Part shown: positions 1 through 64,000 of the stretch, piece by piece | Numbering within the stretch: the first letter of the stretch is position 1 | How the letters are laid out: each line of letters opens with the position of its first letter | Assembly: GCF_026339935.1 (NCBI RefSeq) | Contig: NZ_JAPEPX010000001.1 | Location: 1,904,501 to 1,968,500 of the forward strand | Length of the DNA: 64,000 nt | Source: Streptomyces sp. NBC_01551 | GTDB lineage: Bacteria; Actinomycetota; Actinomycetes; Streptomycetales; Streptomycetaceae | Direction of reading: 5' to 3' | The notes under the pieces: model-generated | Databases searched by the model: none | What the model was told of the DNA's origin: nothing | Seen by the model: only the letters and a program-made list of their open reading frames with translations | Position numbers and translations under genes: made by a program

Positions 1-227
1 CGCAGGTCGTCGTGCCGGCGCCCGCCGACTACGCGGCGCTGGGCGCGGCGCGGCAGGCCGCGTGGGCGCTGGGGGTGCAGCAGGGCACGCTGGCCCCGCA
101 CACCCCGCCGGTGTGGCCGTCCCCGGCGGCGCAGGTCTTCGAGCCGGACGAGGAGTACCCGGCCTGGCAGGCGGTGCGCCAGCAGTACATCGCCACGCGC
201 GAGCAGATCCACCCCGGGGCGTTCTGA
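1..227 (+). CDS. xylB: Xylulokinase, C-terminal fragment (cut by window edge)
   Basis: Open reading frame from base 3 to a TGA at 225-227; the 5' part lies outside the window. The 74 visible residues include ADYAALGAARQAAWAL, typical of the last helix of FGGY-family sugar kinases, and a tail (EEYPAWQAVRQQYIATRE) that I recognise from actinobacterial xylulokinases. The full enzyme phosphorylates D-xylulose for entry into the pentose phosphate pathway; its catalytic residues are not in view. The assignment rests on resemblance of the tail only, so another FGGY kinase remains possible. Confidence 0.7.
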   Translation, partial: QVVVPAPADYAALGAARQAAWALGVQQGTLAPHTPPVWPSPAAQVFEPDEEYPAWQAVRQQYIATREQIHPGAF

Positions 228-474
228 GCGGGAGTTCCGGGCGGGGCGCTGCGGCGGCGGCGCGGGCGGCGTTGCGTGCGGCGTTCCGGCGGCCCTTCCG
301 GCGGCGTTCCGCGCGGGCCGCGTTCCGGGACACAGCGGGTCGAATCCCCGGCCTAGGACCCCCGTCGGGCCCCTACTCCTTTTGACCGGCCTTTGCGAAA
401 ACCGGTGGGGTTCCGGCCGGGCGGTGGCTCAAGATGGAGTGAACCCCCTCGATCTTGCCGACCGGAGCCTGCGC
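228..474. other. Spacer between xylulokinase and the ABC exporter operon
   Basis: No gene seen. Bases 266-328 are low-complexity, with an imperfect GCGGCGTTCCG unit repeated several times. The rest presumably carries the promoter of the exporter operon; I could not identify a convincing -10/-35 pair. Confidence 0.4.
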
Positions 475-2208
475 GTGCTCATACGACTTCTGCGGACCCA
501 TCTGGGTCCGTACCGGAAACCGATCGCTCTCCTGGTCCTGCTCCAGCTGCTGCAGACCAGTGCGACCCTCTACCTCCCGACGCTGAACGCGGACATCATC
601 GACAAGGGTGTCGTCAACGGTGACACCGGCTACATCCTGCGCTTCGGCGCCCTGATGCTCGGCGTCTCGCTCGTCCAGCTCGGGTGCAACATCGGCGCCG
701 TGTACTACGGCGCCCGCACGGCGGCGGCCGTCGGCCGGGACATCCGCGCCGCCGTCTTCGACCGGGTGCAGAGCTTCTCCGCCCGGGAGCTGGGGCAGTT
801 CGGCGCCCCGTCGCTGATCACCCGTACGACGAACGACGTGCAGCAGGTCCAGATGCTGGTCCTGATGACCTTCACCCTGATGGTGTCCGCGCCGATCATG
901 TGCGTCGGCGGCATCGCCATGGCGCTCTCGCTCGACGTGCAGCTGTCGGGCGTGCTGCTGGCCGTCGTGCCCGTGCTCGGCGTCTCGGTCGGCGCGATCG
1001 TCTTCCGGACGCGGCCGCTGTTCCGGCAGATGCAGGAGCGTCTGGACACCGTGAACCGGGTGCTGCGCGAGCAGATCACCGGCAACCGGGTGATCCGCGC
1101 CTTCGTCCGCGACGAGTACGAGAAGGAACGGTTCCGGGAGGCGAACGCCGACCTGACGGGCGTCTCGCTGGCCGCGGGCAAGCTGCTGGCGCTGATGTTC
1201 CCCACCGTCATCGTGGTCGTGAACATCTCCAGCGTCGCCGTCATCTGGTTCGGTGCGATGCGCGTCGACAGCGGCGACATGGAGATCGGCCAGCTGACGG
1301 CCTTCCTCGCGTACCTGATGCAGATCGTGATGGCCGTGATGATGGCCACGTTCATGTTCATGATGGTGCCGCGCGCCGAGGTCTGCGCCGAGCGCATCCA
1401 GGAGGTCCTGGACACCGAGTCCAGCGTGGTCCCGCCCACCGACCCGGTACGCAAGCTGCTGCGGCGCGGCCTGCTGGAGCTGCGCGGCGCCGACTTCCGC
1501 TACCCGGGCGCCGAGGCGCCGGTGTTGCGCGGGGTGGACCTGGTGGCCCGCCCCGGCGAGACCACGGCGGTGATCGGCTCCACCGGAAGCGGCAAGTCCA
1601 CGCTGCTGGGCCTGGTGCCCCGGCTGTTCGACGCCACCGGCGGTGACGTGCTGGTCGACGGGGAGGACGTACGCCGCCTGGATCCGGAGCTGCTGGCCAA
1701 GACGGTCGGCATGGTCCCGCAGAAGCCGTACCTGTTCTCCGGAACCGTCGCGTCCAACCTGCGTTACGGGCGCCCGGACGCCACCGACGAGGAGCTGTGG
1801 CAGGCCCTGGAGGTGGCGCAGGCGAAGGACTTCGTGTCCGAGCTGGAGGGCGGCCTCGACGCCCCCGTCACACAGGGCGGAACCAACGTCTCCGGCGGCC
1901 AGCGCCAGCGGCTGGCGATCGCCCGCACGCTCGTGCAGCGCCCGGAGATCTACCTCTTCGACGACTCCTTCTCGGCCCTGGACTACGCGACGGACGCGGC
2001 GCTGCGCGCGGCGCTGGCCCGCGAGACCGAGGACGCGACGGTGGTCATCGTCGCGCAGCGGGTCTCGACGATCCGCGACGCCGACCGGATCATCGTGCTG
2101 GACGAGGGCCAGGTCGTGGGTGAGGGACGCCACCACGAGCTGATGGCCGGCAATGAGACCTACCGGGAGATCGTGCTCTCCCAGCTGACGGAGGCGGAGG
2201 CCGCATGA
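475..2208 (+). CDS. ABC exporter, fused membrane/ATPase subunit 1
   Basis: 577-residue type I exporter half-transporter: a six-helix transmembrane domain (about residues 10-310) followed by a nucleotide-binding domain. Walker A GSTGSGKST is at about residue 367, the signature VSGGQRQRL at about 472 and Walker B IYLFDDSFSALD at about 492. GTG 475 is chosen because GGAG lies at 464-467, seven bases upstream; the frame is open further upstream but lacks a recognisable family sequence. The ATPase has FDDS where most family members have a catalytic Glu after the Walker B Asp. This Asp-for-Glu change is typical of the degenerate-site partner in heterodimeric exporters and agrees with pairing to the next gene, which overlaps by 4 bp (ATGA). 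Substrate unknown; multidrug or lipid-like compounds are usual for the family. Confidence 0.93.
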   Translation: MLIRLLRTHLGPYRKPIALLVLLQLLQTSATLYLPTLNADIIDKGVVNGDTGYILRFGALMLGVSLVQLGCNIGAVYYGARTAAAVGRDIRAAVFDRVQSFSARELGQFGAPSLITRTTNDVQQVQMLVLMTFTLMVSAPIMCVGGIAMALSLDVQLSGVLLAVVPVLGVSVGAIVFRTRPLFRQMQERLDTVNRVLREQITGNRVIRAFVRDEYEKERFREANADLTGVSLAAGKLLALMFPTVIVVVNISSVAVIWFGAMRVDSGDMEIGQLTAFLAYLMQIVMAVMMATFMFMMVPRAEVCAERIQEVLDTESSVVPPTDPVRKLLRRGLLELRGADFRYPGAEAPVLRGVDLVARPGETTAVIGSTGSGKSTLLGLVPRLFDATGGDVLVDGEDVRRLDPELLAKTVGMVPQKPYLFSGTVASNLRYGRPDATDEELWQALEVAQAKDFVSELEGGLDAPVTQGGTNVSGGQRQRLAIARTLVQRPEIYLFDDSFSALDYATDAALRAALARETEDATVVIVAQRVSTIRDADRIIVLDEGQVVGEGRHHELMAGNETYREIVLSQLTEAEAA

Positions 2209-4127
2209 GCGGGCCCGGAGGACGGATGATGATGGGGCCGGGCGAGCGGTCCCTGGACTTCAAGGGCTCGGGCAAACGGCTGCTGGGGCAGCTCGCGCAG
2301 GACCGGGCCAAGCTGTGGGGCATGGTCGTCGCCGTCATAGGCAGCGTCGGCTGCGCGGTGGTCGGGCCGAAGATCCTCGGCCGGGCGACCGACCTGGTGT
2401 TCGCGGGGATCGTCGGCCGCCAGATGCCGGCCGGCGTCACCAAGCAGCAGGCGCTGGACAAGCTGCGCGCGGACGGCCACGGCGGGATGGCGGACATGCT
2501 GTCCGGCACCGACTTCACGCCGGGCGAGGGCATCGACTTCGGCGCCGTCGGCGTCGTGTCCCTCTGGGCGCTGGTGGTCTTCACGCTGGCCGGTCTGCTG
2601 ATGCTGGTCGCGACGCGGCTGTCGAACCACGTCATGAACGGCACCGTGTACCGGATGCGCGAGGAGCTCCAGGCGAAGCTGTCGCGGCTGCCGCTGTCGT
2701 ACTTCGACAGTCAAAAGCGCGGCGAGGTGCTGAGCCGGGCGACGAACGACATCGACAACATCGGGCAGACCCTCCAGCAGACGATGGGTCAGCTGCTGAA
2801 CTCGCTGCTGACGATCGTCGGCGTGCTGGCGATGATGTTCTGGATCTCGCCGCTGCTGGCGCTGGTCGCGCTGGTGACGGTGCCGGTGTCGGTGGTCGTC
2901 GCGGCGAAGATCGGCAAGAAGTCGCAGCCGCAGTTCGTGGCGCAGTGGAAGACCACCGGCACGCTGAACGCGCACATCGAGGAGATGTACTCGGGCCACA
3001 ACCTGGTCAAGGTATTCGGCCGGCAGAAGGAGTCCGCGGCGGTCTTCGCCGAGCAGAACGAGGAGCTGTACCGGGCCTCGTTCAAGGCGCAGCTGGTCAG
3101 CGGGATCATGCAGCCGGTCATGCTGTTCATCTCGAACATCAACTACGTGTTGATCGCGGTGGTCGGCGGTCTGCGGGTGGCCTCGGGCACCCTGTCGATC
3201 GGTGACGTGCAGGCGTTCATCCAGTACTCGCGCCAGTTCTCGATGCCGCTGACGCAGGTCGCGTCGATGGCGAACCTGGTCCAGTCGGGCGTCGCCTCGG
3301 CGGAGCGGGTGTACGAGCTGCTCGACGCCGCGGAGCAGGAGCCGGACGCGGTGGTGCCGGAGCGTCCGCAGGACCTGCGCGGGCAGGTCACCTTCGACAA
3401 GGTCGCCTTCCGCTACGAGCCGGACAAGCCGCTCATCGAGAACCTGTCGCTGACGGTCGACCCGGGTCACACGGTCGCGATCGTGGGCCCGACGGGCGCC
3501 GGCAAGACCACGCTCGTGAACCTGCTGATGCGGTTCTACGAGGTCACCGGCGGCCGGATCGCCCTCGACGGCACGGACATCGCGAAGATGCGGCGCGAGG
3601 AGCTGCGCGAGGTCATCGGCATGGTGCTCCAGGACACCTGGCTGTTCGGCGGCACCATCGCGGAGAACATCGCCTACGGCGCTCCGCGCGAGGTGACGCG
3701 CGCGCAGATCGAGGAGGCCGCGCGGGCGGCCCACGCCGACCGGTTCATCCGTACCCTGCCGGACGGCTACGACACCGTGCTGGACGACGAGGGCGCGGGT
3801 GTCAGTGCCGGCGAGAAGCAGCTGATCACCATCGCCCGGGCGTTCCTGTCGGACCCGGTGATCCTGGTGCTCGACGAGGCGACGAGCTCGGTGGACACCC
3901 GTACCGAGGTGCTGATCCAGAAGGCGATGGCGCGTCTCGCGCACGGCCGGACGTCGTTCGTGATCGCGCACCGGCTGTCCACGATCCGCGACGCGGACGT
4001 GATCCTGGTGATGGAGAACGGCACGATCGTGGAGCAGGGCACGCACGAGGAACTGCTGGCCGCGAACGGCGCCTACGCGCGCCTGTACACGGCGCAGTTC
4101 GCGCAGGCGGTGGCCGAGGTCGACTAG
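2205..4127 (+). CDS. ABC exporter, fused membrane/ATPase subunit 2
   Basis: 640-residue partner of the preceding protein, translationally coupled through an ATGA overlap. The N-terminal transmembrane domain carries an extra stretch between the first helices (residues about 65-110). The ATPase domain has Walker A GPTGAGKTT (about 427), signature VSAGEKQL (about 532) and Walker B ILVLDEATSSVD (about 551). The catalytic Glu is present here, so this subunit probably holds the residues of the active consensus site in the heterodimer. It acts in the cytoplasmic membrane as an ATP-driven exporter. The signature has SAGEKQ instead of SGGQ, a common variant. The pair lies next to the sigma factor gene, convergent with it. 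Confidence 0.93.
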   Translation: MSGPGGRMMMGPGERSLDFKGSGKRLLGQLAQDRAKLWGMVVAVIGSVGCAVVGPKILGRATDLVFAGIVGRQMPAGVTKQQALDKLRADGHGGMADMLSGTDFTPGEGIDFGAVGVVSLWALVVFTLAGLLMLVATRLSNHVMNGTVYRMREELQAKLSRLPLSYFDSQKRGEVLSRATNDIDNIGQTLQQTMGQLLNSLLTIVGVLAMMFWISPLLALVALVTVPVSVVVAAKIGKKSQPQFVAQWKTTGTLNAHIEEMYSGHNLVKVFGRQKESAAVFAEQNEELYRASFKAQLVSGIMQPVMLFISNINYVLIAVVGGLRVASGTLSIGDVQAFIQYSRQFSMPLTQVASMANLVQSGVASAERVYELLDAAEQEPDAVVPERPQDLRGQVTFDKVAFRYEPDKPLIENLSLTVDPGHTVAIVGPTGAGKTTLVNLLMRFYEVTGGRIALDGTDIAKMRREELREVIGMVLQDTWLFGGTIAENIAYGAPREVTRAQIEEAARAAHADRFIRTLPDGYDTVLDDEGAGVSAGEKQLITIARAFLSDPVILVLDEATSSVDTRTEVLIQKAMARLAHGRTSFVIAHRLSTIRDADVILVMENGTIVEQGTHEELLAANGAYARLYTAQFAQAVAEVD

Positions 4128-4173
4128 GCCGGCCCGCGCGGACCGGTGCGGGCCGCGGATCGGGTGCGGACCG

Positions 4174-4199
4174 GGGGTGCCCTCGTAAGGGGGCACCCC
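4174..4199. terminator. Bidirectional terminator between exporter and sigma factor genes
   Basis: Perfect 9-bp inverted repeat GGGGTGCCC / GGGCACCCC with an 8-base loop, in the 98-bp gap between two convergent genes. It has no strong T-run, as usual in streptomycetes. Confidence 0.75.
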
Positions 4200-4225
4200 T
4201 TACGCGTCTGCGCGGGCGGCGGCCG

Positions 4226-5308
4226 TCAGTCCAGGTAGCCGCGGAGCTGGTCGGCGAAGGCGTGGTCGCGCAGCTTGTTGAGGGTCTTGGACTCGATCTG
4301 CCGGATGCGCTCGCGGGTGACGCCGAAGATCCGCCCGATCTCCTCCAGGGTGCGCGGGCGGCCGTCGGCGAGTCCGTAGCGGAGCTGGACGACCTTGCGC
4401 TCCCGCTCGCCGAGCGTGGACAGCACGGCTTCGAGGTGTTCGCGCAGCAGGAAGAACGCGGCGGACTCCACGGGCGAGGCGGCGTCGCCGTCCTCGATGA
4501 GGTCGCCGAGGGCGACGTCGTCCTCCTCGCCGACGGGTGCGTGCAGCGAGACCGGCTCCTGGGCGAGGCGCAGCACCTCCAAGACCCGCTCGGGGGTCAG
4601 TTCCAGGTGGGCGGCGACCTCTTCGGCGGTGGGCTCGTACCCGCGCTCCTGGAGCATGCGGCGCTGTACGCGGACGACGCGGTTGATGAGCTCGACGACG
4701 TGTACGGGCACGCGTATGGTCCGGGCCTGGTCGGCGAGGGCCCGGGACATGGCCTGGCGGATCCACCAGGTGGCGTATGTGGAGAACTTGTAGCCGCGGG
4801 CGTAGTCGAATTTCTCAACGGCCCGGATCAGTCCGAGGTTTCCCTCCTGGACCAGGTCGAGCATGGTGAGGCCGCGGCCGACGTAGCGTTTGGCGACGGA
4901 GACCACGAGCCGCAGGTTCGACTCGATGAGGCGGCGTTTGGCCATCCGGCCCATGACGACGAGCTTGTCCAGGTCAAGTGTGAGCTGCAAATCAAGATCG
5001 GTGTGGCCGGCGAGCTTCTCCTCGGCGAACAGCCCGGCTTCGACGCGCCGCGCGAGCTCGACCTCCTCCGCCGCCGTGAGCAGCGGGATCCTGCCTATCT
5101 CGCGCAGGTACTGCCGGAAGAGGTCGGCGGAGGGACCCGATCCGCTCCCGCTGTCGGCGGCGCGCTTGCGCTGCTCCGGCACCTGCTCGATCAGCTCCAG
5201 GGGCTCGGGTTCGTCTTCCACGGCCTCGGCCTCGGGCTCTTCGGCCTCGGCGACGTCGGCGTCGTGGACGGGCCGGCTCAGGTTCACGGTCAGGGTCTGG
5301 GTCTGCAC
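4226..5308 (-). CDS. hrdA: Group 2 RNA polymerase sigma factor, HrdA-like
   Basis: 360-residue sigma-70 family protein. Region 1.2 is near residues 60-95 ([18 protein letters not shown]). Region 2 includes [17 protein letters not shown] and the core-binding and -10 recognition segment [19 protein letters not shown]. Region 3 follows, and region 4 carries the -35 helix-turn-helix [20 protein letters not shown]. There is no long acidic/basic N-terminal extension of the HrdB kind, only a short Glu-rich head, so this is a non-essential primary-like sigma factor. GTG 5308 is supported by GGAGG eight bases upstream. HrdA rather than HrdC or HrdD is inferred from remembered gene order with dnaG and the exporter pair; the protein family itself is certain. 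Transcribed alone, convergent with the ABC genes. Confidence 0.88.
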
Positions 5309-5505
5309 GGGGGCGACCTCCAGGGCTCCGAGGACTCAAGCACCGCACCTCAGTGTGGGGTACGACACATCGCCGCCACGAGGGGCGTGCGAGCACTTTC
5401 TGAGTCCGGTGCGTGACCGGATGGTTACCCCCCGCCGGGAGCCCCGACGCCTACCGGACGCATGTCCGACCGGACTTCCGCCGCTCCCCGGGCGGCCCGG
5501 CGGGG

Positions 5506-7048
<1,543 letters not shown>

Positions 7049-7422
7049 GTTCGGGTTCCCCCTCGGTTCCGTTGGCCGTGACGGCCGTCGTGGCCGGTGA
7101 TCCGCTGGTCAGGACGCCCTGGAGGAGCGCGCGGTTTCACCCGCGGCCCGGGCCGGCGCCGCCCGGGAACCCCCCGAGGGCCGCCGTGCCCCCTGTGAGC
7201 AGGTGGAAAAGACCCGTCACCCCGGCGCAACGCCCCGGCAACCTCGGACCCCCAGGATCGGTTCATGACGGAGCCGGTGCACCCTCCCGAGTCCTTGACC
7301 CTCCCCCTTACCCCCGCCACCACCGCGGAGCTGCTGGGCCGGATCACCGCCCAGCTCGGCACGCAGCTCAGCGGCCTGCGCCCTCGGCACAGGACGGGGG
7401 ACCGGCCCCCCGGAGTCCTCCC
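7049..7422. other. Divergent spacer with a coding-like stretch at 7265-7380
   Basis: This 374-bp gap separates the SanA-like gene from the chelatase-like gene. From ATG 7265 the second forward frame looks coding for about 40 codons: nearly every third base is G or C and it reads TAELLGRITAQLGTQLSGL. Then the composition drops and the frame disagrees with the downstream gene. It could be a short upstream gene or the true N-terminus of the chelatase gene separated by a frameshift. Confidence 0.4.
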
Positions 7423-8142
7423 ATGCAGCCCACCCTCGTCGCCGTGGCCCACGGAAGCCGGGACCCGCGCGCGCCGCACGCCGTCGAAGCCCTCCTCGAA
7501 CGCGTCCGGGAGCTCCGGCCCCGCCTCGATGTCCGGCTCGGCCACATCGAGCTGAACCGGCCGCTGCTCGGCGACACCCTCCGGGAGGTCTCCGGGTCGG
7601 CGGTGCTTGTGCCGCTGCTGCTCGGGCGCGGCCACCACGTCAAGCGGGACCTGCCCGCCGGCGCCGCCCGGGCCGCGCACCTGCGGATCCGGATCGCCGC
7701 CCCGCTGGGTCCGCATCCGCTGCTCGTGGAGGCCCTGTACGACCGGCTGCTGGAGGCCGGGTGGACACCGGGGGCCGCCGTGGTGCTGGCCGCGGCCGGG
7801 TCCCGCGACCCGGACTCCGCCGCCGACACCCGGCGCACCGCCGCCCTGCTGTCGGAGCGGCTCGGCGGGATCGCGGTGGTGGCGGCCTACGCCTCCGGGG
7901 CCGGCCCGCGCGTGCCCGACGCGGTACGGGCGCTGGCGGCGCGGGGCCACCACCGGGTGGCCGTGGCCTCGTACTTCGCCGCGCCGGGGCGGTTCGCCAC
8001 CGAGTGCGCGGCCGCCGCGCCCGGTCCCGCGGCCGCGCCGCTCGGGGCCCATCCGGCGCTCGCCCGGCTGGTCTTGCAACGCTATGAGGCCGCCCGGGCG
8101 GCCTTCGTACAAGAGGAACGGCGGGAACTGGCCACCGCGTGA
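7423..8142 (+). CDS. Sirohydrochlorin chelatase / CbiX-like protein
   Basis: 239-residue protein of the CbiX/SirB/CbiK class, made of two similar halves. The N-terminal half starts LVAVAHGSRDPRAPHAVEAL, where the His is the expected metal/tetrapyrrole-site residue. It continues with GHIELNRPLLGDTL and VPLLLGRGHHVKRDLP, and the second half with VVLAAAGSRDPDSAADT. Members insert Fe or Co into sirohydrochlorin to make siroheme or cobalamin. A siroheme role would fit the nitrite reductase nirB 10 kb away, though the two are not in one operon. The start at ATG 7423 has GGAG seven bases upstream; see the preceding spacer for a possible longer N-terminus. Confidence 0.82.
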   Translation: MQPTLVAVAHGSRDPRAPHAVEALLERVRELRPRLDVRLGHIELNRPLLGDTLREVSGSAVLVPLLLGRGHHVKRDLPAGAARAAHLRIRIAAPLGPHPLLVEALYDRLLEAGWTPGAAVVLAAAGSRDPDSAADTRRTAALLSERLGGIAVVAAYASGAGPRVPDAVRALAARGHHRVAVASYFAAPGRFATECAAAAPGPAAAPLGAHPALARLVLQRYEAARAAFVQEERRELATA

Positions 8143-8186
8143 GGACGCCGCCGGTTCGGATTGCTCCGATTGTCGGTCCCTGCGGT

Positions 8187-8198
8187 TAACGTCTGAGC
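8187..8198 (+). promoter_or_regulatory. Probable leaderless promoter of the dGTPase gene
   Basis: TAACGT at 8187-8192 lies six bases before ATG 8199 and no ribosome binding site is visible, which places the transcription start at or next to the start codon. Confidence 0.5.
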
Positions 8199-9545
8199 AT
8201 GGAAGGCTTGCAAGGATCCCCCGCACCCCACCGACCCGATGGCCCCGAAAGCCCCGCGGACGCGTACGGTCCGTCGGACACCGAGCGCTGGTGCGCCGAG
8301 CCCGACAAACGCCCGGGCCGCACCGCCTTCCAGCGCGACCGCGCCCGGGTGCTGCACTCCGGCGCGCTGCGCCGCCTCGCGGGCAAGACCCAGGTCGTCA
8401 CGCCCGGCACCCGCTCCTACGACTGGGACGCCAGCCCGCGCACGCGCCTGACGCACTCGCTGGAGTGCGCCCAGGTCGGCCGTGAGCTCGGGGCGGCGCT
8501 CGGCTGCGACCCCGATCTCGTCGAGGCGGCCTGCCTCTCGCACGACATGGGCCACCCGCCCTTCGGCCACAACGGCGAGGAGGCGCTCAACGAGTTCGCC
8601 AAGGACTGCGGCGGCTTCGAGGGCAACGCCCAGTCGCTGCGGCTGCTGACCCGGCTGGAACCCAAGCGGTTCATGCCCGATCCGGTCACCGGCGAGCTGA
8701 TGAGCGTCGGCCTGAACCTGACCCGGGCCTCGCTGGACGCCGCGACCAAGTACCCGTGGGCGCGCGGCGGCCACCCCACGGACCCCGGCTCGGTCAAGTT
8801 CGGCGCGTACGACGACGACCTGCCGGTCTTCGAGTGGCTGCGCCGGGGCGCGCCCGCGGACCGCAAGTGCTTCGAGGCCCAGGTGATGGACTGGGCGGAC
8901 GACGTGGCGTACTCCGTCCACGACTTCGAGGACGGTCTGCACGCGGGGCACCTCGACCCCAACCTGCTCTTCTCCGAGCCCGAGCGGGCCGCGATCTGGC
9001 GGGTCGCGATCGGCCGGTACGTCCCGGCCGACACCGAGCCTGAGGAGCTCCGCGAGGCCCTGGACCGGCTGATGGAGGAGGAGTGGTGGCCGCACGGGTA
9101 CGACGGTTCGGCCGTCGCCCAGGCCCGGCTCAAGGACGCCACCAGCCAGCTCATCGGCCGGTTCTGCCTCGCCGCCGAGGGGGCGACGCGCGAGGCGTAC
9201 GGTTCGGGTCGGCTCACCCGGTACGCGGCGGAGCTGGTCGTTCCGCGGGCGGCGCGCAACGAGTGCGCGGTGCTGAAGGCGGTCGCCGACCTGTACGTGA
9301 TGCAGCGCGACGAGCAGGAGCGGATCCGCGCCGACCAGCGCATCGTCCTGGCCGAACTCGCCGAGGCGCTCAGCGCCCGCGCACCGGAGGGGCTGGACCC
9401 GCAGTTCCGGGCGATCTTCGACGCGGCGCCGGACGACAAGGCCCGCAAACGCGCGGTCATCGACCAGATCGCCTCGCTGACCGACGCGGCGGCGCGCTCC
9501 CTGCACGACCGCCTCACGCGGCGCACGCGACGCGCCGAAGGGTGA
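8199..9545 (+). CDS. dgt: Deoxyguanosinetriphosphate triphosphohydrolase-like protein
   Basis: 448-residue HD-domain hydrolase of the dGTPase family, which removes triphosphate from dNTPs. After a variable N-terminus come the nucleotide-binding segment [17 protein letters not shown], the first metal His in RTRLTHSLE, the HD pair in [19 protein letters not shown], and a later Asp in [15 protein letters not shown]. Length and motif order match the long actinobacterial type. It probably helps balance dNTP pools and is conserved just upstream of dnaG. The start is leaderless-looking. Confidence 0.92.
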
Positions 9546-9638
9546 GCTGATCGGGCCACGGCCCCTTCACGCGGCAGGCTCAGTGCGGGACGCTCGCATG
9601 TGGTCGCATGTGACGGTGAGGTTATGAGGAGGCATCAG

Positions 9639-10913
9639 GTGGTCGACGCACACCGGACGTTTGTCATCGTCGGCGCGGGGCTCGCCGGGGCGAAAGCGGC
9701 GGAGACGCTGCGGTCCGAAGGCTTCACGGGCCGGGTGATCCTGATCGGGGACGAGCGCGACCATCCCTACGAGCGGCCCCCGCTCTCCAAGGGCTACCTG
9801 GCGGGCAAGGAGGAGCGCGAGAGCGTCTTCGTGCACGAGGCGTCCTGGTACGCGCGCTCCGACATCGAGCTGCACCTCGGCCAGCCGGCGGTCCACCTGG
9901 TCCGGGACGAGAAGAAGGTCGTCCTCGGCGACGGCACCGCGCTGCACTACGACAAGCTGCTGCTGGCCACCGGGGCCGAGCCGCGGCGCCTGGACATTCC
10001 CGGCACGGGCCTGGCGGGCGTATACCACCTGCGCCGGCTGGCGCACGCCGAGCGGCTGCGCAACGCGCTGTCGCGGCTCGGCCGGGACAACGGCCACCTG
10101 CTGATCGCGGGCGCGGGGTGGATCGGCCTGGAGGTCGCCGCCGCGGCGCGCGGGTACGGGGCGGAGGTCACGGTCGTCGAGCCGGAGCCCACGCCGCTGC
10201 ACGCGGTGCTCGGTCCGGAGATCGGCCGGCTCTTCGCGGACCTGCACGCGGAGCACGGGGTCCGCTTCGCCTTCGGGGCCCGGCTGACGGAGATCGTCGG
10301 GCAGGACGGCATGGTGCTGGCGGCCCGTACGGACGACGGGGAGGAACACCCGGCGCACGCGGTGCTCGCGGCGATCGGGGCCGCGCCGCGCACGGCGCTC
10401 GCCGAGACCTCCGGGCTGGCCCTGGTGGACCGGGAGCACGGCGGCGGGATCGCGGTGGACGCCTCGCTGCGCACCTCCGACCCGGACGTCTTCGCGGTCG
10501 GGGACGTGGCCGCCGCCCACCACCCGGTGCTCGGGACCCGGCTGCGGGTGGAGCACTGGGCGAACGCGCTCAACGGCGGCCCGGCCGCGGCGCGGGCGAT
10601 GCTGGGGCAGGAGGTGTCGTACGACCGGGTGCCGTACTTCTTCTCGGACCAGTACGACGTGGGCCTGGAGTACTCGGGGTACGCGCCTGCGGGGGGCTAC
10701 GACCAGGTGCTGATCCGCGGGGACGTGGCCAAGCGGGAGTTCATCGCGTTCTGGCTGTCGCAGGGGCGGGTGCTGGCCGGGATGAACGTGAATGTGTGGG
10801 ACGTCACGGATCCGATCCAGGCCCTGATCCGGTCCAAGACGCCGGTCAACCGCGAGGCGCTGGCGGACCCGAGCGTTGCGTTGACCTCGCTCCTGGAGGC
10901 GGAGGGGGCCTGA
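9639..10913 (+). CDS. FAD-dependent NAD(P)H reductase (ferredoxin reductase type)
   Basis: 424-residue pyridine nucleotide-disulfide oxidoreductase of the ferredoxin/rubredoxin reductase class. The first dinucleotide-binding fold is FVIVGAGLAGAKAAETL near the N-terminus. ERPPLSKGYL follows, then LLLATGAEPRRL, a second fold LIAGAGWIGLEVAAAA, and VFAVGDVAA contacting FAD near residue 295. The C-terminal reductase domain includes YFFSDQYDVGLEYSG. There is no CxxC redox pair, which separates it from disulfide reductases. It likely transfers electrons from NAD(P)H to a ferredoxin for a monooxygenase; the partner is not adjacent. GTG 9639 is chosen over upstream in-frame starts because AGGAGG ends six bases before it. 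Confidence 0.87.
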   Translation: MVDAHRTFVIVGAGLAGAKAAETLRSEGFTGRVILIGDERDHPYERPPLSKGYLAGKEERESVFVHEASWYARSDIELHLGQPAVHLVRDEKKVVLGDGTALHYDKLLLATGAEPRRLDIPGTGLAGVYHLRRLAHAERLRNALSRLGRDNGHLLIAGAGWIGLEVAAAARGYGAEVTVVEPEPTPLHAVLGPEIGRLFADLHAEHGVRFAFGARLTEIVGQDGMVLAARTDDGEEHPAHAVLAAIGAAPRTALAETSGLALVDREHGGGIAVDASLRTSDPDVFAVGDVAAAHHPVLGTRLRVEHWANALNGGPAAARAMLGQEVSYDRVPYFFSDQYDVGLEYSGYAPAGGYDQVLIRGDVAKREFIAFWLSQGRVLAGMNVNVWDVTDPIQALIRSKTPVNREALADPSVALTSLLEAEGA

Positions 10914-10935
10914 CGGGTTTGCCGGCGCCCGGCCG

Positions 10936-10947
10936 TAGACTTCACGG
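10936..10947 (+). promoter_or_regulatory. Probable leaderless promoter of dnaG
   Basis: TAGACT, a near-ideal housekeeping -10 element for streptomycetes, ends six bases before GTG 10948; no ribosome binding site is visible. Confidence 0.6.
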
Positions 10948-12855
10948 GTGGCAGGACGGATCAACGACGACGACGTGAAGGCGGTACGGGACGCGGTCCC
11001 GATCGACGCCGTGGTCTCCGACTACCTCCAACTGCGCAATGCGGGCGGCGGCAACCTCAAGGGCCTCTGCCCCTTCCACGACGAGAAGTCCCCGTCCTTC
11101 CAGGTCAGCCCGAGCAAGGGCCTGTACCACTGCTTCGGCTGCCAGGCGGGCGGGGACACCCTCGACTTCATCATGAAGATCGACCACCTCTCGTTCTCGG
11201 AGGCGGTCGAGCGGCTGGCCGGGCAGGCCGGCATCACCCTGCGGTACGAGGAGGGCGGCTACACCGCCGGCACCAGCGGCCGCGGCGAGCGCATCCGCCT
11301 CGTCGAGGCGCACAAGGCCGCGGCCCAGTTCTACGTGGACCAGCTGGGCGGCCCCGAGGCCGAGATCGGCCGCAAGTTCCTGGCGGAGCGCGGCTTCGAC
11401 CAGGCCGCGGCCGCGCACTTCAGCGTCGGGTACAGCCCGGCCGGCTGGGACCACCTGACGCGCTTCCTGCGCGGCAAGGGGTTCAGCGACAAGGAGCTGA
11501 TCACCTCCGGTCTGGCCCAGGACAGCCGCAGCGGGAAGCCGATCGACCGCTTCCGCGGCCGGCTGATGTGGCCGATCCGCGACATCAGCGGCGAGGTGGT
11601 GGGCTTCGGCGCGCGCAAGCTGCGCGACGACGACAACGGCCCCAAGTACCTGAACACGCCGGAGACGGCGATCTACAAGAAGTCCCAGGTGCTCTACGGC
11701 ATCGACCTGGCCAAGAAGGAGATCGCCAAGACCTCCCGGGCCGTGGTCGTCGAGGGCTACACCGACGTCATGGCCTGCCACATGGCCGGGGTCACCACCG
11801 CGATCGCGACCTGCGGCACGGCGTTCGGCGGGGACCACATCAAGATCCTGCGGCGTCTGCTGATGGACAACGCGACCGCCGAGGTGATCTTCACCTTCGA
11901 CGGTGACGCGGCCGGGCAGAAGGCGGCCCTGCGGGCGTTCGAGGACGACCAGAAGTTCGCCGCCGAGACCTCGATCACCATCGCCCCCGGCGGGATGGAC
12001 CCCTGCGACCTGCGCCTCGCGCAGGGCGACGCGGCCGTGTCCGGCCTGGTGGAGGCCCGCACGCCGCTGTTCGAGTTCGCCCTGCGGCACATCGTGTCGC
12101 GGCACAACCTGGAGAACCCGGCGGGCCGGGCGGCCGCGCTGGACGAGGCCGCGCCCGTCGTCGCCAACATCAAGAACATCGCGATCCAGCACGAGTCGGC
12201 GGTCCAGCTGGCGGGGATGCTGGGCATCCGCGACGAGCAGTTCGTCGTCAAGCGGGTCGCGCAGCTGGCGCGCTGGGCGCGCGAGCGGGGCAACCAGCCG
12301 CAGCCGTCGTCGTCGCGGGGCCGCCCCTCCGCGTACGAGAGCGCCGCCCCGGCACCCGCCGCCCCCGCCGGCGGTCCCGCGCTGAACCTGCGCAGCCCGG
12401 CCCACCGCACCGAGCGCGAGCTGCTGAAGCTGGCGTTGCAGCGGCCGGCCCTGGTCTCCCCGGCCTTCGACGCGTACGGGATGGACGAGTTCACCGCGCC
12501 GCCCTACGCGGCGGTGCGCCAGGCCATCCTCGACGCGGGCGGCGCGGCACAGGGCAGCGACGACTACCTGGCCCGGGTGCGCGAGGCCGCCCCGAACGAC
12601 ACCGTCCGGGCGCTGGTGACGGAGCTGGCGGTCGAGGCCATCCACGCGAAGACGGTGGACGAGATCTACGCGGGGGTCCAGCTGGTGCAGGTCCGCCTGC
12701 GCGCGGTGGACCGCCGGGTGCACGAGATCCAGGGGACGCTGTCCCGGCTGGGCCCGCACGCCCCGGCGGAGCAGCTGGCCGCGGTCCAGGAGGAGCTGTG
12801 GGTCCTCCAGCAGTACGGCCAGCGCCTGCGCAACCGCGGCGCCGAGGGCCTCTGA
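10948..12855 (+). CDS. dnaG: DNA primase
   Basis: 635-residue primase that makes RNA primers at the replication fork. The CHC2 zinc finger is at about residues 38-66 (CPFHDEKSPSF, then YHCFGCQAGGD). The RNA polymerase basic region (FRGRLMWPIRDISGEVVGFG) follows, then the Toprim domain with VVVEGYTDVMACHMAG (about 265) and the DGDAAG acidic motif (about 315). The C-terminal part is a DnaB-binding helical domain after an Ala/Pro linker at about residues 445-480. Length and motif order are normal. The GTG start at 10948 sits behind a leaderless-type promoter. The stop codon is one base from the stop of the convergent next gene. Confidence 0.97.
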   Translation: MAGRINDDDVKAVRDAVPIDAVVSDYLQLRNAGGGNLKGLCPFHDEKSPSFQVSPSKGLYHCFGCQAGGDTLDFIMKIDHLSFSEAVERLAGQAGITLRYEEGGYTAGTSGRGERIRLVEAHKAAAQFYVDQLGGPEAEIGRKFLAERGFDQAAAAHFSVGYSPAGWDHLTRFLRGKGFSDKELITSGLAQDSRSGKPIDRFRGRLMWPIRDISGEVVGFGARKLRDDDNGPKYLNTPETAIYKKSQVLYGIDLAKKEIAKTSRAVVVEGYTDVMACHMAGVTTAIATCGTAFGGDHIKILRRLLMDNATAEVIFTFDGDAAGQKAALRAFEDDQKFAAETSITIAPGGMDPCDLRLAQGDAAVSGLVEARTPLFEFALRHIVSRHNLENPAGRAAALDEAAPVVANIKNIAIQHESAVQLAGMLGIRDEQFVVKRVAQLARWARERGNQPQPSSSRGRPSAYESAAPAPAAPAGGPALNLRSPAHRTERELLKLALQRPALVSPAFDAYGMDEFTAPPYAAVRQAILDAGGAAQGSDDYLARVREAAPNDTVRALVTELAVEAIHAKTVDEIYAGVQLVQVRLRAVDRRVHEIQGTLSRLGPHAPAEQLAAVQEELWVLQQYGQRLRNRGAEGL

Positions 12856-12856
12856 G

Positions 12857-13273
12857 CTAGCGCCCGAACCAGTCGCCACCCGGTATCTCGGTGCCCGACT
12901 CGCGCAGCCGGCGGGCCAGCAGCGGAGCCGCCAGGTAGACCCAGGCGGGGATGCTGGTCCCGTCCGGGCGGATCGCCTCCCTCCGGACCCGGTCGTAGAC
13001 GTTCAGCGGTCGGCCGGGCCCGTGGTACTCCTCCAGCCGGTCCAGCTCGGCCAGCAGCCTCCCGTAGGCGCCGGGCGCCGCGGTGACCAGCTCGCCCACG
13101 ATCTGCGACCCCGGGTGGTGGACGGCGTACGGGTAACCGGGGCCGTCGTAGAGCAGCGCGTCGGGCAGCCGGGCGGGCTCCTCCGCGGCGGTGCGGCCCT
13201 TGAGGAACAGGTCGTGGTTGACCTCGCCGGGGCGCAGGGTGCCGTAGACGAAGAACGGCAGCTCACCGCTCAT
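12857..13273 (-). CDS. Gamma-glutamylcyclotransferase-like (AIG2-type) protein
   Basis: 138-residue protein with the fold signature FFVYGTLRPGEVNHDLFL at the N-terminus, a substrate loop that includes LPDALLYDGPGYPYAV, and a central acidic residue in LAELDRLEEYHG, where the family base is expected. Members cyclise gamma-glutamyl amines or act in related chemistry, but many bacterial members have no assigned substrate. The ATG at 13273 begins directly at the conserved strand; the frame is open upstream but reads as low-complexity basic sequence. It stands alone, convergent with dnaG. Confidence 0.85.
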   Translation of the reverse strand: MSGELPFFVYGTLRPGEVNHDLFLKGRTAAEEPARLPDALLYDGPGYPYAVHHPGSQIVGELVTAAPGAYGRLLAELDRLEEYHGPGRPLNVYDRVRREAIRPDGTSIPAWVYLAAPLLARRLRESGTEIPGGDWFGR

Positions 13274-13615
13274 CCGGCCGCCACCTCCGCCGGATCGACG
13301 GTGGTCAGAACGGAAAAAATCCCCGATGCCATGGCCCCTCCTTCTCACACCCGCGAACACCACCAGTGTCCCCGCCGGACGCCCGGGCCGGGGTCAAGCC
13401 CCAGGACCGTCCGGCAGGGGGCAGCCGTACCCGCCCGGCCAAGACGGAGTCACCCGGACGGTGTCCCCCCACCCGGACGGCCCCCCAGGCCGTCTGACGT
13501 GCGCCGATGTGGATACAGCCGGACTCGGCCACCGGATCTGACACACCCTCAGCAGGCGCGCCCCCCGTACGCCGGTTTATCTCGAACCACGACCCCGCGT
13601 CACCCAGGAGCCGCC
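13274..13615. other. Divergent spacer with a short direct repeat
   Basis: No gene seen in 342 bp. An 11-base direct repeat CACCCGGACGG occurs at 13451-13461 and 13470-13480, a spacing of 19 bases (about two helical turns). That is compatible with a regulator binding one face of the DNA, but may be chance in GC-rich sequence. Confidence 0.35.
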
Positions 13616-14185
13616 ATGCGCCGACGCACCGCCCACGTGCTCACCGCCTCCGCGCTGACCGCCGTCGCCTTCGCCGGCCCGGTCGCCGGAGCGGTCGCCG
13701 CGGCCGAACTCGGCGTACCCGGCCTTCCCGGTCTCCCCGGCTCGCACGGTTTCGCGCCCGGCGACTTCGCCTCGCTGGAGGTCTGGCCCAAGTCCGCCGC
13801 CCCCGGCGCCACCGTCACGGTGAACACCACCGCCTGCGGCAACGGCAGCCACGCCGAGGGCGACGCGACCACCGTGCGAGGCGGCCGCTTCAAGCTGGTC
13901 CCGGGCACGCACAAGGAGGTGGTCGTGGGGCAGTTCCAGGTCGCCCACGACCTCCGCCCCGGCTCCTACGAAATCGGCGCGACCTGCGCCAACGGCAAGT
14001 TCGCCACCGGCGACCTCGTCGTCACCGAGCGCGGCCCACAGGGCCACGTGAAGACCGGGGTGGGCGGTGGGACGACCACCACCACCGACCCCGCCAAGAT
14101 CGCGGCGGGAGCGGCCGTCCTGGCCGCGGCCGCCGCCGGCGGTACCTGGCTCCTGCGTCGCCGGGCGAGCGGCACGCGGAGCTGA
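13616..14185 (+). CDS. Exported protein with C-terminal membrane anchor
   Basis: 189-residue protein of unknown function. It has a signal peptide (residues 1-31, RRRTAHVLTASALTAVAFAG, ending near AVAAAE). A beta-rich extracellular domain follows, with a Cys pair (TACGNGS and ATCANGK) likely to form a disulfide. A Gly/Thr linker leads to a C-terminal transmembrane helix (about 160-180) and the basic tail LLRRRASGTRS. The layout resembles sortase substrates, but no LPXTG-type motif precedes the helix. AGGAG lies five bases before ATG 13616. The sortase-like gene follows on the same strand. Confidence 0.75.
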   Translation: MRRRTAHVLTASALTAVAFAGPVAGAVAAAELGVPGLPGLPGSHGFAPGDFASLEVWPKSAAPGATVTVNTTACGNGSHAEGDATTVRGGRFKLVPGTHKEVVVGQFQVAHDLRPGSYEIGATCANGKFATGDLVVTERGPQGHVKTGVGGGTTTTTDPAKIAAGAAVLAAAAAGGTWLLRRRASGTRS

Positions 14186-14309
14186 CGGGCGCCCACCGCG
14201 GCTTCGGCCGCGGTCCGACCGGTACCGTCCCCCGTTGCCCGCCCCGCGAGGTCCCCCCGTTCGCGGGGCCGGGCGACGGCCAGTCATCCGCACACCCCAG
14301 GGGGCAGGC

Positions 14310-14954
14310 ATGGGCAGCTCCGGCCACGCCGGACCCGGCGGTCGCGCCGGCCGCGGCGGGCTCCTCGCACTCGCCGCCTGCGTCGGCATCTGGCTCGTCG
14401 GCAGCGGGTCCAGCGAGCCGGTCCGGCCCCCGCAGCCCTCCCCCGCCGACTCCCTCAGCGCCCGGGCCGGCGACTACGGCCCGAGCATCGCCCCGCTCCC
14501 CGGATCCCCGCCCACGAGGATCCGGATCCCCTCCATCCACGTGAACGCCCCGCTGACCGGGCTCGGCCTGGCCCCCGACGGCAGCCTCGAAGTGCCCCCG
14601 CCCGCCCGTCGCGACCTCGCGGGCTGGTACCGCGACGGCACCACGCCCGGCGCCACCGGCACGGCCGTCATCGCCGGGCACGTGGACCACGCCACCGGTC
14701 CGGCCGTCTTCTACAACCTGGGCGCGCTGCGCCGCGGGGCCGCCATCGAGGTCCCGCGCGCGGACGGCCGTACGGCCGTGTTCACCGTCCACGCGATCGA
14801 GGTCTACGACGCCGACGCCTTCCCCGACTCCCGCGTCTACGGACCCTCACCGCGCGCCGAACTCCGGGTGATCACCTGCGGCGGCGGCTTCTCACCACGC
14901 ACCGGCTACAAGGGGAACGTGGTGGTCTTCGCCCACCTCACGGCGACGTACTGA
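14310..14954 (+). CDS. Class F sortase
   Basis: 214-residue membrane-anchored cysteine transpeptidase. One N-terminal transmembrane segment (about residues 14-30) and a Ser/Pro linker precede the catalytic beta-barrel, which starts near RIRIPSIHVNAPLTG. The catalytic triad is visible: His in VIAGHVDHATG, Cys in LRVITCGG, and Arg in SPRTGYKGNVVVFAHL. The C-terminal GNVVVFAHL ending is typical of class F actinobacterial sortases. AGGGGG lies five bases before ATG 14310. The preceding anchored protein is the natural candidate partner, although it lacks a recognisable sorting motif. Confidence 0.88.
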   Translation: MGSSGHAGPGGRAGRGGLLALAACVGIWLVGSGSSEPVRPPQPSPADSLSARAGDYGPSIAPLPGSPPTRIRIPSIHVNAPLTGLGLAPDGSLEVPPPARRDLAGWYRDGTTPGATGTAVIAGHVDHATGPAVFYNLGALRRGAAIEVPRADGRTAVFTVHAIEVYDADAFPDSRVYGPSPRAELRVITCGGGFSPRTGYKGNVVVFAHLTATY

Positions 14955-15020
14955 CCGCCGCCCGGTCCTGACCGCCGCATGGGCCGGCTGAGGCCCTGAG
15001 CGCCGCCCGGCCCGGCCTCC

Positions 15021-15803
15021 TCATCCCCACTGCTCGAAGCCCAGCTTGACCACCAGCGCGGACACCACCGTCAGCAGCACGGCACGGACGAACCCGCTGC
15101 CCTTCTTGAGTGCCATCCGCGCCCCGATCATGCCGCCGGCCAGGTTGAACACGGCCATCAGCGCGGCCAGCTGCCACAGCACCCTGCCCTGGTAGGCGAA
15201 CATCGCGAGCGCCCCGGCGTTGGTGCAGCAGTTGACGATCTTGGCGGTGGCCGAGGCGGAGACCAGGTCGAGGTGGAGCAGCGCGGTCAGCGCGAGCACC
15301 AGGAAGGTGCCGGTGCCCGGGCCGATCAGGCCGTCGTAGAAGCCGATGCCCAGGCCCGCGAGCCCGATGGCGAGCAGCACCCGCTGCCGGCTGACGGGCG
15401 TGGCGCCCGGGGCGGTGCCGAAGGCCGGACGGAAGATCACGAACCCCGCGACGACCACGAGCACCACCATGATCAGCGGGCGCAGGGCGTCCTTGCTGAT
15501 GCCGCCGGCCAGCGCGGCGCCGCCCATCGAGCCGGCGAGCGCGGCCAGGCCGATCCGGACGGCGAGCTTCACGTCCACCGGGGCCTTGCGCACGTACGTT
15601 ACGGCCGCGCCCGAAGTGCCCACGATGGCGACGGCCTTGTTGGTGCCGAGGACGGTGGCGGGGTGGGCGTTCGGCAGACCGAGCAGCAGGGCGGGCAAGA
15701 GCAGGAGTCCGCCGCCGCCCACCACCGCGTCGATCCAGCCGGCCGCCGCGGCGGCCACGCACAGCACGATGATCATGGTCGTTGATATGTCAGGCACGCC
15801 CAT
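15021..15803 (-). CDS. TauE/SafE (TSUP) family permease
   Basis: 260-residue integral membrane protein with about eight helices in two homologous halves. The family's repeated Gly-rich motif is seen as GWIDAVVGGGGLLLLPALLL near the N-terminus and GFYDGLIGPGTGTFLVLAL in the second half. Family members carry sulfite, sulfoacetate or other organosulfur anions across the membrane; the substrate here is unknown. ATG 15803 is the first start next to the conserved region. It is the last of three minus-strand genes after the ferric-reductase-like protein. Confidence 0.87.
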   Translation of the reverse strand: MGVPDISTTMIIVLCVAAAAAGWIDAVVGGGGLLLLPALLLGLPNAHPATVLGTNKAVAIVGTSGAAVTYVRKAPVDVKLAVRIGLAALAGSMGGAALAGGISKDALRPLIMVVLVVVAGFVIFRPAFGTAPGATPVSRQRVLLAIGLAGLGIGFYDGLIGPGTGTFLVLALTALLHLDLVSASATAKIVNCCTNAGALAMFAYQGRVLWQLAALMAVFNLAGGMIGARMALKKGSGFVRAVLLTVVSALVVKLGFEQWG

Positions 15804-15834
15804 GACCCTATGGATCCGATGGGTGCAGTAACCA

Positions 15835-16152
15835 TCAATCCCCGGAAACTTGCGCAAAGGTTGAGGTTTGCCGGGCCGGCACCCGGTCCGGGGCCACCGG
15901 AGCCGCCGGGTCCACGGCCGCCGTCAGCACCGTCGCGGCCAGCACACTGGCCAGCCCCAGCCCGGCCGCGACCCGCCGCCCGGGCGGTACGCAGGCCAGC
16001 GCGACCGCCCCCGCCCGCAGGGCGGAGGGCCCGCGCGGCTTGCGGTGCCGGGGCGCGGCGGCCGACGCGGTCGAGGGGGCCGGCGCGGACACGGGCGCGG
16101 ACACGGGCAGAGGCGCGGACACGGGCAGGGCAACGTGCAGCGGATGGCGCAT
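15835..16152 (-). CDS. Small Ala/Pro-rich protein with one membrane segment
   Basis: 105-residue protein that I do not recognise. Residues 8-25 repeat a PVSAP unit, encoded by a short tandem repeat of GCGCGGACACGGGC at 16082-16129. A basic stretch (RHRKPRG) precedes one hydrophobic segment at about residues 70-80. GAGAGG lies about 12 bases upstream of ATG 16152. It lies 64 bp after the ferric-reductase-like gene and 31 bp before the TSUP gene on the same strand, so it may be a small membrane component of that group. Its high third-position GC supports coding, but low complexity weakens that argument. Confidence 0.45.
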   Translation of the reverse strand: MRHPLHVALPVSAPLPVSAPVSAPAPSTASAAAPRHRKPRGPSALRAGAVALACVPPGRRVAAGLGLASVLAATVLTAAVDPAAPVAPDRVPARQTSTFAQVSGD

Positions 16153-16216
16153 GACTCGGTGTGACCTCTCGCGGGGCGGGGATCGGACGAGGCTCGGAGC
16201 AGGGGTCGGACGGGGC

Positions 16217-17521
16217 TCAGAAGCTGAAGCACTCGGAATGGACGCGCCCGGCCGGCACCCCGGCCCGCAGCAGCGCCGAGCGGGTCGCGTCCGCCATCCC
16301 CGGCGGCCCGCACAGGTAGACGTCGTGCTCCGCCAGGTCCGGCACCAGCTCGGCCAGCGCCTGCGGAGCCAGCGGATCGTATGCGGCGCCCGACGACCCG
16401 AGCAGGTAGTGCAGCCCGGCCTGCCGCTCGGCGGCGATGGCCTCAAGCTCCTGGCGCAGCACGAGCTGCTCCTCGGCCCCGGCCCGGTAGAGCAGGGTGA
16501 GGTCCCCGGGCCCGCCGGGCAGCGTCTCGAACAGGGCCCGCATCGGGGTGATCCCGACGCCGCCCGCGATCAGCAGCACCTTGGGCCGGGTCCGCCGGGC
16601 GGCGGTGAGCGCCCCGAACGGCCCGGTGGCGATGACCCGGGTGCCCGGTCGCAGCCGCCGGATCCGGCGGGAGTGGCCGCCCAGCGCCTTCACCGTGATC
16701 CGCAGGGTGGCGCCGCCGGCCGGCGCGGAGAGCGAGAACGGCAGCGCGGTGTGCCAGAGCCGCCGTTGCAGGAACCGCCAGCGCAGGAACTGCCCGGGCT
16801 CGGCGCGCAGTTCCGCCAGGTGCGTCCCGTACATGACGACGGAGACCACCCCGGGCCCCTCGGCCCGCACCTCGCCCACCCGCAGCGCGTGCCGCAGGGC
16901 CTGCCGTACGGGGACCACGGCGCGGTACCAGACCAGCAGGACGGCGACGGTGGCGTGGGCGAGGGCCCAGAACCAGGCGGCGACCGCGAGGTCGGGCCCG
17001 GCGAGCTGGTGGCCGAAAGCGAGCGCCGCGGCGACGTAGACCAGCAGGTGCACACCGCGCCAGGTTTCGTGCGGGACGCGGCGGCGTACGGAGCGGGCGG
17101 AGCTGACGCCGACGGCGGCCAGCAGCCCCGTACCGGCCGTGGCGGCGGCCACGGCCGGGTAGCCGAGCAGGTCCCGGACGGCGCAGACCACGTCGGCACC
17201 CTGGTGCACGGCGTAGCCGAGGAGCGCGAGCAGCCCGTGTCCGAAACACAGCAGCAGCACGTACCGGCCACCGAGCGCGTGCCAGCGGGCGAGCCGGTCC
17301 GCGCCGACCCCGTGCTCGACGGCGGGCACCCGCGCCATCAGGAACAGCAGCACCAGCACCCCGTACCCGGCGAGCAGCCCGGTCAGGTGGGCGGCGGTGG
17401 CGAAGAGCGCGTCGAGCCGGGCGGAGGGCCGCACCTGCGCCGCCCACAGCAGGGCGACGACCCCCGCCCCGCCGAGCATCCCGCCCTTGACCCGCACCGC
17501 CGCATCTCGCATGGCGCCCAC
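16217..17521 (-). CDS. Ferric-reductase-like transmembrane flavoprotein
   Basis: 434-residue membrane electron-transfer protein. Six helices span about residues 12-200 with histidines placed for haem ligation (RWHALGGRYVLLLCFGHGLL; HETWRGVHLLVY; FGHQLAG). The cytoplasmic part has an FAD-binding domain (ALPFSLSAP; the usual RxYS is changed) and an NAD(P)H domain (LIAGGVGITPMRALFETL; DVYLCGPPGM). Electrons would pass from NAD(P)H through flavin and haem across the membrane. Related genes are often next to FMN-binding and ApbE genes, which are absent here. GTG 17521 has GGAGGG eight bases upstream and is preferred over ATG 17512. Divergent from nirB. Confidence 0.85.
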   Translation of the reverse strand: MGAMRDAAVRVKGGMLGGAGVVALLWAAQVRPSARLDALFATAAHLTGLLAGYGVLVLLFLMARVPAVEHGVGADRLARWHALGGRYVLLLCFGHGLLALLGYAVHQGADVVCAVRDLLGYPAVAAATAGTGLLAAVGVSSARSVRRRVPHETWRGVHLLVYVAAALAFGHQLAGPDLAVAAWFWALAHATVAVLLVWYRAVVPVRQALRHALRVGEVRAEGPGVVSVVMYGTHLAELRAEPGQFLRWRFLQRRLWHTALPFSLSAPAGGATLRITVKALGGHSRRIRRLRPGTRVIATGPFGALTAARRTRPKVLLIAGGVGITPMRALFETLPGGPGDLTLLYRAGAEEQLVLRQELEAIAAERQAGLHYLLGSSGAAYDPLAPQALAELVPDLAEHDVYLCGPPGMADATRSALLRAGVPAGRVHSECFSF

Positions 17522-17574
17522 GCTAGGGGCCCTCCCGGGCCGTCAGGGCCCGCTCCGGGCCCGGCGGATGATCC

Positions 17575-17611
17575 TTAAGCCCGCCTTGAGGAACGCCTCA
17601 CGGGCGCTTAA
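17575..17611. promoter_or_regulatory. Nested inverted repeat in the nirB divergent region
   Basis: Outer arms TTAAGC (17575-17580) and GCTTAA (17606-17611) enclose inner arms TGAGG and CCTCA (17587-17591, 17596-17600). It sits between two divergent genes, so an operator is more likely than a terminator. Confidence 0.4.
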
Positions 17612-17641
17612 TCCGGGTGCTGAGGTCAGCGTTCCGCTCGG

Positions 17642-17668
17642 GTAACAACGGCGATGCGGCGGGGAAAC
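17642..17668 (+). promoter_or_regulatory. Candidate GlnR binding site upstream of nirB
   Basis: GTAAC (17642-17646), six bases, GATGC, six bases, GAAAC (17664-17668). This matches the spacing of the streptomycete GlnR pattern GTNAC-N6-GAAAC-N6. nirB is a known GlnR target in Streptomyces coelicolor, so nitrogen control is the likely role. The site is about 180 bp before the start codon. Confidence 0.6.
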
Positions 17669-17846
17669 AGCGGCGGCGCACGCTCGTTCCATGCCCTCGG
17701 AGCAGGGTGCGGTGGCAGGTCGGCGGCGGCCTCCCCGGCGCCCCGGCCCGCCCCCGGTCCACCGGACCCCCGTCGCCCATCCCCCGGTCCACCGTCCCCC
17801 GGACCCCGCGCTCACCCGCCGCACCTACCGCAGGAGGCTCCTGATC

Positions 17847-20387
17847 ATGGCCGCAGCCACGCCCACTCCCGCCATCGTGCTCATCGGCCACGGCATGGTC
17901 GGCCAGCGCTACCTGGAGGCCCTCGCCGAGCGCGGCGCCACCGCCACGCACCGGATCACGGTGCTCTGCGAGGAGCCCCGGCCCGCCTACGACCGGGTGC
18001 ACCTGACCTCGTACTTCTCCGGCACCACGGCCGAGGAACTGTCCGTCACCCCCGCCTCCTTCATGGCCGAGCACGGCATCGAGCTGCACCTCGGGGACCC
18101 CGCCGAGAGCGTCGACCGCGAGGCCCGCACCGTCACCTCCCGCTCGGGCCGGGTGTTCCCGTACGACGTGCTCGTCCTCGCGACCGGCAGCTACCCCTTC
18201 GTCCCGCCCGTCCCCGGCAAGGACGCCCCGGGCTGCTTCGTCTACCGCACCATCGAGGACCTCCTCGCGATCGAGGAGTACGCGAAGGCCGGCGCGGTCA
18301 CCGGCGCCGTCGTCGGCGGCGGCCTCCTCGGCCTCGAAGCCGCCGGCGCGCTCCAGGGCCTCGGACTGGCCACCCGCATCGTCGAGTTCGCCCCGCGGCT
18401 GATGCCCGTCCAGGTCGACGAGGGCGGCGGCGCGGCCCTGCTGCGCACCATCGAGAACATGGGCCTCACCGTCCACACGGGTGTCGGCACCCAGGAGGTC
18501 GTCACCGGCGAGGACGGCTCGGTCAGCGGCATGCTGCTGTCCGACGGCTCCACCGTCCCCACCGACCTGGTCGTCTTCTCCGCCGGGGTCCGCCCCCGCG
18601 ACGAGCTCGCCCGCGCCGCGGGACTGGCCGTCGGCGAACGCGGCGGCATCGGCGTCGACTCACGCTGCCGGACCTCCGACCCGCGCGTCTACGCCGTCGG
18701 CGAGTGCGCCTTGGCCACCGACGGCCGGGTCTACGGCCTGGTCGCCCCCGGGTACGAGATGGCCGAGACCGCCGCCGAGGACCTGCTCGGCCGCGACAAG
18801 GAGTTCACCGGAGCCGACCTCTCCACCAAGCTCAAGCTGCTCGGCGTGGACGTGGCCTCCTTCGGCGACGCCCACGGCACCGCCCCCGGCAGCCTGGACG
18901 TCGTCTACTCCGACTCCCGCTCCGGCGTGTACAAGAAGCTGGTCGTCTCCCCCGACGGCGTCCTCCTCGGCGGGGTCCTGGTCGGCGACGCCGACTCGTA
19001 CGGCCTGCTGCGCCCGCTCACCGGCAGCGTCCCGCCCGTCGCCCCCGAACAGCTGGTGCTCCCCGCCGGCCTCGGCGCGCCGGTCGCGCTCGGCCCGTCA
19101 GCGCTCCCCGACACGGCGGTGATCTGCTCCTGCCACAACGTCACCAAGAAGGCCGTCACCGCCTGCGCGGACCTCGCCGAGGTCAAGAAGTGCACCAAGG
19201 CCGGCACCGGCTGCGGCAGCTGCGTCAAGGTGATCGGCCAGCTGCTGCCGAGCGCCAAGGACAAGGGGCTGTGCCGCTGCTTCCCCTTCACCCGCGCCGA
19301 GCTCTACGAGATCGTCCGCACCCGGCGCCTGACCTCGTACCGGCGGCTCCTCGACGGCCACGGCCGCCCGCAGGCGCGCGGCGGCGAGGGCTGCGAGGTG
19401 TGCAAGCCGGCCGTCGGCTCGATCATCGCCTCGCTCGCCCCCACCCTCGGCGCGAGCGGCTACGTCCTGGACGGCGAGCAGGCCGCCCTCCAGGACACCA
19501 ACGACCACTTCCTGGCGAACCTCCAGCGCAACGGCTCGTACTCGGTCGTCCCGCGCATCCCCGGTGGCGAGATCACCCCGGACAAGCTGATCGTGATCGG
19601 CGAGGTGGCTCGCGACTTCGGCCTCTACGCGAAGATCACCGGCGGCCAGCGCATCGACCTCTTCGGCGCCGCCGTGGACCAGCTGCCGCGCATCTGGGCG
19701 CGGCTCGTGGACGCCGGATTCGAGTCCGGGCACGCCTACGGGAAGGCGCTGCGGACGGTGAAGTCCTGCGTCGGGCAGACCTGGTGCCGTTTCGGGGTCC
19801 AGGACAGCGTGCGCATGGCGATCGACCTGGAGCTGCGCTACCGGGGCCTGCGCGCCCCGCACAAGCTCAAGTCGGCGGTGTCCGGCTGCGCCCGCGAGTG
19901 CGCGGAGGCACAGAGCAAGGACTTCGGGGTCATCGCGACCGCGAGTGGCTGGAACCTGTACGTCGGCGGCAACGGCGGGGCCACTCCGCGCCACGCGGAC
20001 CTGCTCGCCCAGGACCTGTCGGACGCCGAGCTGGTCCGGCTCATCGACCGGTTCCTGATGTTCTACATCCGCACCGCCGACCAGCTGGAGCGGACCTCCA
20101 CCTGGCTGGACCGGCTGGAGGGCGGCCTGGAGCACCTGCGGGACGTGATCGTGCACGACTCGCTGGGGCTGTGCGCGGAGCTGGAGTCACTGATGGCCGA
20201 CCACGTGGCGCACTACCGCGACGAATGGGCCGAGACGCTCCAGGACCCGGAGCGGCTGCGCCGGTTCGTGTCGTTCGTCAACGCCCCCGGCGCCCCCGAC
20301 CCGACCGTGAAGTTCGTTCCCGAGCGCGATCAGGTCAAGCCCGACCTGAGCGTCCTGACCCTTCTTCCTGTGGGAGGTCCCCGATGA
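17847..20387 (+). CDS. nirB: Assimilatory NADH-dependent nitrite reductase, large subunit
   Basis: 846-residue cytoplasmic enzyme reducing nitrite to ammonium with NAD(P)H. The N-terminal FAD/NAD domain has VLIGHGMVGQRYLEAL and GAVVGGGLLGLEAAGAL. A BFD-like [2Fe-2S] domain follows near residues 425-475 (CSCHNVTKK, then CTKAGTGCGSC), then a second Cys-containing segment and the nitrite/sulfite reductase ferredoxin-like and siroheme domains. The siroheme/4Fe-4S cysteines appear as SCVGQTWCRFG and SGCARECAEAQ near 640-685. ATG 17847 is chosen because AGGAGG lies nine bases upstream and the FAD fold begins there. It overlaps nirD by 4 bp (ATGA), so the subunits are coupled. A candidate GlnR site lies upstream. 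Confidence 0.96.
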   Translation: MAAATPTPAIVLIGHGMVGQRYLEALAERGATATHRITVLCEEPRPAYDRVHLTSYFSGTTAEELSVTPASFMAEHGIELHLGDPAESVDREARTVTSRSGRVFPYDVLVLATGSYPFVPPVPGKDAPGCFVYRTIEDLLAIEEYAKAGAVTGAVVGGGLLGLEAAGALQGLGLATRIVEFAPRLMPVQVDEGGGAALLRTIENMGLTVHTGVGTQEVVTGEDGSVSGMLLSDGSTVPTDLVVFSAGVRPRDELARAAGLAVGERGGIGVDSRCRTSDPRVYAVGECALATDGRVYGLVAPGYEMAETAAEDLLGRDKEFTGADLSTKLKLLGVDVASFGDAHGTAPGSLDVVYSDSRSGVYKKLVVSPDGVLLGGVLVGDADSYGLLRPLTGSVPPVAPEQLVLPAGLGAPVALGPSALPDTAVICSCHNVTKKAVTACADLAEVKKCTKAGTGCGSCVKVIGQLLPSAKDKGLCRCFPFTRAELYEIVRTRRLTSYRRLLDGHGRPQARGGEGCEVCKPAVGSIIASLAPTLGASGYVLDGEQAALQDTNDHFLANLQRNGSYSVVPRIPGGEITPDKLIVIGEVARDFGLYAKITGGQRIDLFGAAVDQLPRIWARLVDAGFESGHAYGKALRTVKSCVGQTWCRFGVQDSVRMAIDLELRYRGLRAPHKLKSAVSGCARECAEAQSKDFGVIATASGWNLYVGGNGGATPRHADLLAQDLSDAELVRLIDRFLMFYIRTADQLERTSTWLDRLEGGLEHLRDVIVHDSLGLCAELESLMADHVAHYRDEWAETLQDPERLRRFVSFVNAPGAPDPTVKFVPERDQVKPDLSVLTLLPVGGPR

Positions 20388-20728
20388 CCGTGGAACTGCG
20401 TGTGGCCGAAGGCTGGCTGACGGTGTGCGAGCTGTCCTCGCTCACCCCCGGGCGCGGGGTGGCGGCCCTGCTGCCCGACGGGAGCCAGGCCGCGGTGTTC
20501 GTCGACCGCGCGGGGCGCCCGTACGCCATCGCCAACCAGGACCCCTTCACCGGGGCGCAGGTGCTCTCGCGGGGGCTGGTGGGGACCGTGGCGGGCCGGG
20601 CCTTCGTGGCCTCGCCGCTGCTGAAGCAGCGCTTCGACCTGGAGTCGGGGCACTGCCTGGACGACGAGGCGGTGGCGGTCCGGACCTACCCGGTGCGGAC
20701 CGCCGTGACCTCGGGCGCCGCGGCGTAG
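20384..20728 (+). CDS. nirD: Nitrite reductase small subunit
   Basis: 114-residue Rieske-like subunit of the NADH nitrite reductase. It has the NirD fold pattern (VAVFVDRAGRPYAIANQDPF, then GLVGTVAGRAFVASPLLKQ, then FDLESGHCLDDE). The Rieske Cys/His cluster ligands are missing, as usual for NirD, so it acts structurally or in electron transfer without its own iron-sulfur centre. Start ATG overlaps the nirB stop. Confidence 0.94.
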   Translation: MTVELRVAEGWLTVCELSSLTPGRGVAALLPDGSQAAVFVDRAGRPYAIANQDPFTGAQVLSRGLVGTVAGRAFVASPLLKQRFDLESGHCLDDEAVAVRTYPVRTAVTSGAAA

Positions 20729-20735
20729 CGGGGCA

Positions 20736-21140
20736 TCAGCCCTGGACGGCCGCCGGGTCCATCCACACGTACTCCCAGACGTGGCCCTCCAGGTCCTCGA
20801 AGGCGCGGCCGTACATGAAGCCGAGGTCCTGGGCCGGGCGGGGCTCGGTGGCGCCCGCCGCGAGGGCGGCGCCGACCACCTCGTCGACCTGCTCCCGGCT
20901 CTCCGCGCTCAGGGCGAGCATGACCTCGGTCGTCTTGCCGGCGTCCGCCACCTCCTTGGTGGCGAAGTCCTTGAAGCGGGCCTCGGTCATCAGCATCGCG
21001 AAGATCGTGTCGCTGATGACGAGGCAGCCCGTCGACTCGTCGCTGAACTGGGGGTTGAAGGAGTAGCCGAGCTTGCCCCAGAACGCCTTGGTGGCCTCGA
21101 TGTCCTTGACGGGCAGGTTGACGAAGATCATGGTGGGCAT
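20736..21140 (-). CDS. VOC superfamily (glyoxalase/bleomycin resistance-like) protein
   Basis: 134-residue single vicinal-oxygen-chelate module pair. MIFVNLPVKDIEATKAFWG opens the first beta-alpha-beta unit, LVISDTIFAMLMTEARF completes it, and the second unit ends with GRAFEDLEGHVWEYVWMDP. The overall form matches the small group often annotated as lactoylglutathione lyase-like. The substrate is unknown; His near the N-terminus expected in true glyoxalase I is not seen. The ATG at 21140 has GAAGAGGGA upstream. Divergent from the PhoX-like gene; a perfect palindrome lies between them. Confidence 0.85.
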   Translation of the reverse strand: MPTMIFVNLPVKDIEATKAFWGKLGYSFNPQFSDESTGCLVISDTIFAMLMTEARFKDFATKEVADAGKTTEVMLALSAESREQVDEVVGAALAAGATEPRPAQDLGFMYGRAFEDLEGHVWEYVWMDPAAVQG

Positions 21141-21316
21141 CTCGGTCCCTCTTCCTTCTCTCGTGTGCGTGCTTTCGAGAGGTAGACCGGGGACCCGGGG
21201 GAAACTCATCGCTCCCGCGGAAAATTTTCCGGACTTCCCTCGACGGGACATGAAACCGCAGGTCAGCTGGCTGAGGTCGGAGCCTCGCCCCGAGCCGGTC
21301 GCTCCCGCGTCATGAG

Positions 21317-21337
21317 GAATTGACGTCACGTCAATTC
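21317..21337. promoter_or_regulatory. Perfect 10-1-10 palindrome, candidate operator
   Basis: Arms GAATTGACGT and ACGTCAATTC flank a single C. It lies between the divergent VOC and PhoX-like genes and contains TTGACG (21320-21325), a -35-like sequence, with TAGGTT (21346-21351) as a possible -10 element 20 bases further on. A dimeric repressor bound here would block that promoter. Confidence 0.65.
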
Positions 21338-21412
21338 GGCGCCCCTAGGTTCCTCGACGCGTGCGATCCCGCGGCCGACCGGACGCGGGCTTCCCTCCCC
21401 ACAGGAGTGACC

Positions 21413-22573
21413 GTGGAACGTCGTACCTTCCTGCGCGGCGCTGTGATCGGATCCTCGGCCGCCGCCTTCGGCGGCACGCTCATGCGCGGGGCCGCCTACG
21501 CGGCGCCCGCCCAGCCCGGCGCCGGTCCCTACGGCGCGCTCGGCGCGGCCGACGCCAACGGCATCATGCTGCCGGCCGGCTTCAGCAGCCGGGTGATCGC
21601 CCGCTCGGGCCAGAGCGTCCCCGGCACCTCGTACAGCTGGCACAGCGCCCCCGACGGCGGCGCGTGCTTCGCCGACGGCGCGGGCTGGATCTACGTGTCG
21701 AACTCGGAGGTCAACCCCGGCGGCGGCGCGAGTGCGGTGAAGTTCGATTCCTCCGGCACGGTGACCGGCGCCTACCGGATCCTCTCCGACACCCGGCAGA
21801 ACTGCGCGGGCGGAAAGACCCCGTGGAACACCTGGCTGTCCTGTGAGGAGGTCAGCCGCGGCTACGTGTACGAGACGGACCCGTACGGGGTGAACGCGGC
21901 CGTGCAGCGCCCGGCGATGGGGCAGTTCAAGCACGAGGCGGCCGCCGCCGACCCGGTGCGCAGGGTGGTCTACCTGACGGAGGACGAGACCGACGGCTGC
22001 TTCTACCGCTTCGTCCCGACGACCTGGGGAAACCTCTCTTCGGGCACGCTCCAGGTCCTCAAGGCCTCCAGCGCCGCCTCCGGCTCCTTCACCTGGGCCA
22101 ACGTCCCGGACCGTGACGGCTCCCCCACCGCCACCCGCAGCCAGGTCTCGGGCGCGAAGAAGTTCAACGGCGGCGAGGGCTGCCACTACGCCAACGACAC
22201 CGTCTGGTTCACCACCAAGGGCGACAACCGGGTCTGGCAGCTCAACCTCGCGAACAGCACCTACGAGCTCGCCTACGACGACTCCCTGGTCCCCGGCGGC
22301 GCGGCGCCGCTGACCGGCGTCGACAACGTCACCGGGTCCTCGTACGGCGACCTGTACGTCGCGGAGGACGGCGGCAACATGGAGATCTGCGTGATCACCC
22401 CGGACGACGTGGTGGCCCCCTTCCTGCGGATCACCGGACAGTCCTCCTCGGAGATCACCGGCCCCGCCTTCTCGCCCGCCGGGAACCGGCTGTACTTCTC
22501 CAGCCAGCGCGGCACCTCCGGCAGCTCCTCGGCCGGCATCACGTACGAGGTCATGGGCCCGTTCCGGGTCTGA
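21413..22573 (+). CDS. Tat-exported PhoX-like (DUF839) protein
   Basis: 386-residue secreted protein. The N-terminus ERRTFLRGAVIGSSAAAFGG is a twin-arginine signal, cleaved near AAYAAPA. The mature part is a DUF839/PhoX-type beta-propeller domain with YVSNSEVNPGGGASAV, TWLSCEEVSRGYVYETDP, HEAAAADPVRRVVYLTEDE and DLYVAEDGGNMEICVI. True PhoX enzymes are calcium-iron phosphatases. Acidic residues are present in the right segments, but activity is not assured; this may be one of the shorter phosphatase-like relatives. GTG 21413 is preferred to GTG 21407 because AGGAG at 21403-21407 would overlap the latter. No PHO box was seen; the upstream palindrome is the likely control site. Confidence 0.85.
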   Translation: MERRTFLRGAVIGSSAAAFGGTLMRGAAYAAPAQPGAGPYGALGAADANGIMLPAGFSSRVIARSGQSVPGTSYSWHSAPDGGACFADGAGWIYVSNSEVNPGGGASAVKFDSSGTVTGAYRILSDTRQNCAGGKTPWNTWLSCEEVSRGYVYETDPYGVNAAVQRPAMGQFKHEAAAADPVRRVVYLTEDETDGCFYRFVPTTWGNLSSGTLQVLKASSAASGSFTWANVPDRDGSPTATRSQVSGAKKFNGGEGCHYANDTVWFTTKGDNRVWQLNLANSTYELAYDDSLVPGGAAPLTGVDNVTGSSYGDLYVAEDGGNMEICVITPDDVVAPFLRITGQSSSEITGPAFSPAGNRLYFSSQRGTSGSSSAGITYEVMGPFRV

Positions 22574-22641
22574 GGCGACCGGCGACGCCTACAGCCGGCA
22601 GCCGGCACCCGGCAGACAGCAGCCGAGGGCCGGCTGCCGGC

Positions 22642-22674
22642 GAGCGGAGGGCCCGGACGACCGGCCCTCCGCTC
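22642..22674. terminator. Bidirectional terminator
   Basis: Perfect 12-bp stem GAGCGGAGGGCC / GGCCCTCCGCTC with a 9-base loop between the convergent PhoX-like and ArsR-type genes. A weaker GCAGCCGGC / GCCGGCTGC repeat precedes it. Confidence 0.75.
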
Positions 22675-22681
22675 CCCGCCC

Positions 22682-23689
22682 CTACGAGGCCACCGCGCCG
22701 CCCTTGAGCAGCGCGGCCCCCAGCGGCGTCACCGTGTGCAGCACCGCGTTGCCCCGGCGCAGGGTCGTCACCAGGCCCGCCTCCCGCATCACGCAGGCGT
22801 GCTGGCTCGCGGAGGCCAGCGAGACCCCGGCCCGGCGGGCGAGTTCGCTGGTGGTGGCGCCGTCGCCGATGGCCCGCAGGACCACCGACCGGGTGTGCCC
22901 GACGAGCTTGCCCAGGGTCCGCTGGCGCTGCTCCTCCACGGGCCGCCGGGCACCCCCCTCGCCCCCGGCCGGCGCCGACACCAGCTGCGCCGCCGCCGGG
23001 TAGACCAGCACCGGCGGCAGCTCCGGGTCCTGCAGCGTGACCGCGGTGCGCCGGCAGAAGAACGACGGCTGGAGCAGCAGCCCGCGCCCCCGCAGCCGTA
23101 CGTCCCGGTCCACCGGGTAGTCGCACTCCAGGACGGGCGCCCGCCAGCGCAGCATCGGCGGCAGCGAGGCCAGCAGCTCGTCCGCGCCGCCGTCCAGCAG
23201 GGCCCGGCCCCGCGCGGCCCGCTCGGCCTCGATCTGGGCCTGGATGTGGGTCCAGTACGGCTCCACGGCCGCGCGGTGGTACCCGCGCAGTTCGCCCAGC
23301 AGGCGCGGCAGGTGCTTGGTGCCGGCGTCCAGGAACTCCCGTACGCGCGGCGACGGCGGCGCCGCCCCCGCGCCCAGCAGCGTCAGCTCGCGCCGCAGCC
23401 GCTCGGGGCGGATCCCGCGCAGCGCGTCGAGGCCCACGTCCCAGCCGTACTGCCCCTCGACCGGGGTGAGGAAATCCGGGAAATAGCCGCGACTCGGTAT
23501 GAGCGCCCCGAGCAGACGTGTTTCACTATTCAACCGGCTCCGGGCTTCAGTACGCCATTCACCGAACAACCGGGCGTCACGCCGGTCTCTTAAACGGTGA
23601 AAACTAAGAATCGTTTCCCACAACGCATCGGGACGCCCTGCCATCCGTACGCGTGCCAGGTCCACTCCAGTGAAATGGATACGAAGCAC
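22682..23689 (-). CDS. ArsR/DUF5937-type transcriptional regulator with a TTA codon
   Basis: 335-residue regulator. A long N-terminal domain of the DUF5937 type (starting LRIHFTGVDLARVRMAGRPD) is followed by a C-terminal winged helix at about residues 255-325: TLGKLVGHTRSVVLRAI, then SELARRAGVSLASASQHACV and ALLHTV-like wing residues. Residue 33 (in FHRLRDRR) is encoded by TTA at 23591-23593, so translation should need the developmental leucyl tRNA bldA in a streptomycete. The first 80 or so codons use A/T-ending codons far more than the neighbours, which suggests relatively recent transfer. Start GTG 23689 is preceded by GTGGGGG. Targets unknown. Confidence 0.82.
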   Translation of the reverse strand: MLRIHFTGVDLARVRMAGRPDALWETILSFHRLRDRRDARLFGEWRTEARSRLNSETRLLGALIPSRGYFPDFLTPVEGQYGWDVGLDALRGIRPERLRRELTLLGAGAAPPSPRVREFLDAGTKHLPRLLGELRGYHRAAVEPYWTHIQAQIEAERAARGRALLDGGADELLASLPPMLRWRAPVLECDYPVDRDVRLRGRGLLLQPSFFCRRTAVTLQDPELPPVLVYPAAAQLVSAPAGGEGGARRPVEEQRQRTLGKLVGHTRSVVLRAIGDGATTSELARRAGVSLASASQHACVMREAGLVTTLRRGNAVLHTVTPLGAALLKGGAVAS

Positions 23690-24012
23690 CGAACCCCCAC
23701 CTGTGCAACCGCAATCCCCCCGCCTCATGAGTATGCATGCCGTCACACGTGGTCACCACGCCCTTTCGGCCACAGTTGAAACCCCTTTCGGCAGGGGCGT
23801 GACAACCGAAATCCTGTACTCCGCCGGGCACACTCCGGTGCGACCGAAACGCTCCGCGAAGGCCGTGGGGGGCTTTGCGGGGCCTGGCGGTCGGTCGCAC
23901 CGGGAAGCGCCGACGTGCTTGGCGGATTGGCGGCAGGCGGTGGACGGGTGGGGATCCGTCCACCGCCTGCTGCCGTAAACATTTGTTGAATATTGCGCCG
24001 TCGCAAAACAAG
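23690..24012. other. Comparatively AT-rich gene-free stretch
   Basis: No supported gene in about 320 bp. A plus-strand frame at 23727-23978 is open, but third-position GC is only about 70 percent and its end lies in a hairpin. The stretch holds the regulator's promoter and, at its far end, structures downstream of ppdK. Confidence 0.45.
23934..23969. terminator. Second hairpin downstream of ppdK
   Basis: Perfect 14-bp inverted repeat CAGGCGGTGGACGG / CCGTCCACCGCCTG with an 8-base loop, 44 bp beyond the first hairpin. It may act as a back-up terminator or serve an untranscribed role. Confidence 0.55.
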
Positions 24013-24057
24013 ACCGCGCCCGCCCCCGGTGGTCAGGGAACCCGGGGCAGGCGCGGT
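24013..24057 (-). terminator. Intrinsic terminator of ppdK
   Basis: Long GC-rich hairpin (about 16 pairs with one bulge; arms 24013-24029 and 24042-24057). Read on the minus strand it is followed by CTTGTTTTGCG, a T-rich tail, about 110 bp after the ppdK stop codon. Confidence 0.75.
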
Positions 24058-24167
24058 CGGTGGGACCGAATAACGGTCCTGTGGCCGGGCCGCCGTTCGT
24101 GCGACGGCCCGGCAGCGGCCCGAGGGCCGCGTCAAGGGGGGCTCGGCGAGCGCCGGAGCCCTTCGGC

Positions 24168-26876
<2,709 letters not shown>

Positions 26877-27107
26877 GGGTCTCGACTCCTCGAGGACTCG
26901 GGTGGCTGCCCTGACGGCCAGGAACATACCCAGATCGAAGGCGTCTGGGTACGTCCACTTGGTCGTCATACGGCTGTAACCACTCGTGCGCCAGCAGATC
27001 GAAAGTAACTCACGGGTAGCTGGATCGGACTGAGAGCGTTCACCTCCCGAAGGGGGAAGGGGCTTCTGAGGCTTGTTTACGCTCGGATGAGCGATCATCG
27101 ATACATT

Positions 27108-27128
27108 TGCGTTCAAGTCTTGAACGCA
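27108..27128. promoter_or_regulatory. Perfect 10-1-10 palindrome upstream of ppdK
   Basis: Arms TGCGTTCAAG and CTTGAACGCA flank a single T. It lies in the 366-bp gap between ppdK and the dus gene, near the terminator hairpin of dus. It has the size expected for a dimeric repressor site and matches none of the streptomycete operators I know. Confidence 0.6.
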
Positions 27129-27129
27129 C

Positions 27130-27156
27130 AAAGGGTGGCACCCAGTGCCACCCTTT
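27130..27156 (-). terminator. Terminator downstream of the dus gene
   Basis: Perfect 11-bp stem AAAGGGTGGCA / TGCCACCCTTT with a 5-base loop, 87 bp after the dus stop codon on the minus strand, and directly before the palindrome upstream of ppdK. Confidence 0.65.
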
Positions 27157-27242
27157 GGAAGTCATACCCTTGGTTTTGACGCTCATCTGAGCGCAACCCC
27201 ACCCATGCGTGGCGTATATCACGCTACCGCGAGGGCGAAATG

Positions 27243-28385
27243 TCAGCCTCCGGACGTGTCCAGCTCGGCGTCCTCGCTCACGCCGGCGCAGTCGTACGGA
27301 TCCTTCAACCAGCCGTCCGGCAGGACAACCCGGTTGTTTCCGGACGTCCGGCCGCGCGGACCGTCCGCGCTCTCGGGCCAGGACTGGTCCAGGTCCAGCT
27401 CGCTCAGATGAGCGTCCAGCTCGGCCAGTGACGAAGTGACCGCGAGCTTCTTGCGCATCTCGGATCCGACCGAGAAGCCCTTGAGGTACCAGGCCACGTG
27501 CTTACGGAAGTCGATCACCCCGCGCGCCTCGTCGCCGATCCACTCCCCCAGCAGCTGGGCGTGCCGGTGCATGGTCGCCGCGACCTCGCGCAGCGTCGGC
27601 TTGTGGAAGTCCTCCGGGCGCCCCTCGAAGGCCGCCACGAGGTCGTTGAACAGCCACGGCCGCCCCAGGCAGCCGCGGCCGACGACCACGCCGTCGCAGC
27701 CGGTCTCGCGGACCATCCGCAGCGCGTCCTCGGCGCACCAGATGTCGCCGTTGCCGAGCACGGGGATCTCCGGCACGTGCTCCTTGAGCCGCGCGATGGC
27801 GTCCCAGTCGGCGGTGCCGCCGTAGTGCTGGGCGGTGGTGCGCCCGTGCAGGGCGATGGCGGTGACGCCCTCCTCGACGGCGATCCGGCCCGCGTCCAGG
27901 TAGGTGAGGTGCTCGTCGTTGATGCCCTTGCGCATCTTCATCGTCACCGGCAGGTCGCCGGCGCCCGCGACGGCCTCGCGCAGGATCGCCCGCAGCAGGT
28001 TCCGCTTGTACGGGAGGGCCGAGCCGCCGCCCTTGCGGGTCACCTTCGGGACCGGGCAGCCGAAGTTCAGGTCGATGTGGTCGGCCCGGTCCTCCTCGAC
28101 GATCATGCGGACCGCCTTGCCGACCGTCGCCGGGTCTACTCCGTACAGCTGAATCGAGCGAGGCTTCTCGGTCTCGTCGAAGTGGATCAGCTGCATGGTC
28201 TTCTCGTTGCGCTCGACCAGGGCGCGGGTCGTGATCATCTCGCTCACGAACAGCCCCTTGCCGCCGCTGAATTCGCGGCAGAGGGTACGGAACGGGGCAT
28301 TGGTGATGCCGGCCATCGGCGCGAGCACCACCGGGGGCTGCACGGTGTGCGGGCCGATCGCGAGAGGCGGAGGGAGCGTGGTCAT
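27243..28385 (-). CDS. dus: tRNA-dihydrouridine synthase
   Basis: 380-residue FMN enzyme that reduces uridines in tRNA with NADPH. The TIM barrel begins VVLAPMAGITNAPFRTLCRE. RADHIDLNFGCPVPKVTRKG has the catalytic Cys, and VTMKMRKGINDEHLTYL, IALHGRTTAQHYGG, LGNGDIWCAEDALRM and GVVVGRGCLGRPWLF follow in family order. The C-terminal Dus extension ends in a conserved tail (VVLPDGWLKDPYD) seen in actinobacterial members. Start ATG 28385 has poor spacing to a G-run. An in-frame ATG at 28403 is an alternative, so the exact start is uncertain. Its promoter shares a 52-bp gap with the divergent MFS gene. Confidence 0.93.
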   Translation of the reverse strand: MTTLPPPLAIGPHTVQPPVVLAPMAGITNAPFRTLCREFSGGKGLFVSEMITTRALVERNEKTMQLIHFDETEKPRSIQLYGVDPATVGKAVRMIVEEDRADHIDLNFGCPVPKVTRKGGGSALPYKRNLLRAILREAVAGAGDLPVTMKMRKGINDEHLTYLDAGRIAVEEGVTAIALHGRTTAQHYGGTADWDAIARLKEHVPEIPVLGNGDIWCAEDALRMVRETGCDGVVVGRGCLGRPWLFNDLVAAFEGRPEDFHKPTLREVAATMHRHAQLLGEWIGDEARGVIDFRKHVAWYLKGFSVGSEMRKKLAVTSSLAELDAHLSELDLDQSWPESADGPRGRTSGNNRVVLPDGWLKDPYDCAGVSEDAELDTSGG

Positions 28386-28410
28386 CCCCCCATTGTCGCG
28401 CATGCCCGGG

Positions 28411-28437
28411 TCGTTAGTTAGCCGTACTATCTGCCAC
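28411..28437 (+). promoter_or_regulatory. Leaderless promoter and candidate MarR operator of the MFS gene
   Basis: TACTAT (28425-28430) ends seven bases before ATG 28438 and no ribosome binding site is present. It overlaps an imperfect inverted repeat AGTTAG-N5-CTATCT, a plausible site for the MarR regulator encoded downstream of this gene. Confidence 0.5.
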
Positions 28438-29889
28438 ATGTCCGACTTGAGCCACCGGCGGCGCGTGCTCGTCCTGGCGATCTGCTGCATGAGCCTGCTC
28501 ATCGTCAGCCTCGACAACACCGTCCTGAACGTCGCGCTCCCCTCCATGCGGCGCGAGCTGCACGCCTCGGTCGCGGGGATGCAGTGGACCATCGACGCCT
28601 ACACCCTGGTGCTCGGTTCGCTGCTGATACTGGCCGGCTCCACCGCGGACCGGATCGGGCGCCGCAAGGTGTTCTCCATCGGCCTGGCCGTCTTCGTCGC
28701 CGGATCGCTGCTGTGCTCGCTGGCGCCCAGCCTGGAGTGGCTGATCGTCTTCCGCGGGATCCAGGCGATCGGCGGCGCCATGCTCAACCCGGTCGCCATG
28801 TCGATCATCACCAACACCTTCACCGAGCCCGCCCAGCGGGCCCGGGCCATCGGCATCTGGGGCGCGGTGGCGGGCGTCTCCATGGCCGCCGGGCCGCTGA
28901 TCGGCGGTGTGCTGACGGACTCGGTCGGCTGGCGCTCCATCTTCTGGGTCAACGTCCCGGTCGGGCTGGTCGCCCTGGCCCTGACGCTGCGGTTCATCCC
29001 CGAGTCGCGGGCCGAGCGGCCGCGCCGCCCCGACCCGGTGGGGCAGCTGCTGGTCATGGCGCTGCTCGGGACGGTGACGTACGGGATCATCGAGGCGCCG
29101 ACGGCCGGCTGGAGCTCCGGGCTGATCCTGGGCTGCGGGGCGGTCGCCGTCGCCTCGGTGGTGGGGCTGCTGGTGTACGAGCCGAGGCGGGCGGACCCGC
29201 TGATCGATCCGCGGTTCTTCCGCAGCGCCCCGTTCAGCGGCGCCACGGTGATCGCGGTGTGCGCCTTCGCGGCGATGGCCGGGTTCCTCTTCCTGAACAC
29301 CCTGTACCTCCAGGAGGTACGCGGGCTGGACGCCCTGGACGCGGGGCTCTACATGCTCCCAATGGCGGCGTGCACCATCCTGTCCGCCCCGGTGGCGGGC
29401 CGGCTGATCGGCGCCCGGGGGCCGCGGCTGCCGCTGCTGATCGCGGGCGTGGCCATGGCCGTGAGCGGGCTGCTGTTCGCGGCGTTCTCCGCCGAGACCT
29501 CCACCCCGCTGATGTTCACCGGGTACGTGCTCTTCGGGCTGGGCTTCGGCATGGTCAACGCGCCGATCACCAACACGGCCGTCTCCGGGATGCCGCGTTC
29601 GCAGGCGGGTGTCGCGGCCGCCATCGCCTCCACGAGCCGGCAGACCGGCAGCACGCTGGGCGTCGCCGTGATCGGCGCGGTGCTGGCGGCCGGGATGGCG
29701 GGCGGCGGCGACTTCGGCTCCGCGACCGGTCCGGCCTGGTGGATCATCACGGGCTGCGGGATGTTCGTGCTGGTCGTGGGCGCCGTGAGCAGCGGGCCGT
29801 GGGCCATGGCGACGGCCGAGCGGACGGCGCGGACCCTGGAGCCCGCCCACACCGACCGCGCCTCGGCCGGGGCGCCTCCGCACTCCTGA
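28438..29889 (+). CDS. MFS drug:H+ exporter, DHA2 (14-helix) type
   Basis: 483-residue major facilitator of the EmrB/QacA group, expected to expel drugs or metabolites by proton antiport. Helix 1 carries LLIVSLDNTVLNVALPSM with the DHA2 motif D1. Motif A is GSTADRIGRRKVFSIGL, motif B includes RGIQAIGGAMLNPVAMS, and motif C is GAVAGVSMAAGPLIGGVL. About 14 helices are predicted across the length. Likely leaderless. A convergent MarR gene follows after a strong terminator, and it is the obvious candidate regulator. Substrate unknown. Confidence 0.92.
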   Translation: MSDLSHRRRVLVLAICCMSLLIVSLDNTVLNVALPSMRRELHASVAGMQWTIDAYTLVLGSLLILAGSTADRIGRRKVFSIGLAVFVAGSLLCSLAPSLEWLIVFRGIQAIGGAMLNPVAMSIITNTFTEPAQRARAIGIWGAVAGVSMAAGPLIGGVLTDSVGWRSIFWVNVPVGLVALALTLRFIPESRAERPRRPDPVGQLLVMALLGTVTYGIIEAPTAGWSSGLILGCGAVAVASVVGLLVYEPRRADPLIDPRFFRSAPFSGATVIAVCAFAAMAGFLFLNTLYLQEVRGLDALDAGLYMLPMAACTILSAPVAGRLIGARGPRLPLLIAGVAMAVSGLLFAAFSAETSTPLMFTGYVLFGLGFGMVNAPITNTAVSGMPRSQAGVAAAIASTSRQTGSTLGVAVIGAVLAAGMAGGGDFGSATGPAWWIITGCGMFVLVVGAVSSGPWAMATAERTARTLEPAHTDRASAGAPPHS

Positions 29890-29901
29890 CGGCAGGGTCG
29901 G

Positions 29902-29933
29902 AGCCGGGCGCCCCCGCGTGGGGGCGCTCGGCT
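29902..29933. terminator. Bidirectional terminator between MFS and MarR genes
   Basis: 14-pair stem (AGCCGGGCGCCCCC with GGGGGCGCTCGGCT, one G-T pair) and a GCGT loop. Its right edge overlaps the stop codon of the MarR gene. Confidence 0.75.
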
Positions 29934-30414
29934 ACTCCTGGCAGTCGAATGCGTCCGGGTGGGCGTCGATCCGGGCCAGCAGTCCGCGCAGGACGTCGCG
30001 GTCCTGCGCGGAGAGCCCGGCGAACAGTGCGCGTTCCACCTCGTCGAGCGCCGCGTTGGTGCGGGCGAGGACGGCGGAGCCGGCGTCGGTGATGACGACG
30101 TTGTGGCGGCGGCGGTCGGCGGGGTCGCGGCGGCGTTCGACGAGGCCGTCGCGCTCCAGGTCGTTGAGGAGGCCGACGAGCACGCTCGGGTCCACCTCCA
30201 GCCGCTCGGCGAGCGCCCGCTGGCCGATGGGGCCGCCTTCCAGGTGCATGAGCGTCATGGCGTGCCGGGGGGTGATTCCGGCGGTGCCGAGCGCCTTGCG
30301 CATGCGGGTCTGGGTGACCGCTCCGTGCCAGGCCAGCAGCATGCCCAGCCGCTGCGGCGGGTGCGGGGCCTCCTGCGCCTCCTGCGCCGCCGTCGCTTCC
30401 TGTGCTGCCGTCAT
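29932..30414 (-). CDS. MarR family transcriptional regulator
   Basis: 160-residue winged-helix dimeric regulator. Helix 1 starts PPQRLGMLLAWHGAVTQ. The recognition region is GQRALAERLEVDPSVLVGLL, the wing LVERRRDPADRRRHNVVIT contains the diagnostic Asp-Arg-Arg, and a C-terminal dimerisation helix follows. It lies between an MFS exporter (convergent) and a DoxX gene (divergent) and probably represses one or both in response to a small ligand. ATG 30414 appears leaderless: TACGGT ends seven bases upstream. Confidence 0.92.
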   Translation of the reverse strand: MTAAQEATAAQEAQEAPHPPQRLGMLLAWHGAVTQTRMRKALGTAGITPRHAMTLMHLEGGPIGQRALAERLEVDPSVLVGLLNDLERDGLVERRRDPADRRRHNVVITDAGSAVLARTNAALDEVERALFAGLSAQDRDVLRGLLARIDAHPDAFDCQE

Positions 30415-30427
30415 GTTCCACACCGTA
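30415..30427 (-). promoter_or_regulatory. Probable leaderless promoter of the MarR gene
   Basis: On the minus strand TACGGT (30427-30422) stands seven bases before ATG 30414, with no ribosome binding site. The same hexamer and spacing occur before the TetR gene at 31954. Confidence 0.5.
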
Positions 30428-30445
30428 GCAGCCGAGGAATGATTG

Positions 30446-30473
30446 CGATCAGTCGATCGTTGATGCTATTCAA
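30446..30473. promoter_or_regulatory. Candidate operator between MarR and DoxX genes
   Basis: Two adjacent short inverted repeats, CGATC-N4-GATCG (30446-30459) and TTGA-N6-TCAA (30460-30473), in the only AT-rich part of the divergent gap. TGCTAT inside the second repeat could be the DoxX -10 element. Confidence 0.4.
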
Positions 30474-30505
30474 TGGTTCCTGACTTTCGACCATTGGAGA
30501 CCGTC

Positions 30506-30850
30506 ATGTTCATCGCCTACGCCGTCGTCGGCACCCTGCTGGCCCTGGCCCTCGCCGCGTCCGCCACCCTCACGCTCCAACGCAACGGCCAGATCGTGGC
30601 CAACATGCGGGCGGTCCAGGTTCCGGATTCCTGGCTGCCACGGCTCGCCGCCCTGAAGGCGGCCGGCGCGGTGGGCCTCCTCGTGGGCCTGTGGGTGACC
30701 CCCTTGGGCATAGCCGCCGCCATTGGCGTGACCCTCTACTTCGTCGGCGCGGTCATCAGCCACCTGCGGGTAAGGAACTTCGAGCTCGCCCCGGCGGCCG
30801 TCCTGGCCGCGGTCGCGGTGGCGGCGCTGGCGCTGCGTGCGGCCGCCTGA
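30506..30850 (+). CDS. DoxX family membrane protein
   Basis: 114-residue protein with four predicted transmembrane helices (about 3-21, 48-66, 70-88, 93-112). It has the DoxX-like pattern LPRLAALKAAGAVGLLVGLW and GVTLYFVGAVISHLR. DoxX-family proteins are small quinone-associated or redox-stress membrane proteins; no defined reaction can be given. GGAG lies six bases before ATG 30506. Divergent from the MarR gene, which probably controls it. Confidence 0.82.
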   Translation: MFIAYAVVGTLLALALAASATLTLQRNGQIVANMRAVQVPDSWLPRLAALKAAGAVGLLVGLWVTPLGIAAAIGVTLYFVGAVISHLRVRNFELAPAAVLAAVAVAALALRAAA

Positions 30851-30853
30851 CCC

Positions 30854-30889
30854 TGACGGGTGACAGATATTGAAATCTGTCACCCGTCA
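30854..30889 (+). promoter_or_regulatory. Perfect 15-bp-arm inverted repeat, candidate TetR operator over the AKR promoter
   Basis: Arms TGACGGGTGACAGAT (30854-30868) and its exact complement (30875-30889) surround ATTGAA. TTGAAA (30870-30875) can serve as -35 with CATTCT (30893-30898) as -10 after 17 bases, and ATG 30905 follows six bases later. A repressor bound here would cover the -35. It could also form a terminator hairpin for the DoxX gene, which ends just upstream. Confidence 0.65.
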
Positions 30890-30904
30890 TGCCATTCTCG
30901 TTCC

Positions 30905-31945
30905 ATGACGAAAAACGTGACGAAGAACGAGAACGCCAACCCCCCGCGCCGCGCGCTCGGCACCACCGGCCCGGCCGTCTTCCCGATCGGCCTCGGCTGC
31001 ATGGGCATGTCCGCCCTCTACGGGGAGGCCGACCGGGCGGAGTCGATCGCCACGATCCACGCCGCCCTGGACGCCGGGATCACGCTGCTCGACACGGGCG
31101 ACTTCTACGGCATGGGCCACAACGAGCTGCTGATCGGCGAAGCCCTGCGCACCGCTCCGGCGGCGGCCCGCGAGCAGGCGCTGACCAGCGTCAAGTTCGG
31201 CGCGCTGCGCACGGTCGAGGGCGGCTTCACCGGGTACGACGGGCGACCCGCGGCCGTGAAGAACTTCCTGGCCTACTCGCTCCAGCGGCTCGGCCGGGAC
31301 CACATCGACATCTACCGGATCGCCCGGGTGGACCCGGACGTGCCGATCGAGGAGACCGTCGGCGCCATCGCCGAGGCCGTCCAGGCGGGGCACGTCCGGC
31401 ACATCGGCCTCTCCGAGGTCGGCGCGGACACCCTGCGCCGGGCCGCCGCCGTGGCCCCGGTCTCCGACCTGCAGATCGAGTACTCCCTGATCTCCCGCGG
31501 CATCGAGGAGGAGATCCTGCCGACGGCCCGCGAGCTCGGCATCGGCGTCACGGCGTACGGGGTCCTGTCCAGAGGCCTGATCAGCGGGCACTTCAGCCGT
31601 GACCGCACGCTGGCCCCGGGCGACTTCCGCGGGATGAGCCCCCGCTTCCAGGGCGAGAACCTGGACCGCAACCTCGACCTGGTCGAAGCGCTGCGCAAGG
31701 TCGCCGAGGGCAAGGGCGTGAGCGTCGCGCAGACCGCCATCGCCTGGGTGCTCTCGCGGGGCGAGGACATCGTGCCCCTGGTGGGGGCCCGGCGCCGGGA
31801 CCGGCTGAGCGAGGCACTGGGTGCCATGGAGGTGGAGCTGACCGCCGCCGACCTGGCGGCGATCGAGGAGGCGGTTCCCGCCGGGGCCGCGGCCGGCGAG
31901 CGGTACCCGGCGGCGCAGATGGCCCACCTCGACAGCGAGCACTGA
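30905..31945 (+). CDS. Aldo/keto reductase
   Basis: 346-residue NADPH-dependent oxidoreductase of the AKR fold. It has RRALGTTGPAVFPIGLGCMG at the N-terminus, then catalytic Asp and Tyr in LLDTGDFYGMGHNE and catalytic Lys in LTSVKFGAL. At the usual catalytic His position the sequence is IDIYRIARVDPD, so His is replaced by Ala. Other cofactor-side segments (HIGLSEVGADT; GVTAYGVLSRGLISG; AWVLSRGEDIVPLVGARR) are intact. The His change, which I recall in other streptomycete members, may alter substrate range. Probably leaderless and controlled by the TetR regulator encoded 21 bp downstream. Confidence 0.9.
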   Translation: MTKNVTKNENANPPRRALGTTGPAVFPIGLGCMGMSALYGEADRAESIATIHAALDAGITLLDTGDFYGMGHNELLIGEALRTAPAAAREQALTSVKFGALRTVEGGFTGYDGRPAAVKNFLAYSLQRLGRDHIDIYRIARVDPDVPIEETVGAIAEAVQAGHVRHIGLSEVGADTLRRAAAVAPVSDLQIEYSLISRGIEEEILPTARELGIGVTAYGVLSRGLISGHFSRDRTLAPGDFRGMSPRFQGENLDRNLDLVEALRKVAEGKGVSVAQTAIAWVLSRGEDIVPLVGARRRDRLSEALGAMEVELTAADLAAIEEAVPAGAAAGERYPAAQMAHLDSEH

Positions 31946-31953
31946 GCGGGCGG

Positions 31954-31966
31954 TACGGTCGTACTC
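31954..31966 (+). promoter_or_regulatory. Probable leaderless promoter of the TetR gene
   Basis: TACGGT (31954-31959) ends seven bases before ATG 31967 in the 21-bp gap after the aldo/keto reductase gene. A weak -35 TCGACA lies 19 bases further upstream. Confidence 0.45.
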
Positions 31967-32560
31967 ATGCCACCCGCTGCCGCCGAACCCCTGACGCCCG
32001 AGCGCATCCTCGAAACCACCGAGGAAGTGCTGCGCCGCTTCGGCCCGGGCAAGGCGACCGTGGTGGATGTGGCGCGCGCCCTGGGCGTCAGCCACGGCAG
32101 CGTGTACCGGCACTTCCCGTCCAAGGCGGCGCTGCGCGAGGCCGTCACGGACCGCTGGCTCGCCAAGAGCGTCGTCGCGCTGGAGAAGATCGCCTCCGCA
32201 CCGACGGGGACGGCCCCCTCCAAGCTGGAGGCCTGGCTGGAGGCGCTGTTCGAGGCCAAGCGCCACAAGGCGGGTGACGACCCGGAGCTGTTCGCGACGT
32301 ACACCGTGCTGCTCGGCGAGAACAGCGGGGTGGTGGACCAGCATCTGACCGAGCTGATCGACCAGCTGGCCCGGATCATCGCCGACGGTGTCGCGGACGG
32401 GTCGCTGTCCGCCCCGGACGTACCGGCCGCCGCCCGCGCGGTCTTCAACGCCACCGGCCGGTTCCATGATCCGCAGTACGCGGCGGAATGGCTTTCGCCC
32501 ACCATCGTCGCGGAGTTCGAGGCGGTCACCGCCCTCGTGATCCGGGGCCTGCGGGCCTGA
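31967..32560 (+). CDS. TetR/AcrR family transcriptional regulator
   Basis: 197-residue regulator. N-terminal helix-turn-helix at about residues 10-60: ERILETTEEVLRRFG, then TVVDVARALGVSHGSVYRHF and PSKAALREAV. The C-terminal ligand domain is of the TetR_C_7 kind (LEAWLEALFEAKRHKAGDDP). It probably represses the preceding aldo/keto reductase gene through the 15-bp-arm inverted repeat at 30854-30889 and is relieved by a small molecule. Confidence 0.92.
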   Translation: MPPAAAEPLTPERILETTEEVLRRFGPGKATVVDVARALGVSHGSVYRHFPSKAALREAVTDRWLAKSVVALEKIASAPTGTAPSKLEAWLEALFEAKRHKAGDDPELFATYTVLLGENSGVVDQHLTELIDQLARIIADGVADGSLSAPDVPAAARAVFNATGRFHDPQYAAEWLSPTIVAEFEAVTALVIRGLRA

Positions 32561-32574
32561 TTCGGCCAACCCCA

Positions 32575-32595
32575 TCCGGAATGGCTAATTCCGGA
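32575..32595. repeat. Inverted repeat after the TetR gene
   Basis: Perfect 8-bp arms TCCGGAAT and ATTCCGGA with a 5-base spacer, 15 bp after the TetR stop codon. Terminator or operator for the next gene. Confidence 0.45.
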
Positions 32596-32696
32596 CAGCT
32601 TGGTGATCATTTGGGGCGGGGGCCCTGTCGCAGAGCCGCACACCTGCCCTAGGTTCCCCCCGATCACATCTCATCAGGCACTTCTCAGGGGGAACC

Positions 32697-33401
32697 ATGT
32701 CCGCTCCAGAGCCTTCGGGCGACCGCCCGGAACCGCCCGCCCGCTCTCGTTCCGCGGCGGCGCTCGGCTGGATTCTGACCATCGGTCTCAACGTGGTCGC
32801 GCCGATCATCACGTACAACCAGCTGCGCGACCATGGCTGGAGTGAGTTCGGGGCGCTGCTGGCCAGCAGCGCCTGGTCCGTGCTCGACACCGCCATCAGC
32901 GTGGCCTGGCGCCGCAAGGTCGACGAGTTCGCCATCATCACCATGGTGTTCCTGGTGATCACGGCCGTCGTCTCGCTGATCGGCGCCCATTCGGCCCGGG
33001 CCTTGCTGATCAAGGACTCCGGGGTGACCGGGCTGTTCGGGGCGCTCTGCCTGGCGACCCTGCTCGCGCCGCGTCCGCTGATGTTCTACTTCGGCCGGAA
33101 GTTCGCCACCGACGGCACGCCCGAGAGCACCGCGTGGTGGAACGGCCTGTGGCAGTACGAGGGCTTCCGCCGGACGCTCACCGTCATGACCACGGTGTGG
33201 GGCGTGGCCTACATCGCCGAGGCCGCGGTGCGGATCGCCCTGGCGTACGCGCTGCCCACCGACACGATGGTGATCATCAGCCCGATCATGATCTACGCGG
33301 TGCTCGGCATGCTGGCCGTGTGGACCGCGCTCTACGGCAAGCGCTCGCAGCGCGAGGGCGAGCGCCGCGCCGCCGAGGCGGCCGGAGCCGCGGCCTCGTA
33401 G
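32697..33401 (+). CDS. VC0807-like integral membrane protein
   Basis: 234-residue protein of unknown function with five to six predicted helices: about residues 22-45, 47-62, 78-98, 108-125, 158-182 and 190-210. The N-terminus is Pro/Ser-rich and the C-terminus is a charged helix (KRSQREGERRAAEAAG). The pattern LNVVAPIITYNQL and MFYFGRKFATDGTPE recalls the VC0807 family. AGGGGGA precedes ATG 32697; CTAGGTT at 32650 may be its -10. No informative neighbour. Confidence 0.7.
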   Translation: MSAPEPSGDRPEPPARSRSAAALGWILTIGLNVVAPIITYNQLRDHGWSEFGALLASSAWSVLDTAISVAWRRKVDEFAIITMVFLVITAVVSLIGAHSARALLIKDSGVTGLFGALCLATLLAPRPLMFYFGRKFATDGTPESTAWWNGLWQYEGFRRTLTVMTTVWGVAYIAEAAVRIALAYALPTDTMVIISPIMIYAVLGMLAVWTALYGKRSQREGERRAAEAAGAAAS

Positions 33402-33425
33402 GCGCGGCGGACGACGGAAGCAACA

Positions 33426-33456
33426 GTGGCCCGGTGCGCAGTGCGCGCCGGGCCAC
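33426..33456. terminator. Bidirectional terminator between the VC0807-like gene and glyS
   Basis: 14-pair stem GTGGCCCGGTGCGC / GCGCGCCGGGCCAC with one G-T pair and a 3-base loop, between convergent genes. Confidence 0.75.
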
Positions 33457-33476
33457 CGGTCGTTCAGGTGCGGAAC

Positions 33477-34859
33477 CTAGCAGCCGAGCAGACGGCTGCC
33501 GAGGTAGCTCTGGATCTGGTCCAGGGAGACGCGCTCCTGCTTCATGGTGTCGCGCTCGCGCACGGTCACCGCGTTGTCGTCCAGGGTGTCGAAGTCGACG
33601 GTGACGCAGAACGGCGTGCCGATCTCGTCCTGGCGACGGTAGCGGCGGCCGATGGCGCCCGCGTCGTCGAACTCGATGTTCCAGTTCTTGCGCAGGTCGG
33701 CGGCGAGGCCCTTGGCCTTCGGCGACAGCTGCGGGTTGCGGGACAGCGGCAGGACGGCGACCTTGATCGGCGCCAGGCGCGGGTCGAAGCGCATCACGGT
33801 GCGCTTCTCCATGACGCCCTTGGCGTTCGGGGCCTCGTCCTCGTTGAACGCGTCGAGCATGAAGGCGAGCATGGCGCGGTTGACACCGGCCGCCGGCTCG
33901 ATGACGTACGGGGTGTAGCGCTCACCGGCCTCCTGGTCGAAGTAGGTGAGGTCCTGGCCGGAGGCGGCGGAGTGGGCCTTGAGGTCGAAGTCGGTGCGGT
34001 TGGCCACGCCCTCGAGCTCGGAGAACTCGTTGCCACCGAAGTTGAAGCGGTACTCGATGTCGGCGGTGCGCTTCGAGTAGTGGGACAGCTTCTCCTTCGG
34101 GTGCTCGTACCAGCGGATGTTCTCCTCGCGGATGCCGAGGTCGCGGTACCAGTTCCACCGCTCGGCCATCCAGTACTCCTGCCACTGCTCGTCCTCGCCC
34201 GGCTTGACGAAGAACTCCATCTCCATCTGCTCGAACTCGCGGGTGCGGAAGATGAAGTTGCCCGGAGTGATCTCGTTGCGGAAGGACTTGCCCATCTGCG
34301 CGATGCCGAAGGGCGGCTTCTTGCGCGAAGTGGTCTGGACCTGGGCGAAGTTGGTGAAGATGCCCTGGGCGGTCTCGGGGCGCAGGTACGCCTTCGAGCC
34401 GGTGTCCTGGGTCGGGCCGAGGTGGGTCTCCAGCATGCCGGAGAACTGCTTGGGCTCGGTGAACTGGCCCTTCACACCGCAGTTGGGGCAGTTGATGTCG
34501 GCGAGACCATTGGCGGGCAGGCGGCCGTGCTTGGCCTCGTACGCCTCTTCCAGGTGGTCCGCGCGGTGGCGCTTGTGGCAGGAGGTGCACTCGGTCAGCG
34601 GGTCCGAGAAGGTCGCGACGTGGCCGGAAGCCACCCAGACCTCGGGGGCCAGGATCACGGAGGAGTCGATACCGACGATGTCCTCACGTCCGGTGACCAT
34701 CGCCTTCCACCACTGGCGCTTGATGTTCTCCTTCAGCTCGACACCGAGCGGGCCGTAGTCCCAGGCAGCCCTGGAGCCGCCGTAGATCTCACTGCACGGG
34801 AAAACGAAGCCACGGCGCTTGCTCAGGCTGACGATGGTTTCGATCTTGTCGGCGGCCAC
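33477..34859 (-). CDS. glyS: Glycyl-tRNA synthetase (single-chain, alpha2 type)
   Basis: 460-residue class II synthetase charging tRNA-Gly. It has [20 protein letters not shown] at the N-terminus and a zinc-binding insertion with Cys pairs ([11 protein letters not shown] and INCPNCGVK). Class II motif 2 is in [20 protein letters not shown], and motif 3 is [14 protein letters not shown]. The anticodon-binding domain ([19 protein letters not shown]) forms the C-terminus. Length is as expected for the bacterial dimeric form. GTG 34859. Divergent from the zinc uptake operon; sharing that region with Zur boxes may be incidental. Confidence 0.96.
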
Positions 34860-34978
34860 GGTGCTCTCTTCATTACGAGGACGAACGGCGAATGCCTCAG
34901 GTTACCGGCGCCCGCACCCTCCCTTTCAAATCGGGATCCCCTTCCACGACCCTACGCCCGGCCGCCCACCAGGGTTTT

Positions 34979-34993
34979 TGACAATCGTTTCCA
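34979..34993. promoter_or_regulatory. Zur box 1 of the zinc uptake operon
   Basis: TGACAATCGTTTCCA fits the 7-1-7 pattern of Zur sites (close to TGAAAATGATTTTCA). It overlaps TTGACA (34978-34983), the probable -35 element of znuA. Confidence 0.75.
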
Positions 34994-35000
34994 TCTTTGA

Positions 35001-35015
35001 TGAAAATGGATGTCA
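35001..35015. promoter_or_regulatory. Zur box 2 of the zinc uptake operon
   Basis: TGAAAATGGATGTCA matches the Zur pattern at about 12 of 15 positions and covers the proposed -10 GAAAAT (35002-35007) and the znuA start codon. Confidence 0.65.
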
Positions 35016-35983
35016 TGAACGTACGACGCCTCATACCCAACGCCGCCCTCGCCGCGGTCGCCGCCCTCGGTGCGGCGGCCCTCACCGCCTGCTCCGGAGC
35101 CGGGGCCGACGGCGGCGCGGACGGCAAGCTCGGCGTGACGGCGTCGTTCTACCCCATGCAGTTCCTCGCCGAGCAGATCGGCAAGGACCACGTGCAGGTC
35201 ACCACCCTGACCAAGCCGGGTGTCGAGCCGCACGACCTGGAGATCACCCCGAAGCAGACCAGCCGGCTCGGCAGGTCCGACGTGGTGCTCTACCTCAAGT
35301 CCCTTCAGCCCGCCGTCGACAAGGCCGTCGCCCAGTCCGGCGTGAAGACCGTCGTCGACGCCGCCGCCCTCACCTCGACGGAGTCCCACGGCGCCGCCGG
35401 CCACTCCCACGAGGGCGAGGAGGGACACGGCGACGACCACGGCCACAGCCACGGCGAGGACGGCAAGGACCCGCACGTCTGGCTCGACCCGGTGAAGTAC
35501 GCCGAGGTCGCCAAGGGCGTCGGCGCGGCCCTGGAGAAGGCCGACCCCGGCCACGCGGCGGACTACCGCAAGAACACCGGGGAACTCGTGGCCAAGCTGA
35601 CCGCGCTGAACACCGAGTTCGAGGACGGCCTGAAGAACACGGCCACCAAGACCTTCATCACCACCCACTCCGCCTTCGGCCACCTCGCCGAGCGCTACGG
35701 CCTCGAGCAGGAGGGCATCTCCGGCGTCGACCCCGAGGCCGAGCCGAGCCCGGCCCGGATGAAGGATCTCCAGGCCATCGCGAAGAAGGACAATGTGTCC
35801 ACCGTGTTCTTCGAGACCCTGGCCAGCGACAAGACGGCCAAGAGCCTCGCCTCGGACACCGGCCTGAAGACCGACGTCCTCGACCCTCTCGAGGGCATCA
35901 GTGACAAGTCCCAGGGCGCCGACTACTTCGAGGTCATGCGTTCCAACCTGAAGAACCTGCAGAAGGCGCTCGGCACCAAGTGA
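35015..35983 (+). CDS. znuA: Zinc ABC transporter, substrate-binding lipoprotein
   Basis: 322-residue cluster A-I binding protein. The lipoprotein signal ends LAAVAALGAAALTAC, with the Cys as lipid anchor. Metal-site histidines are expected in GVEPHDLEITP, in DPHVWLDPVKYA and in TTHSAFGHLAERYG, with the last ligand near FFETLAS. A His/Glu/Asp-rich loop at about residues 125-155 (GHSHEGEEGHGDDHGHSHGE) is typical of zinc rather than manganese members. ATG 35015 is preferred because a -10-like GAAAAT lies seven bases upstream (leaderless); in-frame starts at 34997-35006 lie inside the Zur boxes. First gene of the znuA-znuC-znuB-zur operon. Confidence 0.95.
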   Translation: MNVRRLIPNAALAAVAALGAAALTACSGAGADGGADGKLGVTASFYPMQFLAEQIGKDHVQVTTLTKPGVEPHDLEITPKQTSRLGRSDVVLYLKSLQPAVDKAVAQSGVKTVVDAAALTSTESHGAAGHSHEGEEGHGDDHGHSHGEDGKDPHVWLDPVKYAEVAKGVGAALEKADPGHAADYRKNTGELVAKLTALNTEFEDGLKNTATKTFITTHSAFGHLAERYGLEQEGISGVDPEAEPSPARMKDLQAIAKKDNVSTVFFETLASDKTAKSLASDTGLKTDVLDPLEGISDKSQGADYFEVMRSNLKNLQKALGTK

Positions 35984-36015
35984 TGGCAGCAGTAGCAGCA
36001 ACGGAGGCGCGAGCC

Positions 36016-36810
36016 ATGGAGTCCGCGACAGCCGCGACGGCGGCCGAGCAGCCCGTCATATCCCTGCGCGGGGCCACGGCCTCGCTCGGCTCGCGCCCCG
36101 TGCTGCGCGGAGTCGACCTCACCGTCCGCCGCGGCGAGGTCGTCGCCCTGCTCGGCGCCAACGGCTCCGGCAAGTCCACGGCCGTTCGCGCCGTGGTCGG
36201 CCAGGTCCCGCTGAGCGACGGCGAGCTCTCCCTGTTCGGCACCGGCTTCAAGCGGTTCCGCCAGTGGTCGCGCATCGGGTACGTCCCGCAGCGCACCACC
36301 GCCGCCAGCGGCGTCCCGGCCACCGTCCGCGAGGTCGTCTCCTCCGGGCGGCTGGCCCGCTCCCGCTTCGGGATCCCGCGCAAGGCCGACCGGGCCGCCG
36401 TCACGCGGGCGCTGGAGCTGGTGGAGATGGGCGGGTACGCCGACGCCTCGGTCAACGCCCTCTCCGGCGGCCAGCACCAGCGCGTGCTGATCGCCCGGGC
36501 CCTCGCCGTCGAACCCGAACTCCTGATCATGGACGAGCCGATGGCGGGCGTGGACCTGGCCAACCAGGAGGTCCTCGCGAACGCCCTGCGCGAGCAGGTG
36601 GCCGCCGGCGCGACCGTGCTGCTCGTCCTGCACGAGCTGGGCCCGCTGGAGCCGCTGATCGACCGCGCCGTCGTCCTGCGTGACGGCTGCGTCGTCCACG
36701 ACGGGCCGCCGCCGGAGGCCGTGGGGCAGCACGCCCTGCCCGGCCACGACCACGTACACCCGCACGCGGCGCACGACGCCGAGCCCCTCCGGACGGGACT
36801 GCTGAGCTGA
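36016..36810 (+). CDS. znuC: Zinc ABC transporter, ATP-binding protein
   Basis: 264-residue ATPase. Walker A GANGSGKST, Q-loop RIGYVPQRTT, signature NALSGGQHQRVLIARAL, Walker B ELLIMDEPMAGVD and H-loop LLVLHELGPLE appear in order. The C-terminus is His-rich (GQHALPGHDHVHPHAAHD), which may sense or buffer zinc. ATG 36016 is chosen because GGAGG lies eight bases upstream; earlier in-frame starts overlap the znuA stop. It powers import of zinc delivered by ZnuA through ZnuB. Confidence 0.94.
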   Translation: MESATAATAAEQPVISLRGATASLGSRPVLRGVDLTVRRGEVVALLGANGSGKSTAVRAVVGQVPLSDGELSLFGTGFKRFRQWSRIGYVPQRTTAASGVPATVREVVSSGRLARSRFGIPRKADRAAVTRALELVEMGGYADASVNALSGGQHQRVLIARALAVEPELLIMDEPMAGVDLANQEVLANALREQVAAGATVLLVLHELGPLEPLIDRAVVLRDGCVVHDGPPPEAVGQHALPGHDHVHPHAAHDAEPLRTGLLS

Positions 36811-37673
36811 TGGACCTCCTCCAGGACCCCTTCATGGTGCGTGCGCTGATCGCCGCCGGGCTGGTCGGACTGACCGCCCCGGCCATCGGCACGTACCTCG
36901 TCCAGCGCCGCCAGGCGGTCATGGGCGACGGCCTCGGCCACGTCGCCATGACCGGCGTCGCGCTGGGCTTCGTGCTCAACACCAGCCCGGTGTGGATGGC
37001 CACGCTCGTCACGGTGCTCGGCGCCATCGGCATGGAGATGATCCGGGCCCGCGGCAAGACCAGCGGCGACGTCGCGCTCGCGATGCTCTTCTACGGCGGC
37101 CTGGCCGGCGGCGTCATGATCATCAACGTGGGCGGCGGAACGACGGCCATGCTGCTCGGGTCGATGTTCGGCTCGATCACCACCGTCGCGCCCTCGGACG
37201 TCGTCGCCATGGTGATCCTGGCGGTCTTCGTCCTCGCCGTCACCGTCGGCCTGCGCCGCCAGTTCTTCGCCGTCTGCCAGGACGAGGAGTTCGCCCGCGT
37301 CACCGGCCTGCCCGTGCGGGCGCTGAACCTGCTGATCGCGATCACCGCCGCCGTCACCGTCACCGTCGCGATGCGGATCGTCGGCCTGCTGCTCGTCAGC
37401 GCCATGATGGTGATCCCGGTCGCGGCCGCGCAGCGCCTGACCCGCGGTTTCGCCGCCACGCTCGGCCTCGGCATGGCGATCAGCCTCACCGTCGCGCTGA
37501 CCGGCACGGCCGCCACGTACTACATCGACGCGCCGTCGGGCGCCACGATCGTGCTGCTCGCCATCGGCGTCTTCATGGTGATGACGGCCCTGTCCGCCCC
37601 GCTCGCCCGGCGCCGGGCGAACGCGGCCCGCGCCGCCGAGCAGATCTGTACCCGTGACGACGTAAAGGTCTAG
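36810..37673 (+). CDS. znuB: Zinc ABC transporter, membrane permease
   Basis: 287-residue ABC-3 family permease with eight to nine transmembrane helices. Family features are GTYLVQRRQAVMGDGLGHVA near residue 30, GSMFGSITTVAPSDV and the EAA-like loop around QDEEFARVTGLPVRALN. The start ATG shares one base with the znuC stop (TGATG), so the two are translationally coupled. Confidence 0.94.
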   Translation: MDLLQDPFMVRALIAAGLVGLTAPAIGTYLVQRRQAVMGDGLGHVAMTGVALGFVLNTSPVWMATLVTVLGAIGMEMIRARGKTSGDVALAMLFYGGLAGGVMIINVGGGTTAMLLGSMFGSITTVAPSDVVAMVILAVFVLAVTVGLRRQFFAVCQDEEFARVTGLPVRALNLLIAITAAVTVTVAMRIVGLLLVSAMMVIPVAAAQRLTRGFAATLGLGMAISLTVALTGTAATYYIDAPSGATIVLLAIGVFMVMTALSAPLARRRANAARAAEQICTRDDVKV

Positions 37674-37729
37674 TTCGGGCCGATCGGTCGCCTGGCACAA
37701 TGGGCCGAGACCGACACGAGGAGGAACCG

Positions 37730-38155
37730 GTGGCGACTGCGCCTGGCGAGACCGCGCCAGTACGAGGACGATCCACCCGGCAGCGGGCGGCCGTCGCCGC
37801 GGCGCTGGACGAGGTGGACGAGTTCCGCAGCGCCCAGGAGCTGCACGACATGCTCAAGCACCGCGGTGACTCCGTGGGCCTGACCACCGTGTACCGCACC
37901 CTCCAGTCGCTCGCCGACGCCGGCGAGGTCGACGTCCTGCGGACCAGCGACGGCGAGTCCGTCTACCGCCGCTGCTCCACTGGGGAGCACCACCACCACC
38001 TGGTCTGCCGCAAGTGCGGCAAGGCCGTCGAGGTGGAGGGACCCGCGGTGGAGAAGTGGGCGGAGTCCATCGCGGCCGAGCACGGCTACGTCAACGTCGC
38101 GCACACCGTGGAGATCTTCGGCACCTGCGCCGACTGCGCCGCCGCCTCCGCCTAG
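37730..38155 (+). CDS. zur: Fur-family zinc uptake regulator
   Basis: 141-residue metalloregulator. The N-terminal winged helix (TRQRAAVAAALDEVDEFRSA, then SVGLTTVYRTLQSLADAGEV) is followed by a dimerisation domain with a His/Cys-rich metal site (CSTGEHHHHLVCRKCGKAVE) and a C-terminal CADC zinc knuckle. The two Cys pairs give the structural zinc site. Adjacency to znuACB points to Zur, not Fur or Nur. It should repress the operon through the boxes at 34979 and 35001. GTG 37730 has AGGAGG five bases upstream. Its stop codon overlaps the stop of the convergent next gene. Confidence 0.93.
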   Translation: MATAPGETAPVRGRSTRQRAAVAAALDEVDEFRSAQELHDMLKHRGDSVGLTTVYRTLQSLADAGEVDVLRTSDGESVYRRCSTGEHHHHLVCRKCGKAVEVEGPAVEKWAESIAAEHGYVNVAHTVEIFGTCADCAAASA

Positions 38156-38700
38156 AGCCGGCGCAGGTTCGCGTCCAGGAGGGCCCGCAGGCCGTCGGCG
38201 TCGGCCGGGGCCTGGATGCCCCGCTTGGGCAGGACCGTCATGGCCACCGCCCCCTTGTCGTCGCTCAGCATCACGAACGCGTCGGCCGTCTCCGCGTACG
38301 TCGGCTGCGCGGCCCAGCCGATGCGCGTCTCGGAGGACGCCGTCGCCACCAGGACGCCCGAGCCGTCGACGACGGCCCGGGTCTCCCCCGCCTTCTCCAG
38401 CAGCCCCCGGAAGGCCCGCGCCTGGAGCCGCGGGCCGAACAGGGTGATCATCCACAGCAGCGCGCCGGCGGCCACGAGGCCCAGCGCCGGGCCGGTGACG
38501 GCGCCGTCGGTCACCATCTCCAGCACGCCGACGCCCAGTCCGAACGTCCCGGCGACGGGAAACGCCCAGCGCCTGCGCCGCCCCGCGGCCGTGTGCGCGT
38601 CGCGGGCGCGGAGCGCACGCGCGACGTCCGCCGTGGAGGTCCGGTAGACGAGCTCGACCGTCCGCTCGTCCCGCCGAACCGCCTCGTCATTCGTGTTCAT
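38152..38700 (-). CDS. YcxB-like membrane protein
   Basis: 182-residue protein with an N-terminal cytoplasmic stretch, two adjacent transmembrane helices (about residues 50-90) and a C-terminal PH-like beta domain (GWAAQPTYAETADAFVMLSDDKG-type strand pattern, ending TVLPKRGIQAPADADGLRAL). The arrangement fits the YcxB family; function unknown. It lies 22 bp after uppS on the same strand and is probably the last gene of the recO-uppS operon. Confidence 0.72.
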   Translation of the reverse strand: MNTNDEAVRRDERTVELVYRTSTADVARALRARDAHTAAGRRRRWAFPVAGTFGLGVGVLEMVTDGAVTGPALGLVAAGALLWMITLFGPRLQARAFRGLLEKAGETRAVVDGSGVLVATASSETRIGWAAQPTYAETADAFVMLSDDKGAVAMTVLPKRGIQAPADADGLRALLDANLRRL

Positions 38701-38722
38701 GACGGCAGAGCCTACGGTCCGG

Positions 38723-39544
38723 TCAGCCGGCCGAGCCCTCCGACTGGTTCGGGACGGCGCCGCCGAACCGGCGGTCGCGCTGCGCGTACTCCAGGCAGGC
38801 CTGCCAGAGGTTGCGGCGGTCGAAGTCCGGCCAGAGCACGTCCTGGAAGACCATCTCGGCGTACGCGCTCTGCCAGAGCAGGTAGTTGGAGGTGCGCTGC
38901 TCGCCGCTCGGGCGCAGGAAGAGGTCCACGTCCGGCATGTCCGGGTAGTACATGTACTTCGCGAAGGTCTTCTCGTTGACCTTCGACGGGTCCAGCCTGC
39001 CCGCCGCGACATCGCGGGCGATGGCCTGAGCCGCGTCCGCGATCTCGGCGCGGCCGCCGTAGTTGACGCAGAAGTACAGGGTCATCGCGTCGTTGTCGAC
39101 GGTCTGCTCCTGCGCGACCTGGAGCTCCTGGACGACCGACTTCCACATCTTCGGCATGCGGCCGACCCAGCGGATCCGGATGCCGAGCTCGTTCATCTCG
39201 TCCCGGCGGCGCCGGATGACGTCGCGGTTGAAGTTCATCAGGAAGCGGACCTCGTCGGGCGAGCGCTTCCAGTTCTCCGTCGAGAAGGCGTACAGGGAGA
39301 GGTTCTTGACGCCCATCTCCAGGCAGCCCTTGAGCACGTCGAGGACGACGCCCTCGCCGACCTTGTGGCCCTCGGTGCGGGGCAGGCCGCGCTCCTTGGC
39401 CCAGCGGCCGTTGCCGTCCATGACGACGGCGACGTGGTTCGGGACCAGTTCGCCGGGGATCTTCGGCGGGCGCTCACCGGACGGGTGCGGCTCGGGAACC
39501 TTGTACTCCCGGCGAGAGCGTCCCAGAATCCCGCGTCGTGCCAT
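38723..39544 (-). CDS. uppS: Isoprenyl diphosphate synthase (undecaprenyl-type, cis)
   Basis: 273-residue cis-prenyltransferase that lengthens farnesyl or geranyl diphosphate to the polyprenyl carrier for peptidoglycan and wall polymers. The pyrophosphate-binding motif [19 protein letters not shown] is near residue 35. [19 protein letters not shown] follows, then [15 protein letters not shown], and the metal/IPP site [19 protein letters not shown] plus [16 protein letters not shown] 39544 has AGGAG upstream. It starts 11 bp after the recO stop. Confidence 0.96.
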
Positions 39545-39555
39545 GTGTCCAGCTC

Positions 39556-40302
39556 CTATTTCTCGACGTATCGCAGGGAGCGTAGCCCGCGCTCCAGATG
39601 CCAGTGCAAATAGGCCGAGACCAGCCCGCTGCCCTCCCGCACGTGACGCGCCTCGCAGGCGTCCGCGTGGCTCCAGTCGCCCGTCAGCAGGGCGCTGAGG
39701 AGGGCGATGGCCTCCGATGAGGGTACGACGCTGCCGGGGACGCGGCAGTCGCCGCATATGACACCGCCGGCGGCGACGGAGAAGTGCCGGTTGGGGCCGT
39801 GGATCCCGCATTTCGCGCAGTCGTCGAAGCTGGGCGCGTAGCCGTTGACGGCGAGCGAGCGCAGCAGGAAGGCGTCCAGGATCAGGTGCGGTTCGTGCTC
39901 GCCCCGGGAGAGGGTGCGCAGGGCGCCGACGAGCAGCAGGTACTGCTGTACGGCGGGCTCGCCCTCGTTCTCGGTGAACCGCTCGGCGGTCTCCAGCATC
40001 GCGGTGCCCGCGGTGTACCGGGCGTAGTCGGTGACGATGCCGTTGCCGTAGGGGGCGATGATCTGCGTCTGGGTGCAGAGCGGGAGGCTGCGGCCGATCA
40101 GCTCGCTGCCCCGGGCGAAGAACTGCACGTCGGCGTGGGAGAAAGGTTCCAGCCCGGCCCCGAACTTGGACTTCGTACGCCGCACCCCGCGGGCGACGGC
40201 CCGGACCCGGCCGTGGCCGCGGGTGAGGAGCGTGATGATGCGGTCCGCCTCACCCAGCTTCTGGGTGCGCAGCACGATGCCGTCGTCGCGGAACAGACTC
40301 AT
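39556..40302 (-). CDS. recO: DNA repair protein RecO
   Basis: 248-residue recombination mediator that helps load RecA at single-strand gaps with RecR. The N-terminal OB fold starts [21 protein letters not shown] helical domain and a zinc site with Cys pairs follow ([11 protein letters not shown] and [12 protein letters not shown]). First gene of the recO-uppS-ycxB unit. ATG 40302 lacks a ribosome binding site; GACAAT stands six bases upstream on the minus strand, consistent with a leaderless start. Confidence 0.95.
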
Positions 40303-40314
40303 GGGCCCATTGTC
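40303..40314 (-). promoter_or_regulatory. Possible leaderless promoter of recO
   Basis: GACAAT (40314-40309 on the minus strand) precedes ATG 40302 by six bases; no ribosome binding site is visible. Confidence 0.4.
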
Positions 40315-40333
40315 GCCTGTGCGGGCGCGGCGG

Positions 40334-40371
40334 CGGCCCTGCGTCCGGACACGGGTCCGGACGCAGGGCCG
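40334..40371 (-). terminator. Strong terminator of the NCS2 permease gene
   Basis: Perfect 17-bp stem CGGCCCTGCGTCCGGAC and its complement with a 4-base loop, 17 bp beyond the permease stop codon and before recO on the same strand. Confidence 0.8.
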
Positions 40372-40387
40372 TCACCCCTTGGGAGGG

Positions 40388-41884
40388 TCAGGGGGCGGGC
40401 GTCGCGGCGTCGTCCGCCTTCTCGGCCGCGGCGCTTTCGCCGTCGGCCTTCTCCGCGTCGGCCGGGGCGGCGGCCGCCTGGGCGGGCAGCGCGGTGGGCG
40501 GATCGGCGGGGGCGGCGGCGTGCGGGTCGCCCTTGCCGAGGCCGTTGAAGATCAGGTTCAGTACGATCGCGGCCGTGGCGCCGAGGGTCACACCGCTGTT
40601 GAGCAGCGAGGACAGGTCGGCGTCCATGTGGTCCTTGAAGAGCACCGGGACGGTCGCCGGGAGCAGCGCGAAGGCCAGGGAGACGCCCACGACGAGGGCG
40701 TTCTTCTCCTCCTTGAGGTCCACCTTGGCCAGGGTCTGGATGCCCGCCAGGGCCACCATCGCGAACATCACCGTCGCCGCGCCGCCGAGCACCCCGTGCG
40801 GGACGGCGGCGACGATCGCGGCGGCCTTCGGGATCAGGCCGAGCACGATCATGAAGACGCCCGCGGCGACCACGACGAAGCGGCTCTTGACCTTGGTCAT
40901 GCGGACCAGGCCGACGTTCTCGGCGAAGGCCACGTACGGGAAGGAGTTGAGGACGCCGCCGAGGGCGGTCGCCGCTCCGTCGGCGCGCAGGGCGCGGGCC
41001 ACGGTCTCGCTGTCGATCTCCTTGCCCACGATGTCGCCGACGGCGTACGTGTCGCCGGTGGTCTCGACCATGGTGATCAGCATGACGATGAGCATCAGCA
41101 GGATCGGGAACCAGGCGAACTTCGGGGCTCCGTAGTGGAACGGGGTGGTCACGCCGATCCAGTCCGAGTTGCCCACGTCGCCGAACTTGGCGTCGCCGAG
41201 CAGGAAGGCGACGACGGTGCCGCCGACCAGGCCGAGCAGGATGGAGATGCTGGAGAGGAAGGGCTTGCCGAGCTTCATCAGGACGAGGATGAAGAGCATC
41301 GTGCCGCCGGCGTACGCGAAGTTCTTCGGGTCGCCGAAGTCGGGGCTGCCGAGGCCCCCCGCGGCGTCGTTGAGGCCGACGGGGATCAGCACGATGCCGA
41401 GGACGGTGATCACCGTGCCGGTGACGACCGGCGGGAAGAGCCGCATGACCGCGCGGAAGGCCTTGGGGGGCAGCCAGGCGAAGGCGAACGTCGCGATGCC
41501 GGCCGTGATGACGGCGCCGTAGATGACGAGCAGGCCGGCCGTTCCGCCGCCCGCGCCGAGGCCGATGGCGATCATCGGGGAGACCGCGGTGAAGGTGACG
41601 CCCTGGATCAGCGGCAGTCGGGCGCCGATCCGGCCGATGCCCCAGGCCTGCAGGATCGAGGCGATGCCGCAGGTGAGCAGGTCGGCGTTGATCAGGTAGA
41701 CCAGCTGCTCGGTGGTGAGGCCGAGGGCGCCGCCCACGATGATCGGGACGATCACCGCGCCGGCGTAGAAGGCGAGTACGTGCTGGAAGCCGTACAGCGC
41801 GAGCTTGGGGAGGGGGAGCACCTCGTCGACCGGGTGCGTGCTCTGCTCTCCACTGGCGGAAAGCCGGGCGGCGACACGTGCCAT
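40388..41884 (-). CDS. NCS2 family xanthine/uric acid/uracil permease
   Basis: 498-residue nucleobase permease with about 14 transmembrane segments. Family landmarks are LPKLALYGFQHVLAFYAGA in helix 1, TCGIASILQAWG, the substrate-site helix MVETTGDTYAVGDIVGKE with the conserved Glu, and NSFPYVAFAENVGLV. The xanthine/urate branch is suggested by ETTGDT and AENVGL; exact substrate not certain. The C-terminal 50 residues are Ala/Asp/Glu-rich and disordered. ATG 41884 is preceded by GAAGGGCAAGG. Isolated transcription unit with a long upstream region. Confidence 0.92.
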   Translation of the reverse strand: MARVAARLSASGEQSTHPVDEVLPLPKLALYGFQHVLAFYAGAVIVPIIVGGALGLTTEQLVYLINADLLTCGIASILQAWGIGRIGARLPLIQGVTFTAVSPMIAIGLGAGGGTAGLLVIYGAVITAGIATFAFAWLPPKAFRAVMRLFPPVVTGTVITVLGIVLIPVGLNDAAGGLGSPDFGDPKNFAYAGGTMLFILVLMKLGKPFLSSISILLGLVGGTVVAFLLGDAKFGDVGNSDWIGVTTPFHYGAPKFAWFPILLMLIVMLITMVETTGDTYAVGDIVGKEIDSETVARALRADGAATALGGVLNSFPYVAFAENVGLVRMTKVKSRFVVVAAGVFMIVLGLIPKAAAIVAAVPHGVLGGAATVMFAMVALAGIQTLAKVDLKEEKNALVVGVSLAFALLPATVPVLFKDHMDADLSSLLNSGVTLGATAAIVLNLIFNGLGKGDPHAAAPADPPTALPAQAAAAPADAEKADGESAAAEKADDAATPAP

Positions 41885-42385
41885 CTCTGCCTTGCCCTTC
41901 AAGAGGTAGGTAATCGAGAGGAATCTGGTTATCCCTGGTCGGAGTGGGTCGCTATCCCGTTGGTCCGCCAGGGTTGTCAGTGCGATCACGTGAATCGAAG
42001 CCCCGCGGTGTTTCCGCCGGCGTCTCGTCGTGTGACCGGAATTGAACGCCTGTGGGCGTGCTCACAGATATCGTCGACTTCCACAAACTGTTGACGTCTG
42101 GTGGCCCCAGCGTTGGAGGTTCGCCCAATGGCGGGCGCAGCGGCGACGCCGTATGGGCGCGCGTCGGGTGAACACCCCGCTCCTGCCCCACGAGCGTGAA
42201 GCGCCCACGGCCTGACCTGCGCGTACAGGGTTCGCGGCCGTTCGGCCCCGCAAACCCGGGCAGCTGGTTCCGCGTGTCCGGCCGGTGCGTCACATGAGCC
42301 CGGAGCGATCAGCTCCACCCCTCGCACGGACGGCACGGCATGCCGGTTCAGGCCCCGTGAGGCCGGATCGTTACCTCGTCCCGGG
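41885..42385. other. 501-bp gene-free stretch upstream of the NCS2 permease
   Basis: No coding frame with a credible start or codon usage. On the minus strand CTGACA (41980-41975) and GATAGC (41956-41951), 18 bases apart, could be the permease promoter. An 8-bp palindrome TCACGTGA (41986-41993) lies just upstream of it. I see no recognisable riboswitch or small RNA. Confidence 0.4.
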
Positions 42386-43087
42386 CTACGCCCCGGTCGC
42401 CCGTACCGCCGACAGCAGCCGGGACACCTCGTCCGGGCTCATCCGCAGCGCCGCGCCCACCGTGGCCAGCACCTCGCGCTCGGCCGGGATGTACGGGCCG
42501 TCCGCGAGGGCGATCCGGGCGCCCTGGAGCAGGATCGACTCCCGGCCCGGCGCGGCCAGGTGCGGGGCCAGCGGCTCCAGGGCCTCGTGGAGCTCTATCG
42601 ACAGCGCGGCCCCGCAGCACTCCGGGCCGTCGTACAGGCCGAGCCGACCCTCGTCGGTCGCCAGCGCCTCCACGAGGGACTCCAGCTGCTCCTCCGTGCA
42701 GTCCTGGAAGCCCGCCGACCGTACGGCCGACACGGCGCCCTCCAGCGCGCTGCGCGAGGCCGTCCCGCCCGCCGCCAGCACGGCCAGCGCCACGGTGTGC
42801 ACGGCGTCGCGCAGCAGCGCCGTGAACCGGTGGGTGGTGAGGTGGTCCAGGACCTCGGTGTCGTAGCGCTCCCGGCAGGCCTGGCACTCGACGATCGGCC
42901 CGGCCTGTCCGCGCGGCAGCAACGGCACGCCGAGGACCGTGAAGCGCCGCCGCCCGATGCGTCGGCGGTAGTTGCGGTCGCCGCCGCAGTCGGGGCAGAA
43001 GAACTCCCCGTCGCCCACGGTGCTCCAGGTGGTACGGATCCCCCAGACCGTCAGCTTCCGGCCGTCCCCACCCCGAACTGGCAGCAC
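42386..43087 (-). CDS. Zinc-ribbon protein with TerB-like domain
   Basis: 233-residue cytoplasmic protein. An N-terminal zinc ribbon uses CPDCGG (about 31-35) and CQAC (about 68-71). A helical TerB-like domain follows from about residue 90, with the typical acidic pair EGRLGLYDGPECC absent from metal-free relatives, and the terminal motif DGPYIPAEREVLATVGAAL. TerB-domain proteins accompany tellurite-resistance and stress systems, but no other ter gene is present, so a role in tellurite resistance should not be assumed. GTG 43087 has GGAGG seven bases upstream. Confidence 0.75.
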   Translation of the reverse strand: MLPVRGGDGRKLTVWGIRTTWSTVGDGEFFCPDCGGDRNYRRRIGRRRFTVLGVPLLPRGQAGPIVECQACRERYDTEVLDHLTTHRFTALLRDAVHTVALAVLAAGGTASRSALEGAVSAVRSAGFQDCTEEQLESLVEALATDEGRLGLYDGPECCGAALSIELHEALEPLAPHLAAPGRESILLQGARIALADGPYIPAEREVLATVGAALRMSPDEVSRLLSAVRATGA

Positions 43088-43234
43088 GTCGCACCTCCGT
43101 CACCAGCCGGCAACATCGCCGGTTTGGCGTGATGTTAGCCACATCGGTGAGGATCCGTCAGTCGTGTGACAAGACAACCTGCGCCACCCGGGGGACTTGG
43201 CCGAACTGCGCCCCCGGCGCCCTCCGCTTTTCCC

Positions 43235-43247
43235 TACGCTCGGCGGC
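43235..43247 (+). promoter_or_regulatory. Probable leaderless promoter of the second SDR gene
   Basis: TACGCT (43235-43240) ends seven bases before GTG 43248; no ribosome binding site. Confidence 0.5.
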
Positions 43248-44006
43248 GTGAACGAGAAGTCTTGTCTGGTGACCGGTGCCGCGAGCGGTATCGGCAAGGC
43301 CACCGCCCGGTTGCTGGCCCGCTCCGGGGCCCGCGTCACCGCGGCTGACATCGATGGCCCCGGGGTCGAGGAACTGCGTACGGATCTGGCCGCCGAGGGC
43401 CTGCGCATCGCCGTCGTGACGGGTGACGTCTCCGATCCGCGGGCCAACCGCGCGATGGTCGACGCGGCCGTGGAGGCGTACGGGAGGCTCGACGTCGCCG
43501 TGGCGAACGCCGGGGTGCTGCCCCTTTCGGACGTACGGGAGACCAGCCCCGAGGACTGGGACCGCGTCATGGCGGTCGACGGCCGGGGCATGTTCCTGAC
43601 CTGCAAGTACGCGATCGAGGCCATGACCTCGCAGGATCCGCCCGGCGGCGCGCTGGTCTGCGTCTCCTCGATCTCCGGGGTGGCCGGGCAGGCCCGGCAG
43701 GCGGCCTACGGGCCGGCGAAGTTCGTGGCGTCGGGACTGACCAAGCACCTGGCGGTGGAGTGGGCGGCTCACGGGATCCGGGTCAACGCGGTGGCCCCGG
43801 GAACCATCCGGACGGAGCGGGTGGTGGCGCTGCGCGACGAGCCGGGCGGCCCGGAGTACCTCGAAGAGGTGACCGCCGCGCACCCGATGGGGCGGCTCGG
43901 CGAGCCGGAGGAGGTGGCCCGGGTCATCGCCTTCCTCGCCTCGGACGCCGCCTCCTTCGTGACCGGGGTGGTGCTCCCGGTGGACGGCGGCTACCTGGCC
44001 CGCTGA
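43248..44006 (+). CDS. SDR family oxidoreductase
   Basis: 252-residue classical short-chain dehydrogenase. Cofactor motif TGAASGIG is at residues 8-15, Asp36 (in AADIDG) favours NAD, NAG is in VAVANAGVLP, and catalytic Ser lies in CVSSISGVAG. Tyr and Lys are in AAYGPAKFV, and the C-terminus has FVTGVVLPVDGGYLAR. Substrate unknown; cyclohexanol or 3-oxoacyl reductase-like annotation would be a guess. Convergent with leuA. Confidence 0.9.
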   Translation: MNEKSCLVTGAASGIGKATARLLARSGARVTAADIDGPGVEELRTDLAAEGLRIAVVTGDVSDPRANRAMVDAAVEAYGRLDVAVANAGVLPLSDVRETSPEDWDRVMAVDGRGMFLTCKYAIEAMTSQDPPGGALVCVSSISGVAGQARQAAYGPAKFVASGLTKHLAVEWAAHGIRVNAVAPGTIRTERVVALRDEPGGPEYLEEVTAAHPMGRLGEPEEVARVIAFLASDAASFVTGVVLPVDGGYLAR

Positions 44007-44021
44007 ACCCGGGAACGACGC

Positions 44022-44055
44022 GGCCCCCGCCCCTGCGCGAGGAGGGACGGGGGCC
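44022..44055. terminator. Bidirectional terminator between SDR and leuA
   Basis: GGCCCCCGCCCC and GGGACGGGGGCC form an 11-pair stem with one mismatch and a 10-base loop, between convergent genes. Confidence 0.7.
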
Positions 44056-44067
44056 ACGGACGAGCGG

Positions 44068-46071
<2,004 letters not shown>

Positions 46072-46160
46072 CTACGCCTCCTTCTTGCCGAGAGGTCCGG
46101 GCGATCCGTCAACGCCACGAGGCCGCTTTCAGACAACCGAATGAATCATGGTCACCAGTA

Positions 46161-46196
46161 GTGACATCAGCATGACCGAATGCGACATTTCCCGGC
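46161..46196 (+). promoter_or_regulatory. Leaderless promoter of the M4 protease gene
   Basis: GTGACA (46161-46166), 17 bases, GACATT (46184-46189), seven bases, ATG 46197. The spacing is ideal and no ribosome binding site is present. Confidence 0.55.
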
Positions 46197-47279
46197 ATGG
46201 ATGCCTCCCACGCCCCCACGCACCCCCACCGCCACCCCGTGTTCTGCACCGTCGTGCCGCCGCACCTCCTCGACAAGATCGCCCAGTCCGAGGACACCCG
46301 GCGCGCCGACGCCGCCCAGCGCACCCTCGAACAGGACTCCCTGCTGCGCACCAGGCGCCGGGTCACCACCGTCCGGGGCATCGCCCCGGCGCTGGGCACC
46401 CCCGTCGGGGACGACCCCCGCCGGACCGTCTACGACGCCGAGCACCGCACCCGGCTGCCCGGGAAGAAGGTGCGCGCGGAGGGCGACGCGGCGCACAAGG
46501 ACGCCACCGTCAACCGCGCCTACGCCGGGCTCGGAGCCACGTACGAGCTGTTCCTCAAGGGCTTCGGGCGGCACTCGATCGACGACGCCGGGCTGGCGCT
46601 GGACGCGACCGTGCACTACGGCGAGGACTACAACAACGCCTTCTGGGACGGCCAGCAGATGGTGTTCGGCGACGGGGACGGGGACCTGTTCCTCGACTTC
46701 ACGGTGTCGGTGGACGTGATCGGGCACGAACTCGCCCACGGGGTCACCCAGTACTCGGCCAACCTCGTCTACCGGGGTCAGTCGGGTGCGCTCAACGAGT
46801 CGATGTCCGACGTGTTCGGCTCCCTGATCAAGCAGTACTCCCTCGGCCAGAGCGCCGACCAGGCGGACTGGCTGATCGGCGCCGGGCTCCTCGGCCCCAA
46901 CGTCACCGGGGTCGCGCTGCGCTCGATGAAGGCGCCCGGGACGGCGTACGACGACGACGAGCTCGGCAAGGACCCGCAGCCGGCCACCATGGACGACTAC
47001 GTCGACACCTACAGCGACAACGGCGGGGTGCACATCAACTCCGGCATCCCCAACCACGCCTTCTACGTGGTGGCGACGGAGCTGGGCGGCAAGGCCTGGG
47101 AGCGCGCCGGGCAGATCTGGTACGACACCCTGACGGGCGGGGAGCTCTCCTCGAAGGCGACGTTCAAGGACTTCGCCCGGCTGTCGCTCGCGGCGGCCGT
47201 CGCGCGCTACGGGGACGGCGGAGCGGAACACCAGGCGCTCCAGAAGGCGTGGTCGACGGTGGGTGTGCCGACCGCCTAG
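46197..47279 (+). CDS. Protealysin-like M4 metalloprotease
   Basis: 360-residue thermolysin-family zinc protease. The active site is HELAH at residues 177-181 with the third zinc ligand Glu201 in NESMSD. YNNAFWDGQQMVFGDGDG and GGVHINSGIPNHAFY are family landmarks. There is no signal peptide. Instead of the long thermolysin propeptide (FTP and PepSY) it has a short one of about 50 residues with FCTVVPPHLLDKIA, the Pro-Pro-x-Leu motif of the protealysin branch, whose Cys may act as a zinc switch. Protealysin-type enzymes are made as intracellular precursors and act on host or own proteins. The next gene encodes a matching emfourin-type inhibitor. Leaderless promoter. Confidence 0.93.
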   Translation: MDASHAPTHPHRHPVFCTVVPPHLLDKIAQSEDTRRADAAQRTLEQDSLLRTRRRVTTVRGIAPALGTPVGDDPRRTVYDAEHRTRLPGKKVRAEGDAAHKDATVNRAYAGLGATYELFLKGFGRHSIDDAGLALDATVHYGEDYNNAFWDGQQMVFGDGDGDLFLDFTVSVDVIGHELAHGVTQYSANLVYRGQSGALNESMSDVFGSLIKQYSLGQSADQADWLIGAGLLGPNVTGVALRSMKAPGTAYDDDELGKDPQPATMDDYVDTYSDNGGVHINSGIPNHAFYVVATELGGKAWERAGQIWYDTLTGGELSSKATFKDFARLSLAAAVARYGDGGAEHQALQKAWSTVGVPTA

Positions 47280-47299
47280 GGGCGGGGTAGACAGCCCCC

Positions 47300-47569
47300 A
47301 TGCGGATTCTGGTGGTACGTACGGGAGGGTTCACGGGCATCGAGCGCCGGGTCGAGGTGGACACCTCGGGCCGGCCCGACGAGGACGAGTGGCGGGCCCT
47401 GGCGCAGCTGGCGCTGCGGCCCGGCCCGCCCGGGGGCGAGGCGCACCGGGTGCGGGACGGGTTCTCGTACCGGATCACGGTGGACGGCCGGACGGTGTCC
47501 TGCGCGGAGCCGAACCTGTCGGACGCGCAGCGGTCGCTGATCTCGCGGGTGCTGAAGGAGGGTGCGTAG
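47300..47569 (+). CDS. Emfourin-like inhibitor of the adjacent M4 protease
   Basis: 89-residue cytoplasmic protein. It begins RILVVRTGGFTGIERRVEVD and continues with a Pro/Gly loop, FSYRITVDGRTVSCAEPNLS and a final helix. The RxGGFxGIxR start and the YxITVDG strand fit emfourin (M4in), the protein inhibitor encoded next to protealysin genes. It starts 20 bp after the protease stop, so both are probably on one transcript and made together, keeping the protease silent in the cell. The family call comes from pattern and context. Confidence 0.82.
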   Translation: MRILVVRTGGFTGIERRVEVDTSGRPDEDEWRALAQLALRPGPPGGEAHRVRDGFSYRITVDGRTVSCAEPNLSDAQRSLISRVLKEGA

Positions 47570-47669
47570 GGAGCCCGGGCGGCGGGGCCCCTCGGCCCGG
47601 ACCGGCCCCTCGGCCCGGGCGGCCGTGAAAGCAGGTGACCGCGCCGGGCGGCTTTGCTTGTATGACCGG

Positions 47670-48479
47670 ATGACCAAGATCTTGGAATTGCTGGAGCGGT
47701 ACTACGACGCGGTACCGCGCGTGGGCGGGGCACGGGGCGAGGACTTCGGGGCGCTGACCCTGTTCGTGCAGGAAGGCGACGGCTGGCCGTACTACGCCCG
47801 GCCCGCGCTCGGCGGGCCGGACGCCGAGGCGGCCGACGTGGAGCGGGTCCTGGCCCGCCAGCGGGAGCTGGGCGTCCCGGAGTCCTTCGAATGGGTGGCC
47901 GAAACCAGCCCCTCCCTGCGGGCCGCCGTGGAGGCGGCGGGGCTGCACGTCCACGAGCACCCGCTGATGGTGCTGGACCCGGCGGCGCAGCCGCTCGCAC
48001 CGCATCCGGACGTGACGCTGCTGGGCGCCGACGACCCGCTGCTCGCGGCGGCGGTGGCCGTGCCGATGCTGGCCTTCGCGAACCCCGGGACGGCGCGCGG
48101 CGAGGCCGGTCCGGCCGAACTGGCGGTGGCGGTGACGGACCCGTCGGTGGAGGCGCGCCGGGCCATGGTGGCGGGGAAGCTCACGGAGGGCACCACGGGC
48201 ATGGCGGCGGCCGCGCGGGACGGGGTGGTGCTGTGCTCCGGCCAGTACAACCCGGTCGGCGAGGTCGCCGAGGTCGTCGCCGTCGGCACGCTGCCCGCGG
48301 CCCGTCGCCAGGGCCTGGCGCTCGGCGTGACGGCGGCCCTGGTCGCGGACGCCCTGGCCCGCGGCGCGGCGACGGTGTTCCTGACGGCGGGCGACGAGGA
48401 CGTGGCCCGCGTCTACGGCCGCGTCGGCTTCCGCCGGGTGGCGACGGCCCTGATCGCGGAGCCGCCGGAGCGGCCCTGA
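47670..48479 (+). CDS. GNAT family N-acetyltransferase
   Basis: 269-residue protein. The N-terminal half (ELLERYYDAVPRVGGARGED) is GNAT-like but degenerate. The C-terminal half carries the acetyl-CoA site in VVAVGTLPAARRQGLALGVT and the motif B segment VFLTAGDEDVARVYGRVGFR. Substrate unknown. ATG 47670 is the first start at the conserved N-terminus, although no ribosome binding site is evident and the frame is open upstream. A TTGCCG-GAA-CGGCAA hairpin (48486-48500) follows the gene. Confidence 0.82.
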   Translation: MTKILELLERYYDAVPRVGGARGEDFGALTLFVQEGDGWPYYARPALGGPDAEAADVERVLARQRELGVPESFEWVAETSPSLRAAVEAAGLHVHEHPLMVLDPAAQPLAPHPDVTLLGADDPLLAAAVAVPMLAFANPGTARGEAGPAELAVAVTDPSVEARRAMVAGKLTEGTTGMAAAARDGVVLCSGQYNPVGEVAEVVAVGTLPAARRQGLALGVTAALVADALARGAATVFLTAGDEDVARVYGRVGFRRVATALIAEPPERP

Positions 48480-48583
48480 CCGGTGTTGCCGGAACGGCAA
48501 GAATTGTTGCCCGTGCGGGACGGGCGGGCGGAGCATCGACGGCACAGGCACCGCACCCGGTGCGCGAACAGGGAGAGGCCCCG

Positions 48584-49291
48584 ATGTCCGAGCAGCGCAC
48601 GCACGACCACCGGCACCCGCACGGCCACGACCACAGCCACGGGCCCGGCCCCGGCCACGCCGCCCACTCGCCCGCCCGCGCGGGCGAGGAGTTCTGGAAC
48701 GCCCGCTACCAGGAGACCGACCGGATCTGGAGCGGCGAGGCCAACGCCATGCTGGTGCACGAGGTGTCCGGCCTGGCCCCGGGCCGGGCCCTGGACCTCG
48801 GCTGCGGGGAGGGCGGCGACGCGGTGTGGCTGGCCCGCCTCGGGTGGACCGTGACCGGGACCGACATCTCCGGGGTCGCCCTCGGCCGGGCCGCCGAGCA
48901 CGCGGCGGACGCCGGGGTCGCGGACCGCGTCACCCTGGAGCGGCACGACCTGACCGAGTCCTTCCCGGAGGGGGAGTTCGACCTGGTCTCGGCGTGCTTC
49001 CTGCACAACTACGGGGACTTCCCACGCGACCGCGTCCTGCGCGCCGCCGCCTCGGCCGTGGCGCCGGGCGGCACGCTGCTGGTCGTCGGCCACGCGGGCT
49101 GGGCGCCCTGGCAGGAGGACCGCGAGGAGGCGTACTTCCCCACGCCGCAGGACGTCGTCGCGCAGCTGGAGCCGGTCACGGCGGGCTGGGAGGTGCTGCG
49201 GGCCGAGGAGACCGAGCGGGTCCAGAACCAGCCGGACGGCACGCCCGGTACCCGTACGGACAACGTGGTGCGGCTGCGCCGTCCCGCGTAG
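48584..49291 (+). CDS. Class I SAM-dependent methyltransferase with His-rich N-terminus
   Basis: 235-residue enzyme. Residues 7-30 are a His/Gly/Pro stretch (HDHRHPHGHDHSHGPGPGH) that could bind metal. FWNARYQETDRIWSGEAN follows, then the SAM motif I ALDLGCGEGGDAVWLARLG (about residue 68), motif II acidic TDISGV, and FDLVSACFLHNY. The overall type is near tellurite-resistance/thiopurine methyltransferase-like proteins (TehB class), but substrate is unassigned. GGGAGAGG precedes ATG 48584. Confidence 0.85.
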   Translation: MSEQRTHDHRHPHGHDHSHGPGPGHAAHSPARAGEEFWNARYQETDRIWSGEANAMLVHEVSGLAPGRALDLGCGEGGDAVWLARLGWTVTGTDISGVALGRAAEHAADAGVADRVTLERHDLTESFPEGEFDLVSACFLHNYGDFPRDRVLRAAASAVAPGGTLLVVGHAGWAPWQEDREEAYFPTPQDVVAQLEPVTAGWEVLRAEETERVQNQPDGTPGTRTDNVVRLRRPA

Positions 49292-49313
49292 CGGGTGGGC
49301 CGGCCCGGTCCCC

Positions 49314-49341
49314 GGCCGGTCTCCCGCGCGGGGGACCGGCC
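49314..49341. terminator. Bidirectional terminator between methyltransferase and era
   Basis: 12-pair stem GGCCGGTCTCCC / GGGGGACCGGCC with one G-T pair and a 4-base loop; followed by two copies of TGGACCGGCCG. Confidence 0.7.
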
Positions 49342-49388
49342 TGGTGGACCGGCCGGTGGACCGGCCGCCGTGGAACCTGGAACCCGCG

Positions 49389-50330
49389 TCAGAAGCCGAG
49401 CTTGCGGAGCTGCTTGGGGTCGCGCTGCCAGTCCTTGGCGACCTTCACGTGCAGGTCGAGGAAGACCGGGGTGCCGAGCAGCGCCTCGATGTGCTTGCGC
49501 GACTTCATCCCGACCTCCTTCAGGCGGGCGCCCTTCGGGCCGATGATGATGCCCTTCTGGCTGGGCCGCTCGATGTAGACGTTCGCGTGGATGTCCAGCA
49601 GCGGGCGGTCCGCCGGGCGGTTCTCCCGGGGGATCATCTCCTCGACCACGACGGCGATGGAGTGCGGGAGTTCGTCCCGTACGCCCTCCAGCGCGGCCTC
49701 GCGGATCAGCTCCGCGACCATCACCATCTCGGGCTCGTCGGTGAGGTCGCCCTCCGGGTACAGCGGCGGGCTCTCCGGCAGCAGCGGCGCGATCAGGTCG
49801 GCCAGCAGCTGGACCTGGGTGTCGCCGACCGCCGAGACGGGGACGATCTCGGCCCACTCGAAGCCCAGCTCGGCGCCGAGCTGGTGGACGGCGAGGAGCT
49901 GCTCGGCCAGCTGCTTGGACTCGACCAGGTCGGTCTTGGTGATGATGGCGATCTTGGGGGTCTTCTTGATCCCCGCGAGCTCCTTGGCGATGAACTTGTC
50001 ACCGGGACCGAGCTTCTGGTCGGCCGGCAGGCAGAAGCCGATGACGTCGACCTCGGCCCAGGTGGTCCGGACGACGTCGTTCAGGCGCTCGCCGAGCAGC
50101 GTGCGCGGCTTGTGCAGACCCGGGGTGTCGACCAGCACGAGCTGGGCGTCGGGGCGGTGCACGATGCCGCGGACGGTGTGGCGGGTGGTCTGGGGCCGGT
50201 TGGAGGTGATCGCGACCTTGGTGCCCACGAGTGCGTTGGTCAGGGTCGACTTCCCCGCGTTGGGGCGGCCGACGAAGCATGCGAAGCCCGCGCGGTGCGG
50301 GGCGGTGGGCTCGGGGGAACGATCGCTCAT
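49389..50330 (-). CDS. era: GTPase Era
   Basis: 313-residue essential GTPase that assists 16S rRNA maturation and 30S assembly. G1 is GRPNAGKSTL, G3 is VDTPGLHKP, G4 is ITKTDL and G5 VSAVG. The C-terminal KH domain has the RNA motif IIIGPKGARLKEVGMKSRKH. Length and motifs are normal. ATG 50330 (MSDRSPEP) is preferred, with GGGGAG about ten bases upstream; ATG 50339 is an alternative. There is no in-frame stop between this gene and the upstream surface-protein gene: the frame is open to 51803. Confidence 0.95.
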   Translation of the reverse strand: MSDRSPEPTAPHRAGFACFVGRPNAGKSTLTNALVGTKVAITSNRPQTTRHTVRGIVHRPDAQLVLVDTPGLHKPRTLLGERLNDVVRTTWAEVDVIGFCLPADQKLGPGDKFIAKELAGIKKTPKIAIITKTDLVESKQLAEQLLAVHQLGAELGFEWAEIVPVSAVGDTQVQLLADLIAPLLPESPPLYPEGDLTDEPEMVMVAELIREAALEGVRDELPHSIAVVVEEMIPRENRPADRPLLDIHANVYIERPSQKGIIIGPKGARLKEVGMKSRKHIEALLGTPVFLDLHVKVAKDWQRDPKQLRKLGF

Positions 50331-51518
50331 ACGGGCCATTCTCCCCGATGCCGGTCCCAGCGCCGACCAGGCCACGGCCAGGAGGGCCAGAGCGGCGGAG
50401 AGCGCGGTCGCGAGATCCGGCCGCGCGGCGTGGCCGACGGAGGCCCGGGCGGCCGCTCCGACGCCGCTGACCTGCACCGTCACCTCGGCCCACTCGACGG
50501 CGGGCGGGCCGGTCCAGGGCGTGGAGAGCCGGACCCGCTGGCCGGGCAGCAGCTCGGCGGGCAGCCCGGAGAGCTCCCGGTCGAGCAGTCGGCGGCCGAA
50601 GGCGCCGGAGGCGGTGAGGGTGGCGCGGGGCCGGAGCGTGACGTTGCCGAGGTTGTGGAGCGTGTACGAGACCTCCGCGCCGGGGGCGCCGCCGGGGCGC
50701 GGGGTGACGCGGAGGCCCTGGACGGCGATCGCCGGGGCGGTGGGGCCGCTGACGCGGAGGTAGAGGCGGGCGGCGACGGCCTGCCGCACGCCGATGCCGG
50801 CGGGCGCCCCGCTCGGGGCGTCCTGCACGGCCATGGCCACGATGGCGCCGGGGTGGTCCCCCGGCTCCGCCCGGTCGGGGACGGTGAGCGTGAAGGCGAC
50901 GTCCGCCGAGCCGTGGGCCGGGACGGTGACCCGCTCCTGGGCGAGCTTCGCCCAGGCGGCGGTGGCGCGGCGCGGCTCGTCGGGGCCGCGGAGGGCGAAG
51001 CCGCCGTCGCGGGGCGTGTTGTACGCGTCGGCGGCGTAGAGCCGGAAGGTGCGGGGGCGGTCGGTGCGGTTGGTGACGGTGACGGTGTCGCCGACGCTCC
51101 CGCCGGGCTCGGCGGCGAGGTAGAAATACGGCCGCCGGGTCACGGCGTTGGCGGCGGGCCCCACACCCCACTCCCCGTTGTCAGCCGCCCCGGCCGCCAC
51201 GGCCGCCCCGGCCCCGCCGCCCAGCAACCCCCCGAGCCCGATCACGACGCCCACGACCCCGCGCAGCAGCACCCGACCGCGACGAGACGGGCCGGACCCT
51301 GCGCCCACGGCCCCGCCGCCACGCGGCGAAACCCGTCGCACGACCGCGGCCGCCGCCCCGCCGCGCAGCGGAACGCGTCGTGCGACCGCAGCCCCGCGGC
51401 CGCGCAGCCGGCGCCCGAGCCCGGTCTCCCACACGTGCCTCCCGCTCGGCCGCGTGGAGCGGAGGGGGTGCGGCGCGGTCGCGAGGGGGGTGGGCGCGGG
51501 GGCTACGGGGCGGGTCAC
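50331..51518 (-). CDS. DUF916-like (WxL peptidoglycan-binding type) exported protein, open into era
   Basis: About 396 codons without an in-frame stop before era. A 70-residue Arg-rich head precedes a hydrophobic export segment (LLRGVVGVVIGLGGLLGGGA). Two immunoglobulin-like beta domains follow (YLAAEPGGSVGDTVTVTNRT; AGIGVRQAVAARLYLRVSG; EVSYTLHNLGNVTLRPRAT) and then a C-terminal helix ALSAALALLAVAW. Domain order fits WxL-protein partners with DUF916. GTG 51518 overlaps the previous stop (GTGA). The expected end would be the TGA at 50329-50327, which overlaps era's ATG, but it is one frame off. A one-base frameshift near 50390 or a genuine read-through fusion are both possible. Confidence 0.68.
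51309..51392 (-). repeat. 42-bp tandem duplication in the DUF916-like gene
   Basis: Two adjacent diverged 42-bp units (51392-51351 and 51350-51309) encode AVARRVPLRGG and AVVRRVSPRGG in the Arg-rich head before the export segment. Confidence 0.6.
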
Positions 51519-52843
51519 GACAGGGTCAGGGTCAGGACCGCCTGGTAGGCGTCCGGTGGGGTGTACGGGGGCACCCGCAGGGTGACGGTCGCGTCGATCG
51601 TGAAGGTTCCGCCGACGGCACCGGCGTCCGGGGCCGACGCCAGGACCGCCCCCTCCGGCCCCACCACCCCCGCACTGCCCGCCACGCACCGGCTCGGGCT
51701 GCCCTCGGCGGCCACGCAGGACGGGGTCCAGCTCAAGGACGCGCCCGGGATCCGCACGCCGCCCGGACCGGTGAAGTCCGTGACCTTGCCGGTCAGGGTC
51801 CACCCCGCCGGCCCGCCCCGCGCGTCCTTGACCGTGACCGTCCCGATCCGACCCGGCGCCGCGCCCCCGTCCCCGTACGGCACCGCGCCCAGCACCACCG
51901 ACTCCCCCGCCTGGGACATCGACAGCGCCCCCGGCTCCACCACCGCCGTCACCTTCTGCGTCCCCGGCGGCGGCGGAACGGCGTCGATCACCGTGTACGC
52001 CGCCGGTCCCGAGCCCCGCCCCGCGGACCAGGCCGTGCCCTCGTACGCCACCACCGCGGTCGTCGCCTTGTCCGACACCGGCAGCTCGGCCTCGAAGGCC
52101 CCCCGGTCATCGGCCTTGGCCGCCACCCGGTCCGGGGTCTCGGCGGCGCCCGCCCGGCCGGCCACCGTCACCGATGCCCCGGGGGCGAACCCCGCGCCGG
52201 TGACCTTCACCCGCGCGCCCGGTTTCCCGTACGCCGCGGCGAGCGAGACGCCCCGCAGGTTGGCCGTGGGCAGCGGGCTCGCGGTGAGCCGCTCGGAGAC
52301 CGGGGTTCCGGTCGCCGTGCAGACGGTGTCCAGGTCCAGCGGGTGGCTGGTGTGCAGCGTGTAGCCGCCCGGGGCGAGCGTGACCTCCCCCGGCGCGGTG
52401 ACGGTGAAGGTGCCCGTCATGGTGACCCCGGGCAGCGCCGCACCCGCCTCGACGGGGTCGTTCCGCTTGGCGCCGACGACGGTGACCTCACCGCTCTGCG
52501 CGCCCCCGAGCAGGACCCGCCCGGTCGGGGTCAGCGCGTCGGCGGGCAGCTCGCCGCCGACCGGGTTCACGGCCGGGGTGGTGGCCACCTGGTACGTCAC
52601 GGTGACGGTGTCCCCGACGCGCGGCGCCGGGTCGCCGACGGTGATCCGGGCGGTCGTCGTCCCGTCGGCGGGCGGGAGTCCGGCCTCCTGCGGCGGCAGG
52701 CAGTGCGTCGGGAACTCCACCTGCCCCGGGGGCGTTTCGCCTTGGGCGACGGCCGGCGAACCCAGCCCTCCCCCGGCCGTGGCCGCGAGGACGGCCAGAC
52801 CGGCGGCCAACGCCCATCTCCTGCTGCCCGCCCCTGTCCGCAC
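51515..52843 (-). CDS. Secreted WxL-like surface protein
   Basis: 442-residue exported protein. Signal peptide RRWALAAGLAVLAATAGGGL is cleaved near AVAQGE. The mature part is beta-rich with a fold opening PRVGDTVTVTYQVATTP, an IPT-like segment GARVKVTGAGFAPGASVTV and a C-terminal domain ending FTIDATVTLRVPPYTPPDAY plus QAVLTLTLS, which resembles the end of WxL domains. Two Cys (PSCVAAEG and SRCVAGS) may form a disulfide. GTG 52843 is chosen over ATG 52885 because AGGGGG lies seven bases upstream and the signal begins there. It is translationally coupled to the DUF916-like gene, so the pair probably forms a cell-wall complex. Confidence 0.72.
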   Translation of the reverse strand: MRTGAGSRRWALAAGLAVLAATAGGGLGSPAVAQGETPPGQVEFPTHCLPPQEAGLPPADGTTTARITVGDPAPRVGDTVTVTYQVATTPAVNPVGGELPADALTPTGRVLLGGAQSGEVTVVGAKRNDPVEAGAALPGVTMTGTFTVTAPGEVTLAPGGYTLHTSHPLDLDTVCTATGTPVSERLTASPLPTANLRGVSLAAAYGKPGARVKVTGAGFAPGASVTVAGRAGAAETPDRVAAKADDRGAFEAELPVSDKATTAVVAYEGTAWSAGRGSGPAAYTVIDAVPPPPGTQKVTAVVEPGALSMSQAGESVVLGAVPYGDGGAAPGRIGTVTVKDARGGPAGWTLTGKVTDFTGPGGVRIPGASLSWTPSCVAAEGSPSRCVAGSAGVVGPEGAVLASAPDAGAVGGTFTIDATVTLRVPPYTPPDAYQAVLTLTLS

Positions 52844-52942
52844 TGTCCGCCCCCTGGGTTCCGTCCCGCCGCGACAGGGGGCCATTCACGAGCGGGCGGC
52901 GGGAGAAGTCAATGCACGGACCCGGCATCAACTGATGGCCCA

Positions 52943-53953
52943 TCAGGAGATGGCAGAGACGCCCGCACCCGCACCCGACGACGCCCGGAACGTCCGCCGG
53001 TACTCCGTCGGGCTCACCCCCAGCGCCGCCTGCAGGTGCTTGCGCAGCGACTGCGCCGTCCCGAACCCCGCCTGCCGCGCCACCTGTTCCATCGGCAGGT
53101 CGCTCTCCTCCAGCAGCGACCGGGCCCGCTCCACGCGCTGCCCGACGATCCACTCGCCGGGGCTGGCCCCGCACTCCTCGCGGAACCTGCGCGTGAAGGT
53201 CCGCACCGACATGGCCTCCTGCCGCGCCAGGTCGGCCAGCGCCAGCGGCTCGTGCAGCCGGTCCAGCACCCACGCGCGGGCCGCCGCCGTGCTGGCCTGC
53301 GCCGGTTCGGGCACCGGACGCTCGATGAACTGGGCCTGGCCGCCGGGCCGGTGGGGCGGTACGACGGTCCGCCGGGCCACCTCGTTGGCGACGGCCGCGC
53401 CGTGGTCGCGGCGCACGATGTGCAGGCACAGGTCGATGCCGGCGGCGACCCCCGCGGAGGTCAGCACGTCCCCGTCGTCGGTGTAGAGCACGCCCGCGTC
53501 CACCCGTACCGCCGGGAACATCCGCTGGAAGTGCTCGGCGGAGGCCCAGTGGGTCGTGGCCGGGCGGCCGTCCAGATACCCGGCGGCGGCCAGCACGTAT
53601 CCGCCCGTACAGATGGACACGAGCCGGGTGCCCGGGCGGATGTGCGCGAGGGCCGCCGCGAGTTCGTCGGTCAGCCTGCCCTCCTCGTGGACCGGGCCCA
53701 GCTCGTACGAGGCGGGCACCACCACCGTGTCGGCGGTGGCCAGCGCCTCGGGGCCGTGCTCGACGTGGATCGCGAAGTCGGCCTCCGTGGCGACCGGGCC
53801 GGGGGCGAGTCCGCAGGTGACGATCGTGTAGAGCGGCCGCCCGGCGGAATCCTTGGCGCGGCCGAAGATCCGGTGCGGGATGCCGAGCTCGAAGGGCAGC
53901 AGCCCGGTGAGGGCGAGTACGACCACGCGGTGTGTCTTCCGCTTCGACTCCAT
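52943..53953 (-). CDS. GlxA/AraC family transcriptional regulator
   Basis: 336-residue regulator. The N-terminal DJ-1/PfpI-like domain (VVVLALTGLLPFELGIPHRI) has a nucleophile-elbow Cys in LVSICTGGYVLAAAGYLDG. The C-terminal AraC domain has two helix-turn-helix units, LADLARQEAMSVRTFTRRF and MEQVARQAGFGTAQSLRKHL, plus the typical ALGVSPTEYRRTF end. ATG 53953 appears leaderless: TACGAT lies six bases upstream on the minus strand. Divergent from an MFS gene, which it probably controls in response to a small ligand. Confidence 0.92.
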   Translation of the reverse strand: MESKRKTHRVVVLALTGLLPFELGIPHRIFGRAKDSAGRPLYTIVTCGLAPGPVATEADFAIHVEHGPEALATADTVVVPASYELGPVHEEGRLTDELAAALAHIRPGTRLVSICTGGYVLAAAGYLDGRPATTHWASAEHFQRMFPAVRVDAGVLYTDDGDVLTSAGVAAGIDLCLHIVRRDHGAAVANEVARRTVVPPHRPGGQAQFIERPVPEPAQASTAAARAWVLDRLHEPLALADLARQEAMSVRTFTRRFREECGASPGEWIVGQRVERARSLLEESDLPMEQVARQAGFGTAQSLRKHLQAALGVSPTEYRRTFRASSGAGAGVSAIS

Positions 53954-53965
53954 GGCCCGATCGTA
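53954..53965 (-). promoter_or_regulatory. Probable leaderless promoter of the GlxA-type regulator
   Basis: TACGAT (53965-53960 on the minus strand) stands six bases before ATG 53953; no ribosome binding site. Confidence 0.45.
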
Positions 53966-54024
53966 CCGAAGCATGGCATTCAAGCCACTGTCCTGCGGAC
54001 GCCCCGGACCGGAAGCTGGTCCGC

Positions 54025-55347
54025 GTGACGCAGACAGAGTCCTCCACGACGCCCTCGACCGCCCCCCTCGCTCCCCCGGCGAAGCCCGGCCGCGTCCACC
54101 GCGCCTGGTTCGTCGCGGCCGTCGGCTTCGTGACGATCATCGGCGCGGCCGCCTTCGCCTCCCTGCCGGGACTGCTCATCGAACCGCTGCACAAGGAGTT
54201 CGACTGGTCGCGCGGCACGATCGGCTTCGCCGTCTCCGTGAACCTCGCGCTGTACGGGCTCACCGCGCCGTTCGCGGCCGCCCTGATGGACCGCTACGGC
54301 ATCCGCCGGGTCGTGGCACTGGCCCTGATGGTCATATCCGCCGGCACGGCCGCCACGGTCTGGATGACCGCGTCCTGGCAGCTGGTGCTGTTCTGGGGTG
54401 TGCTGGTGGGCCTGGGCAGCGGCTCGATGGCGCTCTCCTTCGCCGCGACGATCACCAACCGCTGGTTCACCGCCCGGCGGGGCCTGGTCACCGGCATCCT
54501 GACCGCCGCCGGCGCCTCCGGCCAGCTGATCTTCCTGCCGCTGCTGTCCTGGCTGGTGGAGCACCACGGCTGGCGCCCGGCGGCGGTGACGGTCTCGCTG
54601 GCGGCGCTGGCCGTGGTCCCGCTCGTGTGGCTGCTGCTGCGCGACCACCCCGCGGACGTGGGGCTCGCCCCGTACGGAGGCACGTACGCGGCGAAGCCGG
54701 CCCCCGTGGCGGGCGCGGCGCGGCGCACGGTGACGGTGCTGTTCAAGGCGGCCCGCACCGGCCCGTTCTGGCTGCTGGCGGGCACCTTCGCGATCTGCGG
54801 GGCCTCGACGAACGGGCTGGTCAAGACCCACTTCGTGCCGGCGGCGCACGACCACGGCATGCCGGTGACGGCGGCGGCCGGGCTGCTGGCGGTGATCGGA
54901 GTGTTCGACGTCGTCGGCACGGTGGCGTCGGGCTGGTTCACGGACCGCTTCGAGGCGCGGCGGCTGCTGGCCGTCTACTACGCGCTGCGCGGGGTCTCGC
55001 TGCTGTTCCTGCCGCTGCTGCTGGCTCCGACGGTGCATCCGCCGATGGTGTTCTTCATCGTGTTCTACGGGCTGGACTGGGTCGCGACCGTGCCGCCGAC
55101 GATCGCGCTGTGCCGCGAGCAGTACGGGGAGGACAGCGCGATCGTGTTCGGCTGGGTGCTGGCCTCGCACCAGGTCGGCGCGGCGCTGGTGGCCTTCCTG
55201 GGAGGCGTGGCGCGGGACGCGTTCGGCTCGTACGACGTCGTCTGGTACGCGTCGGGCGCCCTGTGCGCGATGGCCGCCCTGATGTCCATGGTCATCCGCC
55301 GCCGCCCGGCTGCCGCCGCCCCCGCCGTGGCCCCCGCCGCCGCGTAG
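54025..55347 (+). CDS. MFS transporter (monocarboxylate/oxalate-formate type)
   Basis: 440-residue 12-helix major facilitator. Helix 1 starts AWFVAAVGFVTIIGAAAFAS; the N-terminal lobe has GLLIEPLHKEFDWSRGTIGF, motif A-like ALMDRYGIRRVVALAL and NRWFTARRGLVTGILTAAGA. The central loop is short. These features match the OFA/MCT-like group (CynX and oxalate antiporter relatives), so an organic acid is a reasonable guess. GTG 54025 lacks an obvious ribosome binding site. Divergent from the GlxA-type gene. Confidence 0.88.
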   Translation: MTQTESSTTPSTAPLAPPAKPGRVHRAWFVAAVGFVTIIGAAAFASLPGLLIEPLHKEFDWSRGTIGFAVSVNLALYGLTAPFAAALMDRYGIRRVVALALMVISAGTAATVWMTASWQLVLFWGVLVGLGSGSMALSFAATITNRWFTARRGLVTGILTAAGASGQLIFLPLLSWLVEHHGWRPAAVTVSLAALAVVPLVWLLLRDHPADVGLAPYGGTYAAKPAPVAGAARRTVTVLFKAARTGPFWLLAGTFAICGASTNGLVKTHFVPAAHDHGMPVTAAAGLLAVIGVFDVVGTVASGWFTDRFEARRLLAVYYALRGVSLLFLPLLLAPTVHPPMVFFIVFYGLDWVATVPPTIALCREQYGEDSAIVFGWVLASHQVGAALVAFLGGVARDAFGSYDVVWYASGALCAMAALMSMVIRRRPAAAAPAVAPAAA

Positions 55348-55364
55348 GCACCCAGGCCCCGCAA

Positions 55365-55391
55365 CCCGGCGGGGGCCGAAGCCCCGCCGGG
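55365..55391. terminator. Bidirectional terminator
   Basis: CCCGGCGGGGGC and GCCCCGCCGGG pair across a CGAA tetraloop with one bulged G, between the MFS gene and the convergent deaminase-like gene. Confidence 0.7.
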
Positions 55392-55392
55392 G

Positions 55393-55749
55393 TCAGGCCC
55401 CGGCCGGGATGGTGGAGCGGAGGGTGCCGTCCGGGGCGGCGAGCAGGACCGGGGTGGTGGCGCCGCCGAGGTCGCGGACGGCCGCGCGGTCGGCGTCGGG
55501 CACCGACTCCGCCGCGCTGACCACGGCCGCGGCCTCAAGGGAGCGGGCTCCGCTGGCCACCGCCATCGCCACCGCGGTCTGGAGCGCGCTCAGCTTCAGG
55601 GAGTCCAGCTCCACCGTGCCGGCGACGTACGTGCGGCCCGTCTCGTCCCGTACAGCCGCCCCTTCCGGCACCCCGTTGCGGGCCCGGGCGCTGCGCGCCA
55701 GCGTGATGATCTTGCTGTCCTCGGGGTCGAGCCCGGTGGTGTCGGTCAT
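55393..55749 (-). CDS. Degenerate cytidine deaminase-like protein
   Basis: 118-residue protein with the cytidine deaminase fold order (DSKIITLARSARARNGVPEG, then RTYVAGTVELDSLKLSALQT and AVAMAVASGARSLEAAAVV). The zinc site is missing: there is no HAE and no PCxxC, so it should not deaminate cytidine by the known mechanism. The C-terminus ends where the active protein would continue. It may have a structural or regulatory role next to era, as cdd genes often flank era in other bacteria. ATG 55749. It is 55 bp from the YjbR gene on the same strand. Confidence 0.75.
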   Translation of the reverse strand: MTDTTGLDPEDSKIITLARSARARNGVPEGAAVRDETGRTYVAGTVELDSLKLSALQTAVAMAVASGARSLEAAAVVSAAESVPDADRAAVRDLGGATTPVLLAAPDGTLRSTIPAGA

Positions 55750-55804
55750 GGCGAAAGCATAAGGAGCGGCTCCCGGCCCGGGCGCGACCACCCCGCCGCA
55801 GCGG

Positions 55805-56158
55805 TCAGGGCCGGTCCAGCCGCAGCCGCTGCGCCCTCGGCAGACCCGCGACCACCAGGTCGTACGAGTCCTCGACCAGCTCCCGCACCAGCGCGTCGGG
55901 GAGTTCGGACACCGTCACGGTGTTCCAGTGGCGCTTGTTCATGTGATAGCCCGGCTGGATCGCCGCGTGCTCCGCCCGCAGCCGTACCGCCAGCTCGGGC
56001 TCGCACTTGAGGTTGACCTTCAGCGGGTCCGCGTCCAGCGCCGACAGTGCGAACACCTTGCCCAGCACCTTGAACACCGAGGTCTCCGGCGTGAAGGGGA
56101 ACTCCTCCACCGCCGCGTTGAAGCCGAGGCACAGCGCCCGCAGCCGTTCCGGAGTCAT
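55805..56158 (-). CDS. MmcQ/YjbR family protein
   Basis: 117-residue protein with the YjbR DNA-binding-like fold. It starts [20 protein letters not shown]; the conserved part includes VFKVLGKVFALSALDADPLK, VNLKCEPELAVRLRAE, and GYHMNKRHWNTVTV with the family Asn-Lys-x-His-Trp. Function is unproven; the fold is cyclic-nucleotide-binding-like or DNA-binding-like. ATG overlaps the stop of the CBS-protein gene (ATGA), so it is coupled to the phoH-ybeY operon. Confidence 0.88.
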   Translation of the reverse strand: MTPERLRALCLGFNAAVEEFPFTPETSVFKVLGKVFALSALDADPLKVNLKCEPELAVRLRAEHAAIQPGYHMNKRHWNTVTVSELPDALVRELVEDSYDLVVAGLPRAQRLRLDRP

Positions 56159-57465
56159 TGCGCCGCCTCCTCGCCCTCGCCCGCAGCCGGAACCACCGGC
56201 TCCACGAGCACCGTCACGATCTTGTTCCGGCGTCCGGCCGGGGACTCGGCCGTCAGCCTCAGCGGCCGCCCGTCCGGGAGCTCCACGACCGCCGAGGCGC
56301 CCGCGATCGGCACCCGCCCCAGCGCCTTGGCCAGCAGGCCGCCGACCGTCTCCACGTCCTCGTCGTCGTAGTCCTCGACCTTGAACAGCTCGCCGAGGTC
56401 GGTGATGTCGAGGCGCGCCGTCACCCGGTAGCGGTCCTCCCCGAGGTCCTCGACGGGGGCGAGCTCGCGGTCGTACTCGTCGGTGATCTCGCCGACGATC
56501 TCCTCCAGGATGTCCTCGATGGTGACGATGCCCGCCGTGCCCCCGTACTCGTCGATGACGACGGCCACGTGGTTGCGCACCTGCTGCATCTCGCGCAGCA
56601 GGTCGCCCGCGTTCTTGGTGTCCGGCACGAACACCGCCGGCCGCATCGCCGTGGAGACCAGGTCCGACTCGGCGTCCCGGTTGATGTGGGTCTTGCGAAC
56701 CAGGTCCTTCAGGTACACGATCCCGACGATGTCGTCCTCGTTCTCCCCGGTCACCGGTATGCGCGAGAACCCGGAGCGCAGTGCGAGCGTGGTCGCCTGA
56801 CGGATCGTCTTGTACCGCTCGATGCAGATCAGGTCCGTGCGCGGCACCATCACCTCGCGCACGAGCGTGTCGCCGAGCTCGAAGACCTGGTGCACCATCC
56901 GGCGCTCGTCGTCCTCGATCAGCGATTCCCTCTCCGCCAGGTCCACCATCGCGCGCAGCTCCGCCTCGGAGGCGAACGGCCCCTTGCGGAAGCCCTTTCC
57001 GGGCGTGAGCGCGTTGCCGACGAGGATCAGCAGCTGCGGGATCGGCCCCATCACCCGGGCGAGGGGGACCAGGACGTACGCGGCCGCCGTCGCCGTGTTC
57101 AGCGGGTGCTGGCGGCCGATGGTGCGCGGGGACACGCCGACGGCGACGAAGGAGACGAGCACCATCACGCCGATCGCCACGAACAGCGCGGTCCAGTTCT
57201 CGCCGAACTCGTCGAGGCAGACGTACGTGACGAGCACGCCCGCCGCCATCTCGCAGGTGACCCGGACCAGCAGGGCCACGTTCACGTAGCGGGTGGGGTC
57301 GGCGGCGACCTGCGCCAGCTTCGCGCTGCCGCGCCGCCCCTCCCGTACGGCCTGCTCCGCGCGGAAGCTGGAGACCCGGGCGATCCCGGACTCGGCGCAC
57401 GCCGCGAACCAGGCGACCACGACCAGCAGGACCGCCCCGGTGATCAGCTGCGGGGCGCCGGTCAC
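56155..57465 (-). CDS. CNNM/CorC-type membrane protein with CBS domains
   Basis: 436-residue hemolysin-family protein. Transmembrane CNNM domain (residues 1-185) with about four helices starts [21 protein letters not shown] cytoplasmic CBS pair at about 205-325 has [19 protein letters not shown] and [20 protein letters not shown]. The C-terminal CorC_HlyC domain begins near 350 ([19 protein letters not shown]). The family has roles in magnesium or cobalt homeostasis; the hemolysin name is historical. GTG 57465 overlaps the ybeY stop (GTGA). Confidence 0.92.
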
Positions 57466-57959
57466 GAGACGGTCGGGGCCGGGGACGGGCCGGTGATGCC
57501 GCGTTCGCCGCGCCAGCCGTCGACGATGGCCGCCTGGAGGCCGAACATCTCGGCCTTCTCGTCCGGCTCCTCGTGGTCGTAGCCGAGCAGGTGCAGCACC
57601 CCGTGGACGGTCAGGAGCTGGAGCTCCTCGTCCATGGAGTGCTGCGTCGGGGCGTCCTCGCCCTGCTTCTTGGCCACCTCGGGGCAGAGCACGATGTCGC
57701 CGAGGAGCCCCTGCGGGGGCTCCTCGTCGTCCTTCGCCGGCGGACGGAGTTCGTCCATCGGGAACGACATGACGTCGGTGGGTCCGGGCAGGTCCATCCA
57801 CTGGATGTGGAGCTGCTCCATCGCCCCCTCGTCCACGACGATGACGGAGAGCTCGGAGAGCGGGTGGATCCGCATCCGGGTGAGCGCGTAGCGGGCGATG
57901 TCGAGGATCGCCTGCTCGTCGACCTCGATCCCGGACTCGTTGTTGACGTCGATCGACAT
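57462..57959 (-). CDS. ybeY: Endoribonuclease YbeY
   Basis: 165-residue single-strand-specific RNase that matures 16S rRNA 3' ends and takes part in ribosome quality control. The diagnostic zinc motif is [16 protein letters not shown] (H3xH5xH). [12 protein letters not shown] and [15 protein letters not shown] are the other landmarks. It starts 13 bp after phoH stop; ATG 57959. Confidence 0.96.
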
Positions 57960-57972
57960 GGTGCGCTGAGTT

Positions 57973-59016
57973 CTACTTCCGCTGGTAACCGTTCGGGGCC
58001 TGCTGGCTGCCGTCGTACTTCTCGTACGCGTCGACGATACGGCCGACCAGCTTGTGCCGGACGACATCCTCGGACGTGAGCCGCGAGAAGTGGATGTCGG
58101 GCACGCCTTCGAGGATGTCCTGAACCTGCCGCAGGCCGCTCTTGGCCCCGCCCGGGAGGTCGACCTGCGTCACGTCACCGGTGACGACGATCTTGGAGTC
58201 GAAGCCGAGGCGGGTCAGGAACATCTTCATCTGCTCGGTGGTGGTGTTCTGCGCCTCGTCGAGGACGACGAACGCCTCGTTGAGCGTGCGCCCGCGCATG
58301 TACGCCAGCGGGGCCACCTCGATGGTCCCGGCCGCCATGAGCCGCGGGATCGAATCCGGGTCGATCATGTCGTGCAGCGCGTCGTAGAGCGGACGCAGAT
58401 ACGGGTCGATCTTGTCGAAGAGCGTGCCCGGCAGGAAGCCGAGCCGCTCGCCGGCCTCGACGGCGGGCCGGGTCAGGATGATCCGGCTGACCTGCTTGGA
58501 CTGCAGGGCCTGGACCGCCTTGGCCATGGCGAGGTAGGTCTTGCCGGTACCGGCGGGGCCGATGCCGAAGACGATCGTGTTCTTGTCGATCGCGTCGACG
58601 TACCGCTTCTGGTTGAGGGTCTTGGGACGGATGGTGCGGCCGCGGCTGGAGAGGATGTTCTGGGTGAGCACCTCCGCGGGCGTCTCCTCCGGCCCCTCGC
58701 CCTTGCCGTTGCCGCTCGCCTTGAGCATGGCGATCGAGCGTTCCACTGCGTCCTCCGTCATCGGCTGCCCGGTGCGGAGCACCAGCATCATCTCGTCGAA
58801 CAGGCGCTGGATCAGGGCGACTTCGACCGCCTCGCCGATCGCGCTGACCTGATTGCCCCGAACATGGATGTCGGCCTTCGGGAAAGCCTTCTCGATCACG
58901 CGCAACAGGGCGTCGCCGGAACCGAGCACGGTCACCATCGGATGGGCGGCCGGAACGGTGAAGTGGGCTCGCGCCTGCCCGGGCGCCGGGGTGTGGGCTG
59001 TCGGTGTCTGAGTCAT
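57973..59016 (-). CDS. phoH: PhoH family ATPase
   Basis: 347-residue protein. An N-terminal KH-like segment (residues 20-90) precedes an ATPase domain with Walker [21 protein letters not shown] at about residue 150. [16 protein letters not shown] follows, then Walker [22 protein letters not shown], and [13 protein letters not shown]. PhoH/PhoL proteins are linked to RNA metabolism and usually pair with YbeY, as here. ATG 59016 is chosen because it opens the family N-terminus; an in-frame ATG at 59040 has GGGAGG too close. First gene of the phoH-ybeY operon. Confidence 0.94.
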
Positions 59017-59161
59017 GGGCCGGCACTGTGGCCTGCGCATACCTCCCGCTGAGGGGCCGCGCCGATCGACGACCTCCGGAATACCAAGGGTACGACTTGG
59101 CCGCCGCTTCCCCGAGGCCTTTTCCGCGCCGCCCGGCGGGGCCTGAAACCGACGACAGGGC

Positions 59162-60274
59162 CTAGGCGCCCGGCCGGAAGCCGATCGTCGGCACCGCCCG
59201 GCGCCGCGGGGCCGGGGTCGCCGGCGGCGGGAGGAGCGCGTCCAGGAAGCCGTACCGCGCGCGCAGCGCGTCCGGCGCGGAACTCCACCAGTGCGCCACC
59301 TCGGCCCATCCCGGAGCCGACAGCGAGCCCCCGAACTCCTGCACCGACAGCGCCGCCGTCAGCCCCGCGAACGCCAGCCGGTCCGCCAGCGGCCACCCCG
59401 CCAGGGTGCCGGTGACGAAGCCCGCCACGTACACGTCGCCCGCCCCGGTGGGATCGAGCGCGTCCACCGCGATGCCGGGGACCTCGGCCGTCTCGCCCGT
59501 GCGGCCGTCCACCGCGCAGGAGCCTTCCGGGCCCATCGTCACGACCGCGATCGGCACCTTCTCCGCGAGCGCGCGGGCCGCCGCCCGGGGGCAGTCGGTG
59601 CGCGTGTACCGCATGGCCTCCCCGGCATTGGGCAGGAACGCCTCGCAGTGCTCCAGGTCGGCCAGCGCCCCCAGGTCCCAGCGCCCGCTCTCGTCCCACC
59701 CCACGTCGGCGAAGACCCGCGCCCCCTGCCGGGCCGCCGTCGCGATCCACTCCTCCCCCCGGCCGGGCCCCAGGGAGGCCACGGCCGCGCGGGCGCGCGG
59801 CGGGCACTGCGGGAGCCGGGGGTCGGCGGGCGGCGGGGCCTCGTGGCCGTGCGAGACCATCGTGCGCTCGCCCTCGTAGGCCATCGAGACGGTGACCGGG
59901 CTGTGCCAGCCGGGGATGGTGCGCGACATGGACAGGTCGATGCCCTCGCCCTGTTCGAGCGCGTCCCAGCAGTACTCGCCGTAGTGGTCGTCACCGAACG
60001 CCGCGGCCAGCGAGGTGCGCAGGCCGAGCCGGGCCAGCGCGGTGGCCATGTTGGCCACGCCGCCGGGGCTGGAGCCCATGCCGCGCGCCCAGGACTCCGT
60101 GCCGCGCACCGGGGCCGAGTCGAGGCCGGTGAAGATGATGTCGAGGAAGACCGTGCCGGTCAGGAAGACGTCGCAGCCGGGTTCGCGGGGGTCGCGGAGG
60201 GGGCCGAGCGGGTCCACGGCCGCGGTGTGGTCCACGGCGGTGATGTCGCTGGTACGGCTGTCCCGACTGGTCAC
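59162..60274 (-). CDS. PfkB family carbohydrate kinase
   Basis: 370-residue ribokinase-like sugar or nucleoside kinase. The N-terminal part has VFLTGTVFLDIIFTGLDSAP and GSSPGGVANMATALARLGL. The catalytic C-terminal motif is DALDPTGAGDVYVAGFVTGT, with GAGD and catalytic Asp. Substrate is unknown. GTG 60274 is supported by GGGGAG six bases upstream; the frame is open further upstream. It is alone, 120 bp before phoH on the same strand, with a divergent MFS gene. Confidence 0.9.
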   Translation of the reverse strand: MTSRDSRTSDITAVDHTAAVDPLGPLRDPREPGCDVFLTGTVFLDIIFTGLDSAPVRGTESWARGMGSSPGGVANMATALARLGLRTSLAAAFGDDHYGEYCWDALEQGEGIDLSMSRTIPGWHSPVTVSMAYEGERTMVSHGHEAPPPADPRLPQCPPRARAAVASLGPGRGEEWIATAARQGARVFADVGWDESGRWDLGALADLEHCEAFLPNAGEAMRYTRTDCPRAAARALAEKVPIAVVTMGPEGSCAVDGRTGETAEVPGIAVDALDPTGAGDVYVAGFVTGTLAGWPLADRLAFAGLTAALSVQEFGGSLSAPGWAEVAHWWSSAPDALRARYGFLDALLPPPATPAPRRRAVPTIGFRPGA

Positions 60275-60495
60275 GGTGTACTCCCCGGCTGGTGCGCGTG
60301 CGGTCGAAGGGTCGTTTCTGCAAGACGGGTTTCTGCGGAAAGCTCCCAGCCCTCCCCGCCCAGGCGCAACCCAAACCCAAGTGTGGCCCAGATCACCCTC
60401 AGGGCGCTCTTCTCCCGCCTTCGCGCCGTTGATAGACAGAGCCTCCGCCATCCTGCGGAGTATCCCGTTCCACCTGCGCGCCACCAGGAACACCC

Positions 60496-61890
60496 GTGTC
60501 CGACACCCCCTCCGCGCCGCCTGCCGCACACCCCTGCGCACCGGCTTCCGCGCGCTCCGCCGACTGGCCCCTCGTGGCCCTCTTCACGGCCGGGTACGCC
60601 GCCCCGTACTTGCTGCCCACCGTGGTGGGACGGCTCGACGCGCATCTCCCGCTCAGCCCCGCGCAGGCCGGGCTGGCCGGCTCGGCGCTGCTGCTCGGAT
60701 CCGCCGCCGCCGGCTTCACGCTCGCCTCCCGCCTGCCCCGCCGCGGGCCGCGCCCGCTCGCCCGGCTCGGGCTGCTCCTCGCCGTCATCGGCTACGGGAG
60801 CGCCGCCGCGAGCACGCTGCTCCCGCTGGTCGTCGCCGGGGCGGTCGTCGGCGGCTTCGGTTCCGGTACCGCCACCGCCGTGGCCGCCGCCGGGATCGCC
60901 GGGCACCGCGATCCGCACCGCACCTCCGCGCTGGGGCTGTTGTCGGTCTCGGCGACGGCCGGCGCGCTGTACCTGACCCTGCCGCGCCTCGGCGGCGGCC
61001 ACGGGCTGCCGTTCGCCGCGCTCGCGCTGGTCGCGGCCGCCGCCTGGCCGGCGACGGGCCGCCTGGGCGGGCCCGCCCGCGCGGAGCGGGCCGTACGGGC
61101 GTCCGGGCGGCTGCCGTACCCGCGGGCCGGAGTGGTCCTGGCGGGCGGCCTGATGCTGTGGTCGCTGGCCCAGAACGCCCTGTGGGGCGTCAGCGGCCGC
61201 ATCGGCGCCGAGCAGGCCGGCCTGTCCGAGGTCACCCTCGGCGTGGTCTTCGCGGCGGCGCTGGGCGCGGGCCTGCTCGGGGTCACCGCCGCCTCCGCCC
61301 TCGGCGCCCGGCTGGGGCGGGCCGTGCCGATCGGCGCGGGCACGGCGCTGATCGCCTGCTGCGTGGTGGCGGCCTCCTGCGCGCGGGGGCTCGGCGGCTT
61401 CGCGGCCGGGGAGATCCTCTGGAACGCGCTCTACCCCGTCGTGCTGTCCTACGTCATCGGGCTGGCGGCCGCCCTCGACCCGCGCGGCCGCTGGGCGGTG
61501 CTGGCGGGCTCCGCGTCCTCGCTGGGCGTGGCCTGCGGGCCGGTCACCGGGAGCCTGCTCGCCGAGGCAGCCGGGTTCCCGGGCATGGGACTGGTGCTGG
61601 CCGGGCTGCTGCTGGCGGTGGCCGGGCCGATGACCGCCGTCGCGCTGCACGCCGGCGGCCGCCCGCTGACCCCGGGCTCGGTCCGGCGGCGCGGCGGGGC
61701 CCCGGCGGCCGTGGTCGCGGCCGGCGCGGGCGCCCCGTCGGGCGCGGTGCCCCGGGTGGGGTCGCCGGAGCTGGAGGTCGCGCAGATCCCGGTGCGCCGG
61801 CTGCGCCCCGTACGCCGCGCCCCGCTGCGGGTGCTGCTGCTCAGCCCCGCTTCGGCAAGGGAACTCGTACGAGGTCGGCGGCGATCGTGA
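60496..61890 (+). CDS. MFS transporter
   Basis: 464-residue 12-helix major facilitator. N-terminal lobe: [20 protein letters not shown], then [20 protein letters not shown] and [18 protein letters not shown]. The second lobe starts near residue 215 ([20 protein letters not shown]). A 90-residue Arg/Ala-rich tail follows the last helix (about 375). GTG 60496 has AGGAA upstream. The last 50 bp overlap the end of the convergent rnz gene. Substrate unknown. Confidence 0.8.
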
Positions 61891-62746
61891 GCTCCCCCTC
61901 GAACCCGGCCGCGCGGGCCTGGCGTTCGAACTCGGCGGGGTCGGAGTAGCGCTGCGAGAAGTGCGTCAGCACGAGGTGCCGTACGCCCGCGTCGCGCGCC
62001 GTCCGGGCCGCCTGGCCCGCGGTGAGGTGCCCGTGGTCGGTGGCGAGCCGCTCGTCCTCGTCGAGGAACGTCGACTCGATGACCAGCATGTCGCAGTCTT
62101 GGGCGAGTTCGTCGACGCCCGGGCAGAGCCGGGTGTCCATGACGAAGGCGAAGCTCTGCCCCGGCCGGTGCTCGCTGACCTCCTCCAGGCTCACGCCGTC
62201 CAGCCGGCCCTCGCGCTGGATCCGGCCGACGTCCGGCCCCTTGATCCCGTGCCGCGCGAGCAGTTCGGGCACCATGCGGCGCCCGTCGGGCTCGCTGACG
62301 CGGTAGCCGAAGGACTCCACCGGGTGCGACAGCCTGCGGGCCTCCAGCGTGTACGAGGACCCGCGCGCCAGGGTCCCGTCCCCGGACACCGGCTCCTCGG
62401 CCAGGGGCACGGTCTCCCGGTAGGCGGTCGCGTACCGCAGCCGGTCGAAGAACTTCTGCCCCGAGGCCGGGTAGTGCGCGGTGACCGGGTGCGGGACCTG
62501 GTCGAGGTTGATCCGCTGGATCACCCCGGCGAGGCCGAGGCTGTGGTCGCCGTGGAAGTGCGTGACACAGATCCGGTTGATGTCGTGCGCGGCGACCCCG
62601 GCGCGCAGCATCTGGCGCTGCGTGCCCTCGCCCGGGTCGAAGAGGATGCCCTCGCCGTCCCAGCGCAGGAGGTAGCCGTTGTGGTTGCGGTGGCGGGTGG
62701 GCACCTGGCTGGCGGTACCCAGCACCACGAACTCTCGTACGGACAC
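61841..62746 (-). CDS. rnz: Ribonuclease Z
   Basis: 301-residue metallo-beta-lactamase-fold endonuclease that trims tRNA 3' ends. The zinc motif is [15 protein letters not shown] (HxHxDH), other ligands are in [14 protein letters not shown] and [11 protein letters not shown], and the exosite arm lies around [19 protein letters not shown] 62746 follows three bases after the HIT gene's stop, so the two are one unit. Confidence 0.95.
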
Positions 62747-62749
62747 GGG

Positions 62750-63109
62750 CTATCCGGGGGGCCACTGGAGGCCGCGGCCCCCGAGGACGTGGGCGTGGGC
62801 GTGGAAGACGGTCTGGCCGGCGCCGGCGCCGGTGTTGAAGACGATCCGGTACCCGTGGTCGTCGATCTTCTCCTCGGCGGCGATCCGGCCGGCCTCGCCC
62901 AGGACGTCGGCGGCGACGGCGGGTTCGGCGGCGGCCAGGGAGGCCGCGTCGGGGTAGTGGACGCGCGGGATCACGAGCACGTGCGTGGGCGCCTGCGGGT
63001 TGATGTCCCGGAAGGCGACGGTGGTCTCGGTCTCCCGGACCACGGTCGCGGGGATGACCCCGGCGACGATCTTGCAGAACAGGCAGTCGGCCTGCGGTTC
63101 CCCGGCCAT
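62750..63109 (-). CDS. HIT family hydrolase (HinT-like)
   Basis: 119-residue nucleotide hydrolase or transferase. It starts DCLFCKIVAGVIPATVV and has the catalytic triad motif HAHAHVLGG (HxHxHxx). Zn-site Cys (CLFC) is retained at the N-terminus. HinT-type enzymes cleave nucleoside phosphoramidates. ATG 63109 is chosen at the conserved start; the frame is open upstream through the repeat tract. Confidence 0.92.
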   Translation of the reverse strand: MAGEPQADCLFCKIVAGVIPATVVRETETTVAFRDINPQAPTHVLVIPRVHYPDAASLAAAEPAVAADVLGEAGRIAAEEKIDDHGYRIVFNTGAGAGQTVFHAHAHVLGGRGLQWPPG

Positions 63110-63184
63110 TGCGTTCGCCTCCCGTGACGTTGGATCGGTCGGGGCATCGTATCCACCGTGCCCCCGGCCGGAGTTCCACCACCC

Positions 63185-63330
63185 CCCGGCCGCAATCCCG
63201 GCCGCAACCCCGGCCGCCGGCCCGACCGCAGCCCCCGTCGGCCCGACCGCAACCCCCGCCGCCGGACGGGCCGCAGCCCCGGCGCCCGGCCGCAGCCCCG
63301 CCATCGGCTCGGCCGCAGCCACGGCCCCGG
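63185..63330. repeat. Imperfect tandem repeats between rsmE and the HIT gene
   Basis: About seven copies of a GGCCGCARCCCCGG-like unit spaced by 14-30 bases. In the minus-strand HIT frame the tract reads as alanine/glycine/valine/proline (PAAGVAVG repeats), but I treat it as noncoding spacer. Confidence 0.5.
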
Positions 63331-63332
63331 GC

Positions 63333-64000
63333 TCAGGACCAGCGGCCCGTCCGGGCCAGGAGGACCGCCGTCGCGGCGGTGCCGGCGGTGGAGGTGCGCA
63401 GGACCGGGCGGCCCAGCCGGTACGGGTGGGCGCCGACGGCCGCGAAGGCGGCCAGCTCCTCCGGGGAGACCCCGCCCTCGGGGCCGACCACCAGCACGAT
63501 CGACCCGGCGGCGGGCAGCTCGGCCGTCGCCAGCGCCTGCGAGGGCGCGTCCCGGTCCTCGTGCAGGACCATCGCCAGGTCGGCGTCCGCGAGCAGCGCC
63601 GCGACCTGCTTCGTGGACATGGCCTCCGCGACCTCGGGGAAGCGGACCCGGCGGGACTGCTTGCCCGCCTCCCGGGCCGTGCCCCGCCACTTGGCCAGGG
63701 ACTTCGCGCCCCGGTCGCCGCGCCACTGGGTGATGCACCGCGAGGCCTGCCACGGCACGACGGCGTCCACGCCGGTCTCGGTCATCGTCTCGACCGCCAC
63801 CTCGCCCCGGTCTCCCTTGGGAAGGGCCTGCACGACGGTGATCCGGACGGCGGGTTCCGGCTCCGCGTGGACCCCGGACACCGAGACCACCAGCCGGTCC
63901 TTGCCCTCCGCCGCCTTGACGACGGCGTCGGCCCAGCCGCCGCGGCCGTCCGTGAGGACCACCGCCTCGCCGGGGTTCAGCCGCTTCACCGACACGGCGT
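63333..64000 (-). CDS. rsmE: 16S rRNA (uracil1498-N3)-methyltransferase, 5' end cut by window edge
   Basis: At least 222 residues; the start lies beyond the window. An N-terminal PUA-like part (VKRLNPGEAVVLTDGRGGWA) precedes a SPOUT/trefoil-knot methyltransferase domain. The domain has ITVVQALPKGDRGEVAVETM, VPWQASRCITQWRGDRG and the SAM-knot segment LVVGPEGGVSPEELAAFA, then LGRPVLRTSTAGTAATAVLL. It methylates U1498 of 16S rRNA in the assembled 30S subunit. A GTG at 63995 is internal. Confidence 0.94.
   Translation of the reverse strand, partial: AVSVKRLNPGEAVVLTDGRGGWADAVVKAAEGKDRLVVSVSGVHAEPEPAVRITVVQALPKGDRGEVAVETMTETGVDAVVPWQASRCITQWRGDRGAKSLAKWRGTAREAGKQSRRVRFPEVAEAMSTKQVAALLADADLAMVLHEDRDAPSQALATAELPAAGSIVLVVGPEGGVSPEELAAFAAVGAHPYRLGRPVLRTSTAGTAATAVLLARTGRWS

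Follow-up and report, generated by a model that had tools for sequence, protein, structure and literature searches.

Era is encoded in Streptomyces sp. NBC_01551 in one reading frame with a WxLIP-like surface protein, the frame running without a stop codon through the upstream domain and across a promoter-like element of era into the GTPase. Judged from its sequence, the locus should yield ordinary Era together with a membrane-anchored Era fusion, and with a probability of about 0.72 the arrangement represents a stop-loss fusion with dual output, i.e. free Era and a tethered WxLIP-Era chain. The fusion is probably tolerated and not needed, since the promoter element and Era persisted through repeated loss of, or damage to, WxLIP; a role of its own for the tethered Era is possible. 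The locus lies in a contiguous stretch of 64,000 nt (denoted as the window), taken from a genome of 7.05 Mb in 28 contigs, whose nearest named relative, judged by Era, is Streptomyces goshikiensis (98% identical).

The fused reading frame and its parts

The first-pass annotation, made from the letters of the window, had noticed that a stop codon is absent between the surface-protein gene and era, and this was borne out: both halves share a single frame on the minus strand (Table 1).

Table 1. Features of the fused locus; positions refer to the window.
Feature	Coordinates	Strand	Remarks
Fused ORF, WxLIP-like protein and Era	49389..51518	-	709 codons, GTG 51518 to TGA 49391-49389
Signal-peptide-like stretch	51164..51272	-	judged by eye
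DUF916 / WxLIP peptidoglycan-binding domain (PF06030)	50841..51140	-	residues 127-226 of 709
C-terminal helix LATALSAALALLAVAWSAL	50358..50414	-	mean hydropathy 2.01 over 19 residues
Promoter-like element of era, inside the fused frame	50331..50369	-	present before era in 80/80 distinct loci
era, predicted free Era GTPase from ATG 50330	49389..50330	-	313 aa; sole locus of the genome above the Era cut-off
WxL-like surface protein gene	51515..52885	-	PF13731 24.6 bits, just below the cut-off of 25

A long open frame is by itself weak evidence here, because the DNA is high in GC and the opposite strand holds a frame of 882 codons without any sign of being a gene. Profile matches were obtained on both sides of the junction. 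The upstream half scores 35.1 bits with WxLIP_PGBD (PF06030), above the cut-off of 27.3, and residues 408-709 (302 residues) score 353.1 bits with the GTPase Era model NF000908/TIGR00436 (curated cut-off 237), the KH_2 domain of the Era part reaching 55.2 bits (cut-off 22).

The GTG that opens the frame overlaps the TGA of the WxL gene (GTGA), and the listed ORF begins further upstream still, at GTG 51803. The true start codons of the fused proteins may be internal, since the stretch ahead of the signal-like segment (51275-51515), about 80 residues in the window, is short in the close homologue P0001 and long and repetitive in several relatives. GTG 51272 is a possible alternative start of this kind, and several relatives show short signal-like N-termini from the GTG overlapping the WxL stop (e.g. 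L043, L048, L055). A repeat search near the long N-terminus returned three families of imperfect direct repeats and nothing telling.

The open junction in other genomes

Among 61 genomes of the same genus (own included), the same stop-free junction occurs in five relatives at 82-86% identity (G038, G012, G042, G039, G054), whose matches extend along most of the protein, and a sixth genome (G046) matches it in part only. An enlarged scan of 392 same-genus genomes, placed in Streptomyces by way of the named loci they include, returned 18 with a match across the junction without a stop, again including the source genome; one of these shows a frameshift near the N-terminus (G054) and another has lost the N-terminus of WxLIP through an in-frame deletion (G167). 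Named carriers among the matches listed are S. goshikiensis, S. katrae, S. xanthophaeus, S. yangpuensis, S. virginiae, S. avidinii, S. cirratus, S. lavendulae, and S. bambusae, the S. lavendulae carrier being a complete chromosome. In the plasmid records searched, no single place covers 80% of the query.

When about 5.8 billion proteins were searched, the best 120 of 389 matches included 42 clusters that are 65-88% identical to the junction query and align with 99-100% of it. All but one of them (41/42) are 602-653 aa long; the six long ones that were read are all fused. Database names of the long proteins are GTPase Era or GTP-binding protein Era for several and hypothetical protein for others. 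A 43rd cluster (P0045; 487 aa, 40% identity) belongs to another lineage and resembles a disrupted WxLIP whose frame continues into Era, the C-terminal part of WxLIP seemingly leaving its normal frame near the end; judging by this sequence, it may represent a second, independent route to fusion.

Conservation of the junction in relatives shows the fused frame to be real. The first-pass annotation had held, as its main alternative, that a single-base frameshift near 50390, arising in sequencing or assembly, hides the true stop of WxLIP, the attraction of this idea being a TGA one frame off that overlaps the era ATG. The identical frame in 35 other distinct loci refutes it, these including independently sequenced named species and the complete S. 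lavendulae chromosome, so that an error in this one assembly is excluded. The TGA itself (50329-50327, ATGA) does exist out of frame as described; it ends WxLIP in 0 of 20 distinct unfused loci, and the expectation that it is the lost stop falls with this. Comparison of the C-terminus of the upstream gene in relatives, which had been proposed as a check, gave the same open frame in the fused loci and stops lying elsewhere in the unfused ones.

In these unfused relatives (21 rows representing 20 distinct loci, L057 being the same as L079), the end of the WxLIP frame is preceded by a hydrophobic stretch with a basic tail behind it. The stops lie 66 to 2127 nt ahead of the Era core, i.e. within or upstream of the era promoter. 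The 392-genome scan lists 12 genomes in which an unfused WxLIP is already in frame with Era and split from it by one TGA; in the three such loci that were read (L015, L020, and L057), this TGA falls within the -35 portion of the era promoter, at a distance of 66 nt from the Era core. The fused state is thus close to a common arrangement.

WxLIP-like identity, putative membrane helix, and predicted topology

WxLIP proteins are described as DUF916-DUF3324-TMH, ending in a C-terminal transmembrane helix (PMC10599100). The upstream half of the fused protein resembles them in its adjoining WxL-like gene, its DUF916 domain, and its hydrophobic C-terminal segment, but ordinary WxLIPs stop after the helix, whereas here Era follows and a DUF3324 match is missing. 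No Pfam model of the second domain (DUF3324/HBD) matched the window protein even at E values up to 10, for which reason the protein is named WxLIP-like; the position of DUF3324 is taken by a sub-threshold DUF7507 match, with E values of 0.083 for the window protein and 0.0073 for L046. A comparison of the WxLIP part with PDB sequences gave a best E value of only 0.057. PF06030 scores of the basal fused proteins L104 (26.2) and L101 (26.6) lie just below the cut-off. One WxL-like gene was seen beside the fused frame (Table 1); the rule for WxL clusters in PMC10599100 requires two. Two further WxLIP-like stretches of the same genome (G000:C1:2131655-2132512 and 2434211-2435050), 41-44% identical to the query, are not located beside era.

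A mean hydropathy of 1.6 over 19 residues serves as a threshold for membrane helices. The C-terminal segment is at or above this value in 13 of 16 fused proteins and weaker in three (1.58, 1.31, and 1.15); in the window protein the hydrophobic segment is followed by arginines. Its final residues, WSAL, are encoded within the era promoter element. Since WxLIP proteins end in a membrane helix, the part downstream of it would face the cytoplasm, and the fusion is not topologically absurd. The concern that joining Era to an exported domain would place the GTPase outside the cell therefore does not follow: the helix should keep the extension cytoplasmic, and export of Era was set aside on these topological grounds. 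By analogy with WxLIP proteins, a single chain would expose WxLIP outside the cell and hold Era in the cytoplasm. Upon transcription of the WxL / WxLIP pair, the only full-length WxLIP product would be a chain of signal peptide, WxLIP, helix, and Era, anchored in the membrane with WxLIP exposed outside and Era remaining in the cytoplasm.

A promoter-like element of era inside the frame and the probable supply of free Era

The element of the window comprises a -35-like TGGTCG (50369-50364) and a -10-like GAGAAT (50343-50338) with 7 nt to ATG 50330. A relaxed pattern, G[AT][CG]AAT followed after exactly 7 nt by an ATG ahead of the Era core, settled after a first set of loci had been inspected, occurs in 80/80 distinct loci; the -10-like box reads GAGAAT in 65 and GACAAT in 15 of them. 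In the 37 loci outside the fused clade, the spacer is variable, in contrast to the block around ATCrGGGASAATGG and to an element containing GT near -35. Promoter variants such as TCAGGGACAAT are found in L105-L112. In fused genomes, translation across the element yields the final part of the helix and the linker. In a genus-wide search, the exact 21-nt form TCGGGGASAAT-N7-ATG was present in 180 of 384 genomes and absent as such from 204, a count in which the matches were not each confirmed as lying before era and for which a reversed control pattern gave at least 4 matches in the table.

About 21% of the mRNAs of S. coelicolor are leaderless, and the -10 sequence of this species is TANNNT (PMC4895711). 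The era element resembles leaderless Streptomyces genes in its -10-like box 7 nt ahead of the ATG, but it sits inside a longer translatable frame and its GAGAAT deviates from TANNNT at the first base. GGGGAG, 10 nt ahead of the ATG, could be a ribosome-binding site; as the sole ribosome-binding signal it is disfavoured by the fixed 7-nt distance and by the 15 GACAAT variants, which break the purine run wanted for such a site. Both features fit a -10 box with transcription from the ATG better than a Shine-Dalgarno sequence. A gene counts as leaderless if its transcript begins no more than 9 nt from the start codon; for era, the placement of the -10-like box, which is what was assessed here, suggests a putative leaderless start at or next to ATG 50330.

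An internal start of Era at ATG 50330 or 50339 had been considered in the first-pass annotation. Initiation within the fused frame is indeed plausible, and ATG 50330 is the likelier of the two, because ATG 50339 sits inside the -10-like box. The idea that a further copy of era relieves this one was rejected, as each of the 19 fused genomes possesses a single locus above the Era cut-off (19/19); consequently, either free Era must arise here or the fusion must serve in its place. Free Era is, on the strength of the conserved element, very probably still made beside the fusion: the promoter within the fused frame would give rise to a transcript from at or next to ATG 50330, which, being leaderless, would deliver free Era for ribosome assembly.

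Proposed origin of the fusion and repeated loss of WxLIP

For the Era-core tree, 95 loci were inspected, of which 13 without era were dropped; 18 more were added, yielding 100 with a complete era and 80 distinct ones. All 36 fused loci fall within one clade of 43 loci (support 100/96). This clade is a non-random sample, in which loci fetched by likeness to the fused protein are mixed with loci sharing the promoter string, and it contains 31 loci with an intact fusion, 5 with a fused but damaged frame, 7 in which WxLIP was not found, and none with a separately stopped WxLIP. One of the 31 counted as intact (L099, the same as L054) misses the N-terminus of WxLIP through a deletion joining it to WxL. 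The absence of WxLIP from the seven was judged on the full 2.5 kb searched in five cases, on 1239 nt in L073, and on only 172 nt upstream in L069; outside the clade, the 16 loci without WxLIP that have short flanks were judged on 1557-1764 nt.

The two basal fused loci differ from the core in how the helix ends. L104 encodes a helix, a basic tail (RTRRR), and a linker, after which the promoter-coded stretch begins, and L101 a helix followed by RRY. Core members lack such a tail, the helix continuing directly into the promoter-encoded WSA.

Loci without WxLIP are scattered at several places of the clade. The WxL gene is kept and WxLIP gone or nearly so in L118, L119, and L121, and L120 holds a broken remnant. 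In L121 (S. roseus; the same as L071), WxLIP is deleted, but a GTG that shares bases with the WxL stop has kept the reading frame of Era, to which it would add a short N-terminal extension. In L114 and in L054 = L078 = L099 (Streptomyces sp. ISL-94, sp. H27-H5), deletions fuse WxL in frame to the remaining WxLIP and on into Era; the predicted products in ISL-94 and H27-H5 are WxL-helix-Era chains.

The fused state requires at least 6 changes on the Era tree. One gain of the fusion followed by several losses is the simplest reading of these sequences, though not a proven one. A WxL / WxLIP-like pair lies directly ahead of era in this Streptomyces lineage; according to this reading, the stop of the WxLIP-like gene would have been lost in an ancestor common to one clade, extending its frame across the era promoter into era. 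The basal members keep the helix of WxLIP itself before the promoter, while in the core the tail is absent and promoter sequence encodes the end of the helix.

Possible coding constraint and selection

The upstream half might be a decaying, unexpressed gene whose open frame is an accident without a product. Such decay would account for the broken or missing WxLIP of the clade members L014, L016, L116, and L118-L121, but it agrees poorly with the 31 loci that hold WxLIP stop-free in the Era frame and with the many WxLIP columns that are invariant across 16 loci. The dN/dS of the ectodomain (0.48-0.55) is moderate and also speaks against decay, although these ratios, like those of Era (0.05-0.09) and of the helix (0.66-0.85), are rough, the third positions being 95% GC. 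Taken together, decay without a product is regarded as quite improbable. The pair analysis, which comprised a count of lengths that are multiples of three and a part of the dN/dS estimates, counted 11 of 12 pairs (L091 was left out); length as a multiple of three was dropped as evidence, since the frame had been fixed beforehand.

A further observation concerns the promoter-spacer codon after WSA. It encodes Leu or Val in 34/34 core fused loci and Pro, Gly, or Arg in 7/7 clade loci in which WxLIP was not found; the two basal fused loci, both of which have their own helix upstream, encode Arg and Pro here. A sign test on the 4 independent pairs gave a median p of 0.25 for the 43 loci and of 0.125 without the two basal ones. 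The pattern is suggestive of a coding constraint on the promoter spacer for as long as this forms part of the helix, and it supports the helix, not a need for Era on the helix. As a sign of selection on the fusion itself, this codon was set aside as suggestive only, given the 4 independent pairs.

Instead of being tolerated, the fusion could be selected, with tethered Era kept beside free Era to couple the state of the envelope to ribosome assembly; for example, small-subunit assembly or GTP/(p)ppGpp sensing would be brought to the envelope, WxLIP acting as a wall sensor or anchor. Several features lean this way, i.e. the spread of the intact open loci across a diverse clade in which WxLIP nowhere has its own stop, the Leu/Val preference of the core loci, and the frame into Era that the damaged L054 = L099 and L114 keep across their WxL-WxLIP deletions. 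Streptococcal Era is reported to bind membranes, according to titles among the references of PMC10582724. The Leu/Val preference, however, demands a good helix only and comes from few independent pairs, the persistence of an open frame is less telling where few one-step routes lead to a post-helix stop outside the promoter, the helix region evolves at the dN/dS ratio given above, and at several places in the tree an intact Era accompanies a lost or broken WxLIP. Selection for the fusion is thus considered unlikely, and a tolerated stop-loss fusion with dual output remains the preferred reading. If the selected version were true, one stretch of DNA would be read both as the era promoter and as the membrane helix of another protein.

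Relation to known Era fusions

Era fusions are termed extremely rare, and DUF916-Era fusions in 'certain Streptomyces sp.' are already listed in the review GTPase Era at the heart of ribosome assembly (2023, PMC10582724), where they were taken from an InterPro query of June 2023 and judged currently difficult to interpret. The domain pair and the genus are the same as here. The passages of the review that name the pair are silent on how it arose, on a helix, a promoter, or a second product, and on its taxonomic extent; the words 'leaderless' and 'transmembrane' have zero occurrences in the main text. Hence the domain pair is already in print, while the stop-loss origin, the in-frame promoter, the promoter-made part of the helix, and the repeated losses are absent from those passages. 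The YbeY-Era and RNase III-Era proteins of the same review likewise carry an extra domain on Era, YbeY being N-terminal as in the present case, but these partners are ribosome-assembly or RNA enzymes, whereas the partner here is of an exported, wall-binding type with a membrane helix. Literature searches found nothing on Era GTPase, membrane, fusion protein, and Streptomyces together, and nothing on leaderless transcripts in S. lavendulae.

A stop loss over the promoter with free Era retained offers a testable account of DUF916-Era, in which the fusion need not carry an essential function because free Era is retained. The locus would also illustrate cleanly how the promoter of a housekeeping gene can at the same time encode part of a membrane helix, and an Era that is naturally anchored in the membrane would allow one to ask whether Era tolerates tethering.

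As to the wider neighbourhood, positions 52943-59040 contain frames which, from their translations, resemble phoH, ybeY, corC, and a deaminase gene. Between this run and era lie an MFS-like transporter frame on the plus strand, a DJ-1/PfpI-AraC regulator, and the WxL / WxLIP pair.
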